The position numbers were made by a program, and so were the translations under genes. A stretch of DNA of 64,000 nucleotides from an uncultured Marinicella sp. Lineage in GTDB: Bacteria > Pseudomonadota > Gammaproteobacteria > Xanthomonadales > Marinicellaceae. The first letter of the stretch is position 1. Each line of letters opens with the position of its first letter. The notes beneath the pieces are model-generated. The model did not search any database. It saw only the letters and a list, made by a program, of their open reading frames with translations, and was not told the DNA's origin. The stretch is taken from assembly GCA_947502595.1 (NCBI GenBank), contig CANNAM010000001.1, positions 310,001 to 374,000 of the forward strand. The letters run 5' to 3'. Shown in pieces: positions 1 through 64,000 of the stretch.

Positions 1-2
1 TT

Positions 3-389
3 TGTTTAGCCATTTTATACCAGTGGATGTTTATGCTGCTGGTGCCATTGCTATTGACGGTGTTACTATTGAATCACCAACATTTAACAAATCAAGCCAA
101 GTTACAGTATTTTATGCGTACCAATGGACGATTGATGGTATCAAAAACCAGGGTGGATTTGGTTGCAGACAACAATGTCACAAGTGAAAATGTTGAAATC
201 AAAGCCTATTGGTATTTGCCGCACATGCTGTTACTAAAATTTAAAACACCTTATGCTAAGCAATGTGTGCACCTCACATTATTTCGATCTGTGCTGGGTG
301 CCCGTAAGTTTTCACAACTTTTGGTCGGATTAACTCAGTTCAACAGTGCTTTAAACCCTCAAGATGATGCCCATGTCCACAAACAATAA
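3..389 (+). CDS. Partial small membrane protein, possibly YgfX-like
   Basis: The frame is open from the left edge to a stop at 389, so the true start may lie outside the window. It encodes a hydrophobic segment (about residues 9-24 of the visible part) followed by a roughly 100-residue soluble tail. The tail's pattern, a basic stretch after the membrane segment and a late leucine-rich section ending in an F-S-Q-L-L-V-G-L-like helix, resembles the YgfX/CptA family of small inner-membrane proteins. That resemblance is weak and from memory. The 3' end overlaps the start of ispG by 26 bases, which suggests translational coupling. A shorter start at 27 or 33 is possible. Confidence 0.4.
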
Positions 390-1581
390 ATTAAAACGAA
401 CTGCTGTAAAAGTAGGTGATGTTGAGGTCGGTGCAGGTCGCGTTGTGGTGCAATCCATGACCAACACCGACACTGCCGATGCCAAAGCAACTGCACAACA
501 GATTTATCAATTGCATCAAGCAGGATCTGAATTGGTGCGCATCACTGTAAATAACGAAGCATCAGCTGCTGCTGTACCGGAAATCATTGATCGTTTGCAT
601 GCTGCTCATTGCCATGTGCCAGTGATTGGTGACTTTCACTACAATGGTCATCGTTTGTTGCAGGACTATCCTTTGTGTGCAGAGAAACTAGCTAAATACC
701 GCATCAACCCAGGGAATGTGGGCTTTGGTAAAAAACGTGATCAACAATTTGAGGAAATAATTCAAATTGCTCAAGACTTAGACAAGCCTGTAAGGATAGG
801 TGGTAATTGGGGCAGTTTAGATCAAAAATTAATGGCAAAACTCATGGATGAAAATGCCCAGCTACCGCAACCATTATCCAGTGGTGCTTTGATAGAAAAG
901 GCTTTGATTGAATCGGTTCTAACCAGTGCGCGACAAGCTGAATCTTTTGGTCTGTCTGCCGATAAGATCATCGTCAGCTGTAAAGTAAGTAGCGTACAGT
1001 CTTTAATCCGGATTTATCAAGAGCTGCATGCCAGTTGCCAATATGCCTTGCACTTGGGCTTAACTGAAGCGGGAATGGGTCACAAAGGGATTGTGGCTTC
1101 TACTGCAGCTTTGTCGGTGTTGTTGCAGCAAGGTATAGGCGACACCATAAGGGTATCGTTGACTCCAGAGCCTAATCAGGCCAGAACCGAAGAAGTTAAA
1201 ATTGCGCAGCAAATACTGCAAAGTTTAGAGTTGCAATCATTTAAACCTGAAGTCACTGCCTGTCCAGGGTGTGGAAGAACCACCAGTGAGTTTTTTCAAG
1301 TGTTGGCCAAACAAGTCACTGAGCACATGGATGCCAAAATGCCAGCATGGCGAATATCACATCCGGGCGTTAAAGACATGAATGTTGCGGTTATGGGCTG
1401 TATAGTAAATGGGCCAGGTGAATCAAAACATGCCGATATTGGGATTTCTTTGCCTGGTACTGGTGAAACCCCTTCTGCACCTATTTTCATCCGTGGTGAA
1501 AAAACACACACCCTAAAAGGGGATAACATCGCCCAACAATTCATTGATATCCTGGATGATTTTGTACTCAAAAATTACTGA
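364..1581 (+). CDS. ispG: 4-hydroxy-3-methylbut-2-en-1-yl diphosphate synthase (flavodoxin), IspG/GcpE
   Basis: IspG catalyses the penultimate step of the MEP isoprenoid pathway: reductive conversion of methylerythritol cyclodiphosphate to HMBPP by a [4Fe-4S] cluster in the cytosol. The N-terminal half shows the TIM-barrel signature V-V-V-Q-S-M-T-N-T near residue 28. The C-terminal half carries the cluster ligands C300, C303 (C-P-G-C-G-R), C346 and E353 ([10 protein letters not shown]). At 405 aa it matches the longer bacterial form. Methionines at 364, 367 and 373 are all possible starts; the third may be the real one because the family similarity begins just after it. It overlaps the upstream gene by 26 bases. 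No T-tailed terminator follows. Confidence 0.96.
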
Positions 1582-1661
1582 TTATTGAATCCAACTGCAC
1601 CTCTCTTGAGGTTAGGCTTTGCCGCTTCTGAATCAATGTATCAGTATCAATACTGCTTAAC

Positions 1662-1679
1662 TGAACTGCTTGCAGTTCA
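1662..1679. repeat. 18-bp perfect palindrome downstream of ispG
   Basis: TGAACTGC-TT-GCAGTTCA is a perfect inverted repeat 80 bases after the ispG stop. It lacks a T-run, so it is not a standard intrinsic terminator. It could be an mRNA 3'-end stabilising hairpin or an operator; nothing further can be said. Confidence 0.4.
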
Positions 1680-1707
1680 TCATCAAGCAATAAATATTTA
1701 TCCATAG

Positions 1708-1740
1708 AAAAAACAAAACCCCTGATATACAGGGGTTTTG
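1708..1740 (-). terminator. Intrinsic terminator of the subtilase gene
   Basis: A 10-bp perfect stem (CAAAACCCCT at 1714-1723 pairing with AGGGGTTTTG at 1731-1740, 7-nt loop) is followed on the minus strand by a T-run (1713 to 1708). It lies about 50 bases after the stop of the minus-strand protease. The plus side has only four T's, so it is mainly a minus-strand terminator. Confidence 0.85.
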
Positions 1741-1788
1741 TCATGCTTGTAAGCCAAGTTAATTGGCTTGGTTATGGTTAACTGCTGA

Positions 1789-4700
1789 TCATTGACAAAC
1801 TTCAGTGGTAACCACATCTTCGAAACCATTTCTGAAGATGTAATCTTCAACATTGATTTCAATTTGCAGTGCTGTACTGGTATCAATGCCACCATTGGTG
1901 GTACCGCCATCATCTTGTAAAGCAACGCTTACTGTAGCAGAACCCAGGTTGCCGGCATAGACAGCATTGATGGTACCGTCATTGTTGACATCAACTGAAG
2001 TCAGCACACCATCAGGGTCTGATACCACAGTAACAATAAAGTCATTGACTGATTGTGAGATATTTTCGTCGACTGCACCCATGTCAAATTGACAAGCCAC
2101 TGTATTGGCTGGTGGGTTGGCTGCGCCAGTTAAATTCAGCGTGATGCTGGTATCAGCGGCAAACGAAGGTTGATCGTTCACACACTCAACAGTCAAGTTA
2201 ACAGTGGCTGTAGAAGCATCATTTAAAGTGTAGGTGAAGCTGTCAGGGCCACAATAGTCCGCATTTGGCGCATAGCTGACGCTGGTAAATCCTGCCTCAA
2301 TGCCTGCTGTACCATTCGCTGGAGTCGTTACTGAAGAAATGGTTGCGCTGCCATTAGAAGCGTCATTAGCCATTACACTGTAGCTTTGTGAACCTGAGTC
2401 CTCAAGCAAAGTATAATTGTCATCAGTGGCTCCTGTTGAAGAGCCAGACGGGGTGTAACACACTTCTACGGCCCAACTTTCTAGCTGGCCACCATCACCA
2501 CTTGCTGCATCATTCATGCTCATCACCCAATTACCAGACAGCTCTTTGCCATCAAAGGCAGACAATGGGCTGGGTGGTATGTAGGTGCCACCATCAGTAG
2601 GAGGACATGGCAGGGTAGCTGAGGCAGCTTCATCATCAAAATTGACATCCCAATTATCGTCAGAGGTACATACCCTGTCTAATAATGTGACAGAAGTACC
2701 ACTGGGATCAATCAAATCAGCAGTTACGTCGCCCATCCAAGTGTGGGTGCCGGTAAATTCAACCACATTCAAATCCGAAATAGTACCGGCCACGGCAATG
2801 TTCAGGTTTGATGTGTTCGTACCTGCGCTTGGGCCAACTGGGGTTGGTACGTCAGTACTGGTGAATATTTGACACACTTCTGTTCCGGTGGTGAATGAAT
2901 AGGCGGTAGATGCTTGGTTACCACAAATATTGCTGGCAGTTACACGCCAAAAATAGGTGGTTTCATTGCTCAATGCCATGGTTAAGTCATATGTTGGATT
3001 GGTTAATCCTGATGCAGATTCAACTATGTTGGCAAAGCCGTTATCGGTGGCCAATTCAAAAGTGTAGCTACTTGCTTGAGCTGAGTCTGCCCAGGAAAAA
3101 CTGGGTTGACTGGCAACACCAGTTGCAGCATCTGCAGGTAAGGTTAAACTTGCAACACTTGGCACTCCATCTACAGTCACTAAAGTAACATTGGCAGAAT
3201 TTTCATTCGCTGGGTCAACAGAATCAGTCGCAGTTATGCCAATCAGGTGTTCGGCAGAAGCCAGGCCATCAAGATCAGATACACTTAATACAGTTGAATC
3301 AACTGGAGAAACAATTGGATTGACCGAGAATGCAGAGGTGGCACCAGCAGGAACGCCAGAAACACTCATATTAGAGATACCAGTAAAGTCTTCTGATAAA
3401 GTCACGGTGAAATCAGCTGTTGCAGCTGTTGGCAATGTACAAACCTCAATAGTGCTGGGTGATACTGATAAGCCGATTGGGCATGTAGAACCAAATCTTT
3501 CATTACCAAGCTCAAGGGCATCTTTCAGTTGCACCAGTCCAAACCCAGTGTTGACGTCGTAACCAGCCGTGGTCAAATCTTTCGCGCTGTCACGTAATAA
3601 TTGGCGCAATTCTTTGTTGGTGATTCCTGTTGGTCCACCACATGCAGACCAAGCCCATGCAATACCAGCTGCCACACCTGGTGTAGCCATAGAGGTACCA
3701 CTGATGGTGTTGTAGCCACCGGTACAAGTTCCGCAGCCACTACCATCATCAACCAATACATTGGTAGACAAACCCAGGCCGGTACTTTGTAAGGTCTGGC
3801 CATGCTCTTGGGTGATGGCCACTGCAGGAATAGTAGCACCAGAGGTACAGTTTCCACCACAAGTGGCATTCAGTGCGCCTGGTTCGTTGTTGTATAAGGC
3901 TACCGCTAAACCACCATTGTCTGCCACATTGTTCAATTTTTCTGCAAATGTGATGACATTCCTTTGGCATAAAACCACGTTGCCACTCCAGCCGCTGGGG
4001 TCATCAACCCCACCAGTAGCCGCTGTGTTACAGTCGCCACCATCTACTAAAGTGCTGGTGACATCACCAGATGCACTGTCTTCAACTTGGGTGCCACTGT
4101 AATCGACACCATTGTTGGTGACTCTAATTACAGGCACATTACCGTCTGGGGTGGGCCAAGTACTCAGTACATTTTCACCGCCACCTGATAACTCAACCAC
4201 GTCCCACTCAACATCGGCTGGCGGGTTATTAGGGTCGTAACTGGTTGGAGGGAATTGTGAAAAAGACGCTACTGATTCATCTTCGCGCAAAGCAGCTACG
4301 GAAATGACTGAGTCATAACTGGCTGGGTAACTGGCAGTGTTGTTGCCGTCATTACCTGCAGCAGCGATGTTGACGATGTTAAAGTTGTCGTATAAGTCTT
4401 GAAAAACAGCTTCTTCTGTCGCGCTGTATGGGCCACCTAAGCTCATGCTGATGGCATTGGCGCCAGCATCTTTACACAATAAGGCCGCTGCAGCCAGGTC
4501 AGATTCACCGGCACTCCAAACGCCCGCATTATTGAATATTTTAATGATGTGTAGCTCCGCGCCACCTGGCATCACACCAACCACACCGATGTCATTATTT
4601 ACTGCGTTGGCTGTACCAGCTACGTGCGTACCATGGCCGTTGCCATCTTCGGTATAAGCTTCTCCAGAGATTTGCGACTCACCGGTATGAGTAATGCCCT

Positions 4701-5196
4701 GAAAGTCATCATGTGCAGCATAGAAACCAGTGTCGATGATACAGAATTTAACACCAGCGCCAGTAGGTGCGCCGTCATCAATGATACCATCTCGATCGGC
4801 ATCCCAAACATCGCGTGCTTGGAACTGATCAATGTTCCAAGGAACCACTTGAGCCATTGGTTTGCGCTCAGGAACGGGTTCCATGAACTCAACTCCAGCC
4901 ATAGATTGCATAGATTGTACTTGGTTCTTTGGTAAAGAAACCGACAAGGTGTTGTAGTCATCTAAACGATGGTTGATTTTTGCACCATTGCTTAGCAAGT
5001 GTGCTTCAACATTGGCTCTGTTATTTTGCGAGTAGCGCACATAGTAGGCCACCATTGGTTCAATTGATTTATCAACTGGTAATTGTTTTTTCAGCCATTT
5101 CATCTCTTCTTGTATTTCGACAGATGCATGACCTACTTGGGATCCAGATATGGCTAATGCAATGCTGCTGGCCATCAGTAGTTTCTTTGGACTCAC
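1789..5196 (-). CDS. Secreted S8 subtilisin-like serine protease with PA, fibronectin-like, P and Ig-like domains
   Basis: Large 1135-aa exported protease. A Sec signal peptide covers about residues 1-24, followed by an inhibitor-like propeptide (about 40-115). The catalytic triad is visible: D155 (I-I-D-T-G), H188 (G-H-G-T-H-V-A-G) and S502 (S-G-T-S-M-A-T-P), with oxyanion N282. About 100 residues resembling a PA domain are inserted between His and Ser (about 365-475). After the catalytic domain come Ig-like and fibronectin-III-like modules, then a proprotein-convertase P domain (about 800-930), then two more beta modules. The last contains a Q-D-D-G-G-T-T-N-G-G motif shared with the giant protein at the right end of the window. 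The C-terminus carries F-R-N-G-F-E (1121-1126) followed by nine residues. A ribosome site GGAGGA precedes the ATG. A CRP-like box lies about 260 bp upstream and a terminator follows. Substrate unknown. Confidence 0.93.
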   Translation of the reverse strand: MSPKKLLMASSIALAISGSQVGHASVEIQEEMKWLKKQLPVDKSIEPMVAYYVRYSQNNRANVEAHLLSNGAKINHRLDDYNTLSVSLPKNQVQSMQSMAGVEFMEPVPERKPMAQVVPWNIDQFQARDVWDADRDGIIDDGAPTGAGVKFCIIDTGFYAAHDDFQGITHTGESQISGEAYTEDGNGHGTHVAGTANAVNNDIGVVGVMPGGAELHIIKIFNNAGVWSAGESDLAAAALLCKDAGANAISMSLGGPYSATEEAVFQDLYDNFNIVNIAAAGNDGNNTASYPASYDSVISVAALREDESVASFSQFPPTSYDPNNPPADVEWDVVELSGGGENVLSTWPTPDGNVPVIRVTNNGVDYSGTQVEDSASGDVTSTLVDGGDCNTAATGGVDDPSGWSGNVVLCQRNVITFAEKLNNVADNGGLAVALYNNEPGALNATCGGNCTSGATIPAVAITQEHGQTLQSTGLGLSTNVLVDDGSGCGTCTGGYNTISGTSMATPGVAAGIAWAWSACGGPTGITNKELRQLLRDSAKDLTTAGYDVNTGFGLVQLKDALELGNERFGSTCPIGLSVSPSTIEVCTLPTAATADFTVTLSEDFTGISNMSVSGVPAGATSAFSVNPIVSPVDSTVLSVSDLDGLASAEHLIGITATDSVDPANENSANVTLVTVDGVPSVASLTLPADAATGVASQPSFSWADSAQASSYTFELATDNGFANIVESASGLTNPTYDLTMALSNETTYFWRVTASNICGNQASTAYSFTTGTEVCQIFTSTDVPTPVGPSAGTNTSNLNIAVAGTISDLNVVEFTGTHTWMGDVTADLIDPSGTSVTLLDRVCTSDDNWDVNFDDEAASATLPCPPTDGGTYIPPSPLSAFDGKELSGNWVMSMNDAASGDGGQLESWAVEVCYTPSGSSTGATDDNYTLLEDSGSQSYSVMANDASNGSATISSVTTPANGTAGIEAGFTSVSYAPNADYCGPDSFTYTLNDASTATVNLTVECVNDQPSFAADTSITLNLTGAANPPANTVACQFDMGAVDENISQSVNDFIVTVVSDPDGVLTSVDVNNDGTINAVYAGNLGSATVSVALQDDGGTTNGGIDTSTALQIEINVEDYIFRNGFEDVVTTEVCQ

Positions 5197-5579
5197 TGTT
5201 TTCCTCCGCTTGTTATTGTATTTGAATTGGTTGCTTTTAAATTATTTTGTGAAAGGCCAACTGACTGAAATAGCTCAGTTGAGACCGAACTGGCTGGGAA
5301 TTGACTCTTTTAAATTATCCTCAGGCGTGTGTAGGCTAAATTTCACCCAAGCAATTTAGCATATCAGTGTGCACAATTTGAAGCTTAATTAAGATATATT
5401 TTAAATTAACTGTATTGGTCCAATATCCATCTTATGATTCTGGCAATAATGTGAACCAGTTCACATAAAAACACCATAGGTGCGACAGATTGTATAAGTG
5501 GGTGATTAATTCTCAGCAGTGTTGGATGTGAATACTGTTGTGGTAGTTTATAGTGGTTTGGGTCAGCGGTTGAGAAAGT
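5197..5579. other. Intergenic region upstream of the subtilase
   Basis: This 383-bp non-coding stretch holds the subtilase ribosome-binding site next to 5197, an AT-rich section around 5380-5410 and a perfect CRP-type box at 5450-5465. I see no RNA gene or convincing ORF in it. Confidence 0.6.
5422..5465 (-). promoter_or_regulatory. CRP-family box and weak -10 upstream of the subtilase gene
   Basis: ATGTGAAC-CA-GTTCACAT (5449-5466) contains the exact CRP core TGTGA-N6-TCACA at 5450-5465. On the minus strand, GATATT (5427-5422, four of six -10 positions) starts 30.5 bp from the box centre, close to class II spacing. A class I arrangement using the AT-rich TATATC at 5398-5393 is also possible. 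The box is perfect; the promoter elements are weak. The implied leader of about 220 nt before the protease ATG is long. Confidence 0.6.
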
Positions 5580-5924
5580 TCACTGACACAGGTGTTTTTT
5601 ACTGGAAGAAACACAGGTAAATTGTGGATTGAAGCCTAAAAACTGAGTGGCTTTGGCGCTGACTTGTTGTTCATCTTGTGCAAAGAATTTGTATTTGAAA
5701 AAGGTCAAAGGACCTATTTGTCTGATTGATACGCTTTGAACCATGCCAATATATTCAAGGTTAATTAATCTTTTGATTTTAGTTTTAACGACTGCATCAA
5801 CCTCATTCACATTGTTGACAAGCATTGTTGTAACGGTTAACAGTTGCATGAACAGTATCATGAGCCCCAACCGTATGGGCCATTTCAATTTATTTGATGT
5901 TATCGGTATTTCTATTGTGGTCAT
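5580..5924 (-). CDS. Hypothetical single-pass membrane protein
   Basis: A 114-aa frame with one strong hydrophobic segment (about residues 14-37, L-G-L-M-I-L-F-M-Q-L-L-T-V-T-T-M-L-V) preceded by basic residues. The tail is about 75 residues with two cysteines (near 103 and 113). It lies 64 bp downstream of the M15 peptidase gene on the same strand and may share its transcript. No clear ribosome-binding site precedes the ATG. I do not recognise a family. Composition and topology look like a real small membrane protein, but a spurious frame cannot be excluded. Confidence 0.45.
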   Translation of the reverse strand: MTTIEIPITSNKLKWPIRLGLMILFMQLLTVTTMLVNNVNEVDAVVKTKIKRLINLEYIGMVQSVSIRQIGPLTFFKYKFFAQDEQQVSAKATQFLGFNPQFTCVSSSKKHLCQ

Positions 5925-5988
5925 GTTCGACGCTAGCTATGTAAAAATAAGTATATACAGTTCGTTGTTAAATCTCAAGTCTTTTGTA

Positions 5989-6813
5989 TCAATCTATACT
6001 GCTTTTATAACGCCAGTGCCAAGGTTCATAAATGATGCCTTGGTCATTGTCTTTCGGGTAGCTCATACTGAAATCAAACCTGACGGCATGTGTAGTTAGC
6101 CAAGCGAAAGCAGGGCTGTGTTCAAATTCTTCACTCAGTGGTTGGAAGTCGTTGGTGGTTATGTCTACTGCACAACCGGTGTGGTGTTCGCTGTGACCTG
6201 GTGCAGCATTGGTGCTTAAAATGGAGTTTAATGTTTGGCCTTGGTCCAATTTGTTCCGGATCAATTGAGCTTGGTATGGCATAGATCTGAATGCCGATAC
6301 CAATTGTAATTTTATTCCATCTGCTGTTGCTGCAGATTTTAGAGCTTGCCAGGCTTGATTGGCGCTAGGATGCAGTTTGGTCGGTCTCGAAAAACAGTCA
6401 ATGTCTGAATCAACCAACTGCACCGCTGTGGCATGTTTTTTATGTGGTATTGCGTCGGTATCTATACCCAAATTGTGATTGATTGAACTGTACAAATCAA
6501 TACAGGTTAAGTTTTCAGCTGTGACTTCAAAGTACTTGTCTTGTTGGCTGAATCCAAGGTCAAACAAAAACTGTTGGGCATGAGGTAAATCGGTTTTTGC
6601 ATAAAAACAAGCGCTGTTCAGGGCTTTCATTAGACCATAACTTGCTTCACTGGCCACTCCAAGATGCAATGACTGTGGCTTTAGCAAGATGTTGAACCAG
6701 TTGTTCCGAAAAAATAATTTACCAATTAATTGGTCATCCAGGCGGTCATAAATTGACCAGCAATTTTTATGGGTGGGCTTTATGGATAATCTTGCGGTGC
6801 GTATGCTGGGCAT
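5989..6813 (-). CDS. M15-family (VanY/LdcB-like) peptidase with an N-terminal acetyltransferase-like region
   Basis: The C-terminal half (about residues 145-274) carries the zinc carboxypeptidase pattern S208-x-H210-x-x-G-x-A-x-D217 and the late E-P-W-H-W motif with the third zinc ligand near H266. This is the D-Ala-D-Ala or LD-carboxypeptidase family that trims peptidoglycan stem peptides. The first about 100 residues are not part of that fold. They have a pattern reminiscent of a degenerate GNAT domain (I-G-K-L-F-F-R near 30 and F-L-F-D-L-G-F near 82). No signal peptide is visible, so either export is non-classical or the enzyme acts on recycled muropeptides in the cytosol. It follows the GFA gene by 15 bp, in a likely operon. 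Confidence 0.8.
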   Translation of the reverse strand: MPSIRTARLSIKPTHKNCWSIYDRLDDQLIGKLFFRNNWFNILLKPQSLHLGVASEASYGLMKALNSACFYAKTDLPHAQQFLFDLGFSQQDKYFEVTAENLTCIDLYSSINHNLGIDTDAIPHKKHATAVQLVDSDIDCFSRPTKLHPSANQAWQALKSAATADGIKLQLVSAFRSMPYQAQLIRNKLDQGQTLNSILSTNAAPGHSEHHTGCAVDITTNDFQPLSEEFEHSPAFAWLTTHAVRFDFSMSYPKDNDQGIIYEPWHWRYKSSID

Positions 6814-6828
6814 ATTGAATTTTCTCGG

Positions 6829-7239
6829 TTAAAGTTTACGGTGGGCTTGTTGCCAATTTTGCCCATCAAAGTCTTGATGGTCCCATTCGGCGGCTTTGAA
6901 ATCGATTATACAGTGGGTGTTGATGCTCCAACTGTCAGCATGGGAGCGAGGTTGGTAAAAAGCCTTAACTCCACAGATACCGCAAAACAGGTGTTTTGCT
7001 TGACCAGTGTTGAATTGATAAGTGCGCAACTCTTTGTTCCCAGACAACAGCTTAAAATTTTTATGTTTAACTATCAAGTGCTGGAATCCTGACATGGAGC
7101 AAATGGAGCAATTACAGTGTAAAACTGTTGTGTCAGCTGCTACAGTTGCCGAGAACTTTACCGCCTGACAATGGCAGCCACCATTAATCTCCCGCTGTGT
7201 GTGCACTTTTGCTACAAGCTGCTCTTGACTTTTTGACAT
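6829..7239 (-). CDS. GFA-domain (CENP-V/GFA family) zinc protein
   Basis: A 136-aa protein with the zinc-binding cysteine pattern of the GFA family: C22-x-C24, C42-x-C44-x-x-C47 and C86-x-x-C89. Members were named for glutathione-dependent formaldehyde activation, but most, including this one, have no assigned reaction. It is first in a short minus-strand cluster with the M15 peptidase and is divergent from yajC. The start ATG is 71 bp from the yajC start, so the two promoters share a small intergenic region. Confidence 0.9.
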   Translation of the reverse strand: MSKSQEQLVAKVHTQREINGGCHCQAVKFSATVAADTTVLHCNCSICSMSGFQHLIVKHKNFKLLSGNKELRTYQFNTGQAKHLFCGICGVKAFYQPRSHADSWSINTHCIIDFKAAEWDHQDFDGQNWQQAHRKL

Positions 7240-7266
7240 TTGAGTCCTATATCGTTGAATCTGTGG

Positions 7267-7275
7267 TGCTATAAT
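7267..7275 (+). promoter_or_regulatory. Extended -10 promoter of yajC-secDF
   Basis: TGCTATAAT is a perfect extended -10 (TGnTATAAT), 36 bases before the yajC ATG, with no good -35 at the expected distance. It is followed by the GC-rich stretch AGCGCGC. A ribosome site AGGA lies at 7301-7304. Confidence 0.7.
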
Positions 7276-7310
7276 AGCGCGCTTTTATTTTACTAGATAC
7301 AGGACTAAAG

Positions 7311-7640
7311 ATGAATTTTTTTATATCTGATGCCATGGCTCAGTCAGGTGGTGGAGCTGCTAACCCAATGGGTTCTTTTATTTTTATTGGTGTGTTCTTC
7401 GTCATCATGTACTTCATGTTGATTCGTCCGCAACAAAAGCGCATGAAGTCGCACAACGAAATGGTTTCAACCCTTGGCGTCGGTGATGAAGTGATCACCA
7501 ATGGTGGTACATTAGGTTCAATTGTTGCTGTTGATGATGCTTTTATTAAGGTCGAAATTGCACCTGGCACTGAAATTCATGTGCAAAAAAGTGCAGTGGC
7601 TAAAGTGTTGCCAAAAGGCACCATCAAGTCATTGAAATAA
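7311..7640 (+). CDS. yajC: Preprotein translocase subunit YajC
   Basis: A 109-aa inner-membrane protein with one transmembrane helix (about residues 22-41), followed by the family motif L-I-R-P-Q-Q-K-R and a small cytosolic domain (G-D-E-V-I-T-N-G-G). YajC joins SecDF to form the accessory complex of SecYEG. It heads a yajC-secD-secF operon with its own extended -10 promoter. The usual upstream neighbours queA and tgt are absent here. Confidence 0.97.
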   Translation: MNFFISDAMAQSGGGAANPMGSFIFIGVFFVIMYFMLIRPQQKRMKSHNEMVSTLGVGDEVITNGGTLGSIVAVDDAFIKVEIAPGTEIHVQKSAVAKVLPKGTIKSLK

Positions 7641-7700
7641 CAATTTAAGGTTCACCCCTAGAAAGTTAGGGTTATAACAATAATATAAAAAGAGAAAACA

Positions 7701-9554
7701 ATGAATCGATATCCATTATGGAAATATGTGCTGATTCTGGTGATTGTGGCTTTGGGTACACTGTATGCACTACCCAACATATACGGTCAAAGTCCAGTGG
7801 TGCAAATCAAGGCGAAGGATGATGTGGCAGTAACGCAGGCCACCATTGAAAAAGTTGAATCTATCTTAACCTCAGGTAACATTGCGCATGATCAGGTGGT
7901 TATCGATGGTGAAACGGCGGTAATTAAATTCAGTGATTTAGACTCACAACGTGAAGCTCAGGATTTGTTGAAAAAGCAAATGCAGGGTTATGACACTGCC
8001 ATGAACCTCAGACCCAATGTACCAGAGTGGTTAGAAAACTTGGGTGGCAGGGCAATGAATTTAGGCCTGGATTTACGCGGGGGTGTGCATTTCTTGTTGG
8101 AAGTGGATATGACCGAAGCCACGGAAAATAAAAAGAAACAGCTTAGATCAGATGTTACTGCCAGTTTAATCAAACAAAAAACCCCTAAGACAAAAATATC
8201 TTGGGAAGGCAATGAGTTGGTGATTGGTTTCAGGAATGCCACCGATTTAGCGACCGCTAAAACTTTAATCAAAAAAGAATACACCGAGTTGAGTCTCAGT
8301 GAAAATATCAGTGGTGATATTTTTGAATTGAATGGTCTGTTGAGTGAGCAATCGCTTAAGTTAATTAAAGACAGTGCTTTAGAGCAAAACTTAACCACAT
8401 TGCGCTCTCGGGTCAATGAGGTTGGGGTGGCGGAGCCCATTATTCAAAAACAAGGTGCAGATCGTATAGTGGTGCAATTGCCAGGTGTTCAAGATACCAC
8501 AGTTGCGAAAAACATCTTAGATGCCACTGCTACACTAGAATACCGCGCCACAGAAAGTTATGACGCTGCTGCGGCGCAAATATACCAAACTGGCAGAACG
8601 CCACCAGGCAGCACATTGTATTTTGAAAGCAATGGCCAGCCCATCTACTTGAAAAATCGAGTCATCGCTACCGGTAATCAGTTGATTGGTGCGCAATCAA
8701 TCATTGACCAACAATCAGGACAACCGGCTGTGAATGTTCAGTTAAACAGCATGGGTGCTGCCCGAATGTTGGAGTTCACCAAAAACAACACCGGTAAATT
8801 TATGGGTGTGGTGTTCAAGGAACGCATACCAATCGGTAAAAATGAAGCCGGTGAAATGCAGTACCGAGACAAACAAGAAGTCATCAGTAATGCGCGCATC
8901 AACGGTATTTTTTCAAACCGCTTTCAGACCACCGGTTTAGGCAGTCAAAAAGAAGCCAATGAACTGGCTATGTTATTGCGTGCTGGTGCATTGGCTGCGC
9001 CTGTGCAAATTGTTGAAGAACGCACCATTGGGCCGTCTTTAGGCCAGGATAACATTGATGCTGGCGTCATGTCGGTACAAATTGGTTTGGCTTTGGTGTT
9101 GGTGTTTATGTTGTTGTATTACCGCATGTTTGGTTTAATCGCCAACATTGCCCTAACCATTAATGTGGTGTTGATGGTGGCTTGTTTGTCTTTATTTGGT
9201 GCCACTTTAACTTTACCTGGCATTGCTGGTATTGTATTGACTGTCGGAATGGCGGTGGATGCCAACGTGTTGATTTTTGAGCGGATAAAGGAAGAACTTC
9301 GCGACGGCAGTACTGTTCAGGCCAGCATCAAGTCCGGCTATGAAAAAGCCTTTTCAACCATTGCTGATGCCAATGTCACAACCTTAATAGCGGCTGTGGT
9401 TTTGTTTGCTTTTGGTACCGGTCCTATCAAAGGATTTGCGGTCACTTTAAGCATCGGCATCATGACTTCGATGTTCACCGCTATCGTGTTGTCTAGAGCG
9501 GTAGTTAATTTGATCTATGGGCGTAAAAAACGCTTGAAGTCAATAGCCATTTAA
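7701..9554 (+). CDS. secD: Protein translocase subunit SecD
   Basis: A 617-aa inner-membrane protein that uses the proton gradient to pull preproteins through SecYEG on the periplasmic side. It has an N-terminal membrane helix (about 8-26), the D1 motif L-G-L-D-L-R-G-G (about 118-125), a large periplasmic region, and five C-terminal helices with the G-M-A-V-D-A-N-V-L-I-F-E-R motif of the SecD/SecF and RND superfamily. It follows yajC by 60 bp and secF follows 10 bp later. Length is typical of the gammaproteobacterial form. Confidence 0.97.
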   Translation: MNRYPLWKYVLILVIVALGTLYALPNIYGQSPVVQIKAKDDVAVTQATIEKVESILTSGNIAHDQVVIDGETAVIKFSDLDSQREAQDLLKKQMQGYDTAMNLRPNVPEWLENLGGRAMNLGLDLRGGVHFLLEVDMTEATENKKKQLRSDVTASLIKQKTPKTKISWEGNELVIGFRNATDLATAKTLIKKEYTELSLSENISGDIFELNGLLSEQSLKLIKDSALEQNLTTLRSRVNEVGVAEPIIQKQGADRIVVQLPGVQDTTVAKNILDATATLEYRATESYDAAAAQIYQTGRTPPGSTLYFESNGQPIYLKNRVIATGNQLIGAQSIIDQQSGQPAVNVQLNSMGAARMLEFTKNNTGKFMGVVFKERIPIGKNEAGEMQYRDKQEVISNARINGIFSNRFQTTGLGSQKEANELAMLLRAGALAAPVQIVEERTIGPSLGQDNIDAGVMSVQIGLALVLVFMLLYYRMFGLIANIALTINVVLMVACLSLFGATLTLPGIAGIVLTVGMAVDANVLIFERIKEELRDGSTVQASIKSGYEKAFSTIADANVTTLIAAVVLFAFGTGPIKGFAVTLSIGIMTSMFTAIVLSRAVVNLIYGRKKRLKSIAI

Positions 9555-9564
9555 GGAGTAGCAC

Positions 9565-10515
9565 ATGAATTTACTTGCAAACATAAAATATGATTTCATG
9601 GGCCACCGCAAGATGGCTTTGATACTGTCATCAATAATGATTTTGGTGGCTTTCGGTTCCTTGTTTGCCCGTGGTTTGAACTTAGGTTTGGATTTCACTG
9701 GAGGCACAGTGGTGGTGGTTAACTTTGACCAAAAAGCTTCGCCGGCAGATGTCAGGGAGCAACTTGAAGCAGCGGGTTATGAAAAGCTGGTGGTTAAAAA
9801 TTTTGGTACCAGTCAAGATGTAGAAATCACTGTGCCTCCACAAGTTGATGCAACTACAGGTTTGGTTGTAGATGATGCCAAGCTCAGTAATGACATGTTG
9901 GAGGTGCTACAAAAGTTGGATGCATCGGCTGAAATCACCAAAGCCGATTTTGTCGGCTCTCAAGTCGGCGATGAGCTGATAGAACAGGGTTCGTTGGCCT
10001 TGTTGTATGCCATTATGGGTATTTTGATCTATGTTACCATTCGTTTTGAGTGGCGTTTTTCACTGGGTGCAATTGCAGCATTGGTGCATGATATCATCAT
10101 CACGGCAGGTGTTTTTTCCCTCTGGCAAGTGGAGTTTGATTTGACTGTTTTGGCGGCTTTGTTGGCGGTGATTGGCTATTCGTTGAATGACACCATTGTG
10201 GTGTTTGACCGCATACGAGAAAACTTCCGCAAAGGGCGTAAAGCCGAAACAGTGGATGTGATTAATAACTCAATTGGACAAACCCTGTCCCGCACAGTAA
10301 TCACTTCATTCACCACCATCTTGGTATTAACGGCGTTATTCATCTTCGGCGGTGATTTAATTCATGGCTTTGCCTTTGCTTTGTTGATTGGTGTTTTTGT
10401 GGGTACGTACTCCTCCATTTTTGTTGCGACCACCAGCACTTTGGCACTGGGTATCAGTCGTGAAGATTTGATTCCAGTTGAGAAAGAGGGTGCAAGTTTT
10501 GACCACATTCCATAA
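9565..10515 (+). CDS. secF: Protein translocase subunit SecF
   Basis: A 316-aa partner of SecD with six predicted membrane helices. The L-G-L-D-F-T-G-G motif lies near residue 37, and the fourth-helix region contains the Y-S-L-N-D-T-I-V-V-F-D-R-I-R-E signature. It follows secD by 10 bp with an AAGGAG ribosome site and is last in the operon; an intrinsic terminator follows at 10546. Confidence 0.97.
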   Translation: MNLLANIKYDFMGHRKMALILSSIMILVAFGSLFARGLNLGLDFTGGTVVVVNFDQKASPADVREQLEAAGYEKLVVKNFGTSQDVEITVPPQVDATTGLVVDDAKLSNDMLEVLQKLDASAEITKADFVGSQVGDELIEQGSLALLYAIMGILIYVTIRFEWRFSLGAIAALVHDIIITAGVFSLWQVEFDLTVLAALLAVIGYSLNDTIVVFDRIRENFRKGRKAETVDVINNSIGQTLSRTVITSFTTILVLTALFIFGGDLIHGFAFALLIGVFVGTYSSIFVATTSTLALGISREDLIPVEKEGASFDHIP

Positions 10516-10545
10516 GTCGAATACCAGACGTTAATTTATAGACCC

Positions 10546-10571
10546 AAAGCCCGATTCAATCGGGCTTTTTT
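10546..10571 (+). terminator. Intrinsic terminator after secF
   Basis: AAAGCCCGA (10546-10554) pairs with TCGGGCTTT (10560-10568) around a 5-nt loop and runs into six T's. Confidence 0.9.
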
Positions 10572-10706
10572 ATGCCTGCTCAATTATCCAGTCGGTGATT
10601 TGATTTGCGAGATGTTTTTTTGTAACTAAATATAAAACCCCTCGTTTTAACTTTATAAATCCATGGCGGATCAAGAATTTTAACAGTTGAACGAGAAGAG
10701 GTGGTT

Positions 10707-11231
10707 ATGAAAAATATAGTATTAAGTATGATTTTGATTATTGGTTTGGTTTCATTCGCGGCAAAGGCCAATGATGTTGATGAGTTGGAAAAGATTTTGG
10801 GTGTTGAGGCCGATGTAAAAATTACCTTAGGTCCAGGTATGCTGGGTTTAGCTAACTTATTCACCAAAGATGAACCTGAAGCCCAAGCCATACTGGCTGG
10901 TTTGCGTGATTTATCTATCAGTGTTTATGAACTGAAAGATTCTGTTGATGCCACCAAATTGGCAGGTTGGTTGCAAACCACTGTGGATAGTTTATCGCGC
11001 AAAGGGTTGTTGGAAATTGTGAAAATTGCGGATGGTGATGAGCGAGTACACGTGCTGGCCAAAGTCAATGGTACCAAGTTGAGCGATATAACGGTATTGG
11101 TTTATACACCTGGTGATGAATTTGTATACATAAGTATGGATGGTGACATTGATGCCAACAAGGTGCAGCAGGTAACCAAAAATTTCGATATCAACATCAA
11201 TGGCTTAAATGCGATGAGTCTCAGTTTATAA
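10707..11231 (+). CDS. Exported DUF4252-like protein
   Basis: A 174-aa protein from the ATG at 10707, with an AGAGG ribosome site just before it; the in-frame GTG at 10701 is less likely. A signal peptide spans about residues 1-21 (ends A-K-A). The mature part has the pattern of the DUF4252 family: an alternating alpha/beta protein with a central L-L-E-I-V-K-I section and a V-Y-I-S-M-D-G-D-I-D segment near residue 140. Function is unknown. It stands alone between the secF terminator and its own bidirectional terminator at 11261. Confidence 0.75.
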   Translation: MKNIVLSMILIIGLVSFAAKANDVDELEKILGVEADVKITLGPGMLGLANLFTKDEPEAQAILAGLRDLSISVYELKDSVDATKLAGWLQTTVDSLSRKGLLEIVKIADGDERVHVLAKVNGTKLSDITVLVYTPGDEFVYISMDGDIDANKVQQVTKNFDININGLNAMSLSL

Positions 11232-11260
11232 AGCCGGTTCAGTGAATCTGTTTTAACAGC

Positions 11261-11290
11261 AAAAAGACCAGGCAATGTCTGGTCTTTTTT
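11261..11290. terminator. Bidirectional intrinsic terminator
   Basis: AAAAAGACCAG (11261-11271) pairs with CTGGTCTTTTT (11279-11289), 7-nt loop. T-runs follow in both directions, so it serves the DUF4252 gene on the plus strand and the suhB-like gene ending at 11334 on the minus strand. Confidence 0.9.
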
Positions 11291-11333
11291 ATGACATGTA
11301 TATCAGAGTTTTGGCTGGCCAGCTATATGCAGG

Positions 11334-12122
11334 TCAGCTGTTGTAGATGGAATTCAATTGAGTGGATAACCAGGCTGAAAGCTTGAGGTTACCAGCGATG
11401 ACTTGGCGGGTGCTGCTGAAATTTCTTTTGGCACTGTAATCCATGCATTGTCCACCAGCTTCTTCAACCAATAAAATGCCGCCCAGCATTTCTGAATTTG
11501 GCATGTCGTTTTGCCAGTATGCATTGAGGCTACCACCGGCTACCATAGCTAAATCCAATGCTGGACTGCCCATTATACGGACATCGGCAGTGGTTTTATT
11601 GATGGTTCTTAAGGCCAGGGCTTGTGCTGCTGATTTGCTTTTATCACCTGAGTGATTGGTTGCAACCAATGACTCTTCGGGTTCGTTGTGGTTGCTGATA
11701 CGCAAACGTCGTTGGTTTAAAAATGCACCACCGCCTTTGCTGGCAGTGAACTCATCGTCAGTGATGGGGTTGTAAATCAAGGCTTCCTTGGTTTTACCGT
11801 TTTCAATCAAGATGATACTGATGGCACAGTGTGGAATGGCATGTAAAAAATTGGTCACGCCACTCAGTGGATTAATCAACCACACGCGTTCGGGGTTGGT
11901 GTATTCAGTTAAGGTTTGCTCATCACTTTGAATTTCATCTTCCGGATAAGCCTTTTTTAAAGTGTAGAAGATGTCGTTTAAGCTGACATTTATGGCTTGA
12001 TCAACAAAGCCATTGTTGAGTTTTTTATTGACTGACAGCAGTTCATTTTTAAACATCAACTGTTCTATTGAATTAGCGGCTTTCAGCGCTGCTTTTTTGG
12101 CTATATTTTGTTCAGGTGACAT
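11334..12122 (-). CDS. suhB: SuhB-like inositol monophosphatase-family protein, metal site degenerate
   Basis: This 262-aa protein aligns end to end, by eye, with E. coli SuhB, and suhB lies next to trmJ as in many gammaproteobacteria. The family phosphatase site D-P-L-D-G-T reads N84-P-L-S87-G-V here. The late P-W-D motif reads P208-N-S210, and the E-E pair near 67 reads D67-E68. Two of the four aspartate/glutamate metal ligands are clearly lost (D84N, D87S), a third (the late Asp) is Ser, and the fourth is Asp for Glu. Mg-dependent phosphatase activity is therefore unlikely. In E. coli, SuhB also acts in the Nus antitermination complex for rRNA operons, independent of catalysis. I infer that this copy keeps only that role. 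Divergent from trmJ across 73 bp. Confidence 0.82.
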   Translation of the reverse strand: MSPEQNIAKKAALKAANSIEQLMFKNELLSVNKKLNNGFVDQAINVSLNDIFYTLKKAYPEDEIQSDEQTLTEYTNPERVWLINPLSGVTNFLHAIPHCAISIILIENGKTKEALIYNPITDDEFTASKGGGAFLNQRRLRISNHNEPEESLVATNHSGDKSKSAAQALALRTINKTTADVRIMGSPALDLAMVAGGSLNAYWQNDMPNSEMLGGILLVEEAGGQCMDYSAKRNFSSTRQVIAGNLKLSAWLSTQLNSIYNS

Positions 12123-12152
12123 GAGCTAATTAGGATCCGTTGGTCTGTGCTG

Positions 12153-12181
12153 TTGATGGAAAAGTTCGAACCGCGTATGAT
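12153..12181 (+). promoter_or_regulatory. Candidate sigma-70 promoter of trmJ
   Basis: TTGATG (12153-12158), 17-bp spacer, TATGAT (12176-12181). Transcription would start near 12188, leaving only about 8 nt before the TTG start of trmJ. The short leader makes either the promoter or the start assignment doubtful. Confidence 0.45.
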
Positions 12182-12195
12182 ACCAAATCTTTAAC

Positions 12196-12960
12196 TTGAA
12201 TGACACTGTTGTGGATAGATTAGAAAACATTCGCTTTGCGCTGATAAATACCTCTCATGCCGGTAACATTGGTGCGTCTGCTCGAGCGATGAAAGTCATG
12301 GGCTTAAAACAATTGCATTTAATTGGTCCGACTGATTACCCCAGTGCTGAAGCCACTGCGCGTGCTTCAGGTGCAGATGATGTGCTATTTAATGCCAACG
12401 TACATGACAGCTTAGATCAGGCCATAGCACCCTGTACTTTGGTGTTTGGCAGCAGTGCGCGCAATCGCGGTATGGATATTCCGGTAATTGATTTGGCCGA
12501 GGCAGTTAAATTAATGCTTTCGACTGCAGCCAACCAACAAGTGGCGTTGTTATTTGGTAAAGAGCGCTATGGCATGACCAATGAAGAAATGCAGCGCTGC
12601 CATTATTTGGTTAAGTTTCCAGCAAATCCAGAGTATTCATCATTGAACTTGGCTGCAGCGGTACAGGTTGCAGCTTATGAAATTCGCAAGCAATGTTTAG
12701 AACTGCAAGCACCACCAGGAATAATTGAAGGTGGTTCTGCAATAACAGCAGAATTGCCCTTTGCGGATGCAGCTAAAATGCAAAGTTTTTACAACCACCT
12801 GTTTGCTGTGATGCATGAGGTGGACTTCATGCAAACTCAAAATGTGGACTCACTGACCGAGAAACTGAGGATGATGTTCAATCGCATGCGCATTGAGAAA
12901 CATGAGATGGATATTTTGCGCGGTTTTTTGAGTGCTGTGCGTAAGAACATCAAAAAATGA
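12196..12960 (+). CDS. trmJ: tRNA (cytidine/uridine-2'-O-)-methyltransferase TrmJ
   Basis: A 254-aa SPOUT-family enzyme that 2'-O-methylates position 32 of several tRNAs in the cytosol using SAM. Motif 1, with N-I-G-A-S-A-R-A-M-K, is near residue 24. The knotted C-terminal part shows L-F-G-K-E-R-Y-G-M-T-N (about 117-127) and S-S-L-N-L-A-A-A-V-Q (about 148-157). There is no in-frame ATG: an in-frame stop lies at 12178-12180 and the first possible starts are TTG 12196 and GTG 12211, so a non-ATG start is forced. No Shine-Dalgarno sequence is obvious. Neighbour of suhB, as in E. coli. Confidence 0.93.
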   Translation: MNDTVVDRLENIRFALINTSHAGNIGASARAMKVMGLKQLHLIGPTDYPSAEATARASGADDVLFNANVHDSLDQAIAPCTLVFGSSARNRGMDIPVIDLAEAVKLMLSTAANQQVALLFGKERYGMTNEEMQRCHYLVKFPANPEYSSLNLAAAVQVAAYEIRKQCLELQAPPGIIEGGSAITAELPFADAAKMQSFYNHLFAVMHEVDFMQTQNVDSLTEKLRMMFNRMRIEKHEMDILRGFLSAVRKNIKK

Positions 12961-12990
12961 GAAAATTTTACAACTGGTTTAAATTATTGC

Positions 12991-13018
12991 TTGACAGTTT
13001 TTCTCGAAGGGGTAAAAT
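12991..13018 (+). promoter_or_regulatory. Strong promoter of the tRNA-Asn gene
   Basis: Perfect -35 TTGACA (12991-12996), 16-bp spacer, -10 TAAAAT (13013-13018), followed by a GCGCG discriminator typical of stringently controlled stable-RNA promoters. Confidence 0.85.
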
Positions 13019-13051
13019 GCGCGTCTCATGTGAAGCATGACGTACCAATTT

Positions 13052-13127
13052 TCCCCGGTAGCTCAGTTGGTAGAGCGGGTGACTGTTAATCACTAGGTCG
13101 GCGGTTCAAGCCCGTCCCGGGGAGCCA
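13052..13127 (+). tRNA. tRNA-Asn (anticodon GUU)
   Basis: A 76-nt cloverleaf. The acceptor stem TCCCCGG pairs with CCGGGGA, the D arm contains GCTCAGTTGGTAGAGC, and the anticodon loop CTGTTAA gives GUU. The T arm contains GGTTCAAGCCC, and the CCA end is encoded (13125-13127). It has its own promoter and intrinsic terminator. Confidence 0.97.
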
Positions 13128-13136
13128 AATATTAAA

Positions 13137-13171
13137 AAACCGCTTAAAATAGTTTCAAGCGGTTTTTTTTT
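13137..13171 (+). terminator. Intrinsic terminator after tRNA-Asn
   Basis: AAACCGCTT (13137-13145) pairs with AAGCGGTTT (13157-13165) around an 11-nt loop, followed by a run of T's to 13171. Confidence 0.9.
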
Positions 13172-13217
13172 GCCTGAATATAAAACCAGAAATTAAAGTA
13201 TGTGTGTATTTACTATG

Positions 13218-13246
13218 ATGAAATTTTACACGCCATCATGTAAAAT
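13218..13246 (+). promoter_or_regulatory. Promoter and inverted-repeat operator of yfgM-bamB-der
   Basis: -10 TAAAAT (13241-13246) lies 17 bp after a weak -35, ATGAAA (13218-13223). A perfect inverted repeat, ATTTTACA-N8-TGTAAAAT (13223-13246), covers the spacer and the -10. That is where a dimeric repressor would block RNA polymerase. The regulator is not identifiable from this sequence; it is not a CRP, LexA or NrdR consensus. Confidence 0.55.
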
Positions 13247-13285
13247 AGCTCGCTTCGTTTAACTGAACACCGTTGGAATAATAAT

Positions 13286-13921
13286 ATGGCTTTTGAAGAA
13301 TATGATGATTACGAACAAGAACAATTGGTCAAGGAATGGCTGGGTAATAACTGGTTGACCATTGTTGCTGGTATTGCTATAGGTATTGGCGGACTGTGGG
13401 GCTATGGCCAATGGCAAAATTCACAAGTAATGAAAAGCCATTCAGCTGCGACAGAATTCGCAGCTCTGGAAGCGTCCTTAAAAGTCAGTGAAGCTGGCGA
13501 AATTGATCAGTTAATTGAAGACTATGAAGGTCAATATGGCAGTAATATTTATGCCGTTCAAGCACGCATGCAAGCGGCGAACAAAATGGTCGAAGATGGA
13601 AATTTGGCTGCAGCCAAAGACCAATACAAGGCTTTGATTGCTGCTAAGCCTGATAAACCCATTGCTGAAATGGCGCGGTTACGTTTGGCCCGTTTGTTGG
13701 TTTCTGAAAATGAATTCAGTGCAGCCACAGCCGAACTGGGTTTGGTACAGTCGAAAGCTTATCAGACCATTGTTGAAGAAGTTATGGGTGATATCTATGT
13801 GGCTCAAGGCAACCACAGCAAGGCACAAGATGCTTACCAGCTGGCGCTGAATGAAGGCGAAGGTTATTCGGGTAAGCAAATCATTGAAATGAAATTAGCT
13901 GACATCAAAGTCGTCAATTAA
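13286..13921 (+). CDS. yfgM: YfgM-like ancillary SecYEG translocon subunit
   Basis: A 211-aa inner-membrane protein. It has an acidic N-terminus (E-E-Y-D-D-Y-E-Q), one transmembrane helix (about residues 22-42), then a periplasmic TPR-like helical domain. YfgM is a SecYEG- and PpiD-associated periplasmic chaperone in E. coli. It is followed 38 bp later by bamB and then der, the usual yfgM-bamB-der order. The usual upstream hisS is replaced by tRNA-Asn. The promoter has an overlapping palindrome. Confidence 0.92.
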   Translation: MAFEEYDDYEQEQLVKEWLGNNWLTIVAGIAIGIGGLWGYGQWQNSQVMKSHSAATEFAALEASLKVSEAGEIDQLIEDYEGQYGSNIYAVQARMQAANKMVEDGNLAAAKDQYKALIAAKPDKPIAEMARLRLARLLVSENEFSAATAELGLVQSKAYQTIVEEVMGDIYVAQGNHSKAQDAYQLALNEGEGYSGKQIIEMKLADIKVVN

Positions 13922-13959
13922 AATCATTCAATTTGAAATTAAACAACAAAGAGGTATTG

Positions 13960-15093
13960 ATGAAACGTTTTTCCCTGTACTTAATGCTGTTGGCTTTGGT
14001 GGCTTGTGGTAATAAAAAAGATGAAGTTAAGCCCAATGAGTTGGTTGATGTTGCTTCACAAGGCAATGTCAAAACTTTGTGGAAACGCCAGTTTAAAGCC
14101 TCAGATAAAGCCTTTGGTTACAAATTAATTCCCGCAGAAAAAAATGGCAACGTTTTTGTTGCTACCCAATTTGGTAAAGTCTTCAGTCTGAACGCCAAAA
14201 CAGGTGTTACAAACTGGCAACAAGATCTAGCCACAGAAATCAGTGCTGGGCCGGGTGTTGGTGATACAGTGTTGGTGGTCGGTGGCCCAGAGGGTCAAGT
14301 TGTGGCTATGGACATTGATACTGGCTCAGTAATTTGGCAAGTAAGCGTGTCATCTGAAGTGCTCAGCCCGCCAGTGATTGATCGCAACAAAGTTGTGGTG
14401 CGTACTCAAGATGGCCGCATATACGGGTTTTCTATTCAAAATGGTCACCGTGACTGGAGTTTTGATACCAATATTCCTAATTTAACCTTGCGAGGTAACA
14501 GCACACCAGTGGCCAAAGGTGGTCGTGTTTACATCGGCTTTGATAATGGTAAAGTGGCGGCGTTGAATATCATGGATGGTGCTGTATTGTGGCAACAAAA
14601 TGTAATCAATAGCCAAGGTAAAACTGAAATTGATCGAATTGCTGATATTGACGGCGATATTGCCGTGGTAGCCACTGATTTGTATATTGCCAGTGCGGCT
14701 GACAAGACCATGTCAGTAGCGACGGAATCAGGTCGCCCATTGTGGAGTCAAAATATAGGTTCAGTTACTGGCGTAACTGTTTCTAGGCGGTCACTGTATT
14801 TAACTGATAACCAGTCCGTAGTGCACCAATTGAATCGTGCTGATGGGTCACGCGGCTGGACGCAAGATCAGCTGTTGAATCGTCAACTGACCAAGCCAAG
14901 TTTTTACTTAGGTGATTTGGTGGTAGGTGACTTAGCTGGGTATGTGCATTTCTTGGACGGCATAACTGGCGACATCATTAATCGCGTTCGTGTTGGTTCG
15001 GATAAGTTTTACCACTCACCGTTGGTGGTGGGTGATGTGATATTCACATATAGTCACGATGGTACACTCAGTGCCTTGCGTTTCAGTAAATAA
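13960..15093 (+). CDS. bamB: Outer-membrane assembly lipoprotein BamB
   Basis: A 377-aa lipoprotein of the BAM complex that inserts beta-barrel proteins in the outer membrane. The ATG at 13960 has an AAAGAGG ribosome site and gives a proper signal with lipobox L-V-A-C16; a TTG start at 13933 would add nine residues and is less likely. The body is an eight-bladed beta-propeller with repeats of the type G-x-V-x-A-L-x-x-x-x-G-x-x-x-W (for example near T-G-V-T-N-W-Q-Q and D-G-A-V-L-W-Q-Q). Der follows 15 bp later. Confidence 0.95.
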   Translation: MKRFSLYLMLLALVACGNKKDEVKPNELVDVASQGNVKTLWKRQFKASDKAFGYKLIPAEKNGNVFVATQFGKVFSLNAKTGVTNWQQDLATEISAGPGVGDTVLVVGGPEGQVVAMDIDTGSVIWQVSVSSEVLSPPVIDRNKVVVRTQDGRIYGFSIQNGHRDWSFDTNIPNLTLRGNSTPVAKGGRVYIGFDNGKVAALNIMDGAVLWQQNVINSQGKTEIDRIADIDGDIAVVATDLYIASAADKTMSVATESGRPLWSQNIGSVTGVTVSRRSLYLTDNQSVVHQLNRADGSRGWTQDQLLNRQLTKPSFYLGDLVVGDLAGYVHFLDGITGDIINRVRVGSDKFYHSPLVVGDVIFTYSHDGTLSALRFSK

Positions 15094-15108
15094 AGAGCAA
15101 CAGGCCAC

Positions 15109-16512
15109 ATGACTCCTATTATTGCCATAGTTGGCCGACCCAATGTGGGTAAATCAACCTTATTCAATGCACTAACCAATACCCGCGATGCTTTGGTTGC
15201 GGATATGCCTGGTTTAACTCGAGACCGTCAGTACGGTGAATTGCCATTAGAAGACTTTCAAACCACTTTGATAGATACTGGTGGCATGTTGGGCGATGAA
15301 GGTGCTTTGACTGAGTTGATGGATCAACAAATCATTCAGGCCATAGAAGAAGCCCACTTGGTTTTATTTGTGGTCAGTGCTCGCGATGGACTGGTTGGTG
15401 ATGATGAACGCATCCTTGAACGCATCCGTATGGCTGCTAAACCAATATTGTTGTTGGTTAATAAAGCGGAAGGTCAAGTCAATGAAATAGCCGTGTCTGA
15501 ATTTTATCAATTGGGCGTGGTTGATTTAATGGCTGTCAGTTCAGCACACCGCAAAGGATTGTCTGAACTAAAAGTATATCTAAATCAATATTTTCAAGCC
15601 AATAAAGAACAGTTTGAGACTGAAGTTATAGAAGACCATGGTCCAAAAATAGCGATTATTGGTAGGCCCAATGTGGGTAAATCAACCTTGGTCAACCGCC
15701 TGTTGCGTGAGGACCGTGTTTTGGCCTTTGATTTACCTGGCACCACCCGTGACAGTATCAGTTTGCCACTGATTTGGGATGACTTGCCTTATACGTTAAT
15801 TGATACGGCTGGGGTGCGGAAAAGGGCCAGAATCGGTGAAGGCATCGAAAAGTTCAGTATCCTTAAAACCATTGAATCAATTAAGCTCTCACATGTTTGT
15901 GTGATGATGATGGATGCCACCGAAGGCATAACTGATCAAGATTTACACCTTATGGGTTTGGCGGCTTACCATGCAAAACCAGTGATATTGGTGGTCAATA
16001 AGTGGGATAACCTGACTGAAGAGCATCGCAACTACGTCAAAGAAAAAATCAACCTGAAGATGCAAGCATTTGAATGGGTACCGTTGTTGTATATTTCTGC
16101 ACTACACGGTTCTGGCTTGCGGGTGTTGATGGAGCGCATTGACCGTTTGATGGATGCGGCAGACCAAGAATTATCAGCCAATAAGTTGACCAATGTGTTG
16201 AATGCAGCCTATAAAGCGCACCAACCACCTTTGGTTCAAGGTTTGAGTACCCAATTGAAGTTTGCGCACTCAGGTGGAAACCATCCAATGCGCATCGTAG
16301 TGCATGGCAAACGCACCACCAAATTACCAGATTCATACAAGCGCTATTTAGAAAACACCTTCAGAAAAGCATTTGATTTGAAAGGGGTGCCGATTATCAT
16401 GCAGTTCAAAGACGGTAAAAACCCTTACAAAGACAATGCAGGCAAAGAAAGGAAGTTCCCGTCGCGCAGAAAACAAGCCCACAACCAACCCAAACCTAAG
16501 CACAACTCATGA
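15109..16512 (+). CDS. der: Ribosome-assembly GTPase Der (EngA)
   Basis: A 467-aa tandem GTPase needed for 50S subunit maturation. Two G domains are visible: G1 G-R-P-N-V-G-K-S at about 9-16 and again near 187. G3 is D-T-G-G and D-T-A-G, and G4 is N-K-A-E and N-K-W-D. A KH-like domain and a lysine-rich tail follow. In the first domain the G4 last residue is Glu rather than the common Asp, which occurs in this family. It is third gene of the yfgM-bamB-der operon. Confidence 0.97.
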   Translation: MTPIIAIVGRPNVGKSTLFNALTNTRDALVADMPGLTRDRQYGELPLEDFQTTLIDTGGMLGDEGALTELMDQQIIQAIEEAHLVLFVVSARDGLVGDDERILERIRMAAKPILLLVNKAEGQVNEIAVSEFYQLGVVDLMAVSSAHRKGLSELKVYLNQYFQANKEQFETEVIEDHGPKIAIIGRPNVGKSTLVNRLLREDRVLAFDLPGTTRDSISLPLIWDDLPYTLIDTAGVRKRARIGEGIEKFSILKTIESIKLSHVCVMMMDATEGITDQDLHLMGLAAYHAKPVILVVNKWDNLTEEHRNYVKEKINLKMQAFEWVPLLYISALHGSGLRVLMERIDRLMDAADQELSANKLTNVLNAAYKAHQPPLVQGLSTQLKFAHSGGNHPMRIVVHGKRTTKLPDSYKRYLENTFRKAFDLKGVPIIMQFKDGKNPYKDNAGKERKFPSRRKQAHNQPKPKHNS

Positions 16513-16540
16513 GTAGGCAGTCTACTGACCACTGAATAGC

Positions 16541-17800
16541 ATGTCACTCCCCAAGTCAATTGACCACAGCCTTGCCATTAAATTAATCAACGCGCAGGCA
16601 GTCAATCGAATGACAACTACGGAACAACTGCCTTTATCAGCTGCGAATAACAGGGTGACAGCCAGCGTAATCACGGCCCCTGACGATATACCACAGTATG
16701 ATTGCAGTCGGATGGATGGTTATGTGCTCAACCTAGCCCAACTTAAAAGCCGAGCTTATGGCTTAAACAATCAGACACAGGCGGGATTCCAGCTACCGGT
16801 AGGTGAACCCATTCATGCCGAGCGACAATCATCTGTGCGCTTGTGCAATGGCCAAGCTTTACCCATCATGACAGGTGGGTTGATACCAGATGATGCCGAT
16901 GCCATTGTGTTGAAAGAACAGGCCAGTGTAGTTGATAACTGCCTGTGCTTTGATCAGTTGCCAGCCCAAAACCAATACATCAGATTTGCGGGTTCAGATC
17001 TGCAAAAGGGACAGGTTGTGATTCAGGCAGGCACTCGACTGAATGCATCGCAGCTTGGACTGTTGGCGTCTTTGGGGCTGCACCAAGTGATTGTTTATCG
17101 ACAGCCAAAAGTAGCCTTGATGGTAACGGGTGATGAATTGGTACAACCCGGGGAGACGAGTTTGCCAGGCCAAACTTATGATGCCAATACGGTGTTTCTT
17201 AGCCAAACATTATTAGAAATGGGTTGTGAAGTTAAGGTACTAGAGCCACTTTCTGATCAACAGCATGAAATAAAGCGGCGCATGCAGGCGCTGCGGTCAA
17301 CCGAGTTGGATGTGATTGTTTCTGTGGGTGGGGTGTCGATGGGTGATCGAGATTGGATACCTTCGGTGCTGGCAGAGCAGGGTGAAGTGCTGCTTCATAA
17401 AATCATGGTTAAACCAGGTATGCCAATGGTATTTGGCTTATTGGGTGCTGCACTGTATTTTGGTTTGCCAGGTAATCCAGTATCGGCATACAGTACCTTG
17501 TGTCAGTATGTGTTTCCAGTGTTACAGGCTTTGAACCAACAATCACCTGATATAATCACTTGGTCTGCCCAGTTATTGCATGAGGTTAAAAAGTCCCATC
17601 AACGCCGGGAGTTTATGCGTGGGTACTTTCAAGTCAGCTCAGAAGGACAGTTGCAAGTCAGTGTTTGTGGGGCTCAACAATCCAGCCGCATAGCATCTGT
17701 TGCTGCTGCCAACTGTTTTATTGTGTTGAGTGAGCCCGAACAGCAATTATTCACCGGTGATACTGTCCTCATTCAACCTTTCACTCAGTTTAAGGTGTAA
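16541..17800 (+). CDS. moeA: Molybdopterin molybdenumtransferase MoeA
   Basis: A 419-aa enzyme that inserts molybdate into adenylated molybdopterin in the cytosol. Family motifs are visible: S-R-M-D-G-Y near residue 55, V-T-G-D-E-L near 190, V-G-G-V-S-M-G-D-R-D near 262 and G-L-P-G-N-P-V-S-A near 307. It starts 28 bp after der and is followed 5 bp later by a rhodanese-ThiF protein, an obvious cofactor pair. No moaABCDE or other molybdenum genes are in the window. Confidence 0.94.
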   Translation: MSLPKSIDHSLAIKLINAQAVNRMTTTEQLPLSAANNRVTASVITAPDDIPQYDCSRMDGYVLNLAQLKSRAYGLNNQTQAGFQLPVGEPIHAERQSSVRLCNGQALPIMTGGLIPDDADAIVLKEQASVVDNCLCFDQLPAQNQYIRFAGSDLQKGQVVIQAGTRLNASQLGLLASLGLHQVIVYRQPKVALMVTGDELVQPGETSLPGQTYDANTVFLSQTLLEMGCEVKVLEPLSDQQHEIKRRMQALRSTELDVIVSVGGVSMGDRDWIPSVLAEQGEVLLHKIMVKPGMPMVFGLLGAALYFGLPGNPVSAYSTLCQYVFPVLQALNQQSPDIITWSAQLLHEVKKSHQRREFMRGYFQVSSEGQLQVSVCGAQQSSRIASVAAANCFIVLSEPEQQLFTGDTVLIQPFTQFKV

Positions 17801-17805
17801 ACACA

Positions 17806-18858
17806 GTGGCCATTGTACACCCTATAAAAGTGGCTGAATTATGTCAGCAAAGGCAAGCAGTGTTGGTTGATATCCGTTCACCTGCCGCATGGGGGCAAGG
17901 TATTCCTGTTGAGGCAAGAATGATGTCCAGTGATGAATTGCTTGCCCAGCATCATCAATTGCTCAGTCAGTATACGGATATATTTATCCTCTGTTATACC
18001 GGTCAAAAATCACAACAAATGGCCATTCAATTTGGTTCGACTTGTCACTCTGTTGAAGGTGGTTTTAAAGCTTGGCAGTCGCAAGGCTTGCCGACAGAGG
18101 TACCTGAGATTGATCAGTATATGTTTCGCTATGAGCGTCAAATTAAATTGGCTGGTTTTGGTGTTACAGCACAAAACAAATTAACGCGTGCTCATGTGCT
18201 GGTGGTTGGTGCAGGTGGTTTGGGAGCTCCGGCTTTGTTGTATTTGGCTGGCAGTGGGGTGGGAAAAATTTCTTTGGTTGATGATGATACAGTGGCCTTG
18301 CATAATTTACACCGACAAATTATTTACCAAGAAAAAGACTTAAATAACAGTAAAGCGCTGGCGGCTCAACAACATTTACAAGGCTTGAACTCAGCCATTC
18401 AAGTTAACGCCAACCAACAAAGGTTAACTGCTGAAAATGCCGAAGCACTGATGGCAGATGTTGATTTAGTGATTGATGGCAGTGATAACGTCGACACCCG
18501 GCAAGTCATCAATCGATTCAGTTTAAAGCTAAAAACACCTTGGTTATATGCCGCAGTGACAGGATTCAGCATCCAGCTGGGTTTTTTCAGCGGCCAGTCC
18601 AATCAAGCTTGTTACCAGTGTATATTTCCAGGACTGAATGACCGTGTAGTGAGTGATTGCAATGCTGATGGTGTGTTGGCTCCAGTGCCTGGTTTGGCTG
18701 GCTTGTTGCAAGTCACCGAGGCGATAAAGTTTTTAACCGGCTTGGGCGATGGCTTGCAACATAAATTGCTGACTTATGATGTGCTAAATCACCACTTTAA
18801 AGTGTTAAAATACCCGCCAGACATCAATCCAAACTGCGCACTGTCGCATGGCAACTAA
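17806..18858 (+). CDS. Rhodanese-ThiF/MoeB fusion, sulfur-carrier adenylyltransferase
   Basis: A 350-aa protein starting at GTG 17806. The first about 100 residues are a rhodanese domain with an active-site loop I-L-C-Y-T-G-Q-K. Then comes a complete E1-like adenylyltransferase with nucleotide motif G-A-G-G-L-G-A (about 138), D-D-D, R-Q-I-I-Y and D-G-S-D-N. The zinc-site C-x-x-C (C-Y-Q-C) is present; the second pair is less clear. MoeB activates the MoaD C-terminus by adenylation and the rhodanese domain would supply sulfur. In the common MoeB-R fusions the rhodanese is C-terminal; here it leads. ThiF function for thiamine remains possible, but the moeA neighbour favours MoeB. Confidence 0.88.
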   Translation: MAIVHPIKVAELCQQRQAVLVDIRSPAAWGQGIPVEARMMSSDELLAQHHQLLSQYTDIFILCYTGQKSQQMAIQFGSTCHSVEGGFKAWQSQGLPTEVPEIDQYMFRYERQIKLAGFGVTAQNKLTRAHVLVVGAGGLGAPALLYLAGSGVGKISLVDDDTVALHNLHRQIIYQEKDLNNSKALAAQQHLQGLNSAIQVNANQQRLTAENAEALMADVDLVIDGSDNVDTRQVINRFSLKLKTPWLYAAVTGFSIQLGFFSGQSNQACYQCIFPGLNDRVVSDCNADGVLAPVPGLAGLLQVTEAIKFLTGLGDGLQHKLLTYDVLNHHFKVLKYPPDINPNCALSHGN

Positions 18859-18873
18859 CTTTAAGGTGAAGCA

Positions 18874-19719
18874 ATGACCAAGCATCAATTACTGGACGGA
18901 AAAAAAGTATCGCAAATAATTCAGCAACAGGTTGCAGAAAACATTGCCAAAAGAGTTGCAGCAGGACACCAAGCACCTGGTTTGGCTGTGGTGTTGGTAG
19001 GTAACGACCAAGCCTCACATGTGTATGTGAAAAATAAAATCAAAGCCTGTGAAGCCACTGGTATTCAGTCTGTTAGTCACTATTTGCCCAGACAAACTTC
19101 AGATATCGCCTTGTATGAATTGATTGACGAACTCAATGCTGACCCCAAAGTTCATGGTATTTTGGTGCAGTTGCCGTTACCAGAGCACATCAATGAAGCA
19201 GAGGTTACCAATCGCATAGCACCGCATAAAGACGTGGACGGCTTTCATGCCAGTAACGTAGGGCATTTGGCTTTGCGTCAACCTGGTTTGCGTCCTTGCA
19301 CTCCGCGTGGCGTGATGACCTTATTAAATCACTATCAAATTGACCCCAAAGGCATGCATTGTGTGATTGTAGGGGCTTCTAATATAGTTGGTAGGCCATT
19401 GATGTTGGAAATGCTGTTTGCGGGCGCCACAGTAACCATTTGTCACCGCTTCACCCAAGGCCTGGCTGAACATGTAAGACAAGCAGATTTGCTGTGTGTG
19501 GCAGTAGGTAACCCAAATATAGTTGATGCCAATGACATTAAGCCTGGCGCCATTGTTATAGACATTGGCATCAACCGCAGAGCAGAAGGCGGTTTATGTG
19601 GTGACGTAGATTTCGCTGTTGCATCTCAAAGAGCCAGCTGGATATCGCCGGTGCCTGGCGGTATCGGGCCAATGACGGTAGCAACCTTGATGCAAAACAC
19701 TTACGAAGCCAGTTTATAA
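18874..19719 (+). CDS. folD: Methylenetetrahydrofolate dehydrogenase/cyclohydrolase FolD
   Basis: A 281-aa bifunctional cytosolic enzyme interconverting 5,10-methylene- and 10-formyl-tetrahydrofolate with NADP. Motifs visible are Y-V-K-N-K-I-K-A-C (catalytic Lys, about 52-60), V-Q-L-P-L-P near 104, P-C-T-P-R-G-V near 146, V-G-A-S-N-I-V-G-R-P near 170 and P-V-P-G-G-I-G-P-M-T near 263. Start follows the ThiF-like gene by 15 bp with an AAGGTG ribosome site. The gene converges on the DUF1631 gene with no clear terminator between. Confidence 0.97.
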   Translation: MTKHQLLDGKKVSQIIQQQVAENIAKRVAAGHQAPGLAVVLVGNDQASHVYVKNKIKACEATGIQSVSHYLPRQTSDIALYELIDELNADPKVHGILVQLPLPEHINEAEVTNRIAPHKDVDGFHASNVGHLALRQPGLRPCTPRGVMTLLNHYQIDPKGMHCVIVGASNIVGRPLMLEMLFAGATVTICHRFTQGLAEHVRQADLLCVAVGNPNIVDANDIKPGAIVIDIGINRRAEGGLCGDVDFAVASQRASWISPVPGGIGPMTVATLMQNTYEASL

Positions 19720-19768
19720 GATTTGTGCAGTGAGCCGAAGGTTTTTTTTCAGCTGTGTCCGCTGTGTG

Positions 19769-22120
19769 TCAATCAGTTTTGGGTTGCTGATTCACAGTAG
19801 CTTGAGTTGACTCCTGTTCAGTTGTTTGATTGGCTGTAACTTGTTCAGCGATGGCGGTCATGGCGCGATCAAACAAAGGAATCTGTTGTAACACTGTGGC
19901 CTGTTTAACTCGCAAATCATGGGCCAATTCATCCAAGCTCTTATCAGTCACTTTGACACCACGGGCATTCACAAATAACAACTTATGGCTGATGGGACTA
20001 ACCCATGAGAGCTTGGCTCTGACGCATTCGTTGGTTGCGTCGCTATCTTGTATCGAATCTTCACTGGACTGGTCTTCGGTGGCACAGATGAATTCAACCC
20101 ATTCGCCGGTTTGCAAGTCTTTTGCTTGTTGGTAATAGGCGTCATCAATGTGTTGGATGTCATTATTTAAGTTATTGAGTTTTTTATTGGCAATGAAATG
20201 AATGATTTCGGGTTGTTCTTCCTCGATATATTCATTGGCATCAAAAGTTTCCTTAGGCAACACAAACTCATGTGATGTTTCGTCGGTGGTCTCTTCGATA
20301 CCATTAATGGTCAATAACAAATCATACAGCTCTTGGCTTTTGGTTTGTACGCTGTGTTCATCAAATGCCACCAGTCTCAAGCCTTGACAGAGTTGGTCGC
20401 AAACATGGCTGATTTGGGCATTGGTTGCCATTCGCTTTTTGTTTTTAACTGACACAAACACCAATTTGTCAACAAATTTACTGAAACTTTCGATTTTTTC
20501 TGGTTCATCTTGATGACGCAAGTGAGCCAATATCAACACGTTTGCCCAAGGTGTCAGTAGTATTACCGTGACCATCTTAGGTAGCGGATGGTCTTTCATT
20601 TTAGATTCAAGCAGCTCTGCGGTCAGTTGTTTGGCTTTGTGAATGCGTTCTTGGCCCAAGGTCTTTTCAGAAGTGCGTTTTTCTATGACTTGGGTGCGTT
20701 TTGAGTTTTTCGCTTCAAATGCTTGGAAATCGTCAATTAATGCAGGAAAATCAAGTTCGTCATGGTCCGTTTCTAAAATGCTTTGTACTATAAATTCAAT
20801 TTTTTTGATGAATTGACCCCGCTTATCATCCAATTCATTCCAGCCAATAGAAGCCTTTGCAATGATGTCCAACAGTTTACGGGCGTTGTCATCTTTGTTG
20901 GCAAACAATTTACGGTCCTTCAGTGCTAAATGTAAATAAGGAATTTGCAATTTAGCCAACAGTGCTTGGATCCGATCCGGCAAATTGCGGTCTTCAACCA
21001 GAAATTGAAACAGCATCCCAATCAAGTCTATGGTGTCTTCATCTTGTTGTTTAACTTGTTTGTTTTCACCTTCTTGATCCAAATCTTTTAAGCGTGCCAA
21101 TAAGGCATTTTTAATTTCTGTGGGGCTCAATGATTCTTGACTGGAGTTTAAGCTGTTCAGCGCTTCAACCTGCAAGATATTTAAAGCGTTGTTCACAACA
21201 GAAGCATCAAACATAGGAACCCCAGCCACAGCACTTTGATTCTGGTTGTGCTTTTGGCTCAAGGCTGAAGCTATGGCTTGGTAGTGCGCATCTGAAATAT
21301 TCGCAGGATTGATGCTGTTTTCATTATGGGCTTGAACTGGAACCATTTGCTCTACCAACTCACTGTTGGGTTGTAATGCTGCCGATGAGTGGCTTTGGCT
21401 ACTGCTCACACCCTGCCTGGTTATTTTGAATTTCAAATTAGGTAAGATACCAGCTTCTATTAACATTTGATTGATATCTTGATATGGTTGAACCAAGTTT
21501 TGAATCAAACTTCTTTCAAACAGCTTGAGCATGATGATGTACATGGTGTCATCAATGTTTAAATGTTCAAAAGTGTTGGCAAAAGAGCCAACTATCACAG
21601 CAGGTGATACTGGGACTTGATTGGTTTTTACTTCACTGCCACCCGCTAATAGAGTGAATCTTTTTTCAAATGCATGTAAGTGTTGGTGTAAATAGGAGTT
21701 GGCTTTATCAATTAAATTTGTTGCTGCCAGTTTTTGATCCAGTTCCTTTTCATCAACAAGTGACAAACTGTCTGCGTTTGAGTCAACGCTGATGTTGGTA
21801 TCAAAATAGTGCAATTTACCCTGTTTGAATTGTTTGAATACATGCTGCACATTTTCTGAAAATTTGCGAACCATCAACTCCTTTTTCTTACGCACTTCAC
21901 GCATGGCTTCAAAATAGTGATTTTGTTTTTCATTGTTTTGTGCTTTTTCAGCCAAGTCAAATAAAGCATCGTCTAATTTATCGTAGTAATCACGTATGGT
22001 TGGCTTTAAACCTTTAATAAATAGTTTGTGAACTTGAGGCAATATCAAGCCCAGATTGACATTTTCTGCAGTCTTGGGCTTGATGTTCACTACTTTATCG
22101 TCTGTATTTTTGATACTCAT
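19769..22120 (-). CDS. DUF1631 family protein
   Basis: A 783-aa cytosolic protein of unknown function. It is mostly charged and helical, with coiled-coil-prone stretches (for example E-A-M-R-E-V-R-K-K-K-E). A C-terminal PilZ-like beta section lies near residues 665-720 (G-E-W-V-E-F ... A-K-L-S-W-V-S-P ... L-L-F-V-N). I choose the ATG at 22120 over an upstream one at 22189. A perfect CRP-type box (22175-22190) with a correctly spaced -10 lies exactly where the longer N-terminus would be encoded. No ribosome site is clear for either start. Family members have been mislabelled thymidine phosphorylase in old annotations; nothing here supports that. Confidence 0.85.
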   Translation of the reverse strand: MSIKNTDDKVVNIKPKTAENVNLGLILPQVHKLFIKGLKPTIRDYYDKLDDALFDLAEKAQNNEKQNHYFEAMREVRKKKELMVRKFSENVQHVFKQFKQGKLHYFDTNISVDSNADSLSLVDEKELDQKLAATNLIDKANSYLHQHLHAFEKRFTLLAGGSEVKTNQVPVSPAVIVGSFANTFEHLNIDDTMYIIMLKLFERSLIQNLVQPYQDINQMLIEAGILPNLKFKITRQGVSSSQSHSSAALQPNSELVEQMVPVQAHNENSINPANISDAHYQAIASALSQKHNQNQSAVAGVPMFDASVVNNALNILQVEALNSLNSSQESLSPTEIKNALLARLKDLDQEGENKQVKQQDEDTIDLIGMLFQFLVEDRNLPDRIQALLAKLQIPYLHLALKDRKLFANKDDNARKLLDIIAKASIGWNELDDKRGQFIKKIEFIVQSILETDHDELDFPALIDDFQAFEAKNSKRTQVIEKRTSEKTLGQERIHKAKQLTAELLESKMKDHPLPKMVTVILLTPWANVLILAHLRHQDEPEKIESFSKFVDKLVFVSVKNKKRMATNAQISHVCDQLCQGLRLVAFDEHSVQTKSQELYDLLLTINGIEETTDETSHEFVLPKETFDANEYIEEEQPEIIHFIANKKLNNLNNDIQHIDDAYYQQAKDLQTGEWVEFICATEDQSSEDSIQDSDATNECVRAKLSWVSPISHKLLFVNARGVKVTDKSLDELAHDLRVKQATVLQQIPLFDRAMTAIAEQVTANQTTEQESTQATVNQQPKTD

Positions 22121-22147
22121 GTGCGTGTGATTTGCATGTGTTGTGAA

Positions 22148-22190
22148 AGCATACCACTCACTGAGAAAAGAATATGTGAATGGTGTCACA
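22148..22190 (-). promoter_or_regulatory. CRP-family class II promoter of the DUF1631 gene
   Basis: The perfect core TGTGA-ATGGTG-TCACA (22175-22190) sits within ATGTGA...TCACAT. On the minus strand a -10-like TATGCT (22153-22148) starts 29.5 bp from the box centre, the class II CRP distance. Transcription would begin near 22141, 21 nt before the ATG at 22120. Confidence 0.7.
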
Positions 22191-22228
22191 TCCGCTGTTC
22201 GAGCGCATAGAATCAGTAATATCAGTGG

Positions 22229-23704
22229 TTATTTCAGATTTTTTGGCCATTGATATTGCACTGTGTACTTGATGCTCTTGGTGGATTCTGCCGGTACCTC
22301 GAGCATAAAATTGATGGTTGATGCATTGGTTTTATTGTAATGTTCATCATGTTGTGTGATTTGCCAATTAGACCAACGGTACAGTGGTTCAATAATTTCA
22401 ACTTGCTGAGGAATGTCTTTTTGGTTGCTGATAGAAATTTCAAACTGCTCAATCAAACCGTCATTGGTTAACTCAAAATGTTGTTGTACCCGTTTGCCTT
22501 TGACATCAAAAGAATTGCCCAGTTTCAGCGTGATTGTATCGTTTTTGGGTGTGTGTTCAATGCTGTCCTCACCGATGAACTCCAGACTGCCATCAGTTGT
22601 ATCTGTCATGTTGACGCGAACGCGTCCTGCAGGTAAAGGTATCCCCAATTGGTTTTTTTCAGTGTTCTCAAAGCGCAACTGGGCTTCAACTTTGCTGTCA
22701 GTTTGTGCGTAATAACCTGCATCAGTGATGGGGCGGTGGTAGTTTACTTGGTGTTGCCCAGTGCCGTTAAATATCAATTTTCGTTCACAAGCAATGCCAC
22801 TGGTTTGGTTTAACAGCTGGATTTGTTTGGTTGAATTATTGGGCAAATCTATGGCCCTAGGTAACTTGTATAGATGGTATTCAAACAAAGCTTGTTCAGT
22901 AAAATCTTGGTTGGCTGTTTTGAGCATGGCTTCACGCACATACTGTTGTGGGCGCTGGTTGCTTTGAACGCGGTTGACATCACCGGCAATCAGTTTTAAC
23001 TGGGTGTCTGAAAAACTGGCCCCTGACTTATTGACTATAGAGACCCATGAGGATAAGTCCAATTCACAGCCTTGGTCTTCACCTTCGATGGTGATGTTGT
23101 AGTCTGCCCACCATGTCATGCCTTGTGTTTGGTAAGTCAAAGCCACCAGTTCTTCATCATCAGAATTTGAGTCAAGCAACCACACCAAAGTTGGTTTGGT
23201 GAGTAAACCACCAGGTAATTCAGGAAATTTGATGTGATTCCATTGCTGGATAGTGATGATTGAATCTGTTTTTGTTTGTAAGGTGATGCCACCATGGGTG
23301 CTGAGCAACTTACCGCTGGTTTCAATACTTCGTGTGCCCTCATTGTGGTTCACATGTATGGTTTGGTCTAAGTATTTTTGTAACAACTTATCGGTGCCAA
23401 CCAGATCAAATTGAAAATTTTGATCCAATACCCGAGCGGCATTGGGGTTTTCCGGTGTTTTGAAGGTGACTGTGGTTGGGTCAATGTGTTCTGCCACGTC
23501 ATCAAATGCCAAATTAAACTCACCTTTTTGAAAGGTCCTGATTTTGGTTTGTTTAACCACTGCGTAACCAGGAATGCTGTGCGCATTTTGTAATTGGTTT
23601 TGGTTCAGGTGCCCTTGGTGGTTGCCTGAATATATGGTGATGCTGTTATTGGCTTGGCTCATATAAGAAATCAGTAAAAGTGTGGGTAATAAAAATGGTT
23701 TCAT
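22229..23704 (-). CDS. Exported DUF4139-domain protein
   Basis: A 491-aa protein with a signal peptide (about residues 1-18, ends Q-A). The rest is beta-rich, with a conserved section around M-T-W-W-A-D-Y-N (about 202-209) and A-S-F-S-D-T-Q-L-K-L-I-A-G-D (about 229-242), which match the DUF4139 family. Function is unknown. It starts 3 bp after the DUF4426 gene stop, so the two are very likely one transcript. No terminator is visible before the CRP-like box at 22175-22190. Confidence 0.85.
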   Translation of the reverse strand: MKPFLLPTLLLISYMSQANNSITIYSGNHQGHLNQNQLQNAHSIPGYAVVKQTKIRTFQKGEFNLAFDDVAEHIDPTTVTFKTPENPNAARVLDQNFQFDLVGTDKLLQKYLDQTIHVNHNEGTRSIETSGKLLSTHGGITLQTKTDSIITIQQWNHIKFPELPGGLLTKPTLVWLLDSNSDDEELVALTYQTQGMTWWADYNITIEGEDQGCELDLSSWVSIVNKSGASFSDTQLKLIAGDVNRVQSNQRPQQYVREAMLKTANQDFTEQALFEYHLYKLPRAIDLPNNSTKQIQLLNQTSGIACERKLIFNGTGQHQVNYHRPITDAGYYAQTDSKVEAQLRFENTEKNQLGIPLPAGRVRVNMTDTTDGSLEFIGEDSIEHTPKNDTITLKLGNSFDVKGKRVQQHFELTNDGLIEQFEISISNQKDIPQQVEIIEPLYRWSNWQITQHDEHYNKTNASTINFMLEVPAESTKSIKYTVQYQWPKNLK

Positions 23705-23707
23705 GGC

Positions 23708-24148
23708 TTAATCCGTAAAGAATTCGCGAGAAAAGCTCACCGATATTTGTTCATCGCTGCCTTTGGGGGTGGCGCTTACGTTGAAATGAACATCTTCTTG
23801 GTTGTTCATAGCAAATATACCCAGGTAATAAACGGCTTGGTTTTCTTCGATGATTTTTATCAATTTAATGTCTTTGTTTTGATGCAATAAGTTTTTGGCG
23901 GTTATTTTAATCTCTGCTTCTAGGGCAGTTGGAGGTGTTTGACTTTTGTCCAACACAGAAAGGCTGACAATACCGCGGTTCTTAGAGCGAACGATTTGGT
24001 AGGTGTTGGCCACCTCTTTGGATAAAAACGTTGAAGGAAACGTGTTGTAATGTAGTTCGTAGTTGCCTTGGGTGGTTTTTTGTTCTGCCACCGCCATTGA
24101 GGCGAGTAAAAGTAAACTTGTGATAATCAATGCTTTGAGTGTTTTCAT
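23708..24148 (-). CDS. Exported DUF4426-like protein
   Basis: A 146-aa protein with a signal peptide (about 1-21, ends A-V-A). The mature part has the DUF4426 pattern: Y-E-L-H-Y-N-T-F near 29, R-S-K-N-R-G near 54, V-Y-Y-L-G near 105 and a final beta section. Function is unknown. It is first gene of a two-gene unit with the DUF4139 protein. A good ribosome site (GGAGAA) and a sigma-70 promoter (24179-24206) precede it. Confidence 0.8.
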   Translation of the reverse strand: MKTLKALIITSLLLLASMAVAEQKTTQGNYELHYNTFPSTFLSKEVANTYQIVRSKNRGIVSLSVLDKSQTPPTALEAEIKITAKNLLHQNKDIKLIKIIEENQAVYYLGIFAMNNQEDVHFNVSATPKGSDEQISVSFSREFFTD

Positions 24149-24178
24149 GGGTTTCTCCAGTTACATGGGGTGTTGTTA

Positions 24179-24206
24179 ATAATATAACACAATTTTTGCT
24201 TTTCAA
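24179..24206 (-). promoter_or_regulatory. Sigma-70 promoter of the DUF4426-DUF4139 pair
   Basis: On the minus strand, -35 TTGAAA (24206-24201), 16-bp spacer, -10 TATTAT (24184-24179). The start would be about 24 nt before the ATG at 24148. Confidence 0.55.
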
Positions 24207-24317
24207 CACCTTGCAAAAAGACAATTAATTGGCTGTATTGTTTATGATTAAACAGCTTTGTTAGCAGCTTTTTGCTGAGCGGTGAAGCTTGTGGTAGGCG
24301 CTTTTCTTAGGGGCATA

Positions 24318-24352
24318 AAAAAACCAACAAGCTGGCTAGCTGTTGGTTTTTT
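24318..24352 (-). terminator. Intrinsic terminator after sucD
   Basis: A 12-bp perfect stem, AAAAAACCAACA (24318-24329) with TGTTGGTTTTTT (24341-24352), 11-nt loop, T-rich on both sides. It ends the sucCD transcript on the minus strand and could also stop plus-strand readthrough. Confidence 0.9.
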
Positions 24353-24384
24353 GTTTCAGCGACTGCAAGTCGCCGCATATTGGC

Positions 24385-25254
24385 TTATAGCATGTCTTTG
24401 ATGCTTTGACCTAAGAAAGTAGGTGATCTAACGGTTTTAACACCGGCTGCTTCCAAAGCTTCATACTTGGCTTGTGCAGTGCCTTGACCGCCGGCCACAA
24501 TCGCACCGGCATGGCCCATACGCTTACCTTCAGGGGCAGTTACACCAGCAATGTAAGACACCACAGGTTTGGTTACGTTGGCCTTGATATACTCTGCTGC
24601 TTCTTCTTCAGCAGAGCCACCAATCTCACCGACCATGATGATGCCATCGGTTTGGTCGTCTGCTTGAAATAATTTCAAGCAATCAATAAAATTGGTGCCT
24701 TGGATAGGATCACCACCAATACCAATACAGGTGGACTGGCCCAACCCTACAGAGGTGGTTTGGTGTACGGCTTCATAAGTTAAAGTGCCAGATCGAGACA
24801 CAATCCCAATGCGGCCAGGTTGGTGAATGGCTGCAGGCATGATGCCAATTTTACATTCGCCTGGAGTGATTACGCCTGGACAGTTGGGGCCAATCATAAC
24901 CACGTCTGGGTTGGCGTCTAAAACAGTTCTGACGCGCATCATGTCTAACACTGGGATGCCTTCGGTGATGGTGACAATCAACTTAATACCGGCATCGACA
25001 GCCTCTAGTATGGCGTCAGCTGCAAATGGTGGTGGTACAAAAATGACAGATGCATTGGCACCAGTTTCATTCACGCCATCAGAAACCGTGTTAAATACCG
25101 GACGGTCTAAATGTTTATCGCCGCCTTTACCTGGTGTAACGCCGCCAACTAAGTTGGTGCCATAGTCAATGGCTTGTTGGCTGTGAAAAGTGCCTTGTGA
25201 TCCGGTGAATCCTTGAACCAGTAAGCGGGTGTCTTTATTTACTAATACGCTCAT
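24385..25254 (-). CDS. sucD: Succinyl-CoA synthetase alpha subunit SucD
   Basis: A 289-aa subunit of the TCA-cycle enzyme that converts succinyl-CoA to succinate with ATP/GTP synthesis. The CoA-binding Rossmann motif [10 protein letters not shown] is near residue 15, and the phosphorylated histidine is H248 in G-H-A-G-A-I. It follows sucC with a 1-bp gap and ends at an intrinsic terminator. Confidence 0.98.
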
Positions 25255-25255
25255 T

Positions 25256-26419
25256 TTATGCTCCTACCGCTGCCACTGCTTTGTTGGCAGCGTCATCTAA
25301 ATTATCAGCTGAAATCACAGCCAAACCACTTTCATTCAATATTTTTTTGCCTTCATCAACATTGGTGCCTTCCAAGCGAACCACGATAGGCACTTCAACG
25401 CCCACTTCTTTGATCGCTGAGATGATGCCATTGGCAATCAAGTCACATCTGACGATGCCGCCAAAAATGTTGACTAAGATTGATTTTACATTGGGGTCTG
25501 ACAGGATGATTTTGAATGCGATTGCTACTCGTTCTGCAGTGGCTCCGCCACCCACATCGAGGAAGTTGGCAGGGTCGCCGCCTTTGAGTTTAATCACATC
25601 CATGGTGGCCATGGCTAAACCAGCGCCATTAACCATACATGCAATGTTGCCATCCAGCTTGATGTAGTTAAGCTCATGCTCATGGGCTTTGGCTTCGGCG
25701 GGATCTTCTTGGGTGATGTCACGCATGGCTGCTAAGTCTTGGTGTCTGAATGCGGCGTTGTCATCTGAGTCAATTTTAGCATCCAATGCAACCACGTCTT
25801 GCTTGTCATCAATGATTAATGGGTTGATTTCAATCAATGCCAAGTCCAAGTCATTGAACATTTTATACATTTGCATCATGATGTGAGTCAATTGTCGGAC
25901 TTGTTTTGAGTTCATGCCCATGGCAAAACCCGCCTTTCGGCAAGCGTATGGGAACAGTCCTTCGGTGTTGTCTATTTTGATGGTATGAATTTTTTCAGGG
26001 TTGGTGCGAGCCACTTCTTCAATTTCAACCCCACCTTCTGCTGAAGCCACAAAAGACAGGCATTTATTGGCACGATCGACCAATAAGCTCAAGTAAATCT
26101 CTTGTTCAATTTCAGCTGCTTCAGTAATCAAGACTTCGTTGACAGGTAGGGCAAGTCCGCCTGTTTGGTAAGTGGTGATTTTCATGCCAAGCATGTCTGT
26201 GGCATATTGCTTGACTTCTTCTAGTGTTTTTGCCAACTTAACACCGCCAGCTTTACCTCGACCTCCAGCGTGGACTTGGGCTTTGACAACCCACATGTCA
26301 CAGCCGAGAGACTTTGCTGCTGCAACAGCTTCATCTGGCGTTCTGGCAACTTCGCCATTCGGCACTGGAATATTGTATTTGGCAAATAATTCTTTGGCCT
26401 GATATTCATGAAAATTCAT
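25256..26419 (-). CDS. sucC: Succinyl-CoA synthetase beta subunit SucC
   Basis: A 387-aa ATP-grasp subunit that binds nucleotide and succinate. The N-terminal [10 protein letters not shown] opening, [14 protein letters not shown] near 46 and the late G-G-I-V-R-C-D motif near 324 are typical. It is first gene of sucCD, here isolated from sdh and sucAB. A ribosome site AGGAA precedes the ATG. I could not find a convincing promoter upstream. Confidence 0.98.
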
Positions 26420-27007
26420 ATTCTGGATTCCTGGTTAATTAGTTATGAGGTTAATACACACAAGCTACAATATGAGTTGTATATTTTAGACTCAGTTTGT
26501 TTAATGGTGTGAGGACCTGATTAATAATTTGGGCAGTCGTAAAAGATCACCCAGTTACTTAAGTACAAAGACGCGCTGTATTTTAGCTGAAATCACATCG
26601 ATTTTGTGTGATTTTATTAAGTGGATGGCATTCTGTGTCTTGGTTGTCGTTGGAATAACAAATTAGCGCTCCTTACAGTGGTGTTGACAGCGCTTGGTTG
26701 GCTGATTGGGTGCATTAATGGCTAACTGTGAATGTGGTCGCAAAAAATATGGTGTTGGGTTATATAATCTGTAAATCGAATGCGCTGCGAAAGGTGAATT
26801 AGTTCGGGGTCGAGTGATTTAGTTTTACGTGGGTTTGACTGAAATTGTATGCTGGCTGTGGCTGTGTGGCGACGGATGGGAAAGAAATTTGCTCGGTTGT
26901 TTTGTAAGTTCCTTAAAATCATCGAGCTAAACAGTTGTAATCAATTGATATTTTCAGGTAAAGTATTGAGGTAAAAAGTCGAGATATCAACTTCAGCTAA
27001 GAAAAAT
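26420..27007. other. Divergent intergenic region between sucC and pilB
   Basis: This 588-bp stretch has no convincing gene; a 66-codon minus-strand frame at 26722-26922 has no family resemblance or ribosome site. It contains a short hairpin (AAATCACA 26590-26597 with TGTGATTT 26607-26614), and a CRP-like box with a perfect TATAAT at 26727-26768 pointing to pilB. That implies a pilB leader of about 230 nt. No sucC promoter is clear. Confidence 0.6.
26727..26768 (+). promoter_or_regulatory. CRP-family class II promoter upstream of pilBCD-coaE
   Basis: TGTGA-ATGTGG-TCGCA (26727-26742, nine of ten core positions) precedes a perfect -10 TATAAT (26763-26768). The distance from box centre to the first -10 base is 28.5 bp, near the 29.5 of class II CRP promoters. 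No -35 is present, which fits activator dependence. Confidence 0.6.
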
Positions 27008-28714
27008 ATGAGTGTAACAAATACAAAAACTATGGTCAGTGGTGCATTGCGACGCTTGGTGCAAAACGGGCTGATTGAAATGGAAGTCGCGGCCGAAGCC
27101 AATGAGACCTCAAGAAAACAGAAAATTCCTCTGTTCACTTACTTGATTGATAATAAATTAGTCGATGCCGGTGATTTGTGTGAGGCTGCTTCCAATGAAT
27201 ATGGTGTGCCTATACTCGATGTTGCTGCCATTGATATGAGTTTGCTGCCAAAGGGTTTGGTTTCTGATAATTTGGTTGAAAAGCATCAAGTTCTGCCTTT
27301 GTTTCTGCGAGGGAAAAAAATATTTATAGGGATTTCTGATCCGACCAACGTACGTGCTCTAGAAGAGGTTCGATTTCATGCCAATTTAGCAGTAGAACCA
27401 GTTTTGATTCGCCAAGACAATTTGCAAGCTGCTATAGATGAGGCCATGAAAGAGTCTTCATCAGTGATGGATGATTTAGGTGATGAAGGGTTAGAAAATC
27501 TAGAATATGACGATGAGGAATATACCGACACATCAGATGCAGTGGAGGATTTGGCCGATTCGCCTGCGGTTAAATTGGTCAACAAGGTTTTATTGGACGC
27601 CATTAAGCGTGGTGCATCTGATATCCATTTTGAGCCTTATGAAAAAACTTACCGGGTCCGTTACAGGATCGATGGTATGTTGCAAACCATGATCAAACCA
27701 CCCAAAAACATGACGCATAAAATTGCTTCACGGTTAAAGGTCATGTCTAAACTGGACATTGCTGAAAAGCGTGTGCCTCAAGATGGTCGTGTAAAACTTA
27801 ACTTATCTAAAAGCAATTCTATAGATTTTCGTTTAAGTACCTGTCCTACCCTATTTGGTGAAAAAATTGTGATGCGTATTTTGGATGCATCTGCAGCCAA
27901 AATGGGTATTGATAAGTTGGGTTATGAGGATGATCAGAAAAAATTATTCATGGATGCCATAGTTAAGCCCTATGGAATGGTGCTAGTAACGGGGCCGACA
28001 GGTAGTGGTAAAACTGTATCTTTGTATACGGCATTGAATATTCTGAATACCGATGGCCGAAACATATCTACAGCTGAGGATCCAGTTGAAATTCGTGTGG
28101 ATGGCATCAATCAAGTTCAGCAGAATGCCAAGCAAGGCATGACGTTTTCAGCTGCTTTGAGGTCATTTTTGCGACAAGATCCTGACATCATAATGGTTGG
28201 TGAGATTCGGGATTTGGAAACTGCGGAAATTGCCATCAAGGCAGCACAAACGGGACACATGGTGTTGTCTACTTTGCACACCAATAATGCACCTGAAACT
28301 GTCAGTAGGTTGGTGAATATGGGGGTGGCGCCGTTCAACATTGTTTCAGCTGTTTCATTGATTATTGCGCAGCGTTTGGCAAGAAGGTTATGTGATTGTA
28401 AAAAACCCACAGAGTTGCCTAAGGAAGCGCTGTTAGAAGCGGGTTTAACTGAACAAGACATAGCGGAAGGGACCATCTATGACCCAGTAGGTTGTGGTAA
28501 ATGCAATGAAGGTTATAAAGGCCGAGTAGGTATTTATGAGGTCATGCCTTTCACCGATAACATCAAAAGAATTATTTTAGAAGGAGGCAACTCATTGGAG
28601 ATTGCTGATCAAGCTGATAAAGATGGCATTTCAAATCTGAGAAAATCAGCACTGTTAAAAGTTAAAAACGGACTCATAGGCTTGGTAGAAGCCAATCGAG
28701 TGACCGTGGATTAA
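27008..28714 (+). CDS. pilB: Type IV pilus assembly ATPase PilB
   Basis: A 568-aa hexameric ATPase at the inner-membrane base that powers pilus extension. It has an N-terminal GspE/MshEN-type domain (about 1-150), an acidic linker, then the motor. The motor carries Walker A G-P-T-G-S-G-K-T near 328, an aspartate box, and Walker B with I-I-M-V-G-E-I-R-D and T-G-H-M-V-L-S-T-L-H-T. A zinc cysteine set (C-D-C ... C-G-K-C) lies near 460-500. First of pilB-pilC-pilD-coaE. Regulation is likely by the CRP-like promoter upstream. Confidence 0.97.
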   Translation: MSVTNTKTMVSGALRRLVQNGLIEMEVAAEANETSRKQKIPLFTYLIDNKLVDAGDLCEAASNEYGVPILDVAAIDMSLLPKGLVSDNLVEKHQVLPLFLRGKKIFIGISDPTNVRALEEVRFHANLAVEPVLIRQDNLQAAIDEAMKESSSVMDDLGDEGLENLEYDDEEYTDTSDAVEDLADSPAVKLVNKVLLDAIKRGASDIHFEPYEKTYRVRYRIDGMLQTMIKPPKNMTHKIASRLKVMSKLDIAEKRVPQDGRVKLNLSKSNSIDFRLSTCPTLFGEKIVMRILDASAAKMGIDKLGYEDDQKKLFMDAIVKPYGMVLVTGPTGSGKTVSLYTALNILNTDGRNISTAEDPVEIRVDGINQVQQNAKQGMTFSAALRSFLRQDPDIIMVGEIRDLETAEIAIKAAQTGHMVLSTLHTNNAPETVSRLVNMGVAPFNIVSAVSLIIAQRLARRLCDCKKPTELPKEALLEAGLTEQDIAEGTIYDPVGCGKCNEGYKGRVGIYEVMPFTDNIKRIILEGGNSLEIADQADKDGISNLRKSALLKVKNGLIGLVEANRVTVD

Positions 28715-28719
28715 ATATT

Positions 28720-29943
28720 ATGGCAAAAACAAAAAAATTAGACGAGCTACAGGTTTTTAACTGGGTCGGCGTTGATAAGATAGGTAAAAAACTCAAAGGC
28801 GAGCAACAGGCAAAGTCAGCAGTATTGGCCAAGAATGAACTGCGCAGGCAGGGCATTCAAGTTAAGAGTATTAAAAAGAAATCCAAATCATTGTTCTCTG
28901 CTGGTAAAGCCATTAAGGCCCAAGACATATCTTTGTTCAGTCGACAGTTGGCCACCATGATGGAATCAGGGGTGCCAATGGTGCAGGCATTTGAAATCAT
29001 TGAAGGTGGGCAATCTAACCCTCGAATGGCAAAATTGCTGAATGATGTGAAAACCGAAATTCAATCGGGTTCTACTTTAGCTGAATCGCTGGGGCGTCAT
29101 CCGGTGTATTTTGATGAGCTGTACTGTAATTTAGTCAGCGCCGGTGAAAAGGCCGGTGTTTTGGATGAATTGTTGGACACCATTGCCACTTATAAGGAAA
29201 GAACTGAAGAAATCAAAGGCAAAATTAAAAAGGCCATGTTTTATCCTGCAGCGGTGTTGTTTGTGGCTATTGGTGTAACAATCTTGTTGTTGGTAAAAGT
29301 AGTGCCGGAATTCCAGAATATGTTTGATAACTTCGGTGCAGATTTGCCAGCCCTTACTTTGGTGGTGGTCAATGCTTCGCATGCCATGCAAAAATATTGG
29401 ATTATGGTGGTATTGATTCTTGGGGGTGTCATATTTGGTTTTATACAGCTGAAAAAACGCTCGCTTAAATTTGCCCATGCTTTGGATCGTTTGTCGCTGA
29501 AAATTCCTATTGTTGGTGGTATTTTATTCAATGCAGCGGTGGCACGGTTCTCCAGAACCTTGTCAACCACTTTTGCAGCCGGTGTGCCTTTGGTTGAAGG
29601 CCTTGATACGGTGTCAGGTGCAGTGGGTAATGTGGTGTTCAGAGATGCTGTGCAACAAGTTAAAAACGATGTATCTACTGGGCATCAGTTGCAGTTGGCC
29701 ATGAGTCAAACCAACTTGTTTCCACATATGGTGATCCAGATGGCGGCCATTGGTGAGGAATCAGGTAACTTGGATGCAATGTTGGCAAAGGTGGCTGATT
29801 ATTATGAGCAAGAAGTGTCCAATGCAGTCGATGCGCTGAGTAGTTTATTGGAGCCTATTATCATGGTATTGGTTGGCGGTCTGGTGGGTGTTATGGTCGT
29901 TGCTATGTACTTACCTATCTTTAAGATGGCCTCTGTGTTTTAA
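28720..29943 (+). CDS. pilC: Type IV pilus inner-membrane platform protein PilC
   Basis: A 407-aa polytopic protein with two GspF domains, each with A-x-x-x-x-x-L-x-x-G-V-P motifs (F-S-R-Q-L-A-T-M-M-E-S-G-V-P near 70 and F-S-R-T-L-S-T-T-F-A-A-G-V-P near 276). Membrane segments lie near 175-195, 225-245 and 380-400. It couples PilB to pilus assembly. Starts 5 bp after pilB, and pilD follows directly. Confidence 0.97.
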   Translation: MAKTKKLDELQVFNWVGVDKIGKKLKGEQQAKSAVLAKNELRRQGIQVKSIKKKSKSLFSAGKAIKAQDISLFSRQLATMMESGVPMVQAFEIIEGGQSNPRMAKLLNDVKTEIQSGSTLAESLGRHPVYFDELYCNLVSAGEKAGVLDELLDTIATYKERTEEIKGKIKKAMFYPAAVLFVAIGVTILLLVKVVPEFQNMFDNFGADLPALTLVVVNASHAMQKYWIMVVLILGGVIFGFIQLKKRSLKFAHALDRLSLKIPIVGGILFNAAVARFSRTLSTTFAAGVPLVEGLDTVSGAVGNVVFRDAVQQVKNDVSTGHQLQLAMSQTNLFPHMVIQMAAIGEESGNLDAMLAKVADYYEQEVSNAVDALSSLLEPIIMVLVGGLVGVMVVAMYLPIFKMASVF

Positions 29944-29944
29944 A

Positions 29945-30802
29945 ATGGCAGGTTTGATTGATGTATTGTCACAAAACACGTTCTTGTTTTACGGGGTTGC
30001 ATTTGTAGTCGGTTTGTTGATAGGGAGTTTTATTAATGTGGTGATCTTGAGGTTACCACCTATGCTTGAGTATTCTTGGAAAGCAGAGTTTGCTGAGTTC
30101 ACTGAAACACCGTTCAGAGAAAATAAGCCGCCCAGTATTGCATTAGCCAGATCACATTGCCCGCAGTGCAAGAAGCAACTTTCAGCTTGGCACAATATTC
30201 CGGTATTCAGCTATTTGCTGCTGCGAGGCCGTTGTCATTTTTGTCAAGCTAAAATCTCATTCCGTTATCCCTTTATTGAACTGTTAACTGCACTGTTGAC
30301 GCTGTTAATGGCGGTTAATTTTGGTGTTGGCTGGGCATTTGTTGCGGCGATTGTGTTGTTGTGGTTGCTGATAATCATTACTTGGATTGATTTTGATACT
30401 TTCTTGATACCGGATCAGCTCAGTTTGCCTTTGCTGTGGCTCGGCTTATTTGTCAGCCTATTTGAATTTTCTGTTACGCCAGCGCAGGCCATACAAGGCG
30501 CCTTGCTGGGTTACTTGTCACTTTGGTCGGTGTTTCATCTGTTTAAATTACTCACTGGTAAAGAGGGTATGGGTTATGGCGATTTTAAGCTGTTAGCCGC
30601 AGGTGGCGCTTGGCTCGGCCCTGAGCTGTTGATAGCTGTTTTGTTGATAGCCTCTGTCAGTGGATTAATTTTTGCTTTGGTTCAAGCTTTGAGAAAAAAA
30701 GGCCAGGCCAAAATCCCCTTTGGGCCTTACCTTTCGATTGGTATACTTGTTAGTTATTTGTATGGGATGCAGATAACTGATTGGTTGTTCCCTGGGTTGT
30801 AA
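29945..30802 (+). CDS. pilD: Prepilin peptidase/N-methyltransferase PilD
   Basis: A 285-aa membrane enzyme that cleaves prepilin leader peptides and methylates the new N-terminus. The cytosolic zinc cysteines are C72, C75, C97 and C100. The catalytic aspartates lie in W-I-D149-F-D-T-F-L-I-P-D and G-Y-G-D near 213. I take the ATG at 29945, 1 bp after the pilC stop; an upstream alternative inside pilC is unlikely. No prepilin gene is in the window. Confidence 0.96.
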   Translation: MAGLIDVLSQNTFLFYGVAFVVGLLIGSFINVVILRLPPMLEYSWKAEFAEFTETPFRENKPPSIALARSHCPQCKKQLSAWHNIPVFSYLLLRGRCHFCQAKISFRYPFIELLTALLTLLMAVNFGVGWAFVAAIVLLWLLIIITWIDFDTFLIPDQLSLPLLWLGLFVSLFEFSVTPAQAIQGALLGYLSLWSVFHLFKLLTGKEGMGYGDFKLLAAGGAWLGPELLIAVLLIASVSGLIFALVQALRKKGQAKIPFGPYLSIGILVSYLYGMQITDWLFPGL

Positions 30803-30805
30803 TTA

Positions 30806-31435
30806 ATGAAACTGACAGTTTGCTTGACTGGTGGCATTGCTTCTGGAAAGACTTACGTATCGAATAAATTCGCAGAAAAGGGTGAGGCCGTGATTGATAC
30901 TGATGTACTGGCCAGGCAGGTTGTTGTTAAGGGTTCTGAGGGGTTGGCACAATTGGTGAAAGCTTTGGGCACCGGCATTTTGGATAAACAAGGTGAAATG
31001 AACAGGTCTGTGGTTAAACGGCTGGTGTTCCAAGATGAGCAAAAGTTGGCTGTATTGAATGCAATCACCCATCCCTTGATAAGAAAAGCCTGTTTTGAAC
31101 AGTCAAAGTTGGTGTCCCGTGGTGTAGAACTCTGGGTTATTCCACTGTATGACGGCGGTGCTGAGTACCCTGATTTTGATCGGGTGTTGGTGGTTGATGT
31201 AAATCCAGAAATTCAATTAGACAGGATTCAGAGCAGGGATGAGGTCAATTTAAAACTCGCTGAATCTATTTTAGCTGCACAACCAAAAAGGCAAGACCGA
31301 TTTAGGTTCGCTACTGATGTCATAAATAACAGTGGAACATATCGTACGTTAAACCAAAATATTGATCATATATACGGTTTATATAGCCAGTTGTTGGCGG
31401 CGAAAATTAGCTTGAATAAAGTGATGCAGATGTAA
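30806..31435 (+). CDS. coaE: Dephospho-CoA kinase CoaE
   Basis: A 209-aa P-loop kinase catalysing the last step of CoA synthesis. Walker A reads T-G-G-I-A-S-G-K-T (about 7-15); D-T-D near 31 and R-D near 146 follow. It starts 3 bp after pilD, as in the classic pilBCD-coaE cluster of gammaproteobacteria. The usual next gene, yacG, is absent; a tRNA follows. Confidence 0.95.
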   Translation: MKLTVCLTGGIASGKTYVSNKFAEKGEAVIDTDVLARQVVVKGSEGLAQLVKALGTGILDKQGEMNRSVVKRLVFQDEQKLAVLNAITHPLIRKACFEQSKLVSRGVELWVIPLYDGGAEYPDFDRVLVVDVNPEIQLDRIQSRDEVNLKLAESILAAQPKRQDRFRFATDVINNSGTYRTLNQNIDHIYGLYSQLLAAKISLNKVMQM

Positions 31436-31469
31436 AAGTCATCAGTTATAATTTGCAGCTATTCTATCC

Positions 31470-31546
31470 GGGCCTGTAGCTCAGTTGGTTAGAGCAGTGG
31501 ACTCATAATCCATTGGTCGTAGGTTCGAGTCCTACCAGGCCCACCA
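31470..31546 (+). tRNA. tRNA with CAU anticodon, probably tRNA-Ile2
   Basis: A 77-nt cloverleaf with encoded CCA. The acceptor stem GGGCCTG pairs with CAGGCCC and the anticodon loop CTCATAA gives CAU. The C4-G69 and C5-G68 pairs and the variable-loop section TTGGTCG resemble tRNA-Ile2, which TilS modifies to lysidine, more than elongator tRNA-Met. That identity choice is inference. A TATAAT lies at 31447-31452 but no -35 is clear, and no terminator hairpin follows. Confidence 0.9.
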
Positions 31547-31726
31547 TCTTTTATTTTTCCTCCGATCGAACAAACTATTGTCAAAATGAATCAGTTGTTG
31601 GCACATAAGCTGGTGATATAAATGCCAATAAAACATATAATTTTTTCAAATATGTCTTGATTATTCAGTACTTTAAAGGTTACTCTTGCATTGCCTTCTT
31701 AAAAAAAGTAAAGTATTCATGTAAAT

Positions 31727-31769
31727 TGTGATTAACGGCACAGAAAAGAACATAAGGCGCGTGTCTAAT
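31727..31769 (+). promoter_or_regulatory. CRP-family class II promoter upstream of pilMNOPQ
   Basis: TGTGA-TTAACG-GCACA (31727-31742, nine of ten core positions) is followed by -10-like TCTAAT (31764-31769) starting exactly 29.5 bp from the box centre. The transcript would begin near 31776, about 39 nt before the pilM ATG. A short inverted repeat, GTGTC-TAATT-GACAC (31761-31775), overlaps the -10 and start site. Confidence 0.65.
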
Positions 31770-31814
31770 TGACACTGTTAAGAAGGGCAAGTTAGGCAAA
31801 TATTAAAGAGAGAG

Positions 31815-32879
31815 ATGATTTTGCAATTGTTAGGTCGAAATAAAGTACAGTTAATTGGGGTTGATGTCAGTTCATCAGCAGTCAAAATATTACAGTTGTC
31901 TGGCAGCTTAGATAATTTGAAAGTTGAAAGGTATGCTGTTGAGCCGCTGTCAGTTAATGCAGTGGTTGATAACAACATAGCTGAAGTCGATTTGGTTTCT
32001 GCTGCCATCAGTAAAGCTGTCAACAAAGCAGGAATAAAAGTTAAAGGTGCCGCAACTGCGGTTTCTGGCTCAGCTGTGATCACAAAGATAATACAGATGC
32101 CCAGCGACTTAACTGATGAAGAGCTTGAAATTCAGCTTGAAATGGATGCCACCCAATATATCCCATACCCAATAGATGAAGTCAGTCTAGATTTTTGTGT
32201 GCTGGGTCCAGTTGAGGGCAATGACGAAGTCAATAACGTATTGATAGCCAGTTCGCGTTCAGAAAATGTAGATGTATTTATAGAGGCATTTGCTGGAGCG
32301 GATTTGGATCTTAAAGTAGTGGATGTGGAAGCATTTGCCATTGAGCGTTGTTTTAATTTAGTCAGAGATCAGTACGAAATAAATGACGAAGAAGTGGTGG
32401 CGTTATTTGACATTGGCGCCAATACGATGACCATGCATGCCATGCACAAAAGAACTGGCATATACAGCAGAGAACAAGCATTCGGTGGCAAACAATTGAC
32501 TGAAGAAATTATGCAGCGCTATGGTTTGTCATATGAGGAAGCTGGTTTGGCAAAAAGACAAGGTGGTTTGCCAGAGAGCTATGAATCAGAAGTTTTGCAG
32601 TCATTTAAAGATACATTGGTTCAGCAGGTCAGCCGCGCTTTACAGTTTTTCTTTTCAGCCACTGAGTTTGGTAATGTTGACAGGATACTGTTGGGTGGTG
32701 GTTGTGCTGCTATTCCTGAAATAGATGTTTTGGTTGAAGATCAAGTAGGTGTTCCAACTGAAGTGATTAATCCAGTTTACAATTTCAAAGTCTCCTCTAA
32801 AGTCAGTAAAGAAGCGCTTGAGGCAGATGCGCCGGCAATGATGTCGGTGGTGGGATTAGCATTGAGGAATTTTGATTAA
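31815..32879 (+). CDS. pilM: Type IV pilus assembly protein PilM
   Basis: A 354-aa actin/FtsA-like cytosolic ATP-binding protein that docks on the PilN N-terminus. The opening I-G-V-D-V-S-S-S-A-V-K is the phosphate-1 motif (about 17-27); F-D-I-G-A-N near 198 and L-G-G-G near 295 are phosphate-2 and adenosine motifs. It is first gene of pilMNOPQ, with pilN 1 bp downstream. A penicillin-binding-protein gene, often divergent from pilM, is not here. Confidence 0.96.
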   Translation: MILQLLGRNKVQLIGVDVSSSAVKILQLSGSLDNLKVERYAVEPLSVNAVVDNNIAEVDLVSAAISKAVNKAGIKVKGAATAVSGSAVITKIIQMPSDLTDEELEIQLEMDATQYIPYPIDEVSLDFCVLGPVEGNDEVNNVLIASSRSENVDVFIEAFAGADLDLKVVDVEAFAIERCFNLVRDQYEINDEEVVALFDIGANTMTMHAMHKRTGIYSREQAFGGKQLTEEIMQRYGLSYEEAGLAKRQGGLPESYESEVLQSFKDTLVQQVSRALQFFFSATEFGNVDRILLGGGCAAIPEIDVLVEDQVGVPTEVINPVYNFKVSSKVSKEALEADAPAMMSVVGLALRNFD

Positions 32880-32880
32880 T

Positions 32881-33468
32881 ATGACTACAATTAACTTATT
32901 ACCTTGGCGTGAAGAAAAGCGTCAACAACAAACCAAAGAGTTTTATATCTTGTTGGGGCTTTCAGCTGTGCTCGCGTTGTTGGTTTTTGCATTGACTTAC
33001 TACTATTTTGATCAAAGTGTAAAGTTCCAAAATCAAAGAAACAGTTTTATGGATACTGAAATTGCAAAATTAGATCGTAAAATTGTCGAAATTGATAAAT
33101 TAGAAGCCAAGAAAGCGGGTTTAATTGCCCGGCAACAAGTGATTGAAGAGCTACAGGCCAACAGAACCCAGATGGTTCATTTGTTTGATGAACTGGTTAA
33201 AACGATACCTAATGGTGTGTTTTTAGAGAAAATCACACAACAGGGTACCTCCATATCTATGGAAGGTTACTCACAGTCACACTCTCGGGTTTCAGACTAT
33301 ATGCGCAGACTCGACGAGTCAAAGTGGTTCACTAAAATTGAATTAGACTACATAAAAGCCGATGACACCTTAGGGACCCACGAGCAAAAATTTAAATTAA
33401 GTGTGCAGCTGGTCAACCCAAATCGCAAGCAAGATGGCGAAGCAGTAGATGAGGTAGGAGTATCATGA
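32881..33468 (+). CDS. pilN: Type IV pilus assembly protein PilN
   Basis: A 195-aa bitopic inner-membrane protein. The cytosolic PilM-binding motif I-N-L-L-P-W-R-E is at residues 4-11, a membrane helix at about 22-43, then a coiled coil and a ferredoxin-like periplasmic domain. The ATG at 32881 lies directly after the pilM stop. The 3' end overlaps pilO by 4 bp. Confidence 0.95.
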   Translation: MTTINLLPWREEKRQQQTKEFYILLGLSAVLALLVFALTYYYFDQSVKFQNQRNSFMDTEIAKLDRKIVEIDKLEAKKAGLIARQQVIEELQANRTQMVHLFDELVKTIPNGVFLEKITQQGTSISMEGYSQSHSRVSDYMRRLDESKWFTKIELDYIKADDTLGTHEQKFKLSVQLVNPNRKQDGEAVDEVGVS

Positions 33469-34109
33469 GTTTCATAGATGATTTCAGTGGTTTAGATGGT
33501 AACAACCCAGGTGGTTGGCCATCTACAGTTAAGATTACAGCTGTAGTTGCTTTAGTTGTAGCTATTTTGGTTGGTGGATATTATGTGTTTGTTAAAGACA
33601 TGATAGTTAGGCTCGAGTCTCTTCAAAAGAAGGAAGTTGAGTTAAAAAACACCTACTCATACAAATACCAAAAAGCAGCACAATTAGATGCGTATAAGGC
33701 GCAACTAGAAGAAATGGAAATCATCTTACAATCCATGTTACGGCAATTACCAAGCAAAAACGAAATGTCTGATTTAATAGTTGATGTTTCACAAACCGCA
33801 TTGGCCAGTGGGATTGAAAATGAATTATTTGAGCCGGGTGCTGAAACACTCAAAGATTTTTATGCTGAAAAGCCTATTAGTTTGAAGATGAAGGGCAATT
33901 ACCATGAATTTGGTAACTTTGTCAGTGGTGTGGCTTCTTTACCTCGTGTGGTTATCTTAACAATGCATGATATTTCTTTGAAACCATTGGGTGACTCAAT
34001 TCAAGGTGGAAGGCTGTTGCTTGAAGGGACTGCCAAAACTTACCGCTACTTGGATGATGAGGAAATGGTGAATTTAGAAACTGCAAAAGCAAAAGGGGGC
34101 AAAAAATGA
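33465..34109 (+). CDS. pilO: Type IV pilus assembly protein PilO
   Basis: A 214-aa bitopic inner-membrane protein that pairs with PilN. It has a membrane helix at about residues 24-46, a coiled coil to about 95 (with M-L-R-Q-L-P-S-K near 92), then a periplasmic domain. ATGA overlaps on both sides (pilN and pilP) show translational coupling. Confidence 0.94.
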   Translation: MSFIDDFSGLDGNNPGGWPSTVKITAVVALVVAILVGGYYVFVKDMIVRLESLQKKEVELKNTYSYKYQKAAQLDAYKAQLEEMEIILQSMLRQLPSKNEMSDLIVDVSQTALASGIENELFEPGAETLKDFYAEKPISLKMKGNYHEFGNFVSGVASLPRVVILTMHDISLKPLGDSIQGGRLLLEGTAKTYRYLDDEEMVNLETAKAKGGKK

Positions 34110-34633
34110 ATAAAATTGTACTTTTTATGCTTTTGTTTACTTTTTTAACTGGCTGTAATAACAGTGTAAGCGACCTCAATGATTTCATTGAACATCAAAA
34201 AACCAAGCCTGTTAGGCCCATTGATCCATTGCCTCAGCTAAAACCACATGAGGTTTTTGAATACAATGCCACAGGTGCTAGAGACCCGTTTTCAAACGAC
34301 TTGGAAGTGAATGATTCAGTTGAACAAACATCATTGCTTGTGGCTGAAGGCGGTGAAGGGCCTGATTTATCCAGGCGTAAAGAGTATTTAGAATCTTTTC
34401 CACTAGACAGTTTGTTGATGGTTGGAACCTATCAGCAGGAAGAAGATTACTGGGCCTTAGTCGTCGACCCTGAAGGAACCATACACCGTGTTTCTGAGGG
34501 ACATTATTTAGGCCATAATCATGGTCAAGTTGTATCGATATTTGAAAATGAAGTCCAATTACAAGAGTGGATCAATGATGGCTTAGGGGCGTGGCGTGAA
34601 CGCAGTGCTGCAATGGCTTTGAAAGAAGAATGA
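34106..34633 (+). CDS. pilP: Type IV pilus assembly lipoprotein PilP
   Basis: A 175-aa inner-membrane lipoprotein linking PilNO to the PilQ secretin. Lipobox L-T-G-C17; an unstructured proline-rich linker with A-R-D-P-F near 60 (the usual PilP R-D-P-F motif); then the small beta domain with V-G-T-Y-Q near 110. It overlaps pilO and pilQ by 4 bp each. Confidence 0.95.
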   Translation: MNKIVLFMLLFTFLTGCNNSVSDLNDFIEHQKTKPVRPIDPLPQLKPHEVFEYNATGARDPFSNDLEVNDSVEQTSLLVAEGGEGPDLSRRKEYLESFPLDSLLMVGTYQQEEDYWALVVDPEGTIHRVSEGHYLGHNHGQVVSIFENEVQLQEWINDGLGAWRERSAAMALKEE

Positions 34634-36816
34634 ATGTGAGTGAATTTATGAAAATGAAAAATTTATTTTTAAACGTGGTAAACATAAAAAGCGGATTGCT
34701 TGCTCTGTGTTGTTTATTTGTAGTCAATCAAGCATTTGCACAATCGAATATAGAAGACATTGAGGTCAGAACTGGTGAAAATGGTGCTGTGGTCATTGAC
34801 TTTAAATTCACAGATGCAACCATGGTACCAGAAGTGTTTTCAACCAACTTGCCGCCTAGGTTGGCATTGGATTTTGCGTCTACATCAAATTCAAGCAACC
34901 AACGAAATGTGATCATTGGTAATGGCGGGGCCAAAGGCATGAGGGTGGTATCTAGTAATGATAAAACCAGGGTTGTTATTGATTTAATGAATCCACTTGC
35001 ACACGAATTATCTACCAGTCAAAATGTGGTTTCATTGAAACTATTGAATGACAACACGACTCGACGCCAAGTGAGTAGAGCAACTGAAACTCGTGTGCAT
35101 GATGTAGATTTTAGACGTGGGGCTGAAGGCCAAGGGGTGGTCAAAATTGGATTAAGTAATTCAGATGCTGTTATTAATTATTCAGAATCATTAGGTAAAA
35201 TAACTGTAGAAGTTGCAAACAGTGATTTGGATGAATCAATGGACAAAAAGCTTGATGTGATAGATTTTGCTACGCCAGTGTCTTATGTGGATGCCAGAAA
35301 ATCAGGTGATTCCGTGAAGATAGACATTGAAATTTCAGGCCCTTTTGAAAAAGTTGTGTATCAAACTGGATCGCTTTATACAATTGAAATTAATGAGCCA
35401 ACCTTAGATGATCGCAGTAAGTCGAAATTAATTGATGATGAGCCTGTGTATTCAGGTAATTTAGTTTCCTTTAATTTTCAAGACATACCTGTCAGATCAG
35501 TTATTCAGTTAATTGCTGATGCTTCACAATTAAATATAGTTGTGGCTGATAATGTAGAAGGTAATGTAACCCTCCGGCTGAACAATGTGCCTTGGGATCA
35601 AGCACTGGATATCGTATTACAAAGCAAGCAGTTGGATCAAAGACGCAGAGGGGATGTGATTTGGGTTGCACCTGCTGCTGAAATCGCTCAACGAGAAAGA
35701 GAAAAACTTGAAGCATTGAGTAAAAAAGAAGAGTTGGAACCATTAGATAATATATTTATCCAAGTTAATTATGCCAAAGCCGAAGAACTTGCTCAACTAA
35801 TCAGTGGTGGCGGTGCAGAGGGTTCTGAAGGTGGCGGTAACTCTCTTTTGTCTGATCGTGGAACAGTGGCTTTTGATGAACGAACCAATACTTTGTTAGT
35901 TAATGATGTGCCTGATCGCTTGGTGGTTATACAAGAATTAGTCAACACCTTAGATAGATCAGTGCAACAAGTACAAATTGAATCCAGGATTGTAGTGGCA
36001 TCTGAAAAATTTGGTGATGAACTGGGTGTGCGTTTTGGAGTAACCGGTTCACATGAAGATAAATATGGTAACATCATCAGTACCGGTGGTAGTGCTGCAG
36101 GCGTTGACCGTTTGAACAATGCGGCTTTGAACAGAAGGTATGCTTCTCCAAGCGGATCTGGTTTACCTACATTTACCCCAGACAGTGAATTGTACAATAA
36201 TATTCCAGGAGCGCCGTTAGGTGAACGGTTGAATGTAAACTTGCCTACGGCTGCATCAAATGCAGGTCGTTGGGCTGCCAGTATATTAGCTGCTGACTTT
36301 TTGCTAGATCTTGAGCTTTCAGCATTAGAAACTGAAGATCGGGGCGAAGTCATTTCATCTCCAAGAGTCATTACAGCCAATCAGTCACAAGCAGTGATTA
36401 AACAGGGTGTACAAATTCCGTATGAAGAATCTACTTCCAGTGGTGCCACATCCATCCGATTTAAGGATGCCGTATTGTCTTTGAATGTAGTGCCGTTAAT
36501 AACCCCGGATGAAAGAATTGATTTAACCCTGAAAGTTGACCAGGATGCAATCGGTGAAGAAATATCTACTTCCAATGGCGGTAGTGTACCTTCAATTGAT
36601 ACGCGTTCAGTTGAAACCAGGGTGTTGGTTAATAATGGACAAACTGTGGTTTTAGGCGGGATTTACGAGCAAGTTCGTCGAACCACTAAATCAAAGGTAC
36701 CTTTCTTAGGCGATATCCCTGGTATTGGTAATTTGTTCAGAAATAAAGCAGTTCAAGATAATAAGGCGGAGTTGTTGATATTCGTGACTCCTACAATCAT
36801 TAAAGATAGTCTATAA
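34630..36816 (+). CDS. pilQ: Type IV pilus secretin PilQ
   Basis: A 728-aa outer-membrane secretin through which the pilus exits. Signal peptide to about residue 36 (Q-A-F-A-Q), two AMIN-type peptidoglycan-binding domains (about 40-260), an STN/N0 domain (about 275-350), an N1 domain, then the C-terminal secretin barrel. The barrel ends with V-P-F-L-G-D-I-P-G-I-G-N-L-F, the family signature. Methionines at residues 1, 7 and 9 are all possible starts. A lipoprotein gene follows after 19 bp. Confidence 0.96.
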   Translation: MNVSEFMKMKNLFLNVVNIKSGLLALCCLFVVNQAFAQSNIEDIEVRTGENGAVVIDFKFTDATMVPEVFSTNLPPRLALDFASTSNSSNQRNVIIGNGGAKGMRVVSSNDKTRVVIDLMNPLAHELSTSQNVVSLKLLNDNTTRRQVSRATETRVHDVDFRRGAEGQGVVKIGLSNSDAVINYSESLGKITVEVANSDLDESMDKKLDVIDFATPVSYVDARKSGDSVKIDIEISGPFEKVVYQTGSLYTIEINEPTLDDRSKSKLIDDEPVYSGNLVSFNFQDIPVRSVIQLIADASQLNIVVADNVEGNVTLRLNNVPWDQALDIVLQSKQLDQRRRGDVIWVAPAAEIAQREREKLEALSKKEELEPLDNIFIQVNYAKAEELAQLISGGGAEGSEGGGNSLLSDRGTVAFDERTNTLLVNDVPDRLVVIQELVNTLDRSVQQVQIESRIVVASEKFGDELGVRFGVTGSHEDKYGNIISTGGSAAGVDRLNNAALNRRYASPSGSGLPTFTPDSELYNNIPGAPLGERLNVNLPTAASNAGRWAASILAADFLLDLELSALETEDRGEVISSPRVITANQSQAVIKQGVQIPYEESTSSGATSIRFKDAVLSLNVVPLITPDERIDLTLKVDQDAIGEEISTSNGGSVPSIDTRSVETRVLVNNGQTVVLGGIYEQVRRTTKSKVPFLGDIPGIGNLFRNKAVQDNKAELLIFVTPTIIKDSL

Positions 36817-36835
36817 ATATAACTGAAGGTTTAAT

Positions 36836-39568
36836 ATGTTAAAACACACAAAACAACTCATTGTATGCACTTTCGTCGCTGTATTATTATCAGCTTGTGG
36901 AGGCAGTAGTGACAGTGGTGGTGCATCACCAGGTCCGTCTGTATCAAATCTAAAAATTACATTTAATGCAGTGAAACCAAATATTCCTGCAAATACCATA
37001 GATTATCCAATACTTTTGGATTCACCTTTCATGACGCAATTGAATGTGAAAGTAACATTCGATAACGGCACTCCTATACCAGACGGTACAGATATCATGT
37101 TATCTACATCCAATGGACAAGTTGCGCCTATATCAACATTAGATGATGTTGAAACCACAAACATCAACGAATTCACTACTTTGTTTGGTTCTGTACCCAA
37201 TGAGTCAAGTGGCGGGAATGGTACATTTTTTATCCATGGTTTATCACCTGGAACAGTGACGTTAACAGCTTCTGCAGTAGATCCTGAAACCAGCCGAACT
37301 TCCAGAGCCACATTCAGCTACACTGTAGTAGAAGGACCAGCCCCATTTGATCGATTGTCTTTAGAGTCTCAAGCTCAGTCAATTCCAGCGAATGTATTCA
37401 ACCTTTCTCCAGAGCAAGCTTTTCAGACTGTTTATATGACAGAAGTAGAAATCAGCTTCAGAGGACCACTTGGTAATTATGTTAATCCTTCAAATCCTGA
37501 TGGTGATACATCTACAGTTGGTGTTTCTATAAATCCGTTAACAGTTGCAGCATTTTCAACTTTAGACGATCCGGAAACTGATACTGTAAATGAAATCTTT
37601 GTGTTATTAGGCTCTGGTCCAGTAGATATGACGGCTGGTAAAGGTAAGATATTTGTGTGGGCCAATGGTCCTGGTGTTGCAACCATTACAGTATCTGCTT
37701 TGGATCCGTTTACTGGCGAAAACATCAGCGAACAACTTGATATTACTGTTGGTGGAGATTTGCCAAATGATTTACCAAGGTCTATTCAATTAGCTGGATC
37801 AGGTGCTAATTATATTAACGGTTCAGGTGGCTCACAAAGCCAAACCATTCAGGCTTTTGTTGAAGCGAGTGTTAATGTGCCAGTACGTGACCCTAATGGC
37901 TTCAATAATGTGATGATTGACATCACCACAGATGCAGCCAATAGCGGTGAAAAAGTAGCTGGTGTCAATGCTCAAGGGTTGAATGTACAAGGTCAATCTA
38001 TTAATATTGCAACCAGCAATGGTGTTTCATCGTTTCAATTATTAAGTGGTTCAAGTCCAAATACTGTTATTGTTACTGCCACCACTGACCGTGCTGATAA
38101 CAATGTAGACAATGGTTTACAAGATCCAGTTACTACACAAGACAGTTTTGTGATCAGTGATGGTATATTATTCGGTTTAGATATAACTATCCCTCGGATA
38201 AACAGTCTATTCATAAACAATGTGGATGAAGGTGCAACTGTAGAAGGCGGTATAGGCAATCTAGATGGCAGTTATTCAATTACCATCAGTGCAATCGGCA
38301 CAGATAAAGGTGGTAATCCAGCTTTGCCACAAACCATTCAGTTTGGCTTAATTGACAGTCCTGTATCAGGTTTCCCTGATGAAGGTCCTGGTACTTTTGT
38401 AATATCAGGACTCGATGGTGATCCTCAAGAAGGCGGACGCTCATTCACTTCAGTTTCAGGTGGTTTCTTAACAGCCGCAGGTGGAGCTCAACCTGGTGAT
38501 ACCTTACTGGTTTACGGTGAAGAGATTCTGGCCAATGAAGATTTAGAAAGTGCAATGACTGTGCAATCAGTACAATCTGAAACGCAATTAACCACTTCGG
38601 AATCATTCAACTTAAATAATTTAACTGGCACAGTAAACAATGATTTTGGTATTTTCCCATACATCATTGGTCGAGCAGTAGATGGCAATATTCATGCTAC
38701 TGCAATTCTTGATAGCAATGGTGTTGCCAGCACAGAACTTAATTATCCGGTTTCAAAACTTGGTAAAATTGCGGGTATATACGCTAAAGGTCAAGGTGTT
38801 ACAGTTAATGGAGTAACCCGAAGCGTTACTGATGTAGAAAATATAATTTACCCTGGTGCTGCATCAGTTGCAGGTACAGACAGGGCGCCAGTATTAATAG
38901 CATCGCCACCTGTGATTCCTGCTAACCAAGAGAGTGTTATTCAAGTTTGTTTTTATGATGCTGCTTCTCATCCAATTCAAGGTGCAAGTATTCAGTGGGC
39001 TTATGTAGGTGGATCAGGTAATGGCAGTATTGATGGTGTCTTAGGTTCTGGAGTGATGCAGAATCGCACAAATTCAAGTGGTTGTGCTTTTGGAAATGCT
39101 GCAGTATTGGGTGTGGTTGAAGCCAGTGAATCAAATGGCTTTATCTTCAATGTAGGCTCCACTACTTGTGTTGATGCTGATGGTGATGTATGTATTCAAG
39201 TGGCTGATCCTGGTGCAGTGTATTTGGTTGCTACTCCTGCCTTTGTTGCCAATGGCGGGCCTAGAGTGATTGACCTATTTTTGTTCGGTGCAAATGGTGT
39301 AGGTATTGCTGATGTTGCATTGTTTGCCGAGTGTACTTCAACTGGTGGTAGTATCAGTGTTTCACAGCCTCCTGGTCCTACTAACGAAAACGGCATGACT
39401 CAAGCAACTATCAATGCCAATATCAATGGCTACAATGAATCATTTTCAGCTACGTGTACTTTCTTCGCCGGCAGTGGCGAACCTTCTGCCGTAGTTCAAT
39501 TTGAAGGTAGAGATTTATGTTTGGGAATTGTTTCCCCACAAATCCCACCATCACAGTGTACGCCTTAA
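36836..39568 (+). CDS. Large Ig-like-repeat lipoprotein in the pil operon
   Basis: A 910-aa predicted outer-membrane or surface lipoprotein. Signal with lipobox L-S-A-C21-G-G-S-S, then a Ser/Gly-rich linker and several invasin-like (Big_1-type) beta modules. In these, a segment such as P-D-G-T-D-I-M-L-S-T-S-N-G is followed about 60 residues later by G-x-x-T-x-T-A-S-A-x-D-P-x-T. Two cysteine-containing modules sit at the C-terminus (C-F-Y-D-A near 703, C-T-P at the end). It starts 19 bp after pilQ with an AAGG ribosome site and no terminator between, and the operon terminator follows it. I therefore infer that it is co-transcribed with pilMNOPQ. Role unknown; an adhesin or secretin accessory is possible. 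Confidence 0.85.
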   Translation: MLKHTKQLIVCTFVAVLLSACGGSSDSGGASPGPSVSNLKITFNAVKPNIPANTIDYPILLDSPFMTQLNVKVTFDNGTPIPDGTDIMLSTSNGQVAPISTLDDVETTNINEFTTLFGSVPNESSGGNGTFFIHGLSPGTVTLTASAVDPETSRTSRATFSYTVVEGPAPFDRLSLESQAQSIPANVFNLSPEQAFQTVYMTEVEISFRGPLGNYVNPSNPDGDTSTVGVSINPLTVAAFSTLDDPETDTVNEIFVLLGSGPVDMTAGKGKIFVWANGPGVATITVSALDPFTGENISEQLDITVGGDLPNDLPRSIQLAGSGANYINGSGGSQSQTIQAFVEASVNVPVRDPNGFNNVMIDITTDAANSGEKVAGVNAQGLNVQGQSINIATSNGVSSFQLLSGSSPNTVIVTATTDRADNNVDNGLQDPVTTQDSFVISDGILFGLDITIPRINSLFINNVDEGATVEGGIGNLDGSYSITISAIGTDKGGNPALPQTIQFGLIDSPVSGFPDEGPGTFVISGLDGDPQEGGRSFTSVSGGFLTAAGGAQPGDTLLVYGEEILANEDLESAMTVQSVQSETQLTTSESFNLNNLTGTVNNDFGIFPYIIGRAVDGNIHATAILDSNGVASTELNYPVSKLGKIAGIYAKGQGVTVNGVTRSVTDVENIIYPGAASVAGTDRAPVLIASPPVIPANQESVIQVCFYDAASHPIQGASIQWAYVGGSGNGSIDGVLGSGVMQNRTNSSGCAFGNAAVLGVVEASESNGFIFNVGSTTCVDADGDVCIQVADPGAVYLVATPAFVANGGPRVIDLFLFGANGVGIADVALFAECTSTGGSISVSQPPGPTNENGMTQATINANINGYNESFSATCTFFAGSGEPSAVVQFEGRDLCLGIVSPQIPPSQCTP

Positions 39569-39592
39569 GATAATTAATTTTATAAGTGAAGA

Positions 39593-39622
39593 AAAACCCA
39601 TCATTAAGATGGGTTTTTTTTT
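39593..39622 (+). terminator. Intrinsic terminator of the pilMNOPQ-lipoprotein unit
   Basis: AAAACCCATC (39593-39602) pairs with GATGGGTTTT (39608-39617), 5-nt loop, and continues into a T-run to 39622. Confidence 0.9.
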
Positions 39623-39691
39623 GATGACTAAAAGCACATGTATATCACACTCTGAACGGTAAAATAAACGCTCCTAAAATACACTTGTTCT

Positions 39692-40750
39692 ATGAAAACA
39701 CAATTTACTGCCATAATGTTTGTCTTATTAACTGCATGTAACTTCTCTGCCAACGAAAATAACGGTAACAAAGATGATGCTGATAAAGACCAAGTAATAG
39801 TTAATGTCGAAACTTCGAAGGCCTATTCTGGTAAATCGATAGCAACGTTTAAATCTACAGCTGTATTAGAAGCCGACAGGGCAGCAACCGTTACCACCAA
39901 ATCAGCAGGAGTAATATTAGATATTTTAGTTGAGGAAGGTGAACTTGTGACTAAGGACCAAGTTTTATTGGTGTTAGAGTCTGATGAACAACAGCTGTCA
40001 TTGAAATCTGCAGCTGCTAATTATGAAAAAAGTTTAAACAATTTCCAGCGTGCTGAACAATTGGTAGCAAAAGGCTTGGTAAATAAAGAGCAGTTGGATA
40101 ATTTAAAGTTTGATACCAAGGCATTAAAAGCCATATTGGATCAAGCGGAGATGAATCTTTCATTCACCCAAGTAAAAGCGCCTTTCTCCGGGATTATAAC
40201 AAGAAGGCATGTGAAAATTGGTAACCTCATTCAAAATGCCACTGCAGTTTTTGAAGTCATAGACTTTAATTCTTTGCAGGCTAAAATTGATGTACCAGAA
40301 CATCAGCTGGGCATCATGAACTCTGGGTTACAAGTTAATTTTAAATTTGATGCTTTGGCAGGTATGACAGTCAATGGTCAAGTCATCAGAGTCAGTCCGG
40401 TAATTGATTCAGCAACAGGTACATTTCAAGTTACTGTTTCAGTTGATAATTCAGATAATATGTTGATTCCAGGTTTGTTTGCTATGGCTGAAATTGTTTT
40501 TGATCAGCGCAATGATGTGGTACTGGTAGATAAAGACGCCATCATTAGAGAAGATGAATTATCCTATGTTTATGTATTGCAAGATAGTACAGAGGTAATT
40601 AAAGTGGCTGTCACTTTAGGGTACGAAATGCTAGATTCTTATGAAATTGTTTCAGGATTAATGGTTGGTCAAGAAGTGGTCACTACCGGAAAAAATAACC
40701 TAACTCCTGATGTCAAAGTTAACGTGGTTAATTACGACGAATCCATATGA
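39692..40750 (+). CDS. RND efflux periplasmic adaptor lipoprotein (HlyD/AcrA family)
   Basis: A 352-aa membrane-fusion protein. Lipobox L-L-T-A-C16 anchors it in the inner membrane. It has a lipoyl half (G-V-I-L-D-I-L-V-E-E-G near 78), a helical hairpin of about 60 residues, then the second lipoyl half (A-P-F-S-G-I-I-T-R-R near 162), a beta barrel and a membrane-proximal domain. It overlaps the first RND permease by 4 bp. The hairpin is short compared with AcrA. No TolC-like gene is nearby, so an unlinked outer-membrane channel must be used. Confidence 0.94.
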   Translation: MKTQFTAIMFVLLTACNFSANENNGNKDDADKDQVIVNVETSKAYSGKSIATFKSTAVLEADRAATVTTKSAGVILDILVEEGELVTKDQVLLVLESDEQQLSLKSAAANYEKSLNNFQRAEQLVAKGLVNKEQLDNLKFDTKALKAILDQAEMNLSFTQVKAPFSGIITRRHVKIGNLIQNATAVFEVIDFNSLQAKIDVPEHQLGIMNSGLQVNFKFDALAGMTVNGQVIRVSPVIDSATGTFQVTVSVDNSDNMLIPGLFAMAEIVFDQRNDVVLVDKDAIIREDELSYVYVLQDSTEVIKVAVTLGYEMLDSYEIVSGLMVGQEVVTTGKNNLTPDVKVNVVNYDESI

Positions 40751-43700
40751 TTAGTTCCATCACACAATTTGCCATCACTCGCCGAGTGACGGTATTTATG
40801 CTTGCCATTGGCTTCATTTTATTTGGTGCTATTGCGATGAATAGCATGCCTGTTACACTTTTGCCATCACTTGAATACCCAACACTGACCATTCGGACTG
40901 AGTATGACAACACCGGACCCGAAGAAATGGAGTTGTTAATTACTAAGCCGATAGAAGAGAGTATCGGAGTGGTAAAAGGTTTGAGTAAAGTCTATTCAAC
41001 CTCAACCACTGGTCGATCTGATGTGAAATTACAATTCAATTGGGATGCAGACATGAAAAGTGCAGCCTACGATGTGAGAGATCGTATGGATGCGGTGCAA
41101 CTGCCATTAGATGTAGAGTCGCCGATTTTGTTGCGGTTTAACCCAAGTACAGACCCAATTATGCAATTGTCTTTAAGCATCAGTGGTGATGACAACCAAG
41201 CTGCTTTGAAACGTTTAAGAACTTATGCTGACAATGACCTGAAGAAAAAATTAGACCCCATTTCAGGTGTCGCTGCGGTCAAAGTCAGTGGTGGTTATGA
41301 AAAAGAAATTGAAATATTGCCTGATCAATTCAAGCTTTCACAATTAGGTCTAAGTATCAATGATATTTCTGCACGATTAAGACAAGAAAACATCAATTTA
41401 TCAGGTGGTGCTATTAAACAGGGCAGTAAAATGTTTTTGGTGCGAACGGTTAATCAATTTGAAAATCTTGATTCCATTAAACAATTAATCATTAAAAGCA
41501 GCAATGGCCGCAACATTAAAATCAATGATGTCGCCACAGTTATTTTAGGCCATAAAGACCGCAAATCCATCAATCGATTGGATGGTAAAGAAGCCATCGA
41601 ATTGGCAATTTACAAAGAGGGTGATAGCAACACAGTTGCCGTAGCCAAGGCAGTCAAAAAACAGTTAGAAACTATCAAAGCACAATTGCCTGCTGGTAGC
41701 AATTTAGTCGTGATTGATGATCAATCTGCTTTCATCAAAGATGCAATCGACAATGTTATCAATGCAGCCATGGTTGGTGGGGTTTTAGCCGTATTGATAA
41801 TATATTTATTTCTGAACGATGTATTGGCGACACTGATTATTGCGGTTTTGATTCCAGTTTCGGTTATTTCTGGGTTCTTTTTTATGTACCGTGCTGGGGT
41901 CAGTTTTAATATCATGTCACTCGGGGGAGTGGCACTGGCGGTTGGACTGTTGGTGGATAACGGTATTGTGGTGTTAGAAAATATCAACGCGAAAATGCGC
42001 CAAAATACACTGCCGATTGATGCGGTGCGTGAAGGTACAGTCGAAGTAGGTGGAGCCATTACTGCATCTACTTTAACCACCATTGCGGTTTTCTTGCCGT
42101 TGGTGTTTGTGCAAGGCATTGCAGGGCAATTGTTTAAGGACCAAGCCTTGACAGTGACATTTACCTTGTTGGTATCATTGGTCTTTGCTTTAATATTGAT
42201 TCCAATGCTGTCGGCCCTGAAACATAAAAAGCCCAAGCACAACGCTGAGACAGGAGAATTGCCGTACCAAAGCAAAACCCGTTTTGGCCATGCTGTAAGA
42301 CATGGTAGGCGAACCTTTTTCAATGTTTTGGTTGACGTTGTCTTGCTTTTGGTTACCTTACCGGTTGGAATGCTTGCATGGGTATTAAAGTACCTACTGA
42401 TGATCCCAACAAAAATCATCAATGCAATGTTCAATGCCTTGGCTTCAGCATACCGCAAATTCTTACCATGGGCTTTACGCAATCGTTTTAAGGTCATGTT
42501 ATTGGCAGCACTTGCTTTTATTTCAGGGTTAATGATTTTACCGAAGATTGGTGTCGAATTAATTCCTGATATGGATGCCAGTACCGTTAAAATAAATTTT
42601 AAACTACCAGAAGGTTCTACCATTGAAGCCACAGATGGCTTCTTTAAACGCATCAGTCAACAACTGAAAGGCTCAGAAGCTGTGGAACTGATTTATGGTT
42701 ACAGCGGTGAAGGTAACCTGCTAGACACATCTTCATTGTCTGGTGGCGAGAATTCAGGTCAAATTACGCTGAAAATCAAACCCGGGGCCGATAAGTTAAC
42801 GGTTCAAAACCAAGCCTTGGAGCTAATCAATGGTTCACCTGGCTTGCAAAGTGAGTTGAAAGCCGGGCAATTTTTTGATTTAGCCAAGCCCATCGAAATT
42901 GAGTTAATTGGTAATGATTTGAATCTGCTTAAACAGCAAGCAGAACGGTTAGCCAAACAGCTGGCGACAGATAAACACTTTATCAATGTCGACAGTGGTG
43001 TTGAAATAGGTAATCCAGAAGTTCAGTTGTATTTTGACCAAGAAAAAATATCGACATTGGGTTTGAACGTGGCCACTGTGGCAAATAATGTGGTCAATAA
43101 GGTTTTGGGTAAAGTTGAAACCACAGTACATTGGCAAGACCAAAAAATGGACTTGCGGGTACGTACCATGGAGTCACAACGCAGCTCTATTGATGACATT
43201 AGAAACTTAATTATCAACCCAGAGAGCAGCGCCCCAATCAGGTTAATTGATGTGGCAGAAGTTAAAATTGCTGAAGGTCCTGGTTATATTTTAAGGCGCA
43301 ATCAAGACCGCACGGTGGTGGTTTCTGCAGACATCAAAGACATCGCTTTAGGTGATGCTGTTACACAAGTTGAACAGCTGTTGAGTCAAGCCAATATTCA
43401 TCCTTTGGTGATCGCCAAAGTAACAGGTCAAAACGAAGACCTGGAATCTTCCAACCAATCGATGGTATTTGCATTGTCATTGGCAGTGTTCTTGGTGTAC
43501 ATGATTTTGGCTTCGCAATTTGAATCTTTCATACACCCGTTTGTGATACTGTTTTCAGTGCCATTGGCATTTATCGGTGCGGTTTGGGCACTGTATTTAA
43601 GTCACACCTCCATTTCAGTGGTGGTGTTCATTGGCTTGATTATGTTGGCTGGGATAGTGGTCAATAACGCCATTGTTTTGATTGACCTCATCAAACAATC

Positions 43701-44028
43701 CATTGACAAAGGTATGGATAAAACCACCGCCATTATTGAAGCCGGTAAATCACGTTTGCGGCCCATCATAATGACTACCATGACCACAGTTTTGGGTTTG
43801 TTGCCGATGGTGGTGGCTTTTGGTGAATCAAGTGCAGGGTCTGAAATCAGAGCACCTATGGCCATAACAGTAATCGGTGGTTTGTTGGTTTCTACCTTTT
43901 TGACCTTAATTGTTATTCCAGTGATGTTTTCTTTGTTGACTCCAGACAAGCGACAGCATGCTGCTGTGACTGATCAAGGACAACACCCCGGCATCAGGCA
44001 TGACAGCCAACAAGACGTAGTCAGCTAA
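40747..44028 (+). CDS. RND efflux transporter permease (AcrB/HAE1 superfamily), first of two
   Basis: A 1093-aa trimeric inner-membrane proton-driven pump subunit. Topology is the RND type with helices near 12-30, 335-500, 580-600 and 890-1060, and two large periplasmic loops. The helix-4 motif reads L-L-V-D-N-G-I-V-V, so the second aspartate of the AcrB D407-D408 pair is Asn here. An extra stretch of about 70 residues between helices 6 and 7 (about 498-575) holds an added hydrophobic helical region. It overlaps the adaptor and is 3 bp before the second permease. Substrate unknown. Confidence 0.94.
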   Translation: MISSITQFAITRRVTVFMLAIGFILFGAIAMNSMPVTLLPSLEYPTLTIRTEYDNTGPEEMELLITKPIEESIGVVKGLSKVYSTSTTGRSDVKLQFNWDADMKSAAYDVRDRMDAVQLPLDVESPILLRFNPSTDPIMQLSLSISGDDNQAALKRLRTYADNDLKKKLDPISGVAAVKVSGGYEKEIEILPDQFKLSQLGLSINDISARLRQENINLSGGAIKQGSKMFLVRTVNQFENLDSIKQLIIKSSNGRNIKINDVATVILGHKDRKSINRLDGKEAIELAIYKEGDSNTVAVAKAVKKQLETIKAQLPAGSNLVVIDDQSAFIKDAIDNVINAAMVGGVLAVLIIYLFLNDVLATLIIAVLIPVSVISGFFFMYRAGVSFNIMSLGGVALAVGLLVDNGIVVLENINAKMRQNTLPIDAVREGTVEVGGAITASTLTTIAVFLPLVFVQGIAGQLFKDQALTVTFTLLVSLVFALILIPMLSALKHKKPKHNAETGELPYQSKTRFGHAVRHGRRTFFNVLVDVVLLLVTLPVGMLAWVLKYLLMIPTKIINAMFNALASAYRKFLPWALRNRFKVMLLAALAFISGLMILPKIGVELIPDMDASTVKINFKLPEGSTIEATDGFFKRISQQLKGSEAVELIYGYSGEGNLLDTSSLSGGENSGQITLKIKPGADKLTVQNQALELINGSPGLQSELKAGQFFDLAKPIEIELIGNDLNLLKQQAERLAKQLATDKHFINVDSGVEIGNPEVQLYFDQEKISTLGLNVATVANNVVNKVLGKVETTVHWQDQKMDLRVRTMESQRSSIDDIRNLIINPESSAPIRLIDVAEVKIAEGPGYILRRNQDRTVVVSADIKDIALGDAVTQVEQLLSQANIHPLVIAKVTGQNEDLESSNQSMVFALSLAVFLVYMILASQFESFIHPFVILFSVPLAFIGAVWALYLSHTSISVVVFIGLIMLAGIVVNNAIVLIDLIKQSIDKGMDKTTAIIEAGKSRLRPIIMTTMTTVLGLLPMVVAFGESSAGSEIRAPMAITVIGGLLVSTFLTLIVIPVMFSLLTPDKRQHAAVTDQGQHPGIRHDSQQDVVS

Positions 44029-44031
44029 GCA

Positions 44032-47000
44032 ATGAAACAAATTTCACAACCTTCAACAGATAACCAAGCCACGGGCATCACTCGATTGGCCAGCTTTTCA
44101 ATGGCCCGACCAGTTACCATCAGTATGCTGTTTTTGTCGTTGGTGACATTTGGTTTAATATCTTCTAAGCTCTTGCCGCTGGAAAGTTGGCCTGAAATTA
44201 AATTGCCCTTTTTGATTGTGGTGGTGCCATATGACGCAGGCACACCGCAAGAGGTTGAAAGGAGCATCACAAGACCTATGGAAGAAGCTTTAGCCACCAT
44301 TGGTGATGTGGTACAAATGAACTCCAACTCAACCACCAATGCCAGTAACACTTTTATGCTGTTTAATTTGGATGTTGATATTGATGAAAAAATCATGCTG
44401 GTCAATGAACAAATTGATTTGATTCGCAGTGACTTGCCATCTGACGTTCGGCAAATTTTTATCCGCAAGGAACAACCTGGCAGTGAAGCGATGATGAAGA
44501 TTCGCATCATAGGTGACCGCGATTTAGAGGGCGCTTACGATGTGTTGAACCAGTACTTGGTGAAACCTCTGCAACGCATTCCAGGAGTTGCCAGGGTTGA
44601 ACTGCAAGGCATTGAACCACTTGAAATCAGCATCAATTTAGACAATGAGCGCATGAAGCGTTATGGCATTGGTTTTAATGAATTACAAAGCAAGTTAAGT
44701 AACCTCAATTTCACCATCAAGTCGGGTAATTTTTTCACTGCCAATCAAGCCATCAGGTTGTCGCCAAAATCGCAAGCTACGGACATCAATGAGTACCGTA
44801 ATTTGATATTAAATCAAAACAACATCAGGTTGAAGGACATTGCCAGCATTGAGTTAATCAATGGTGAACGTGATTATGCCCGTCATCTGAACCGTAAATA
44901 TTCAGTTGGCATTGAGATTTTCAAAGAATCAACAGCCAACCTTGTAGCGGTAGGTGATCAGGTATTGAGCACCATCAATGAAATCAGTCAAACCGACCAA
45001 ATGAGTGGCATTAAATTGGTCTTCTTAGACAACCAAGCTGAAGGTGTGACCAATTCTTTAAAAGATGTAGTGACTGCAGGGATAACCGGCTCATTGTTGT
45101 CTTTGATTGTACTGTTTGTGTTTTTACGTAACCTACCGATGACACTGATTATTTCTATGTCAATCCCCATCTCTATCATCATCACCTTGGGTGTGTTGTA
45201 CTTCACTGGCATCAGTTTAAATAACCTGTCTTTAATGGGTTTGATGTTGGCAGTAGGCATGTTGGTGGATAATTCGGTGGTCATCACTGAAAGTGTTTAC
45301 ACCCAAAGACAGCTTGATCCAGGCAACCCTCAAGCAGCTCTTATCAGAGGGGTTAAATTAGTCATAAAACCTGTTATTGCAGGCACCTTAACCACCATCT
45401 GTGTTTTTTTACCAGTAATTGTCGGCGAAGGCAATTTACTGGCTATATTTTTAACCCATGTGGCGGTGGCCATCATCGCTTCATTGGTCATTTCATTGAT
45501 GCTTTCAATTTCGGTCGTACCGATGGCGATTGGTTTGTTTGTAAAACAACAAAAAGTACATAAGGCTGATTTAGAAGCCCGTTTGTTTGAACGTTGGGGG
45601 CAGGTTAAAAAACGTTATAAATTTCTACTGATTGTTGGTGCCTACATACTGATGTATGTTTTATCGAAAGTCATGCAAATGCCTACAGAGAACTTTGCAA
45701 TTTTCGCTTATGTTTCCATGTTCTTTTTATTCAGCTTGTTTTTGATGCGGAATTACCGGTCTATTTTGGTGTTTTTCCTGCAACGCCGCTGGGTTACCGT
45801 GTTCAGTTCATTGTCGTTGATTGTGGTTTGCATGGTGTTCTATTTTTCGATGCGTCAAGATGACGGTACTGGACAATCTGTCAGTCGAAATTTTTGGTTG
45901 CCTTACCATGTCAATGGCACATTCACCTTGGAAAGGATGAAAAAAGATGTGGATCGAATAGAAGATTACTTGTATGCCAACAAGGACCGTTTTGAAATCG
46001 ACTCAGTGTATTCCTATTACAATGAAAACGGTTATGCATCATCGATGATTTCTTTGATCGATGTGGAGAAGGCCACCAAAACTGTGGCGCAAATCAAACA
46101 AGAAATCATAGCTGACCTGCCTGAAATTGCCATGGGCGAACCTTCATTTCAATGGCGCAGCAATATAGGCTCGCAAGGCATCAAGTTTTATATTCAGGGA
46201 GAGTCGGCTGAATTTATTCGCGATGAAATGCTGGATGAAGTGATGTTTATGCTGGGTAATGTAGAAAACGTCACCAACGTACAAGTTGAACAAAAAAATA
46301 ACCGCGAAGAACTTCAGGTTAATGTCAACCGTGAACGGGCCTTGAATTTAGGTTTGAACCCAACAGATGTTGCGCAGTCGGTATCTATTGCCATGCGCGG
46401 CATGAATTTAAAAGAGTATGTGTCTGAGACCGGTGAAATTCCAGTCAAAATGCGCTTTTACAAAAAAGGTCAGTTTGAAATTGAACAACTGATGAATTTA
46501 CCGATTAAAAATTCAGACGGCGTATCAATCCCATTGAACAATGTGGCGGACATCAAATCGACCAGTTCTCCACAACGCCTGTTTCGTTTAGGGCGAATGA
46601 ATTCGGTACAAATTGATTTGGATGTAGAGGATGACAGCAATGTCAAAGAAGTCAGGGAAGCCATCGAAACGGTGATGGCAAATTACAACTTCCCCAGTGG
46701 TTATACTTGGACCTTTAATTTAGACGGTAACGGTGCCAATATTTCATTGGCTGATCTCATTATGCCGTTTGTGATTGCTTTGTTGGTCATATTCATGGTT
46801 ATGGCAGCCATGTTTGAATCCTTGCTGTTTCCTATCTGTGTGTACAATACTATCTTGTTCTCCATCTTAGGTATCTTTTTGTTTTTTGCCCTCACTGGCA
46901 CCACCTTTAATGTAATGGCAGGTATTGGCGCCATGATTTTGGTTGGGGTGGTGGTTAATAATGGAATTGTACTGATTGATCACATCAATAACTTAAGGGC

Positions 47001-47373
47001 CCAGGGTTTGAACCGTTTCGATGCCGTGGTACAAGGAGGGATGGACAGAATTAGACCGGTGTTGATGACTGTTTCAACCACTGTGGTGGGCTTGTTGCCC
47101 TTGAGTATCAGCGTTTCTGCAGTGGGCGGTGGTAATGGACCCAGTTATTTCCCGATGGCCCGTGCCATCATTGGTGGTTTGACATTTTCCACCATCATCA
47201 GCTTGGTTTTATTGCCTTGTATTTATTGTTGGTTGGACGATTTAAGCCTGTGGTCAAAACAGCGATACAGTGTGCTTTTGAATCGTTTGCGACGTTTGGC
47301 CTCGCATGGGCTGTTAAACACAAGATTGAAAACCACAAGCAAAGTTGAGCAACCATCTATTGAGACTGATTGA
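44032..47373 (+). CDS. RND efflux transporter permease (AcrB/HAE1 superfamily), second of two
   Basis: A 1113-aa RND permease, distinct in sequence from the first. Helix 4 carries M-L-V-D-N-S-V-V-I-T-E-S, again D-N rather than D-D. Between helices 6 and 7 (about 520-600) are two extra predicted membrane helices joined by a short loop. The second repeat ends with G-A-M-I-L-V-G-V-V-V-N-N-G-I-V-L near 970. Paired RND permeases with one adaptor suggest a heteromeric pump like MdtBC, but that is inference. No terminator is clear after it. Confidence 0.93.
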   Translation: MKQISQPSTDNQATGITRLASFSMARPVTISMLFLSLVTFGLISSKLLPLESWPEIKLPFLIVVVPYDAGTPQEVERSITRPMEEALATIGDVVQMNSNSTTNASNTFMLFNLDVDIDEKIMLVNEQIDLIRSDLPSDVRQIFIRKEQPGSEAMMKIRIIGDRDLEGAYDVLNQYLVKPLQRIPGVARVELQGIEPLEISINLDNERMKRYGIGFNELQSKLSNLNFTIKSGNFFTANQAIRLSPKSQATDINEYRNLILNQNNIRLKDIASIELINGERDYARHLNRKYSVGIEIFKESTANLVAVGDQVLSTINEISQTDQMSGIKLVFLDNQAEGVTNSLKDVVTAGITGSLLSLIVLFVFLRNLPMTLIISMSIPISIIITLGVLYFTGISLNNLSLMGLMLAVGMLVDNSVVITESVYTQRQLDPGNPQAALIRGVKLVIKPVIAGTLTTICVFLPVIVGEGNLLAIFLTHVAVAIIASLVISLMLSISVVPMAIGLFVKQQKVHKADLEARLFERWGQVKKRYKFLLIVGAYILMYVLSKVMQMPTENFAIFAYVSMFFLFSLFLMRNYRSILVFFLQRRWVTVFSSLSLIVVCMVFYFSMRQDDGTGQSVSRNFWLPYHVNGTFTLERMKKDVDRIEDYLYANKDRFEIDSVYSYYNENGYASSMISLIDVEKATKTVAQIKQEIIADLPEIAMGEPSFQWRSNIGSQGIKFYIQGESAEFIRDEMLDEVMFMLGNVENVTNVQVEQKNNREELQVNVNRERALNLGLNPTDVAQSVSIAMRGMNLKEYVSETGEIPVKMRFYKKGQFEIEQLMNLPIKNSDGVSIPLNNVADIKSTSSPQRLFRLGRMNSVQIDLDVEDDSNVKEVREAIETVMANYNFPSGYTWTFNLDGNGANISLADLIMPFVIALLVIFMVMAAMFESLLFPICVYNTILFSILGIFLFFALTGTTFNVMAGIGAMILVGVVVNNGIVLIDHINNLRAQGLNRFDAVVQGGMDRIRPVLMTVSTTVVGLLPLSISVSAVGGGNGPSYFPMARAIIGGLTFSTIISLVLLPCIYCWLDDLSLWSKQRYSVLLNRLRRLASHGLLNTRLKTTSKVEQPSIETD

Positions 47374-47497
47374 GCTATAAAACCTTTTGCTGTTATGCAA
47401 AAAATCGAAAGTATCAATCTGAATTTAGTAATGTAGAAAATGGGTCAATCCGTTAAAATAGTAACTTGTTTATTTAATCAATTACGGAGATATTTAT

Positions 47498-48103
47498 ATG
47501 GGCGTATTAGTTGGAAGAAAAGCACCTAACTTAAAAGGTGCAGCAGTATTAGGAACTGGCGAAATTGTAGACGACTACAACTTCAAACGTGCCACCGAAG
47601 GTAAACTGAAAGTGGTTTTTTTCTACCCTTTGGATTTCACTTTCGTTTGTCCTTCTGAGTTGATTGCTTTTGATAAGCGCATGGCAGAATTTGAAAAACG
47701 CGGTGTTGAGGTAGTTGCTGTTTCTATTGACTCACAATTCACACACAATGCTTGGCGCAACACCCCAATCAATAAAGGTGGTATTGGTCCAGTTAAGTAC
47801 ACCATGTTTGCTGACGTTACTCACAAAGCATGTCAAAAATATGGCGTACAAACTCCAGATGGTGCCGTTGCTTTCAGGGCTTCATTCTTAATAGATGCGG
47901 ACAACATGGTTCGTCACCAAGTAGTTAATGATTTGCCATTGGGCCGTAATGTTGATGAAATGTTGCGCATGGTTGACGCTTTAATCTTCCATCAAGAGCA
48001 TGGCGAAGTTTGTCCAGCTGGTTGGCAAGATGGCGACAAAGGCATGAATGCATCACCAGACGGTGTGGCTGAATACTTGTCGACTGAGTCTGACAAGTTG
48101 TAA
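47498..48103 (+). CDS. Typical 2-Cys peroxiredoxin (AhpC/Prx1 type)
   Basis: A 201-aa cytosolic thiol peroxidase. The peroxidatic cysteine is C51 in D-F-T-F-V-C-P-S-E-L and the resolving cysteine C172 in G-E-V-C-P-A-G-W; both are present, as in typical dimeric 2-Cys enzymes. The family catalytic arginine region (F-R-A-S-F-L-I-D) is near 126. A GGAG ribosome site lies before the ATG, and a terminator follows at 48159. I found no clear OxyR site. trxB, its possible reductant source, lies 2.3 kb downstream. Confidence 0.96.
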   Translation: MGVLVGRKAPNLKGAAVLGTGEIVDDYNFKRATEGKLKVVFFYPLDFTFVCPSELIAFDKRMAEFEKRGVEVVAVSIDSQFTHNAWRNTPINKGGIGPVKYTMFADVTHKACQKYGVQTPDGAVAFRASFLIDADNMVRHQVVNDLPLGRNVDEMLRMVDALIFHQEHGEVCPAGWQDGDKGMNASPDGVAEYLSTESDKL

Positions 48104-48158
48104 GTAAGAGATATCGCTTACCTACATCCGCTGCTGCTTTGACCAACAGCAGCAATTT

Positions 48159-48193
48159 ACGGCCTGATGGTTTATACTTTCAGGCCGTTTTTT
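48159..48193 (+). terminator. Intrinsic terminator after the peroxiredoxin gene
   Basis: ACGGCCTGA (48159-48167) pairs with TCAGGCCGT (48180-48188), 12-nt loop, followed by T's to 48193. Confidence 0.88.
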
Positions 48194-48220
48194 ATGCCCT
48201 CAACAAATGCTGAATGACCT

Positions 48221-48733
48221 ATGTTGATTGATTGGAATTACATACAACAACAGTACCAATGTATCTTAGATGAGTTGACTGTTTTAGAGCCATTGGGAAA
48301 TTGGCAGCTTAAGCCACAACAACTACAACCCACTCGACATAAAACCAAATACGGCATGGCCGATAACAAAGGAGTGGTGTATATCAACCAGGCATTTGTT
48401 GGTACCACTGCGGTCAATTTACTGGATGCCACCATCCGCCATGAATTGGCGCATTTATGTGTCGGCTTACAACAGGGTCACAACGCCATTTTCAAAACCA
48501 AAGCAAAGCACTTCAAAGCCCATTTCGGCAAGCGAATACAGGCAGAATCAGTTCAGTTACATGATGCCATCGGCTATAAATACAGCTTGTATGCAAGCTT
48601 GGCCAATGGTGAAGAAATACTGTTTCGTCGGGTACACAGAAAACATGCCAAGTACACCCAGTACAAAGCAGGACGCTACAGGTATTTATCTATTAAAGGC
48701 AACAAAGTTCTGAGCTTTCGGTACAGTGATTGA
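48221..48733 (+). CDS. SprT-like zinc metalloprotease-family protein
   Basis: A 170-aa protein with the SprT zinc motif H74-E-L-A-H78 (in I-R-H-E-L-A-H) and a third histidine at about 87 (Q-G-H-N-A). The preceding I-N-Q-A-F strand and the following lysine-rich helix fit the SprT fold. The C-terminal part has no zinc-ribbon cysteines, unlike E. coli SprT. Function is not established for bacterial members. It stands alone between a terminator and the cyclophilin gene. Confidence 0.85.
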   Translation: MLIDWNYIQQQYQCILDELTVLEPLGNWQLKPQQLQPTRHKTKYGMADNKGVVYINQAFVGTTAVNLLDATIRHELAHLCVGLQQGHNAIFKTKAKHFKAHFGKRIQAESVQLHDAIGYKYSLYASLANGEEILFRRVHRKHAKYTQYKAGRYRYLSIKGNKVLSFRYSD

Positions 48734-48769
48734 TTGTTCTCCTGGGGTGTTTTGAGTTATATTAGTCAT

Positions 48770-48778
48770 TGCTATAAC
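48770..48778 (+). promoter_or_regulatory. Candidate extended -10 promoter of the cyclophilin lipoprotein gene
   Basis: TGCTATAAC fits the extended -10 (TGnTATAAT) in eight of nine positions. A -35-like TTGAGT (48752-48757) is 15 bp upstream. The ATG is at 48792, so the leader would be very short. Confidence 0.35.
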
Positions 48779-48791
48779 ATCAGAGTGAGCC

Positions 48792-49712
48792 ATGAATAAT
48801 ATAACCACGATGGGTGTGTTTTTGTTGCTGTTGGGCTGTCAAAAAGCCAATCTCAATTCCATTGAATCAACTGATTCTAATCAATATTCATTAACGCCTG
48901 CAGCTGTGGTTGCTCAGTCTAAAGCTGATGAGTGGCGTTTACTTGATGCTGAAAATACTTTGTATATGGAGTTAATCAACGGCACTGTCATTATTGAATT
49001 ATTACCCAATTTAGCGCCTTTACATGTTGAAAACACCAAAGCATTGGTGCGCCAAGGGGTTTTTAATAACACCCAATTTTATCGTGTGTTGGATGGTTTT
49101 GTGGCTCAAGGTGGCCCCTTGTTTGATTCAAATAATGCCATGAAACCATTGGTTGAGGGCCAATACAGCGTGCCCAGTGAATTAACTTATCAACTGGATT
49201 TAGGTAAACACTACATTGGTTTTGATGCGAACGATGGATATGCTGATGAAACTGGCTTTTTTCACAGCTTTCCAGTGGGGCGAGATTTTAAGACTGGTGA
49301 AAGTTGGTTGCTGCATTGTTATGGTGCTTTAGGGATGGGACGTGGCAATGAATTGAACTCTGGTGGCACAGAGTTATACATCGTCATTGGTTCAGCACAA
49401 CGTTATTTAGATCGAAATGTCACTGTTTTTGGACGGGTGATTGATGGCATGCCGCATATACAAGCATTGAAAAGGAGCCAAGACCTGAACAGTGCTGTGG
49501 ATTTGGCCCAGCATAACGTCATAAAGTCAATTCATGTTGCCGCTGATTTACCTGCCAGTGAATTGAAACAAATCGAGGTCATGGATACCGGCTCTGACTC
49601 TTTCAAACAATTGTTACTAGCCAGAAAAAACCGGGTGGGTGAATGGTTTGTTTATCAACATGACTATATTGATGCATGCGCAGTACCAATCCCTGCCAGA
49701 CTGAAAAGGTAA
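48792..49712 (+). CDS. Cyclophilin-type peptidyl-prolyl isomerase lipoprotein
   Basis: A 306-aa lipoprotein with lipobox L-L-L-G-C16. The cyclophilin domain starts near residue 55 (M-E-L-I-N-G-T-V-I-I-E-L-L-P), with F-Y-R-V-L-D-G-F-V-A-Q-G-G-P near 96-109, equivalent to the usual F-H-R-V-I-x-G-F-M-x-Q-G-G-D. It carries an insert of about 60 residues and a C-terminal extension of about 70. The usual catalytic Arg is present as F-Y-R-V. Role: periplasmic or outer-membrane protein folding. It converges with aat. Confidence 0.9.
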   Translation: MNNITTMGVFLLLLGCQKANLNSIESTDSNQYSLTPAAVVAQSKADEWRLLDAENTLYMELINGTVIIELLPNLAPLHVENTKALVRQGVFNNTQFYRVLDGFVAQGGPLFDSNNAMKPLVEGQYSVPSELTYQLDLGKHYIGFDANDGYADETGFFHSFPVGRDFKTGESWLLHCYGALGMGRGNELNSGGTELYIVIGSAQRYLDRNVTVFGRVIDGMPHIQALKRSQDLNSAVDLAQHNVIKSIHVAADLPASELKQIEVMDTGSDSFKQLLLARKNRVGEWFVYQHDYIDACAVPIPARLKR

Positions 49713-49716
49713 AAGC

Positions 49717-50355
49717 TTAAGTTAAATAAGCCAAAAACTTTTTGCGACTGATTAATTGGGCGCCCATAGACTCTAAATGGGGATTATGTATCTGACAATC
49801 CAACAGCTTAATACCTCCTTGCAGCATGTATTGACAAAGACCGTACATGGCTAATTTAGAACCATTGCTTTGTAGCGAGAACATCGATTCACCACAAAAC
49901 ACATCACCAACTTTTACTCCGTAAATACCACCGGCTAGTTGGTCATTAACTTCTACCTCTAAGCAAAAAGCATGGCCTGCTAGGAATAACGCCGTGTAAG
50001 CTTCAATCATCTCAGGGTGAATCCAAGTGCCGCGATCCTTTCTTGGAATGTTCGCACAGTGTTTGATTACTGTATCGAAGTCACGGTTGATATAAAAAGT
50101 CGGTGGGTGTTTTTTGATGGCTTTTTGCAGGCTTCTACTGAGGTGTAACTGTTCGGGAAACAACACCATTCTGTTGGCTGGAGACCACCACATGATGGGC
50201 TCATTTTTTGTGTACCAAGGAAAAATACCTCGGGCATAGGCTTGCATCAGCCTTTCGGTGCTTAAGTCAGCGCCAAAGCACAATAAACCATCGGGTTCAA
50301 TTAAAGCTGTTTCGCAGTCAGGGAATGCAGCTGAATCATCTAAGTATGGCAACAT
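49717..50355 (-). CDS. aat: Leucyl/phenylalanyl-tRNA-protein transferase Aat
   Basis: A 212-aa cytosolic enzyme that adds Leu or Phe to N-terminal Lys/Arg of proteins, marking them for ClpAP (N-end rule). Family motifs G-L-L-C-F-G-A-D-L (about 23-31), A-Y-A-R-G-I-F-P-W-Y (about 39-48), W-W-S-P near 56 and F-C-G-E-S-M-F-S near 153 are visible. It lies 72 bp downstream of trxB on the same strand. The partner bpt/ate gene often next to it is absent. Confidence 0.96.
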   Translation of the reverse strand: MLPYLDDSAAFPDCETALIEPDGLLCFGADLSTERLMQAYARGIFPWYTKNEPIMWWSPANRMVLFPEQLHLSRSLQKAIKKHPPTFYINRDFDTVIKHCANIPRKDRGTWIHPEMIEAYTALFLAGHAFCLEVEVNDQLAGGIYGVKVGDVFCGESMFSLQSNGSKLAMYGLCQYMLQGGIKLLDCQIHNPHLESMGAQLISRKKFLAYLT

Positions 50356-50427
50356 GGTTTTGGTGCTGTGGTGGCGGTTAAATCAGGCATGTGTGACTGG
50401 GTGCTAACCACCCATGCCTGAATCAGC

Positions 50428-51402
<975 letters not shown>

Positions 51403-51413
51403 TCAAAACTGAA

Positions 51414-51442
51414 ATCATATACTTAAGTGCGCTGATTGTAAA
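51414..51442 (-). promoter_or_regulatory. Sigma-70 promoter of trxB
   Basis: On the minus strand, -35 TTTACA (51442-51437), 17-bp spacer, -10 TATGAT (51419-51414). The start would be near 51407, about 23 nt before the ATG. Confidence 0.7.
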
Positions 51443-51533
51443 TTAGATTAAATATGTCATGACGATTGCTTTTTTAGAATACATGAATTGACTGTTGTTT
51501 GGGTGCGAAAGACCATTGTTTAAATGTCGATTT

Positions 51534-51576
51534 TGTGTGGTTGATAACATTTATTGAATGTGCAGTCGGTTATAGT
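51534..51576 (+). promoter_or_regulatory. CRP-like class II promoter of the sugar dehydrogenase gene
   Basis: TGTGT-GGTTGA-TAACA (51534-51549, eight of ten core positions) is followed by -10-like TATAGT (51571-51576) starting exactly 29.5 bp from the box centre. The box is weaker than the others; the spacing is what supports it. The ATG is at 51654, about 70 nt after the expected start. Confidence 0.5.
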
Positions 51577-51653
51577 TAATCGGTGATCAACGGGTCAAAT
51601 AAACAGTGATTGTATTGCTGCTTTGGACTTATTTATTTTTAGCGAGGAACAGC

Positions 51654-52826
51654 ATGAAACAGACATTGATTATTTTTTACCTGATATTATTGTCAGTATG
51701 GGTGCCAGCAAAGGCACAAATTGTAAACCCAGTATTTACCCCAATTGGCGGCGGCTTTAGTACACCTTTAGGTGTCAGAAATGCAGGTGATGGCAGCAAC
51801 CGTTTGTTTGTGATTGAGCGTGCTGGTACCATCAGGGTTATTGATCCTTCTGATGAAAGCACTTCTACACTGTTTTTAAACATCTCTGCCTTGGTTGATA
51901 CTTTTTTTGAAGGCGGTTTATTGGGTTTGGCTTTTCATCCAAATTTTCAGAGTAATGGCTTTTTTTATGTCAACTACACCAGAGATGGAGATGGCACCGA
52001 TTCGCTGACTACGGTGATTGCCAGGTATCAGGTGGATGCCAACAATCCTATGATTGCTGACCCAAATTCAGGTGAGGAAATTTTAACCATTGGACAGCCA
52101 GCAGGGAATCACAATGGTGGTGATTTACACTTTGGACCAGATGGTTATTTATACATTGGCATGGGTGATGGTGGCGCCAGCAGTGCCACCTCACAAAACA
52201 CAGGCAATTTATTGGGTAAAATGCTCAGAATAGAGCCCAGCGTAGAGACTGTGGTTACAGTTCCTTACCTGGTACCACCGAGTAATCCTTTTGTGGGTTC
52301 AACTGAGTTGGATGAAATTTGGTCAATTGGCTTCCGCAACCCATACCGATGGAGTTTCGATCTTGATACCGGTGACCTGTTGATTGCTGATGTTGGGGCT
52401 GGAAGTAGGGAAGAGGTCAATCTTGAATTGGCAGGTTCAGCTGGTGGCTTAAATTATGGCTGGAATTGTCGTGAGGGTTTTATTGGTGGACCGGGTGGTT
52501 GTAGCGGTACCTTTGAAGACCCCATAGTAGATTACAGCCATACTTCAGGTAGGTGCTCAATTACTGGCGGTTATCGTTATCGAGGTATTGAGTCTACTTG
52601 GTACGGCACTGTTGTTTATGCAGATTTTTGTACTGGAGAAATCTTTGTTACCACCGAAAACACACCGGGTAATTGGTCAACTGCTGTGTTGGTGGATTTA
52701 ACCAGCAGCGTTTATGGCTTTGGTGAAAGTGAAACAGGTCGCTTGTTTTATACCAATGGCAACAGTGTGGTTGAAATCAATGACGCTGATTTCAGTGATG
52801 TGATATTTGCCAGTGGTTTTGAATAA
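51654..52826 (+). CDS. Exported PQQ-dependent sugar dehydrogenase-like beta-propeller with a C-terminal GFE motif
   Basis: A 390-aa protein from the ATG at 51654, supported by a GAGGA ribosome site; an upstream in-frame start at 51606 would spoil the signal peptide. Signal to about residue 22 (A-K-A-Q). The body is a soluble-glucose/aldose-dehydrogenase-type propeller: N-R-L-F-V-I-E-R-A-G near 45, L-L-G-L-A-F-H-P-N-F near 83, and N-H-N-G-G-D-L-H-F-G-P-D-G near 142 with the catalytic His region. It ends exactly in V-I-F-A-S-G-F-E. Such enzymes oxidise sugars in the periplasm or outside the cell using PQQ and calcium. Eukaryotic HHIP-like proteins share the fold, so the substrate is uncertain. 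No PQQ synthesis genes are in the window. Confidence 0.88.
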   Translation: MKQTLIIFYLILLSVWVPAKAQIVNPVFTPIGGGFSTPLGVRNAGDGSNRLFVIERAGTIRVIDPSDESTSTLFLNISALVDTFFEGGLLGLAFHPNFQSNGFFYVNYTRDGDGTDSLTTVIARYQVDANNPMIADPNSGEEILTIGQPAGNHNGGDLHFGPDGYLYIGMGDGGASSATSQNTGNLLGKMLRIEPSVETVVTVPYLVPPSNPFVGSTELDEIWSIGFRNPYRWSFDLDTGDLLIADVGAGSREEVNLELAGSAGGLNYGWNCREGFIGGPGGCSGTFEDPIVDYSHTSGRCSITGGYRYRGIESTWYGTVVYADFCTGEIFVTTENTPGNWSTAVLVDLTSSVYGFGESETGRLFYTNGNSVVEINDADFSDVIFASGFE

Positions 52827-53033
52827 GTGCTTAATGCTTTGCACTGAATTAGTAACTTGGAAGGGCAAGTTAAACGTAAGATTGAGCTGTAAGGCAATGT
52901 TACAACGCTGTTGGATAACTTATAAGGTTTATAGGGTTCAGTAAGCCAATTAAAATTTGTTGAATTGATGGATTGATTGTTGGCGCATTAAGGCTTATCC
53001 TTAGTGTTTTAATCCAATCCTATGTGAACGCTT

Positions 53034-55313
53034 TTGAGTCAAGTTTCAAAACAAGTCAGGAATCGTATCAGGGAAAGTATGGTATTTATCATGGTTCCTG
53101 TGGCTGCTTATTTCCTGCTGTCATTAATCACTTATCATCCACAAGATCCCGGTTCGTTCGCCACCTCTGATGTGATAAAAATCAATAACTTAGGTGGCTT
53201 AACCGGTGCCTATATTGCTGATTTTTTACTCCACTTCCTCGGTTACTTTGCTTATTTTATCCCTTTGGGCTTGCTGTATATCGCATGGCGAATGTACCAA
53301 GACAGTGCAGCGCATGAGGACAGTTGGTTAGATACCTTTATTAAACTGCTTGGCTTTGTGGCTTCATTGTTAACCGGTTGTGGTTTGTCCCATTTACATG
53401 CTGATACTGGTGGTATGCCTTTTTCTGGCGGCGGTATCATTGGTGATGTGGTTGGCAGTTCGGTATATGCTGGCTTTGGTGGTATTGGTGCTACTTTGAT
53501 TTTATCGGCTACATTTTTGGCGGGCATCACTTTGTTCACTGGTTTGTCGTGGTTAGGTTTGGCAGATAAAGTCGGTCAGTTAACGGTTAAGTTTTTCCAT
53601 TGGTTGGGTCTTAAATGGGAACAGTTTAAAGATTGGCGCGCAGGCAAACAAGCCCGCAGTGAGCGTGAAGTTGTGCGCAAAATTGATGCTGTGGTACAGG
53701 AAAAAAGGGAGCCCATTGTGATTGAGCAATTTGAACCCGAAGTGCCTGAAAGTAAGCGTTCAAACAAAGAAAAGCAAATGAATTTATTTCATGCGCTGCC
53801 AGCTGGTAAGTTGCCTCCATTGTCACTACTAGACAGCCCCAAGAACCAAGAATTTGGTTACTCTAATGAAGAATTGGAAGTGTTGTCACGCCAGCTTGAG
53901 CTGAAGCTGGCCGACTATAAAGTTAAGGCTGAAGTGGTTGGGGTGTACCCAGGGCCGGTGGTAACTCGTTTTGAAGTTAATCCATCAGCTGGTATAAAAG
54001 CCAGTAAAATCATGGGCTTGGCCAAAGATTTAGCCCGTGGTTTATCAATCACCAGTGTTCGAATTGTTGATGTGATACCTGGTAAGCCCTACATTGGAAT
54101 TGAAATACCCAATGCCAGCAGAGAGATTGTGTATTTAAGCGAAATTTTACGCTCAGTTAGTTTTGATAAATCCCGTTCTCCGCTGACCTTGGCCATGGGT
54201 AAAAGTATTGGTGGCAATCCAGTGATTGCAGACATTGCCAAAATGCCACATTTATTGGTTGCTGGTACCACTGGATCTGGAAAATCTGTGGCGGTTAATT
54301 CAATGATTATTTCATTGTTATATAAGGCCAGTCCAGAACAGGTTAAGATGATCATGGTGGACCCAAAAATGTTGGAGCTGTCTATTTATGAAGGCATTCC
54401 ACATTTATTGGCGCCGGTGGTTACCGACATGAAAGAAGCTGCCAACGCGTTGCGTTGGTGTGTGGCTGAAATGGAGCGGCGGTACAAATTGATGGCTGCG
54501 ATGGGGGTCAGAAATTTAGCTGGCTTCAACAAGAAAATTCAAAAAGCCATTGATGCCGGTGAAGCCATAATGGATCCTTTTTGGGATGCGACCACAGCAC
54601 CTTTTGGTTCTGAGCAAGAGGCACTTAAGCCACTACCTTATATTGTGGTTATCATTGATGAATTTGCCGACATGATGATGATTGTTGGTAAAAAGGTTGA
54701 AGAGTTGATTGCCCGGTTGGCCCAAAAAGCGCGTGCCGCTGGGGTGCATTTGATCTTGGCCACCCAACGACCTTCGGTTGATGTGATCACTGGCTTAATC
54801 AAAGCCAATATACCGACCCGGATGGCATTCCAAGTGTCCTCAAGGATAGATTCAAGAACCATCTTGGATCAAGGTGGCGCTGAAATGTTGTTAGGCCATG
54901 GCGACATGTTGTATTTACCGCCTGGTAAAGCACAGCCAGATCGGGTGCATGGTGCTTTTGTGGATGATCATGAAGTACATTCTGTGGTTAATTACTTAAC
55001 CAGTCATTATGAAGCTGAATATCAGGAAGGTATTTTGGACAATGTTCAACTGACAGATGACGGTCAAATGCTCAGTGAAACTGGCTTGCCAGAAGCGGGA
55101 GAGGATGATGTCGATGAGTTGTATGACAAAGCGGTGTTTGTGGTCACAGAAAGCCGCAAAGCCTCCATTTCATATGTGCAAAGGCGTTTGCGTGTGGGTT
55201 ATAACCGAGCGGCAACCATTGTTGAACAGTTAGAGGCCAATGGTGTGGTATCTGCCGCAGCACACAACGGTGCTCGAGAAGTTTTGGCGCCGCCACCACC
55301 ATCAATAGAATAA
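53034..55313 (+). CDS. ftsK: DNA translocase FtsK
   Basis: A 759-aa septal DNA pump that clears the chromosome dimer region and activates XerCD. Four N-terminal membrane helices lie near 15-175, a short charged linker follows (about 190-260), then the motor with Walker [10 protein letters not shown] (about 411-419) and Walker [10 protein letters not shown]. The C-terminal winged-helix gamma domain (from about residue 690, [10 protein letters not shown]) reads KOPS sites. The frame is closed by a TGA at 53025-53027, so the start is TTG 53034 or ATG 53079; I prefer TTG because the family has a basic N-terminal segment. The linker is much shorter than in E. coli. Confidence 0.95.
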
Positions 55314-55327
55314 TAAACGAGACTACC

Positions 55328-55876
55328 ATGTTAAAAATATTCATCGGATTTACCTTAGGTCTGATTGGCTCTGGACAAGTAGCTTTTGCTGATTCAGATG
55401 CTTTCAAACCAGGGCATGCAATACCTCAATATGGCATGATTGCACCAGTGGCTGGTCAGTTGGCCTTACCAGCCGATGCCAAGTTTAAGATCAGTTTTGA
55501 TGTAGCCAAGGCGGCCCAGCCTGGTGAAGTCAGCCGGGCTTTAGACAGTGTGGCCAGATTCATTAATATGCACCGTCAAGCTGGGGTAACTGAACAAAAC
55601 ATTGATTTGGCGGTGGTGGTTCATGGTGCGGCTGTTAAAGACATGACCCTACAAGCTGTTTACCAAGGCATGGTGGAGGGCGAAGTCAGCAATAGAAATA
55701 TAGACTTGATTGAAAGCTTGCGACAAAACGGGGTGAAGTTTTATGTCTGTGGTCAAAGTGCCGCATATTATGATGTAAAAGTTGAGCACCTGTTGCCTGG
55801 TGTGAATATGTCGCTATCAGCAATGACTGCTCATGCTTTGTTACAACAACAAGGCTACACTTTAAATCCATTTTAA
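55328..55876 (+). CDS. Exported DsrE-family protein
   Basis: A 182-aa protein with a signal peptide to about residue 21 (V-A-F-A-D). The mature domain has the DsrE/YchN-type alpha/beta pattern, with V-V-V-H-G-A-A-V-K near 95 and F-Y-V-C-G-Q-S-A near 138, where the conserved family cysteine sits. Cytosolic relatives shuttle sulfur; the role of exported ones is unknown. It starts 14 bp after ftsK, where lolA is often found, and may be co-transcribed. Confidence 0.82.
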   Translation: MLKIFIGFTLGLIGSGQVAFADSDAFKPGHAIPQYGMIAPVAGQLALPADAKFKISFDVAKAAQPGEVSRALDSVARFINMHRQAGVTEQNIDLAVVVHGAAVKDMTLQAVYQGMVEGEVSNRNIDLIESLRQNGVKFYVCGQSAAYYDVKVEHLLPGVNMSLSAMTAHALLQQQGYTLNPF

Positions 55877-56025
55877 CTGTTAATCAGGTGCTGGCTTTGA
55901 AGTTAGCCGATGAATAAATGTTGGCATTTTGTGGCTCAATAAAACCCATTAATGCGCCAATTCACAACAACTAATTAGGTACTTTCAGTTATAATATTTA
56001 AGTTCAATTTTATTCCTAAGGGCCG

Positions 56026-56319
56026 ATGAATTTACCTGCAAAACAACAATTCGATTCACACGCACAAGACAACTTTGACATCACATTTACCGAGGGTGAA
56101 GCGTTGAGTTGCCAAATTGAAGAAATCAAAGCTGGATTAAAGCCACCAAGTGATACCCATAAAGAGCAGTTCTCCGTGGTGTTTAGCTGTGCTGAACCAA
56201 CAGTGTTCAATCAAGGTGTGTATAAGATTTCACACCACGAATTAGGAACTTTTGAGTTATTTTTAGTGCCTGTATTTGGTGACGATAAAGGCGTGCATTA
56301 CGAAGCGGTTTTTAGCTGA
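56026..56319 (+). CDS. DUF6916-like small protein, no signal peptide
   Basis: A 97-aa cytosolic protein. The pattern F-S-V-V-F ... F-N-Q-G-V-Y-K-I-S-H-H-E-L-G-T-F-E-L-F-L-V-P-V ... H-Y-E-A-V-F matches what I remember of DUF6916. An AAGGG ribosome site sits just before the ATG. TATAAT lies at 55990-55995 without a -35. It converges with the GNAT gene 24 bp away. A second, Tat-exported relative is encoded at 56852-57208, which links it to the collar-protein locus. Function unknown. Confidence 0.75.
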   Translation: MNLPAKQQFDSHAQDNFDITFTEGEALSCQIEEIKAGLKPPSDTHKEQFSVVFSCAEPTVFNQGVYKISHHELGTFELFLVPVFGDDKGVHYEAVFS

Positions 56320-56343
56320 GTATTTACTGAGGACTAACTGTTG

Positions 56344-56859
56344 TTAAGTCGGGTACCACTCCATGTATTGGTAAACACCCTTGTCTTCAACTTGTTGAAA
56401 GCCATGCTTTAAGTACCATTGGTATGCAGGGTTGAATTTCTCGACATGGATTACCACTTTTTTACCTTCAGATTGCGCTTCATGTAACAATTTTTTTAGC
56501 AACTGTGTTCCCAGTCCGTTGCCGCGTTGAGGCGTTAATAAGGCCACATCTATCAGGCAAATCGAGTGATCATCTCGGTCAATATAAATCCTGCCAATAT
56601 TTTGCTGGTCTTTAATTATTATAAGCTTCTCTGCATTAGGGTAGTGACTTTGGTAATGCAGGTGTTGAGCCGCAAATTGTTGTTTTAAAAAGTCTATGCG
56701 TTGTTGGTCATCCCATGGTGCTTGTAAAACTTCTTGCCAGCGAGTAGAGCAGTAAAGTTCTGACAAAAAGGCCATGTCTTTATCAGATATGGCCTTGAAT
56801 GTAACGCCTCCAGCAATGCAATTGGAGCTGTCGCAGATTGATAAACTGCTGTCAGGCAT
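56344..56859 (-). CDS. GNAT-family N-acetyltransferase
   Basis: A 171-aa acetyltransferase. The acetyl-CoA loop reads Q-R-G-N-G-L-G-T near 113-120 (Q/R-x-x-G-x-G/A), followed by L-L-K-K-L-L-H-E-A, and the late W-Y-L-K-H-G-F motif near 150 is the typical GNAT end strand. The substrate is unknown. Its start overlaps the Tat-signal gene by 8 bp, so it belongs to the collar-gene unit. GNATs next to tail-collar genes are a pattern I remember from other bacteria, but I cannot verify it here. Confidence 0.85.
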   Translation of the reverse strand: MPDSSLSICDSSNCIAGGVTFKAISDKDMAFLSELYCSTRWQEVLQAPWDDQQRIDFLKQQFAAQHLHYQSHYPNAEKLIIIKDQQNIGRIYIDRDDHSICLIDVALLTPQRGNGLGTQLLKKLLHEAQSEGKKVVIHVEKFNPAYQWYLKHGFQQVEDKGVYQYMEWYPT

Positions 56860-57208
56860 GCGTTCTCAAGTTATAAACTGCTTGCAGTTGGTTGTTATCA
56901 ACTGGGGTCATAAAAATTTCATGTTTAATGCCTTTATGATCAGTTAATTGATATATTTTTTCCTGCAGCGCTGTGTCCGCATTATGCACATCAAAAGTCA
57001 AAACAAATTGTTTTTGGTCTCGGTCTTTGGTCGGCAATTGATGTCCGCTTAAAGTCATCTTAAGTCCATCATTTGTTTGCATGGAATGTCCAGCTTCAAA
57101 AACAGCTGGTTCAGACTTTGGTGCAGTTGAGAGGGCCATAGCCTGACCACTAAAAATGGTTGCACCTACGCCCCCAACAACTGTTTTTGCAAATTTTCTT
57201 CTGTTCAT
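56852..57208 (-). CDS. Tat-exported DUF6916-like protein
   Basis: A 118-aa protein with a Tat signal: N-R-R-K-F-A-K at residues 2-8, a glycine-rich hydrophobic stretch and a cleavage site near A-M-A (about 25). The mature part (about 45-115) is a weak paralogue of the protein at 56026: Q-F-V-L-T-F, then I-Y-Q-L-T-D-H, a M-T-P-V near 103 and Q-A-V-Y-N at the end. Tat export implies folding or a cofactor before transport, unusual for such a small beta protein. An AGGAG ribosome site overlaps the stop of the upstream collar gene; the GNAT overlaps its end. Confidence 0.75.
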   Translation of the reverse strand: MNRRKFAKTVVGGVGATIFSGQAMALSTAPKSEPAVFEAGHSMQTNDGLKMTLSGHQLPTKDRDQKQFVLTFDVHNADTALQEKIYQLTDHKGIKHEIFMTPVDNNQLQAVYNLRTHA

Positions 57209-57210
57209 AG

Positions 57211-57750
57211 TTAACTCCTAGAGGGGTATAAGCCTTGTAAGGCTATGATGAAATTAATGGCAATTAAGGGCTGTAGGTTATTATGCGCTTGTCCACCACC
57301 TTGATCAGAAGTTGGGCTCATAGCTGCAAGGTTGCTTGTTCCGTCTGCATAAAACTGGCCACTAACAGAGGTGTTGGCCATATAGTGGTTTATAGGTTCC
57401 GGTGTATTGGCCCCACCCCCTGAAATGCCACCAGCTGCAGCATCGGCTACTAGACTGTGTTTGTGTGAAGGCAGTTGGGATTCGTTTAGTGTGACTGTGT
57501 CAACCCCACCACGTTGTCCCAATCGTTTGGTTGTCAACCCTGGCCCGTTTCCTGGGTGCATAGCAGCTCTGCCTTCCAGATTGGGTAATGCCATGGTCGT
57601 ACGCCCATCACCTCCATAGGTAGTGCCAATGAGTGAAAACAGTGCGGTGTTTTGTGATACTGGTAATAACTGGCCATTACAGAAGGCCCAGCTTCTGGGC
57701 GCAAAGTTGCCAGCAAATATTCTTATTTCTGCAATAAATGGTTCTGACAT
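57211..57750 (-). CDS. Tail-collar domain (MdpB-like) protein, third copy
   Basis: A 179-aa protein; I take the ATG at 57750 with an AAGGGGA site, giving the same M-S-E-P-F opening as its two neighbours. The conserved collar block N-F-A-P-R-S-W-A-F-C-N-G-Q is near 13-25, followed by Y-G-G-D-G-R-T-T near 47 and L-P-N-L-E-G-R near 57. The middle (about 100-150) is variable and Gly/Ala-rich. It ends L-Y-P-S-R-S. No signal peptide or phage genes are nearby. Such proteins have been called microcystin-dependent protein, without known function. Confidence 0.88.
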   Translation of the reverse strand: MSEPFIAEIRIFAGNFAPRSWAFCNGQLLPVSQNTALFSLIGTTYGGDGRTTMALPNLEGRAAMHPGNGPGLTTKRLGQRGGVDTVTLNESQLPSHKHSLVADAAAGGISGGGANTPEPINHYMANTSVSGQFYADGTSNLAAMSPTSDQGGGQAHNNLQPLIAINFIIALQGLYPSRS

Positions 57751-57761
57751 TGTATTTCCCC

Positions 57762-58286
57762 TTAATTTCTTGATGGATAGATGCCAACTAAGGCCATTAT
57801 ATAGTGTATACACAGATAGGGCATTACATTGGTGTGACTTCTGGAGCCGCCAATATTGTTTAGTGCATTACTGCTGAGCTCAGTTCTGTTAGCAGATAAA
57901 CTTTGAACATATAAATTTGAGCCAGCCATGTCTCTGGCTAAACTGCCTGTTGGATTGCTTGAAGATCCTGACGAGTTGGCTGCTGAAACTTCATGATTGT
58001 GACTGGGCAATTGATTAACAGTCAGTGTTTCTGTTTCAGTGCCTCCTTTTGCGCCCAATCTGCGATCAGTCAATCCTGGTCCATGACCTGCATGAAGTGC
58101 CAATCGCCCTCTCATGTCAGGTAGGCCAAAAGTCGTCCGACCATCACCTCCATAAATGGTGCCAAGTAAACTGAATAAGGCATCGTTTTGTGATACGGCC
58201 AATAATTGCCCATCACAAAAAGCCCAACCTCGTGGTGCAAAGTTTCCCGCAAACATACGAACTTCGCCTACAAATGGTTCTGACAT
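57762..58286 (-). CDS. Tail-collar domain (MdpB-like) protein, second copy
   Basis: A 174-aa paralogue of the flanking copies. The ATG at 58286 has a TTAGGAG ribosome site. M-S-E-P-F opening, N-F-A-P-R-G-W-A-F-C-D-G-Q near 13-25, Y-G-G-D-G-R-T-T-F-G-L-P-D near 47, variable centre rich in Ser/Asn, end I-Y-P-S-R-N. Gap of 11 bp to the third copy. Confidence 0.9.
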   Translation of the reverse strand: MSEPFVGEVRMFAGNFAPRGWAFCDGQLLAVSQNDALFSLLGTIYGGDGRTTFGLPDMRGRLALHAGHGPGLTDRRLGAKGGTETETLTVNQLPSHNHEVSAANSSGSSSNPTGSLARDMAGSNLYVQSLSANRTELSSNALNNIGGSRSHTNVMPYLCIHYIMALVGIYPSRN

Positions 58287-58296
58287 AATTTTTCTC

Positions 58297-58812
58297 CTAA
58301 TTTCGTGATGGGAACAAGCCTTGTAAAGCAATACAATAATTCATTGCCAAATAAGGCTGCATGTTATTATGAGCTTGCCCGCTACCTTCATTGCCAATTG
58401 TACTGTCACCCATGACAGCTGTTCCTGATGCAGCGTATGGCTTGCCATTATTGGCACCAGGTAAAAGTGTATTGGATGGCATGGCTTCACTGGCAGTATT
58501 GGTTGTCCCGTTGATGCCATGTTGGTGTTGTGGCATTTCTGCTGCGGATAAAGTATGTGTTTCTTGACCCATTTTTTGACCCAATGGGTGATTTTGACCG
58601 CTGTCAGCTTGCCCAACATGTATAGGCACACGGCCTCGAATATCGGGCAGCGCAAATGATGTTCTGCCATCACCACCGTAAGTGGTTCCTAATAAGGAAT
58701 ACAACGATTGATTTTGGTTAATGGGTAATATTTGCCCATCACAAAAAGCCCAACCTCTGGGGGCAAAATTAAAACCGACGATTCTGATTTCTGCTAAGAA
58801 TGGTTCTGACAT
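58297..58812 (-). CDS. Tail-collar domain (MdpB-like) protein, first copy
   Basis: A 171-aa paralogue and first of the tandem. M-S-E-P-F opening, N-F-A-P-R-G-W-A-F-C-D-G-Q near 14-26, Y-G-G-D-G-R-T-S-F near 48, end L-F-P-S-R-N. An AAGGGGGG ribosome-site-like run precedes the ATG. The three copies share ends and differ in the middle third, consistent with duplication followed by variation of a tip region. The giant protein lies 162 bp upstream on the same strand. Confidence 0.9.
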   Translation of the reverse strand: MSEPFLAEIRIVGFNFAPRGWAFCDGQILPINQNQSLYSLLGTTYGGDGRTSFALPDIRGRVPIHVGQADSGQNHPLGQKMGQETHTLSAAEMPQHQHGINGTTNTASEAMPSNTLLPGANNGKPYAASGTAVMGDSTIGNEGSGQAHNNMQPYLAMNYCIALQGLFPSRN

Positions 58813-58889
58813 AATCCCCCCTTGTGGTTAGTTGTTTCGGTAAAAAGATAATTATTGCTCATACTCGCCTCCTTTATTATTATTTATTT

Positions 58890-58954
58890 AGCACTTTGTT
58901 TCAGTGCTTCTGATGTCTTCATTTACCCACTGCCAACTTATTTTGTAGTGGGTA
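58890..58954 (-). other. Two hairpins between the giant gene and the collar genes
   Basis: TACCCACT/AGTGGGTA (58924-58931 with 58947-58954, 15-nt loop) and AGCACT/AGTGCT (58890-58895 with 58903-58908, 7-nt loop). Neither has a T-run on the minus strand, so they are not clear terminators. They could set differential expression within one transcript. Confidence 0.35.
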
Positions 58955-58974
58955 TGTCATACCGTGACAGCTCA

Positions 58975-61900
58975 TTATTGTGGACAACTGCTGTTGACCC
59001 CTGTGAACGAACCACCAACGTTAAACACATTCACATCTGTTGCAAGACTGGTGCCTGAATCATTATTTATAATGTGATTATCAACCTGTGGTTCAGTTAA
59101 GGCGCCAATTATGGGGTTTTCAAGTTGGAATACAGTGCCAGCAAATGACACAAAACCATAATCCTCACCATCTACAGCAATGGCGTTAGGGGCTGTGGCA
59201 TTGTTGCCAATGATGTCGGTACATAAAGTATTGTTGTCACCGCCACCACTGTCACCTACCAATGCAAATATACCACCGGAAAAGCCATTGTCTCCTGCTG
59301 AAAAGACGGTGTTATTGGTGGTGGTAACTGACAATTCACCGTTACTATCGGAAGCCACATATTCAATGCCCACAATGGTTTCATTACCACCTGAACCAGT
59401 CATGTTTATGATGTTATTATCAATGCTGATGGTGTTGGTTGCTAAATTACCTACACCGATAAAGTTAGTGAAAAAGCCACGGACATATTCATCATTGGAC
59501 TCGACTAAGTTGTCAATGATGTTGCCATTGATGTTTCTTGAGCCGCCCAATGCCATGCCTGCTCGGCCGGTACCACCAGCGCCACCGTCTTCTTCAGTTA
59601 TGTCATTGCCTGAGGCGTTTAATATGGACAAAGATGATGCGCCACCGGATTGGGCTGACATCCCTACAAACATCACCCCATTGGCACCCGATCCGGCTCT
59701 GATTATAGAAGCCACACCGGCCCCAGGTTGGAAAACAGTGTTTCTGACATTGGCTGAAATGGCGCCATTGTCGGCAATAAATGATGCGCCAGTACCTGTG
59801 TTCTCAAACAGTACAGTCTCACCAACACCAACAGCAGATGCGTCGCCTAAGGTAACGGTTAAGTTAGCTGCGGCATTGGTGGTTCTGGCCTCAAAACCAC
59901 CTTCTCTTGCATTACTGATGGTGGAGTCACCATCAATAGTCAGTTCAGCGTTACCACTGTTTTGGGTGATTAAAATCGCCGTGTCACCAACTGTGTTGTT
60001 AACCGTAAGGTCTTGCCAACGACTGGCATCAGATCCTGTTCCGGCCAAATTGACTACATAAATCCCGTGCTCATCCTGTGCATCTGAAACATTTTGAATC
60101 GTTACACCATTCATATCAAAATTGCTGACATTTTGCGCAAATATACCTAATTCATCAGAGGCATCACCATCACCATCGATGGTCATATTCACTAAGTTGA
60201 TGTTGCTCACATTGTTAAACTCAATGGCGCCATTACAATTGCCAATTAAGCCAGAAACGCCCGCTAAACAGCCTGCCACTTCATTGGTGCCGTTATTGAC
60301 ATTGAGGTTGCTGATGTTGATGTTGTTGGTGTTTTGAAAAAATAAACCATTGTCAGAAGTGTTTTGAATGATGCCTGCGCTGCCAGCTATCGTTCCAGTC
60401 CCTGTGACAGTAAATGACCCAGATGTGCCACCATTAACAATTGTGATGCCAAAATCTCCAGCTGAGTTGTTAATACTTCTCAACGTGATTCCTGATGAGC
60501 CGATGGTGGTTTGGTCCATAGTGATGATTCGACCGGTTGTCGTAACAATGCTGTTGTTGTTACCGGTAATATTAAGGACACCACCATTAATCGCAGTGAT
60601 TGCATTGTTGTTTGTAGTGGTCAAATTGATCGAAGCTAAATTCAGAGTTGCGCCAGTATTATTGCTTAAATTTATACCACTGCCTGAATCTACAATGTTA
60701 CCTGTCAGGTTAATAGTGCCGGAAGTTTTATTGAAAATATCCAATGAGCGGCCTACTGAATTAGTAATGTTTCCTGGGTAAGCTAAATTTAAATTACCGC
60801 CAGAAATCAACATTGCAGGGGATGCTGAATTATTGGTCAAGCCAGTACCTGCGAGGCTAACTGACATAGTGCCTGTCACATTGACAAGGTTTATGCCACT
60901 TATTGCGCTGGAATTGGAGTCCAGTTGATTGAAATTAACGTTATTACCAAATGAACCGCTACCACTCACTTCAATCGCGCCACCATTGCCTGTTACAGCG
61001 ACATTATCAACTGTTAGGTTGCCAACATTTGTTCCTACCAGGCCATATTGAACAGTGTTGCTAATATCGATGCCACGTAGGGTGTTGTTCTGAGCCAAGA
61101 CTATGCCTTGACTTGTACTGGTAATGACAGGGTTTGAGCCGTTAAGCATGGGTCTGTTGATGCTCAGTGGGGCAGCAGTGAGGCCTGTAATTGTGTCAAA
61201 ATCACCTGCTGTACCTTGGCCAAATAAAATTTGGTTGTTAGATAAATTGATACCTGCCTCATTGTAAGATCCAGTGCCAGTGGCTATAAAAACATAATCA
61301 CCAGTGCCTGGATCAGTAGAGGTATTGAATGCCGTCAAACTGTTAAAAGGGGTTTGCAACGTCCCGTTACCAGCTGTGGCTGTATTGTCAATAAACCAGA
61401 CGGTGTTTCCAGCTACGTTCAGCGTTACAGTGGCTGCAGCACTACAAGCGGAAGGCAGTGGGACGCCATCGTCACAGACTTGGTAATTGAAACTGTCAGT
61501 TCCGGTGAATCCAGGTGCTGGGTCATAAGTAAAAGTTCCAGTGCTGTTGTCAACTGTGACAGTTCCACCTTGAGTGGTTGTGATGATTCCAGTACCTTGA
61601 ACAGTTAAAGTAGTTCCCGTTTCTATATCACTGGCTCCTGCCAACAGATCATTGGCGCCATCAGGAATTACAATTCTGATATTGGTTGTTACTGGGAAGG
61701 GACCTGGGGCTGTCACTGTGGGTGCATCATTTACTGGGTTTACTGTTATTGTTAGTGACACAACTGGGCTGGAGGTGTCGACTCCACCATTGGCGGTGCC
61801 GCCATCATCCATCAAGACCACATCATATGTTGCACTGCCAAAAGTATTGGAAGCAGCGGTGTATTCAACGTTGCCCGTGGAGCTGTTTACTGTGGGTGCT

Positions 61901-64000
61901 ACAGCAAAACTTAGGGTTGCATCAATGTTGGTTTGGGTTAAATTGAAGGTCAAAGTTTGACCCGATTCATCAGCCGGGCCGGCAGAAATGGCAGCAGCCC
62001 AAGTCAGTGATTCGGCACCACCGTCTTCATCAGTTGCAACTGGGTTGGTCGCAGCAGTAAAACTGGGCGCATCATTCACTGGGATAATAGTAATGGTGAA
62101 ATTTTGCCCTGCTGAAGTGTCTACTCCGCCATTCGCAGTTCCGCCTGAATCAACTGCCGTCACATTTACTGTGGCCACTCCACTGGTGTTCAAAGTAGGG
62201 GTATAAGTTAAATTGCCTGCAGCATCAACAGCAGGTTGTATGCTGAATAGGGCATTGTTGTTATTGGTGACAGTAAAACCCACTGTTTGTGCTGCTTCAT
62301 CAGTAGGGCCAGGTGATATGGCAGTTGCCCATCCATTGACAGTTTGTGCGCCGGATTCTTCTAATACACTTTGGTTGGCACCTGCAGTGAAAGTGGGTGC
62401 ATCATTGACTGCATCAACTGTGATTGAGAAACTCTGCGGAGGGGACGTGTCATCACCGCCATTCGCAGTACCTCCGTCATCCATTAACTCCAATGAGATA
62501 TTGGCAACACCATTGGCATCAGCTGCAGGTGTATAGCTCAGTGTGCCGCTGGCATCCACAGCAGGACCCGCACTGAACATCGCTGCATTGTCATTCGCTG
62601 TAATGTTGAAAGTCAGGTTCTGACCTGCTTCATCCGGTGGTCCAGCTAAAATATTGGTTGCCCAATTCGGAATAGTTACTGTACCCGCGTCTTCATTGGC
62701 TGTTTGATTTGCACCAACTGTGAATGACGGTTCGTCATTCACCATGGTAACACTGATATCGAATGTTTGAATCGCTGAAGTATCCACGCCACCATTGGCA
62801 GTGCCGCCATCATCAGAAATTGATACACTGACTGTTGCAGTGCCCAAAGCAGATGGATTTGTGCTGTAGCTTAGGTTACCGGCATTATCAATGGCTGGTT
62901 GCACACTGAATAAAGCATTGTTGTTGTTGGATACATTAAAGCTGGTTGACTGAGTGGCTTCATCAACAGGGCCAGGTGAAATGGCTGTGGCCCAACCGTT
63001 AACCGTTTGTGCTCCGGCACCTTCTAAGACGCTTTCATTCGGTCCTGCCGTGAATGAGGGCGCATCATTTACTGCTGTTACTGTGATGTTGAATGTGGCT
63101 GTGGGGGAAGTGTCTTGACCGCCATTGGCAGTGCCACCATCATCCATCAGAAACACCGATAAGTTGGCCGCTCCGTTGGCATCAGCAGCTGGTGTAAATG
63201 TCAGGTCACCACTGGTGGCATTGACTTGTGGTGCCACACTGAATAGTGCAGGGTTGTTATTATTAATGACTGTAAAAGTTAACCCCTGCCCAGATTCATC
63301 AGCAGGGCCCGCAGAAATAGCAGTAGCCCAAGCTGTTATTGTGACAGCAGAGACATCTTCATTGACAACTTGGTCAGCGCCTACAACAAAAGAAGGTGCG
63401 TCATTCACCCCTTGTAGTGTGATTGAAAAACCTACTGTGGTAGATGTATCATCACCACCATTGGCGGTGCCGCCATCATCAGTTAAATTAACGGTTAAGT
63501 TAGCCGTGCCAGTGGCATCAAGTACACCTTCAAAACTCAATGTACCAGCAGAATCAATATTGGGTTGGGTGGAGAAAATTGCCGCATTGTCATTGCTTAA
63601 AACAGTAAAGGTTAAGTTTTGCGTGGACTCATTGGTAGCTCCTGGAGATATTGAGGTGGCCCAAGGTTCGCTGTAAACACCGGCAGTTTTAAGTTGGTTG
63701 ACATTGCCACCACTGGTGAAAAATGGTGCATCATTTACTGCTGATATGTTGATGTTCACCAACGCTGGAGCAGAAGTGATCTGGCCGTCATTGGCTCTGA
63801 TGGTGAAGCTGTCAGAACCATTGTGATTTGCATCAGGAGTGTATTGGACTGTCGAGGTGGTCGCATTAATAACAGTGAAGCCACTGAGGGTGCCATTACT
63901 GGGAGGGGTATCAACTAAGAAAGTGATGGCAGAACCCTCGGCATCGGTTCCAGAAACAGTGATTGTAACTGCAGTGTCTTCTGTGGTTGCTGCACTGCTG
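58975..64000 (-). CDS. Giant secreted repeat protein with C-terminal beta-helix (5' end beyond the window)
   Basis: The frame is open from the right edge to the stop at 58975, giving about 1674 visible residues; the start is outside. The upstream part has a cadherin-like module (P-D-A-N-H-N-G-S-D-S-F-T), then six tandem modules of about 110 residues. Each ends D-D-G-G-T-A-N-G-G-x-D-T-S followed by V-N-D-A-P (one reads D-S-G-G). A VCBS-like module (F-T-G-T-D-S-F-N-Y-Q-V-C-D-D-G) leads to about 750 residues of right-handed beta-helix rich in Asn/Gly/Thr/Ser, starting near F-I-D-N-T-A-T-A-G-N-G-T-L. The end is S-S-C-P-Q, with no GFE motif. This is an adhesin-like or extracellular carbohydrate-interacting protein. 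It is same-strand with the collar genes. Confidence 0.88.
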   Translation of the reverse strand, partial: SSAATTEDTAVTITVSGTDAEGSAITFLVDTPPSNGTLSGFTVINATTSTVQYTPDANHNGSDSFTIRANDGQITSAPALVNINISAVNDAPFFTSGGNVNQLKTAGVYSEPWATSISPGATNESTQNLTFTVLSNDNAAIFSTQPNIDSAGTLSFEGVLDATGTANLTVNLTDDGGTANGGDDTSTTVGFSITLQGVNDAPSFVVGADQVVNEDVSAVTITAWATAISAGPADESGQGLTFTVINNNNPALFSVAPQVNATSGDLTFTPAADANGAANLSVFLMDDGGTANGGQDTSPTATFNITVTAVNDAPSFTAGPNESVLEGAGAQTVNGWATAISPGPVDEATQSTSFNVSNNNNALFSVQPAIDNAGNLSYSTNPSALGTATVSVSISDDGGTANGGVDTSAIQTFDISVTMVNDEPSFTVGANQTANEDAGTVTIPNWATNILAGPPDEAGQNLTFNITANDNAAMFSAGPAVDASGTLSYTPAADANGVANISLELMDDGGTANGGDDTSPPQSFSITVDAVNDAPTFTAGANQSVLEESGAQTVNGWATAISPGPTDEAAQTVGFTVTNNNNALFSIQPAVDAAGNLTYTPTLNTSGVATVNVTAVDSGGTANGGVDTSAGQNFTITIIPVNDAPSFTAATNPVATDEDGGAESLTWAAAISAGPADESGQTLTFNLTQTNIDATLSFAVAPTVNSSTGNVEYTAASNTFGSATYDVVLMDDGGTANGGVDTSSPVVSLTITVNPVNDAPTVTAPGPFPVTTNIRIVIPDGANDLLAGASDIETGTTLTVQGTGIITTTQGGTVTVDNSTGTFTYDPAPGFTGTDSFNYQVCDDGVPLPSACSAAATVTLNVAGNTVWFIDNTATAGNGTLQTPFNSLTAFNTSTDPGTGDYVFIATGTGSYNEAGINLSNNQILFGQGTAGDFDTITGLTAAPLSINRPMLNGSNPVITSTSQGIVLAQNNTLRGIDISNTVQYGLVGTNVGNLTVDNVAVTGNGGAIEVSGSGSFGNNVNFNQLDSNSSAISGINLVNVTGTMSVSLAGTGLTNNSASPAMLISGGNLNLAYPGNITNSVGRSLDIFNKTSGTINLTGNIVDSGSGINLSNNTGATLNLASINLTTTNNNAITAINGGVLNITGNNNSIVTTTGRIITMDQTTIGSSGITLRSINNSAGDFGITIVNGGTSGSFTVTGTGTIAGSAGIIQNTSDNGLFFQNTNNINISNLNVNNGTNEVAGCLAGVSGLIGNCNGAIEFNNVSNINLVNMTIDGDGDASDELGIFAQNVSNFDMNGVTIQNVSDAQDEHGIYVVNLAGTGSDASRWQDLTVNNTVGDTAILITQNSGNAELTIDGDSTISNAREGGFEARTTNAAANLTVTLGDASAVGVGETVLFENTGTGASFIADNGAISANVRNTVFQPGAGVASIIRAGSGANGVMFVGMSAQSGGASSLSILNASGNDITEEDGGAGGTGRAGMALGGSRNINGNIIDNLVESNDEYVRGFFTNFIGVGNLATNTISIDNNIINMTGSGGNETIVGIEYVASDSNGELSVTTTNNTVFSAGDNGFSGGIFALVGDSGGGDNNTLCTDIIGNNATAPNAIAVDGEDYGFVSFAGTVFQLENPIIGALTEPQVDNHIINNDSGTSLATDVNVFNVGGSFTGVNSSCPQ
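61690..63750 (-). repeat. Six tandem cadherin/Ig-like module repeats of about 330 bp
   Basis: The sequence encoding D-D-G-G-T-A-N-G-G recurs near 61795, 62130, 62465, 62795, 63125 and 63465, a period of about 325-340 bp (about 110 residues). The copies are diverged at the DNA level, so recent expansion is unlikely. They are protein-coding repeats, not CRISPR. Confidence 0.85.

Follow-up and report, generated by a model that had tools for sequence, protein, structure and literature searches.

A SuhB ortholog kept without its two-metal phosphatase site across Marinicella, alongside an altered rRNA boxA

In the window, the whole stretch of 64,000 nucleotides of Marinicella DNA analyzed here, we identified a suhB ortholog whose product has lost the metal site of the inositol monophosphatase (IMPase) family, a loss found throughout the genus. 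The reading that we favor, at a probability of about 65%, is that Marinicella SuhB is a catalysis-free structural Nus factor kept in a re-tuned antitermination system. SuhB combines inositol monophosphatase activity with a Nus-factor role, and the question of which of the two is selected has rested on work such as that on E. coli mutants. Marinicella, in which SuhB stays under strong constraint without the active site, is a natural experiment on this question. We infer both the Nus role and the re-tuning, and antitermination would be the retained role by orthology, by analogy with the E. coli work, and from the partners that the genus retains. In this scheme, the orthologous SuhB would have lost its two-metal phosphatase site in the common ancestor of Marinicella, and the protein would have been kept at full length, most likely selected as a dimeric hub bringing NusA, S10 (NusE), and NusG together on the RNA polymerase transcribing rRNA. 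Since catalysis would not be needed for the hub job, the metal ligands would have been free to drift, with replacements that vary from species to species.

The gene (11334..12122, minus strand) encodes 262 aa from an ATG start. Its product matches PF00459 (E 1e-39 in a profile search), the nearest solved structures in a phmmer search against PDB sequences are those of 'Nus factor SuhB' (9j90/8wdq, 1.6e-42), and the best NCBIfam match is PRK10757, at 138.8 bits far below its cut-off of 332 bits. The gene is divergent from trmJ (12196..12960, plus strand, from the ORF call and neighborhood comparison), the same arrangement as in E. coli, with an intergenic region at 12123..12195. A divergent trmJ adjoins suhB at 16/17 genus loci and at 12/12 loci of the sister genera g3 and g4, the 17th genus locus lying on a short contig on which no trmJ was seen. 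The trmJ neighborhood is kept, as the preliminary description had stated. Family-typical SuhB residues are also retained in the genus, e.g., K34, P97, H98, G130, G132, R141, G224, and G225. An AlphaFold model of the window protein reached a mean pLDDT of 45, too low for use, from an alignment of only seven rows (the window protein and six loci). Within 120 nt upstream of suhB, no match to boxA, consensus or variant, was found with at most one mismatch.

In an IQ-TREE phylogeny of 79 SuhB-like proteins, in which HisN and CysQ were absent and the bootstrap was not fully settled, the genus SuhB proteins form a single clade (100/100), sister to the SuhB of g3 and g4 (97/85). By these comparisons, the window gene is the suhB ortholog and not a spare paralog. 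A search of the same genome for a second intact IMPase gene, as had been proposed, returned three PF00459 matches, namely suhB itself and two genes in tandem (G000:C19), one HisN-like and one CysQ, and no second SuhB; a paralog with an intact SuhB elsewhere was thus rejected for this genome. NCBIfam places one of the tandem genes nearest to HisN, under the cut-off, and the other over the CysQ cut-off. Both share the PF00459 family with the window protein and differ from it in that their translations retain the D-P-(I/L)-D-G-T motif and a downstream Asp. The tandem (L001) directly follows an ORF that looks, on inspection by eye alone, like a mannose-1-phosphate guanylyltransferase gene.

The residues at issue were placed by alignment to E. 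coli SuhB, with coordinates by arithmetic, all on the minus strand. The window protein has D67 for E67 (11922..11924), N84 for D84 (11871..11873), S87 for D87 (11862..11864), V89 for T89 (11856..11858), I183 for R184 (11574..11576), and S210-E211 for W211-D212 (11490..11495). We take E67, D84, D87, and D212 to be the IMPase metal ligands, and at these four positions the window protein carries D, N, S, and E. The preliminary description had pointed to N84, S87, and D67 in place of conserved metal-site residues, as the alignment bears out. It had also assigned S210 to the aspartate of the W-D motif; this substitution is real, but S210 stands for the Trp, and the neighboring Asp has become Glu (E211). 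No intact metal site emerged from the alignment with E. coli SuhB and relatives, on which the loss stands.

The loss extends to the whole genus. The search covered 18 Marinicella genomes, the window's own included, and gave 17 full-length suhB orthologs of 262–264 aa and one C-terminal piece at a contig end (L068, G015), which has F-A where W-D is expected. When SuhB was aligned across these related genomes, the metal site was absent in 17/17 full-length orthologs. Residue 84 is N in 10, Q in 2, E in 2, V in 2, and I in 1, so that none has Asp there; residue 87 is S in 6, A in 4, N in 3, D in 3, and I in 1; residue 211 is S in 10, I in 4, and F in 3; residue 212 is E in 9, T in 4, K in 2, H in 1, and D in 1. 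Position 67 is acidic in 16/17, and Arg is found at position 184 in 0/17, as against 39/40 comparison sequences. All of E67, D84, D87, T89, W211, and D212 are retained in 40/40 of these comparison sequences, which comprise 12 from the sister genera and 28 others (order relatives, the divergent same-family G018, and E. coli). Set aside before this count were L066 (intact apart from Ser in place of T89), L067 (motif intact), and the fragment L068. As the substitutes differ across the genus and the loss is found in all 17, neither chance nor assembly error accounts for it.

A survey of the class, based on a sample that was not random, gave a similar contrast. Of 143 genomes searched, 138 had a match, and 110 loci from 109 genomes were read, among which 108 keep E-D-D-G-T-D and 99 have Arg at R184. 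The 29 matching genomes outside this reading include G000 and G033, which were read separately, and those with the weakest matches (G082, G106, and G201). Of the two exceptions, L226 is missing its N-terminus and retains D84 through D212, whereas L220 is another degenerate protein. The latter (G118:C5) is a SuhB-like protein of another family, with the N-terminus MKPILNIALRAARKAG, EAINGQ for DPLDGT, and IE for WD; its genome also carries an intact relative (L221), and no rRNA was found in that genome, so boxA could not be read there.

From these alignments, it is nearly certain that catalysis was lost in Marinicella SuhB, and the protein would be expected to be inactive in the test tube. A rearranged metal site, built from D67, E211, and E68, could in principle support weak or different hydrolysis, in keeping with the Glu that replaces Asp at 212 in 9/17 orthologs and with the acidic residue at 67 in 16/17. 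We consider this very improbable: D84 is lost in 17/17, D87 in 14/17, and D212 in 16/17 (with T, K, or H in seven), and the substitutes differ between species, which is unlike the behavior of an active site.

Although its site is gone, the gene is maintained. Nei-Gojobori dN/dS for SuhB was 0.019–0.085 in nine genus pairs and 0.033–0.056 in the intact g3 (five pairs with finite dS among six run), values that are rough because most pairs are close to synonymous saturation; pN/pS agreed, at 0.04–0.23 in the genus and 0.05–0.19 in g3. With 17/17 full-length loci open and dN/dS like that of intact relatives, we rejected the possibility of a pseudogene, and by these measures Marinicella SuhB is a maintained non-enzyme under strong purifying selection. 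The stem of the genus SuhB clade measures 1.26 changes per site and the sister stem 0.19. Compared with order relatives, SuhB of the genus shows a mean identity of 0.33 and that of the sister genera 0.51, whereas the corresponding genus and sister values are 0.43 and 0.43 for TrmJ, 0.60 and 0.62 for NusA, 0.40 and 0.37 for NusB, and 0.83 and 0.82 for S10. The acceleration is thus specific to SuhB, since the other four proteins show no such gap. Among genus members, SuhB also varies more than TrmJ, with mean identities of 0.60 and 0.67. Catalysis was probably lost a single time, early in the ancestry shared by all Marinicella, during a phase of rapid change after which the protein settled under ordinary constraint.

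A long stem followed by strong constraint could also mark adaptation to a new task outside the Nus system, e.g., ligand sensing or RNA binding by the emptied pocket. There are 54 SuhB positions that are invariant within the genus, and some of these invariant residues, e.g., Q21, N26, D62, N156, and Q205 in E. coli SuhB numbering, are absent from the 40 comparison sequences, in keeping with such a recruitment. However, the position beside trmJ and the family-typical residues are kept, and the boxA and NusB changes described below, found in the same genus, point toward the Nus system. We regard a recruitment of this kind as quite unlikely.

Of the partners of SuhB in its Nus role, the genus encodes NusA, NusB, and S10. 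NusA with both AR1 and AR2 was found in 16/16 full-length genus sequences (of the remaining two of the 18 genomes, one gave two pieces of NusA and one gave none), and NusB and S10 were each found in 17/18 genomes. S10 shows no change at 74 conserved columns. NusB is altered at four positions, given in E. coli numbering for 17 genus sequences (L158–L174) and 14 others: W20 (13/14 others) is M, I, or L in 17/17, Q21 (11/14 others) is H in 17/17, E109 (11/14 others) is L or I in 17/17, and D128 (13/14 others, the lone exception being the His of g3) is T in 13 and K in 4. The identification of the changed Asp as D118, which we take to be the residue of a known E. coli NusB allele, was rejected, as numbering against E. 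coli NusB places this residue at D128 and the conserved sites that changed do not include D118. At a 90% cut, changed conserved columns number 2/27 in NusB (W20 and D128), 12/214 in NusA, 1/52 in TrmJ, and 11/70 in SuhB; on this count, the share in NusB is not clearly above that in NusA. NusA dN/dS in the genus was 0.010–0.050, tighter than that of SuhB, and NusB dN/dS was 0.022–0.047, similar to that of SuhB, with five pairs each.

E. coli SuhB is described as a hub linking NusA, S10, and NusG (PMC10250234) and as binding NusA AR2 and the RNA signal, with K251 and L254 needed for the NusA-AR2 contact (PMC6614801). In Marinicella, K251 is replaced by A or T and L254 by S, T, or A; these two positions are equally variable in relatives with an intact SuhB site. 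A Gly of NusA AR2 (position 441, in the first helix-hairpin-helix) that the other genera in the comparison conserve gives way to L or R in 16 genus sequences (L071–L086). The replacement of this Gly, the failure to keep K251 and L254, the lesser constraint on SuhB than on NusA, and its greater diversity than that of TrmJ all count against the favored reading, as do the NusB share of changed columns and the His at NusB 128 in g3.

The RNA signal has changed as well. The gammaproteobacterial boxA consensus is given as GYTCTTTAANA (PMC5725501). E. coli rrnH has GCTCTTTAACA before boxC, and the leaders of order relatives have GCTCTTTGAAA (G033), GGTCTTTGACA (G034), GATCTTTGACA (G052 and G060), GATCTTTGAAA (G053), ATTCTTTAACA (G050), GCTCTTTAAAA (G047), and GCTCTTTAAGA (G048). 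Among the 18 genus genomes, leaders were readable in ten (L110, L104, L106, L107, L108, L109, L111, L112, L113, and L140), and 10/10 have GYAAWTTAAMA in the place of boxA, 27–29 nt before boxC, TGTGGGCACTTG, which is kept in the genus leaders with a mismatch in one of them. The consensus boxA was found in none of the genus leaders and spacers that were read. Position 3 is A in 10/10 genus leaders and T in 13/13 leaders of relatives, and position 4 is A in every genus leader read.

The 16S-23S spacers, read at L110, L104, and L106–L109, contain GTAAMTTAACA in five of six and GTACTTTAACA in the sixth, with A at position 3 in every one. The element sits 217–228 nt before the 23S in 5/6 and is followed by TTTGGAA in the five displayed. 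The spacers of relatives have GTTCTTT-type elements in G033, G034, G052, and G060 and GTTGTTTGACA in G037. As the variant pattern was derived from the leaders, the spacers are the fairer test, although C at position 5 was added after the spacers had been viewed. In dinucleotide shuffles, 0.007–0.019 chance matches were expected per leader and 0.003–0.009 per spacer. The boxA 11-mer is 90% identical among genus leaders, a figure inflated because these 11 nt were chosen by the pattern itself, as against 43% for the 11 nt upstream. Most of it lies outside the leader-trailer helix, with 0/11 nt paired in four of seven genus operons and a maximum of 6, and a place at the edge of this helix means that pairing hardly explains its conservation.

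The change in boxA and the loss of the metal site are not tightly coupled, since boxA also varies where SuhB is intact. The core is altered at position 4 or 5 in the order relatives G037 (GTTGTTTGAGA; L105/L114) and G056 (GCTATTTAACA; L154, with A at position 4) and in the leaders of three g3 genomes (GTTCATTAAAA; L103, L144, and L149), all with an intact SuhB.

An altered boxA may also stand before rpsJ. Upstream of this gene, the 11-mer GCAAATTAACA, an exact match to the altered boxA, was found at -10 in 17/17 genus loci located (L335 and 16 others), and GAGGCAAATTAACATG precedes rpsJ in the four genus loci printed; no altered boxA with at most one mismatch was found upstream of rpsJ in 13/13 non-genus loci. 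The sister genus already has GAGGCAA before rpsJ, and the genus stretch is also the ribosome-binding spacer, so the match is only suggestive. It may reflect NusE autoregulation or chance.

On the favored reading, the antitermination apparatus that we examined is present but would have been re-tuned. GYAAWUUAAMA takes the place of GYUCUUUAANA as the boxA of the 16S leader and, in 5/6 if C is permitted at position 5, of the 16S-23S spacer, and NusB, its reader, differs at the four positions given above. These two sets of changes suggest a complex that persists while its RNA specificity is altered, the genus NusB presumably recognizing the new boxA. A fuller version, which we hold only tentatively and at somewhat less than even odds, is a genus-wide re-specification of the rRNA nut system, in which the usually invariant core of boxA would have changed in leader and spacer (perhaps also before rpsJ/nusE), NusB would have changed to read it, SuhB would be structural only, and S10 would be unchanged at its conserved sites.

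The same changes could instead mean that the pathway is decaying, given their effects in E. coli: U-141G, which is boxA position 3 by our count from the rrnB 16S start, inactivates boxA and is reported to prevent complex formation (PMC10250234), C4A is an inactivating change (PMC5725501), and both positions are altered in the genus leaders. Antitermination through boxA and SuhB would then be relaxing in bacteria with few rRNA operons, with SuhB kept for residual contacts and eventually lost. Eight of the ten genus genomes with a readable leader yielded one leader, and G002 and G011 yielded two each, all counts from draft assemblies; the variation at position 4 or 5 in relatives and the fast evolution of SuhB along the genus stem fit this scenario too. 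We nevertheless judge it unlikely. SuhB dN/dS is on a par with the low values of the intact sister genus, none of the 17 full-length suhB loci has a broken ORF, and the altered boxA is itself conserved across a deep genus, in the leader and mostly in the spacer. This conservation of the new boxA, together with the low dN/dS of both SuhB and NusB, favors a persisting complex over a fading dependence on boxA.

With respect to known systems, Marinicella SuhB resembles E. coli SuhB in its orthologous place beside trmJ, its family, its near-equal length, and the presence of NusA (with AR2), NusB, and S10. It differs in the absence of the two-metal site, the loss of R184, and an identity of only about 34%, and any antitermination role that it has would involve an altered boxA and a NusB with changes at W20, Q21, E109, and D128. 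IMPase-defective SuhB mutants of E. coli are reported to be free of the cold-sensitive growth defect, so that the growth role needs no IMPase activity (PMC4807359). The Marinicella protein is like these mutants in its predicted lack of phosphatase activity and unlike them in that the loss is natural and fixed genus-wide, with a drifting site. The preliminary description had presented the window gene as a case of a lineage that keeps the protein and drops the enzyme. The loss of the site, the purifying selection, and the orthology agree with that view; on the other hand, Marinicella is not a clean removal of catalysis alone, as boxA and NusB have changed too and the SuhB stem is fast.

A divergent boxA had been suspected before: PMC5725501 mentions five gammaproteobacterial genera in which no boxA was identified upstream of rRNA and suggests a different consensus there. 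Marinicella differs from what that source describes for these genera in giving an altered consensus, GYAAWTTAAMA, in leader and spacer, with a changed NusB and SuhB. Our searches for literature on SuhB as a 'pseudoenzyme', or on Marinicella with 'inositol monophosphatase', returned no paper. If boxA and NusB did change to match each other, this would be an unusual case of a highly conserved RNA signal being re-tuned in concert with its reader, and the Marinicella NusB and boxA are a testable candidate for an orthogonal NusB/boxA pair.

Two minor observations concern the rRNA leaders. A GCTCTGTAACA-like match downstream of boxC occurs in a few leaders only, is not conserved, and was set aside. 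In G013 (C1:283288-284185; L107, L324), the first 92 nt matched of the 16S occur a second time, 126 nt ahead of the full 16S, either as a real duplication or as an assembly artifact.
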